The notes under the pieces: model-generated
The model's database searches: none
Told to the model about the DNA's origin: nothing
The model's input: the letters and a program-made list of their open reading frames with translations, nothing else
DNA from: Nitrospirae bacterium CG2_30_53_67
Lineage (GTDB): Bacteria > CG2-30-53-67
Reading direction: 5' to 3'
NCBI GenBank assembly: GCA_001873285.1
Contig: MNYV01000014.1
Location: forward strand, 1 to 5,432
DNA length: 5,432 nt
Position numbers and translations under genes: made by a program
Shown: in pieces, positions 1-5,432 of the stretch
How the letters are laid out: each line of letters starts with the position of its first letter
Numbering within the stretch: position 1 is the first letter of the stretch

Positions 1-885
1 CAGTTTCAAGACCGAATCCACATGCCGGAAAGTGATCTCGGAAGACTCGCCGGCCTGGACCATGGCCATCCTCACCATCCTTCGCACCATGGCATGAGAA
101 AGACCCTTAAGATCTGATAGATCGAGGGCCACTCCGCCGGGGATAGTCATCGGGGAGAAGCGCTTTTCAGCCTCTTCCTGCATGAAGGCCTCTTCCTCCC
201 CGAGTATCTCTGCCGTCCTCTGCAGGTCCTCCACCAGGTTCGGATTGTATCTCTCCACCAGCAGAGGGATCAATTCCCTGCGAATGCGGTTTCTAAGATA
301 AATCCCCTTTTGATTGGAGGAGTCCTCCCGGTAAGGGATCCGTATCGAAGCAAGGTATGAAAGAATCTCCTCCCGTGTCACGTGAAGCAGGGGGCGGATG
401 ATGCCCGGCGCCCTCCGGATCGGCATCCCGGACAGTCCCCTGGTCCCGGCCCCTCTGAGCAGGCGCATAAGCAAGGTCTCGGCCTGGTCATCGGCATGAT
501 GCCCCAGGGCGATCCTTCTGGCATCATGTGCTCCGGCCGTCCTCCTGAAAAAATCATAGCGGATCTCTCTGGCGGCGGCCTGTGGTGAAAGTCCTCTATC
601 GAGGATCAAGGCCGGCAGATCCACGGACTCGTAAATGAGAACCAATCCGTAACGGGCGGCCTCCTGTTCACAGAAACCTTGATCCTCCTCGGACTCCTTG
701 CCGCGCATGCCGTAATTCATGTGTGCAGGGATCAGCGTCAAATCATACGCATCCCTCAGAGACCAAAGCACGTTCAGAAGGGCCATGGAGTCAGGGCCTC
801 CGGACAGCCCCACCACGATCCGGTCCCCTTTTTCGAGGAGGGAATAACGCCGGATCGTTTTTTTTACTTTTTCAATAAGGTTCAT
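1..885 (-). CDS. tilS: tRNA(Ile)-lysidine synthase TilS, N-terminal 295 residues (3' end cut by window edge)
   Basis: TilS is a cytoplasmic N-type PP-loop ATPase that joins lysine to C34 of the CAU-anticodon tRNA(Ile), changing it from AUG to AUA reading; it is normally essential. The minus-strand translation is open from the ATG at 885 to the window edge. Visible family motifs are the PP-loop SGGPDS (residues 28-33), the AHMNYGMRG segment (54-62; HVDHGLRG-like in the family), GHHADDQAETLLMRLLRGAG (128-147), IIRPLL (162-167) and EDSSN followed by YLRNRIRRELIPLL (187-209). Residues beyond about 215 begin the less conserved linker and C-terminal part. The start is fixed by an in-frame TAG immediately before the ATG and by the typical short lead of about 27 residues to the PP-loop. 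No strong Shine-Dalgarno is visible; only an AGG about 11 bases upstream. A possible -10 (TATAAG, minus strand 986-981) has no good -35. The ETF-QO gene lies upstream on the same strand, 294 bases away, so co-transcription is possible but unproven. Confidence 0.96.
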   Translation of the reverse strand, partial: MNLIEKVKKTIRRYSLLEKGDRIVVGLSGGPDSMALLNVLWSLRDAYDLTLIPAHMNYGMRGKESEEDQGFCEQEAARYGLVLIYESVDLPALILDRGLSPQAAAREIRYDFFRRTAGAHDARRIALGHHADDQAETLLMRLLRGAGTRGLSGMPIRRAPGIIRPLLHVTREEILSYLASIRIPYREDSSNQKGIYLRNRIRRELIPLLVERYNPNLVEDLQRTAEILGEEEAFMQEEAEKRFSPMTIPGGVALDLSDLKGLSHAMVRRMVRMAMVQAGESSEITFRHVDSVLKL

Positions 886-940
886 CTAATCAATACCTGT
901 CACTTTTAAAATACGGTCCTTCTTCCATAGGGTATGTAAG

Positions 941-964
941 AAGGGTTCAAGGGTTCAAGGGTTT
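941..964. repeat. Octamer tandem repeat, AAGGGTTC type, three units
   Basis: AAGGGTTC occurs at 941-948 and 949-956, followed by AAGGGTTT at 957-964 and a run of T. It lies in the tilS upstream spacer, 56 bases before the tilS start, so on the minus strand it would be in or near the tilS leader. The unit (TTGAACCC on the other strand) resembles the CCCTTGACCCC words of the adjacent larger repeats and may be part of the same degenerate spacer family. Function unknown. Confidence 0.8.
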
Positions 965-978
965 TTTTGATTTAGGTA

Positions 979-1140
979 TTCTTATAGCATCTCACCTGGC
1001 CCCCAGGACCCTTGACCTGTTAACCCCTCAGCTTCTTGTTAAGCTTTTCACTCGGACCCTAGCCCCCTTGACCCCTCGGACCCCCAAGTTCTTGAAAAGC
1101 ACTTCACTTGACCCCTGGAATCCTTGGCCCCTCGGCCCCT
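979..1140. repeat. Three degenerate direct copies of a ~55-base unit in the ETF-QO/tilS spacer
   Basis: Three similar blocks begin with TTCTT at 979, 1033 and 1089 (steps of 54 and 56 bases). Each continues with an A/T-rich AAGC-like stretch, then TCAC or TTCAC, then C-rich words such as CTTGACC, CCTTGACCCCTCGG and CTTGGCCCCTCGGCCCC. Copies two (1029-1084) and three (1085-1140) are most alike; copy one is weaker. An eight-base inverted repeat, GCTTTTCA at 1043-1050 and TGAAAAGC at 1093-1100, sits across copies two and three and could form a long-loop hairpin. No reading frame or known RNA motif was recognised. The region is non-coding spacer downstream of ETF-QO and upstream of tilS. There is no obvious intrinsic terminator for ETF-QO apart from this material. 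Confidence 0.6.
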
Positions 1141-1179
1141 TATGTTTTCACCCACTCTTTTGGAGATGATCCTGTTAGG

Positions 1180-2871
1180 TCACATCAATTTATATCTCGG
1201 CCCTCCCCCGCCTTCCGGAGGCACCCAGTTGATAATCCCGTAAGGGTCGCGGATATCACAGGTCTTGCAGTGCACACAGTTGGTGAAATTGATCCTGAGC
1301 CTCTCCTCGCCCGCGGCCTCATCCATGACCATCTCGTAGACCCCGGCCGGGCAGAATTTCACGCATGGGTTCTGGTACTCCTCCCGGCACCGGCCGTGGC
1401 AGATAGAAAGGTCTTCTATATGCAGATGACATGGCTGGTCCTCCTCATGAAGGGCGCCGGAATGGTAGACATCCGTGACCTTGTCAAAGGTGAGTTCTCC
1501 GTCGAACTTCACCGGTTTTTTGGGGTCATCCTTCCCGTCATAGACCCTGACCTTTTTCATTTGTTCAAAATCCGCCTTGAGGCCTCTCCATCGGGTCAGA
1601 CCTTTACCCCCGAAAGCCAGGCCGAAGGCGGCGTTCATCAGGCCGGTGATCATGCCGTGGTCAAATCCCTGATGAAAATTCCGGGATGCAAAGAGATCCC
1701 GGCCGGCGTAGCTCTCCTTCAAGGACCTCTCGTAGACGCGAAGGACCTCGTGCGAAAAATCATTCCGGAGCAGAGCGGAAAACGCCGCCTCGGCAGACAG
1801 CATCCCCGACTTCATGGCAAGATGAACCCCCTTGATCCTCCGGCTGTCAAAGATCGCAGCGGAATCCCCGACGAGCATTCCGCCGTCAAAACAGAGGCGA
1901 GGCATCGAAGCATACCCGCTGACGGAAACCGTCTTAGCCCCGTACTCCAGGAGTTTCCCACCGGTAAGCAGGGACCGCACAAAGGGGTGCCGTTTGAACT
2001 CCTGGAACCGCTCGTGCGAATCAAAGAAAGGATCCGGGGCATTCAAACCGGCGAGCAGCCCCAGGGTCAGCCGGTTTTCCGACATGGGATAAATGAAGCC
2101 GCCGCCGTAGGTGTCTTGAGGCATCGGGTATCCCAGGGTATGAATCACCTCCCCTTTCCCGGACTTCGACTCCGGAAGTTCCCAGACCTCCTTGACGCCG
2201 GTTAGATAGGTCATGGGGTCCTTGCCGTCATTCAGGCGCAGTCTTGGAATCAATCCCTTGGTCAGGCTTCCCCGAGGCCCCTCTCCGAAGATGGTCACCT
2301 TGGCGATCAGATCAATCCCCGGCTCGAAGTTCCCCTTGTGGTTCCCGTTCTTGTCAATCCCCTTGTCCCCGGTCCGAACGCCGATCACCCGGTCTCCGTC
2401 ATAGAGGACCTCCACGCCTGGGGAACCGGGGAAGAGCTCGCAGCCGCTCTCGGCCACGAGTCCGGCCAGCCACCGGTTGAACCGGCTGAGGGAGATGACC
2501 AGACCTCCCCGCTGATGAAGCGGAGAGGGAATAAACGGGGCACGGATCTGTGAACGTGGGAAAAGATAATAAAGGGCCTCGTTCGCCACCCGGCTTTCGA
2601 TGGGGGCCCCGCGTTCTTCATAATCCGGAACAAGCTCATTGAGGGTGACCGGGTCCATGACGGCGCCGGAGAGGCCGTGGGCGCCGATCTCAGTACCTTT
2701 ATCAATCAGCACGACCATGGGATCTTCGATCCTGTCTCCCTGGATCTTGCCGCTTTCCACGTCCTGGTTATGATCTCGGATTCGGTTCATGAGATGAAGC
2801 GCTCCGGCGAGACAGGCCGGACCGCCGCCCACGAACAGCACATCCACGTCCATTCGTTCCCGATTTTCCAT
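1180..2871 (-). CDS. Electron transfer flavoprotein:quinone oxidoreductase (ETF-QO / ETFDH family), complete
   Basis: This 563-residue protein matches ETF-QO, the membrane-associated FAD and [4Fe-4S] enzyme that takes electrons from reduced ETF (filled by acyl-CoA and related dehydrogenases) and passes them to the quinone pool. It has an N-terminal FAD Rossmann motif VGGGPAC (14-20), FGEGPRGSLTKGL (195-207), YGGGFIYPM (255-263, quinone/FAD region), a second FAD contact GDSAAIFDSRRIKGVHLAMK (335-354), and a C-terminal ferredoxin-like domain. The cluster ligands are C507 (in FCPAGVYE), C532, C535 and C538 (in NCVHCKTCDIRDP), with exactly the family spacing, followed by INWVPPEGGGGPRY. Extra cysteines occur at 481, 491, 495 and 503. 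Length fits the bacterial family; no signal peptide is expected. The start ATG is preceded by AAGGGGGAG with a four-base gap. The third glycine of the usual GxGxxG is Cys20. No etfAB genes are in the window, so its ETF partner is unknown; menaquinone as acceptor is an inference. Confidence 0.95.
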   Translation of the reverse strand: MENRERMDVDVLFVGGGPACLAGALHLMNRIRDHNQDVESGKIQGDRIEDPMVVLIDKGTEIGAHGLSGAVMDPVTLNELVPDYEERGAPIESRVANEALYYLFPRSQIRAPFIPSPLHQRGGLVISLSRFNRWLAGLVAESGCELFPGSPGVEVLYDGDRVIGVRTGDKGIDKNGNHKGNFEPGIDLIAKVTIFGEGPRGSLTKGLIPRLRLNDGKDPMTYLTGVKEVWELPESKSGKGEVIHTLGYPMPQDTYGGGFIYPMSENRLTLGLLAGLNAPDPFFDSHERFQEFKRHPFVRSLLTGGKLLEYGAKTVSVSGYASMPRLCFDGGMLVGDSAAIFDSRRIKGVHLAMKSGMLSAEAAFSALLRNDFSHEVLRVYERSLKESYAGRDLFASRNFHQGFDHGMITGLMNAAFGLAFGGKGLTRWRGLKADFEQMKKVRVYDGKDDPKKPVKFDGELTFDKVTDVYHSGALHEEDQPCHLHIEDLSICHGRCREEYQNPCVKFCPAGVYEMVMDEAAGEERLRINFTNCVHCKTCDIRDPYGIINWVPPEGGGGPRYKLM

Positions 2872-2903
2872 AAATCTCCCCCTTGATCGTTTAGATGTAA
2901 GGC

Positions 2904-2931
2904 ATTATATCACCAACACCTTGATTTTCAA
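2904..2931 (-). promoter_or_regulatory. Sigma-70 type promoter for the ETF-QO gene
   Basis: On the minus strand, TTGAAA (2931-2926) is followed after 16 bases by a perfect TATAAT (2909-2904). Transcription would begin near 2897, giving a leader of about 25 bases that carries the AAGGGGGAG ribosome site. A short palindrome, CTTGA-TTT-TCAAG (2920-2932), overlaps the -35 and could be an operator; it is too short to claim. No other promoter-like pair is as good between 2872 and 3022. Confidence 0.65.
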
Positions 2932-3022
2932 GTCATTTAGAAAAAGAAAACCGACGTTTTTACCGGGTGCAATCGGGTGAAATCAGGAGAGACGGTATGG
3001 TTCAAGGGGCGGCAAGGGAAGT

Positions 3023-3055
3023 GGCCCGCTTTTCCTGCATCCTGAAAAGCAGGCC
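3023..3055 (-). terminator. Hairpin downstream of the ComEA-like gene, probable terminator without a U-tract
   Basis: Twelve-base arms (3023-3034 and 3044-3055) enclose a nine-base loop. Read as minus-strand RNA the stem is GGCCUGCUUUUC with GAAAAGCGGGCC, fully paired with one G-U wobble; read as plus-strand RNA the same position is a C-A mismatch, so the structure favours the minus-strand transcript. It lies 21 bases past the stop of the HhH gene. No U-run follows the stem on the minus strand, so it may be a weak terminator, a Rho-assisted 3' end or a stabilising 3' hairpin. Confidence 0.5.
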
Positions 3056-3076
3056 CCATCTCCCTTTTTAGTTCAC

Positions 3077-3421
3077 TTACTTTGCGGTTTTGGGCAGGTC
3101 GGCCCCCTTGACCTCTACGGTGATCATGGGTTTGATCTTCTCCAGGAGCTTCTCCCCGATCCCCTTGACCTTGAGGAGATCCTCCGCCGAGGCAAAGGGC
3201 CCGTTCTGGGTCCGGTATGCCACAATGGCCTCGGCCTTTTTCTCCCCGAGTCCGGGAAGCGCACTGATTTCTGCAGCCGTGGCCTGGTTCAGATTGATCT
3301 TCTCGGTCTTGGTTTTGGCGGATACGGCCTGGTCCGCGGCCCCGGCAGGCGCCGCCAAAAACCCGGAAAAGACCATGAGGCAGAAGAGGGTCATCAGTGA
3401 AAGATATGTTTTCTTATTCAT
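3077..3421 (-). CDS. Exported ComEA-like helix-hairpin-helix protein, complete, 114 residues
   Basis: A small secreted or periplasmic protein with a double helix-hairpin-helix DNA-binding domain of the ComEA type. Residues 1-29 look like a Sec signal peptide: MNKK, a hydrophobic core around 6-23, then APAGAA before the mature part. A short charged linker (about 30-40) leads to KINLNQATAAEISALPGLG (41-59), the characteristic ComEA opening. The two HhH hairpins are centred on LPGLGEKKAEAI (55-66) and VKGIGEKLLEKI (85-96), with NGPFASAEDLLKV between them. In competent bacteria ComEA binds incoming double-stranded DNA outside the inner membrane. Many non-competent bacteria carry such stand-alone short forms, and no comEC or pilus gene is visible here, so a role in uptake is only a possibility. 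AAGGAG lies nine bases before the ATG at 3421. The gene is monocistronic in appearance: a hairpin follows it, and a 205-base gap with its own promoter separates ETF-QO. Confidence 0.9.
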   Translation of the reverse strand: MNKKTYLSLMTLFCLMVFSGFLAAPAGAADQAVSAKTKTEKINLNQATAAEISALPGLGEKKAEAIVAYRTQNGPFASAEDLLKVKGIGEKLLEKIKPMITVEVKGADLPKTAK

Positions 3422-3445
3422 GGTTTCAGTCTCCTTTGTTTGAGG

Positions 3446-3475
3446 TTAATATCACAAGTTCTGAACGGAAGTCAT
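3446..3475 (-). promoter_or_regulatory. Weak candidate promoter for the ComEA-like gene
   Basis: On the minus strand ATGACT (3475-3470) and TATTAA (3451-3446) are 18 bases apart, each with four of six consensus bases. The position, 25 bases upstream of the start codon, is plausible but leaves a leader of only about 18 bases containing the AAGGAG. The match is poor and chance is a fair alternative. Confidence 0.25.
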
Positions 3476-3617
3476 AAAGCGCGGATCACCCCCTTTGCAA
3501 AAAAATTCTTTTCAGGCCATAAATGATCTAGAAATTTAGCGGTTCAAGATGTGCAAATTCAAGCAGACTTGCCTTAGAAGTGATCCGACATTATCAGTTC
3601 GCATAAAACAAGTCAAG

Positions 3618-3643
3618 AATTTTATATCGGAATTTTGTATCGG
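3618..3643. repeat. 13-base tandem direct repeat
   Basis: AATTTTATATCGG (3618-3630) is followed directly by AATTTTGTATCGG (3631-3643), differing at one base. It lies about 200 bases upstream of both flanking genes. Adjacent direct 13-mers, just over one helical turn apart, are compatible with a paired binding site for a regulator, but no known operator was recognised and a slippage duplication explains it equally well. Confidence 0.7.
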
Positions 3644-3688
3644 GACATTTTTCATTGACGGCATCGCAAATTGTTGTTAACGTATGAC

Positions 3689-3704
3689 GGCCTGAAACCA
3701 GGCC
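3689..3704. repeat. Small perfect hairpin, 6-base stem
   Basis: GGCCTG (3689-3694) pairs with CAGGCC (3699-3704) around an AAAC loop. It is flanked by ACGGC at 3687-3691 and GCCGT at 3719-3723, which could form a competing outer pairing. On the plus strand there is no T-run after it, so it is not a typical intrinsic terminator. Could be part of a leader structure; no class assigned. Confidence 0.45.
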
Positions 3705-3764
3705 TAAAATTCGGAACAGCCGTTATGCCCTGCTACACATAGCGACGGAAGTCTTAATCAGTTT

Positions 3765-3896
3765 GTCATTGTCCGGCTCGACCGGACAATCCACCCTTCG
3801 ACAGGCTCAGGGTGACAATTGTCATGGTGAGCTTGTCGAACCATGGATTCCCCGATCAAGCCTGCCCTCGACTGCGATCGGGGGCCGGGGAATGAC
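3765..3896. repeat. Composite REP/REPIN-like palindromic element, 132 bases
   Basis: The element starts GTCATT and ends AATGAC. Its core, 3788-3849, is a 62-base imperfect palindrome centred between 3818 and 3819 on ACAATTGT. The core holds two inverted hairpins: CACCCT/AGGGTG (3792-3797, 3809-3814) and CATGGT/ACCATG (3823-3828, 3840-3845), with matching 11-base loops (GAGCCTGTCGA in reverse, GAGCTTGTCGA forward). Outside these lie a left hairpin ATTGTCCGG/CCGGACAAT with a CTCGA loop (3768-3790) and a right counterpart (3847-3893) with nine-base arms, a TCAAG loop and 24 extra bases at 3861-3884. Removing those 24 bases restores mirror symmetry over the whole element. The inner units resemble the widely dispersed CCTTCGACAGGCTCAGG / GGTTCGACAAGCTCACC repeats of many bacteria, and the outer ones the GTCATTCCC...GGGAATCCA palindromes (recognised from memory). 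Such repeats are thought to be moved by RAYT-type transposases; none is encoded here. Confidence 0.85.
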
Positions 3897-3924
3897 GTTG
3901 TTTGTTTATGTCGCTCTGTATAAG
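3897..3924 (+). promoter_or_regulatory. Candidate promoter for the S8 protease
   Basis: TATAAG (3919-3924) matches five of six -10 consensus bases and would place the start near 3931, about 20 bases before the ATG. The -35 is weak: GTTGTT (3897-3902) at 16 bases, or TTGTTT (3898-3903) at 15 bases. It begins exactly at the right edge of the composite palindrome, so the element may supply or displace upstream promoter sequence. Moderate to low confidence. Confidence 0.4.
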
Positions 3925-3949
3925 TCATGTCTTAAAAGGAGGTCCCATC

Positions 3950-5432
3950 ATGTCAAAATCCCTCTTCCGTATCTTTCTGATCGTATGTCTCTTCGCCGTG
4001 ACCCTCTGCATGGGAGCGTCCCCGCTTTTTGCCGGGGATGATTATGTCCCGGGTGAGATCATCGTCCGCTACAAGGCTGATGTCTCGGGCTCGGCTGTGG
4101 CCCGGTCCCTGAGCGAGAAAGGAGCGACTCGGCTGGGCAGCCTGAACAAGCTCAATATTCATTTTGTGGCTCTCCCCCGGGAAACCGGTGTGGAAGACGC
4201 TCTGGATACCTATCGCAAGGACCCCAATGTCCTTTATGCCGAGCCCAACTACAGGGTCCATGCCCTATCTACCTTTCCCAATGAAAGAAACCTTGATGAA
4301 TTTAAACAACAGTGGGGTTTAAATAACACTGGTCCAAGCGGCCCGGCCATTGGTCCATCAGGTTTAAAAGGAACGGATAATGCAGATATTAATGCCCCCG
4401 AAGCTTGGGACATACAAACAGGTTCTTCCAGCACGGTCATCGCCGTCCTGGATACGGGCATGGACCTGAACCATGAGGACTTGTCTGCGCACCTCTGGAC
4501 CAACTCCGGGGAGACCGCCTCCAACAGCAAAGACGATGACGGAAACGGCTACGTGGACGACAAAAACGGGTGGGACTTTGTGAACAACGACAACGACCCG
4601 GACGACGACAATGTCCGTTCCGGAAGCAGCGTGAACAGCCACGGCACTCATATCAGCGGGATCATCGGCGCCGTTTCCGACAACCTGAAAGGCGTGGGCG
4701 GCATCAACTGGAATGTCAAGCTCATGATCCTCAAGGTCCTTGACCAGAACGGCGAGGGAACCGTGAGCAATATCATATCGGCGATCCAGTACGCCGTGGA
4801 CAAAGGGGTAAACATCATGAACGCGAGCTGGGGACTCACAAGCTTCAGCCAGTCCCTCTATGACGAGATCAAGAGCGCCGGAGAGAGCGGCGCCCTGATC
4901 GTCACCGCTGCAGGGAACACCAGTTCCGTGGAGTACCCTGCCCGCTTCAATCTGGACAACATCATCTCGGTCACCGCCACCGGGCTCAGCGACGAGCTGA
5001 CCGATTTCGGGACGGGCACAAAAGCCGCCACGGATGTGGAGGATGTGGACCTCGGCGCTCCGGGCCATCTGATCTACAGCACCATCATTATGAATGATGG
5101 CCCATCGAATGAAAGCTATTACTGGAAGGACGGAACATCCCAGGCCACGGCCTTTGTCACCGGCGTTGCGGGTCTTCTCCTTTCAGAGGATTCAACCCTC
5201 ACGGCCGCCAAGATCAAGACACGAATCCTGAAAAGTGTGGATTCCGTCTCCGACCTGGCCTCGGTGACCGTGAGCGGCGGGCGTCTGGACGCTTTCGAAG
5301 CACTGTCCAGCCAGGTCGTGATTGTCCCATTCGGTACGGGATTGAATGTGGGAGAGACCAAGCAGTTCACCCTGGACGGTGCCACGGCCACAAGCTGGTC
5401 ATCCAGCGACACGAGCGTGGGGACCATTGATT
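3950..5432 (+). CDS. Secreted subtilisin-like (S8) serine protease with start of a Big-type C-terminal domain (3' end cut by window edge)
   Basis: The first 494 codons of an exported serine endopeptidase are visible. The start is supported by AAGGAGGT six bases before the ATG. Residues 1-29 form a Sec signal peptide (MSKSLFRIF, hydrophobic core, SPLFAG). Residues about 31-105 (YVPGEIIVRYK ... VLYAEPNYRV) are a propeptide of the fervidolysin/I9-like kind, which normally folds and inhibits the enzyme before self-cleavage. The catalytic domain runs about 120-455: QWGLNNTG (121-128), Asp168 in AVLDTGMD, an acidic loop DDDGNGYVDDKNGWDF (195-210) that may bind Ca2+, His231 in NSHGTHISG, oxyanion Asn323 in TAAGN, and Ser397 in DGTSQATAFVTG. 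From about 455 (VVIVPFGTGLNVGETKQFTL ... TSWSSSDTSV) it resembles the opening of a bacterial Ig-like Big_2 domain. The natural end lies beyond the window. Residues about 105-158 use different codons from the rest (TTA, AGA, CTA and CAA occur only there). Substrate unknown. Confidence 0.93.
   Translation, partial: MSKSLFRIFLIVCLFAVTLCMGASPLFAGDDYVPGEIIVRYKADVSGSAVARSLSEKGATRLGSLNKLNIHFVALPRETGVEDALDTYRKDPNVLYAEPNYRVHALSTFPNERNLDEFKQQWGLNNTGPSGPAIGPSGLKGTDNADINAPEAWDIQTGSSSTVIAVLDTGMDLNHEDLSAHLWTNSGETASNSKDDDGNGYVDDKNGWDFVNNDNDPDDDNVRSGSSVNSHGTHISGIIGAVSDNLKGVGGINWNVKLMILKVLDQNGEGTVSNIISAIQYAVDKGVNIMNASWGLTSFSQSLYDEIKSAGESGALIVTAAGNTSSVEYPARFNLDNIISVTATGLSDELTDFGTGTKAATDVEDVDLGAPGHLIYSTIIMNDGPSNESYYWKDGTSQATAFVTGVAGLLLSEDSTLTAAKIKTRILKSVDSVSDLASVTVSGGRLDAFEALSSQVVIVPFGTGLNVGETKQFTLDGATATSWSSSDTSVGTID

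Follow-up and report, generated by a model that had tools for sequence, protein, structure and literature searches.

Nested REP-like hairpins as probable cargo of small non-autonomous transposons in Nitrospirae bacterium CG2_30_53_67

Four hairpins around one axis

The window considered here, meaning the whole stretch of DNA that was analysed, comprises 5,432 nucleotides of Nitrospirae bacterium CG2_30_53_67 (contig MNYV01000014.1, forward strand), and it holds two divergent genes, one for a ComEA-type helix-hairpin-helix protein (3077-3421, minus strand; TIGR00426, 4.5e-24) and one for a subtilase (Peptidase_S8; 3953-5432, plus strand, running off the window; Pfam PF00082, 1.4e-49), with a palindrome of four nested hairpins at 3765-3896 between them. 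Another intergenic part of the window, 930-1140, is rich in short CCCTTGACCCCT-like repeats, and similar text lies near other elements, for example at locus L239. The symmetry axis of the palindrome can be read directly from the sequence at 3818/3819, within the CAATTG of a central spacer, ACAATTGT (3815-3822), and a repeat search of the window returned one overlapping 47-nt palindrome, 77% complementary, that spans the region. To the left of the axis lie an outer hairpin (3765-3793, plus strand), which reads GTC-ATTGTCCGG-CTCGA-CCGGACAAT-CCA and has a TGTC tag, a 9-bp stem, the loop CTCGA and the tail CCA, and an inner hairpin (3792-3814, plus strand), CACCC-TTCGACAGGCTCA-GGGTG. To the right follow an inner hairpin on the minus strand (3823-3845), CATGG-TTCGACAAGCTCA-CCATG, of a type that also occurs in other families and more distant lineages, and an outer hairpin, again on the minus strand (3844-3896), GTC-ATTCCCCG...CGGGGAAT-CCA, with a CGTC tag, a CCA tail and an extended variable loop that includes 3861-3884. 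Both outer hairpins are CGTC-type REP units; the left one has every feature of the published consensus, and the right one has its tag, stem and tail but a long variable loop. The region folds better than 200 of 200 dinucleotide shuffles, whether treated as DNA (z -4.7) or RNA (z -5.3), and Rfam gave no match at gathering score anywhere in the window.

The preliminary description had read the region as two REP-like hairpin types, each present as an inverted pair on the single axis 3818/3819, and direct reading bears this out, together with the different stems and the conserved loop (TTCGACARGCTCA) of the inner pair; the outer pair sets a ATTGTCCGG stem against a ATTCCCCG stem. The 24 bases at 3861-3884 had been taken for a discrete insertion in one arm, but many of the host loci compared have a loop of another length and sequence in the right outer hairpin, and these bases are one state of that loop. 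Deleting them was said to restore full symmetry; this holds for the stems but not for the loops, which are then 8 and 5 nt long, and the symmetry restored is therefore that of the stems.

The stems covary. Among 62 distinct related hairpins of the inner type in the retrieved loci, 28 are unique, and in these 28 units (relatedness ignored) the three variable pairs are 89-96% complementary, as against 48-49% with partners shuffled; in the outer stems the two most variable pairs are 94% and 90% complementary, as against 48-49% shuffled (93 unique units, relatedness again ignored). The compensatory changes first noticed between the arms of one copy are thus confirmed across copies, which were tested for a lack of covariation and gave the opposite. 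Strong covariation could be taken to mean that the host selects the structure, for instance as a protein-binding DNA site, an mRNA stabiliser or an attenuator kept for its fold, with mobility incidental; however, template-switch correction of palindromes may yield covariation without selection, and the positions of the copies, considered below, also bear on this reading.

Recurrence of the core and its carrier in the window

Copy counts rest on sequence searches of the host genome and on loci retrieved around the matches. With 3755-3910 as the query the host genome gave 98 matches, including a 99% copy on contig C25 and many at 85-98%, and the near-identical core has about 24 copies in the host, or 26 distinct loci if the loosest matches are admitted, of which a few are truncated, and at least 7 in the sister species; a stricter parse recovers 31 distinct cores, 24 of them from the host and 7 from the sister species, which show 0-2 mismatches over their 53 bp. 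The same four-part order repeats across the host loci, so the four hairpins do co-occur elsewhere, as the earlier description of a composite unit had supposed. A chance pile-up of four unrelated hairpins, which could appeal to the separate occurrence of every hairpin type in other lineages, is extremely improbable given the identical order in some 24 copies from the host and in those of the sister species, and chance adjacency is ruled out by this recurrence. In a collection of 84,980 species (host records having possibly been left out) an exact 46-base piece of the core was found in only one other genome, that of the sister species, which belongs to the same genus and is the Hainich groundwater isolate H32-bin143-1; the four genomes of the same family examined have only single hairpins or none. 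The TTCGACARGCTCA hairpin alone is spread over distant lineages, often paired again as GGG-stem and CCA-stem types, and a search of the available literature by sequence found no report of the TTCGACARGCTCA repeat. The outer pair also occurs with a short spacer, in 20 dimers in the host and 9 in the sister species besides the core-bearing ones, so that there are many dispersed copies, mostly head-to-head dimers, as in CGTC REPs. In 25 of 25 short-spacer dimers the two stems are unlike, CCCC being most often combined with GTCC, and every parsed core-bearing copy likewise joins two different stems. Near other copies further repeats were seen: on host contig C106 (locus L018) a core-bearing half element adjoins repeats resembling two CRISPR repeat types, and the left flank of the element on C111 (L112; L209-L217, L219) is itself a dispersed repeat with more than 20 copies in the sister species.

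Many of the REP dimers are enclosed in MITEs with terminal inverted repeats, of which there are at least two kinds, and the copy in the window is a carrier of the kind called type B here, 189 bp long (3734-3922). Its left arm (3734-3764, plus strand) consists of a terminal TACACATAGCGAC (3734-3746), matched in inverted orientation by 3910-3922, and a subterminal GGAAGTCTTAATCAGTTT; this arm recurs in other host copies. Its right arm (3897-3922, plus strand) ends in GTCGCTCTGTATA and is also found in the C25 twin. With imperfect 13-bp terminal inverted repeats the copy has the size and ends of a MITE, and related arms lie at several other host loci. The limits proposed earlier, 3765-3896, thus enclose the four hairpins correctly but not the unit as a whole, which the conserved arms stretch to 3734-3922. 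Sister-species DNA aligns up to 3734 and again from 3924, and the window element is absent from the orthologous site. That site (G001:C23:4530-4660) holds a different sequence of about 130 bp and is therefore not simply empty; the sequence resembles another dispersed repeat. The C25 twin is cleanly missing at its own orthologous site in the sister species. A TA target duplication is suspected for type B, the search for a type B transposase found none, and the window copy, with its TACACATAGCGAC and GTCGCTCTGTATA ends, has no ISKra4-type ends.

The positions of the copies return the argument to selection by the host. Ribosome sites directly follow several type B copies. One such element (loci L149 and L244) separates two neighbouring genes of the same direction, which by eye are nuoJ and nuoK, and ends shortly ahead of the ribosome site of the second, so that transcription of the element is expected; moreover, the core hardly varies even though the two species have an identity of 81-82% in this region. 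All this would suit a structure kept for its fold, but copies are absent at orthologous sites, and their positions are therefore not conserved, while the window copy, whose right end is followed about 30 bp later by the start of the subtilase gene, lies between divergent genes and not in the downstream position that is usual for REPs (PMC3733652). I therefore regard host selection as an unlikely explanation for the element. A terminator role was rejected as the main reading of the window copy on account of its position between divergent genes.

Type A carriers, promoters and exchange of the core

The other carriers, type A, have the arms and ends GGGTSTGCGACAAATTTATGGGTA, that is, inverted ends starting with GGG. 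The host genome holds 26 complete elements with both ends, 96-288 bp long and devoid of coding capacity, which again is the size, below about 300 bp, and the end structure of a MITE; ten of the 26 contain the core, nine a short-spacer dimer and seven no dimer. The two flanks of these 26 elements are most alike over a length of exactly 9 bp (identity 0.75, as opposed to 0.26-0.46 over 5-8 and 10-12 bp); many of the target duplications are perfect at 9/9, and core-bearing copies are among the elements with a 9-bp duplication. For two elements, one with a short-spacer dimer (C45) and one with the core (C95), the sister species has an empty site with a single copy of the target, and the type A element on C76 is likewise absent from the sister species. 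The element had been described as possibly non-autonomous, and the MITE-type ends, the lack of coding capacity and the 9-bp duplications of type A substantiate this.

A source for type A can be suggested. A broken insertion sequence, split across the ends of contigs C177 and C56, has the same ends as type A and a 9-bp duplication (ctcctcttg), and the C-terminal 82 aa of its transposase match the last 70 positions of NF033572 (NCBIfam ISKra4) at 7.4e-31, a match that stays below the whole-protein cut-off because the protein is a fragment. It is the only transposase fragment found with ends matching type A. In the sister species many contigs terminate in an insertion-sequence element with a type A end, whose last codons, in our own reading, give WENRACA-stop where the host has WEQRACA-stop; a full ISKra4 protein was looked for in that genome and not found, the copies of the element there stopping at contig borders. 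By the ends that it has in common with a transposase fragment in the same genome, type A reads as an ISKra4-derived MITE.

Terminal inverted repeats and target duplications point to DDE transposition and not to RAYT activity, and transposition by Y1 enzymes (IS200/IS605) leaves no target duplication. This matters for the proposal, raised in the preliminary description, that the unit is related to REPINs and that a RAYT gene should be sought. In a RAYT-driven system the inverted REP doublet would itself be the mobile unit, and a Y1 transposase would move it in single-stranded form. Several observations speak for it, since inverted REP doublets forming hairpins are what defines a REPIN (PMC3116915) and are present here, different carriers share the core, which would be expected if it moved independently of them, and the host does have Y1 transposases: one complete gene, whose product has a DnaA-like C-terminus and scores just above the cut-off of NF047646, and two partial genes, both at contig ends. 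However, neither repeat type was found in the 3.3 kb around the complete gene, searched to a distance of about 1.5 kb from it, and the type A copies have 9-bp duplications, unlike Y1 movement, so that the movement without duplication expected of a REPIN is not what type A displays. The lack of repeats near the Y1 genes and the duplications are therefore evidence against RAYT-driven movement, which I consider improbable, with a small opening left to it by the unfinished contigs.

Type A elements also keep a fixed distance to promoters. A -35 box lies at offset 16 from one end of the element (the 9-bp duplication plus 7 nt), with the element upstream of the box: over the 26 elements, taking the better of the two sides, the match to TTGACA averages 3.88 of 6 at this offset and 2.08 +/- 0.22 at others, half of the elements (13/26) match at 5 or more of the 6 bases, and none of 5000 random-offset controls reached the result at offset 16. 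The data in which this offset was spotted are also those on which it was then tested, and the better-of-two-sides rule raises the baseline, although the controls were scored by that rule as well. Where the -35 match reaches 4/6 or more (17 elements), a match to TATAAT peaks at offset 39, the canonical spacing of 17 nt, and this -10 peak played no part in the choice of offset 16. The loci concerned are L086-L119 in the host and L168, L170, L174 and L183 in the sister species, where copies of the insertion sequence have the same -35 spacing in several cases; the type B copy in the window has no such box, judged by eye. A large survey found that ISKra4 and ISLre2 elements favour distances of 50-250 bp from genes (PMC9208149), which is consistent with this, and the 16-nt distance hints at an insertion sequence that selects promoters yet leaves them intact.

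A second route of spread is suggested by the core itself. The window copy and its C25 twin are identical over about 147 inner bases and have different terminal arms, and simple transposition would copy the ends too; the inner part would therefore have been exchanged by recombination or conversion, and the pattern appears to fit conversion better than simple transposition. In the host the core is oriented one way relative to the stem types in 10 cases and the other way in 9, and it occurs across unrelated carrier arms. There is also a third arm type, TTAAGGCTGCATA-like, on host contigs C99 and C16 (loci L012, L020 and L009), with an outer stem pair of its own, CTCC/GCCC, and these copies carry the same core in both orientations. 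A near-invariant core (at most 2 differences in 53 bases), the 10:9 orientation and the unrelated arms together suggest recombination via the palindromic arms, a route made testable by the presence of the core in different carriers and in both orientations. At an apparently common site, host C36 (L242) and sister-species C7 (L235) have their arms swapped relative to core and flank; this was rejected as proof of a flip in place, as the left flanks do not align and two independent insertions are possible. Tentatively, the 53-bp core might be regarded as an exchangeable cassette that passes in either orientation between unrelated MITE families, with the palindromic REP arms as a general docking site, and the transposase that delivers the type A carriers as one that recognises sigma70-type promoters and places its insertions a fixed number of bases ahead of the -35 box; I would not yet rely on this combined reading.

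The explanation that I consider probable is that the nested hairpins are the cargo of a small non-autonomous transposon (MITE) with carrier-specific ends, and that the core is exchanged between carriers. The outer palindrome is a CGTC-type REP heterodimer, the spacer of which is filled by a second REP-like heterodimer with TTCGACARGCTCA loops, and the specific terminal arms would confer mobility on the whole unit. The ISKra4 transposase would act in trans on type A, and a transposase other than that of type A would have moved the type B copy in the window. Identity patterns point to recombination or gene conversion via the palindromic arms as the means by which the nested core changes carriers, in either orientation, which would account both for one core in different carriers and for the 10:9 ratio. 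No host function would be required, and any effects on neighbouring genes would be secondary.

Relation to known repeat systems

The closest relatives are the CGTC-tagged REPs (Di Nocera et al., 2013, PMC3733652), for which that survey found no association with a transposase, did not settle the mode of movement and noted, but did not explain, a preference for heterodimers. The outer pair resembles them in its CGTC/TGTC tag, a stem of 8-9 bp starting with AT, a loop of about 5 nt, the CCA tail, the head-to-head arrangement and this same preference; unlike the REPs described there, it has a second, widely spread REP-like heterodimer for a spacer and one outer loop that is long and variable, and its dimers are the cargo of transposon-ended elements with target duplications. 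The paper also describes REP dimers whose spacer holds two hairpins and others enclosed by a longer palindrome, and given these precedents the nesting is a variant and not a new class; of the earlier suggestion of a distinct non-autonomous element, the non-autonomy stands and the distinct class does not. Among the examples there, the CGTC-1 dimers of H. neapolitanus (41-bp palindromes) and the GTAG-15 dimers of A. variabilis (TATAGGA palindromes) likewise lie inside a longer inverted repeat, although the section consulted does not tie those outer palindromes to a transposase or to target duplications.

With REPINs and their RAYTs (Bertels and Rainey, 2011, PMC3116915) the element has in common an inverted pair of REP units that forms a hairpin, numerous scattered extragenic copies and non-autonomy, and it differs from them in lacking a linked RAYT and in having transposon-type ends, 9-bp duplications and a nested second doublet. 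It likewise resembles the ISKra4-family insertion sequences and bacterial MITEs in its GGG-starting inverted ends, 9-bp duplication, lack of coding capacity and length of 96-288 bp, but its interior consists of nested REP dimers and not of a deleted transposase gene; a search of the available literature for ISKra4 MITEs found no paper. What is new here is the occurrence of nested REP heterodimers as cargo of transposon-ended elements, and this offers one concrete answer, in one lineage, to the question of how CGTC REPs move, namely as the cargo of mini-transposons, an answer that can now be put to the test in other lineages.
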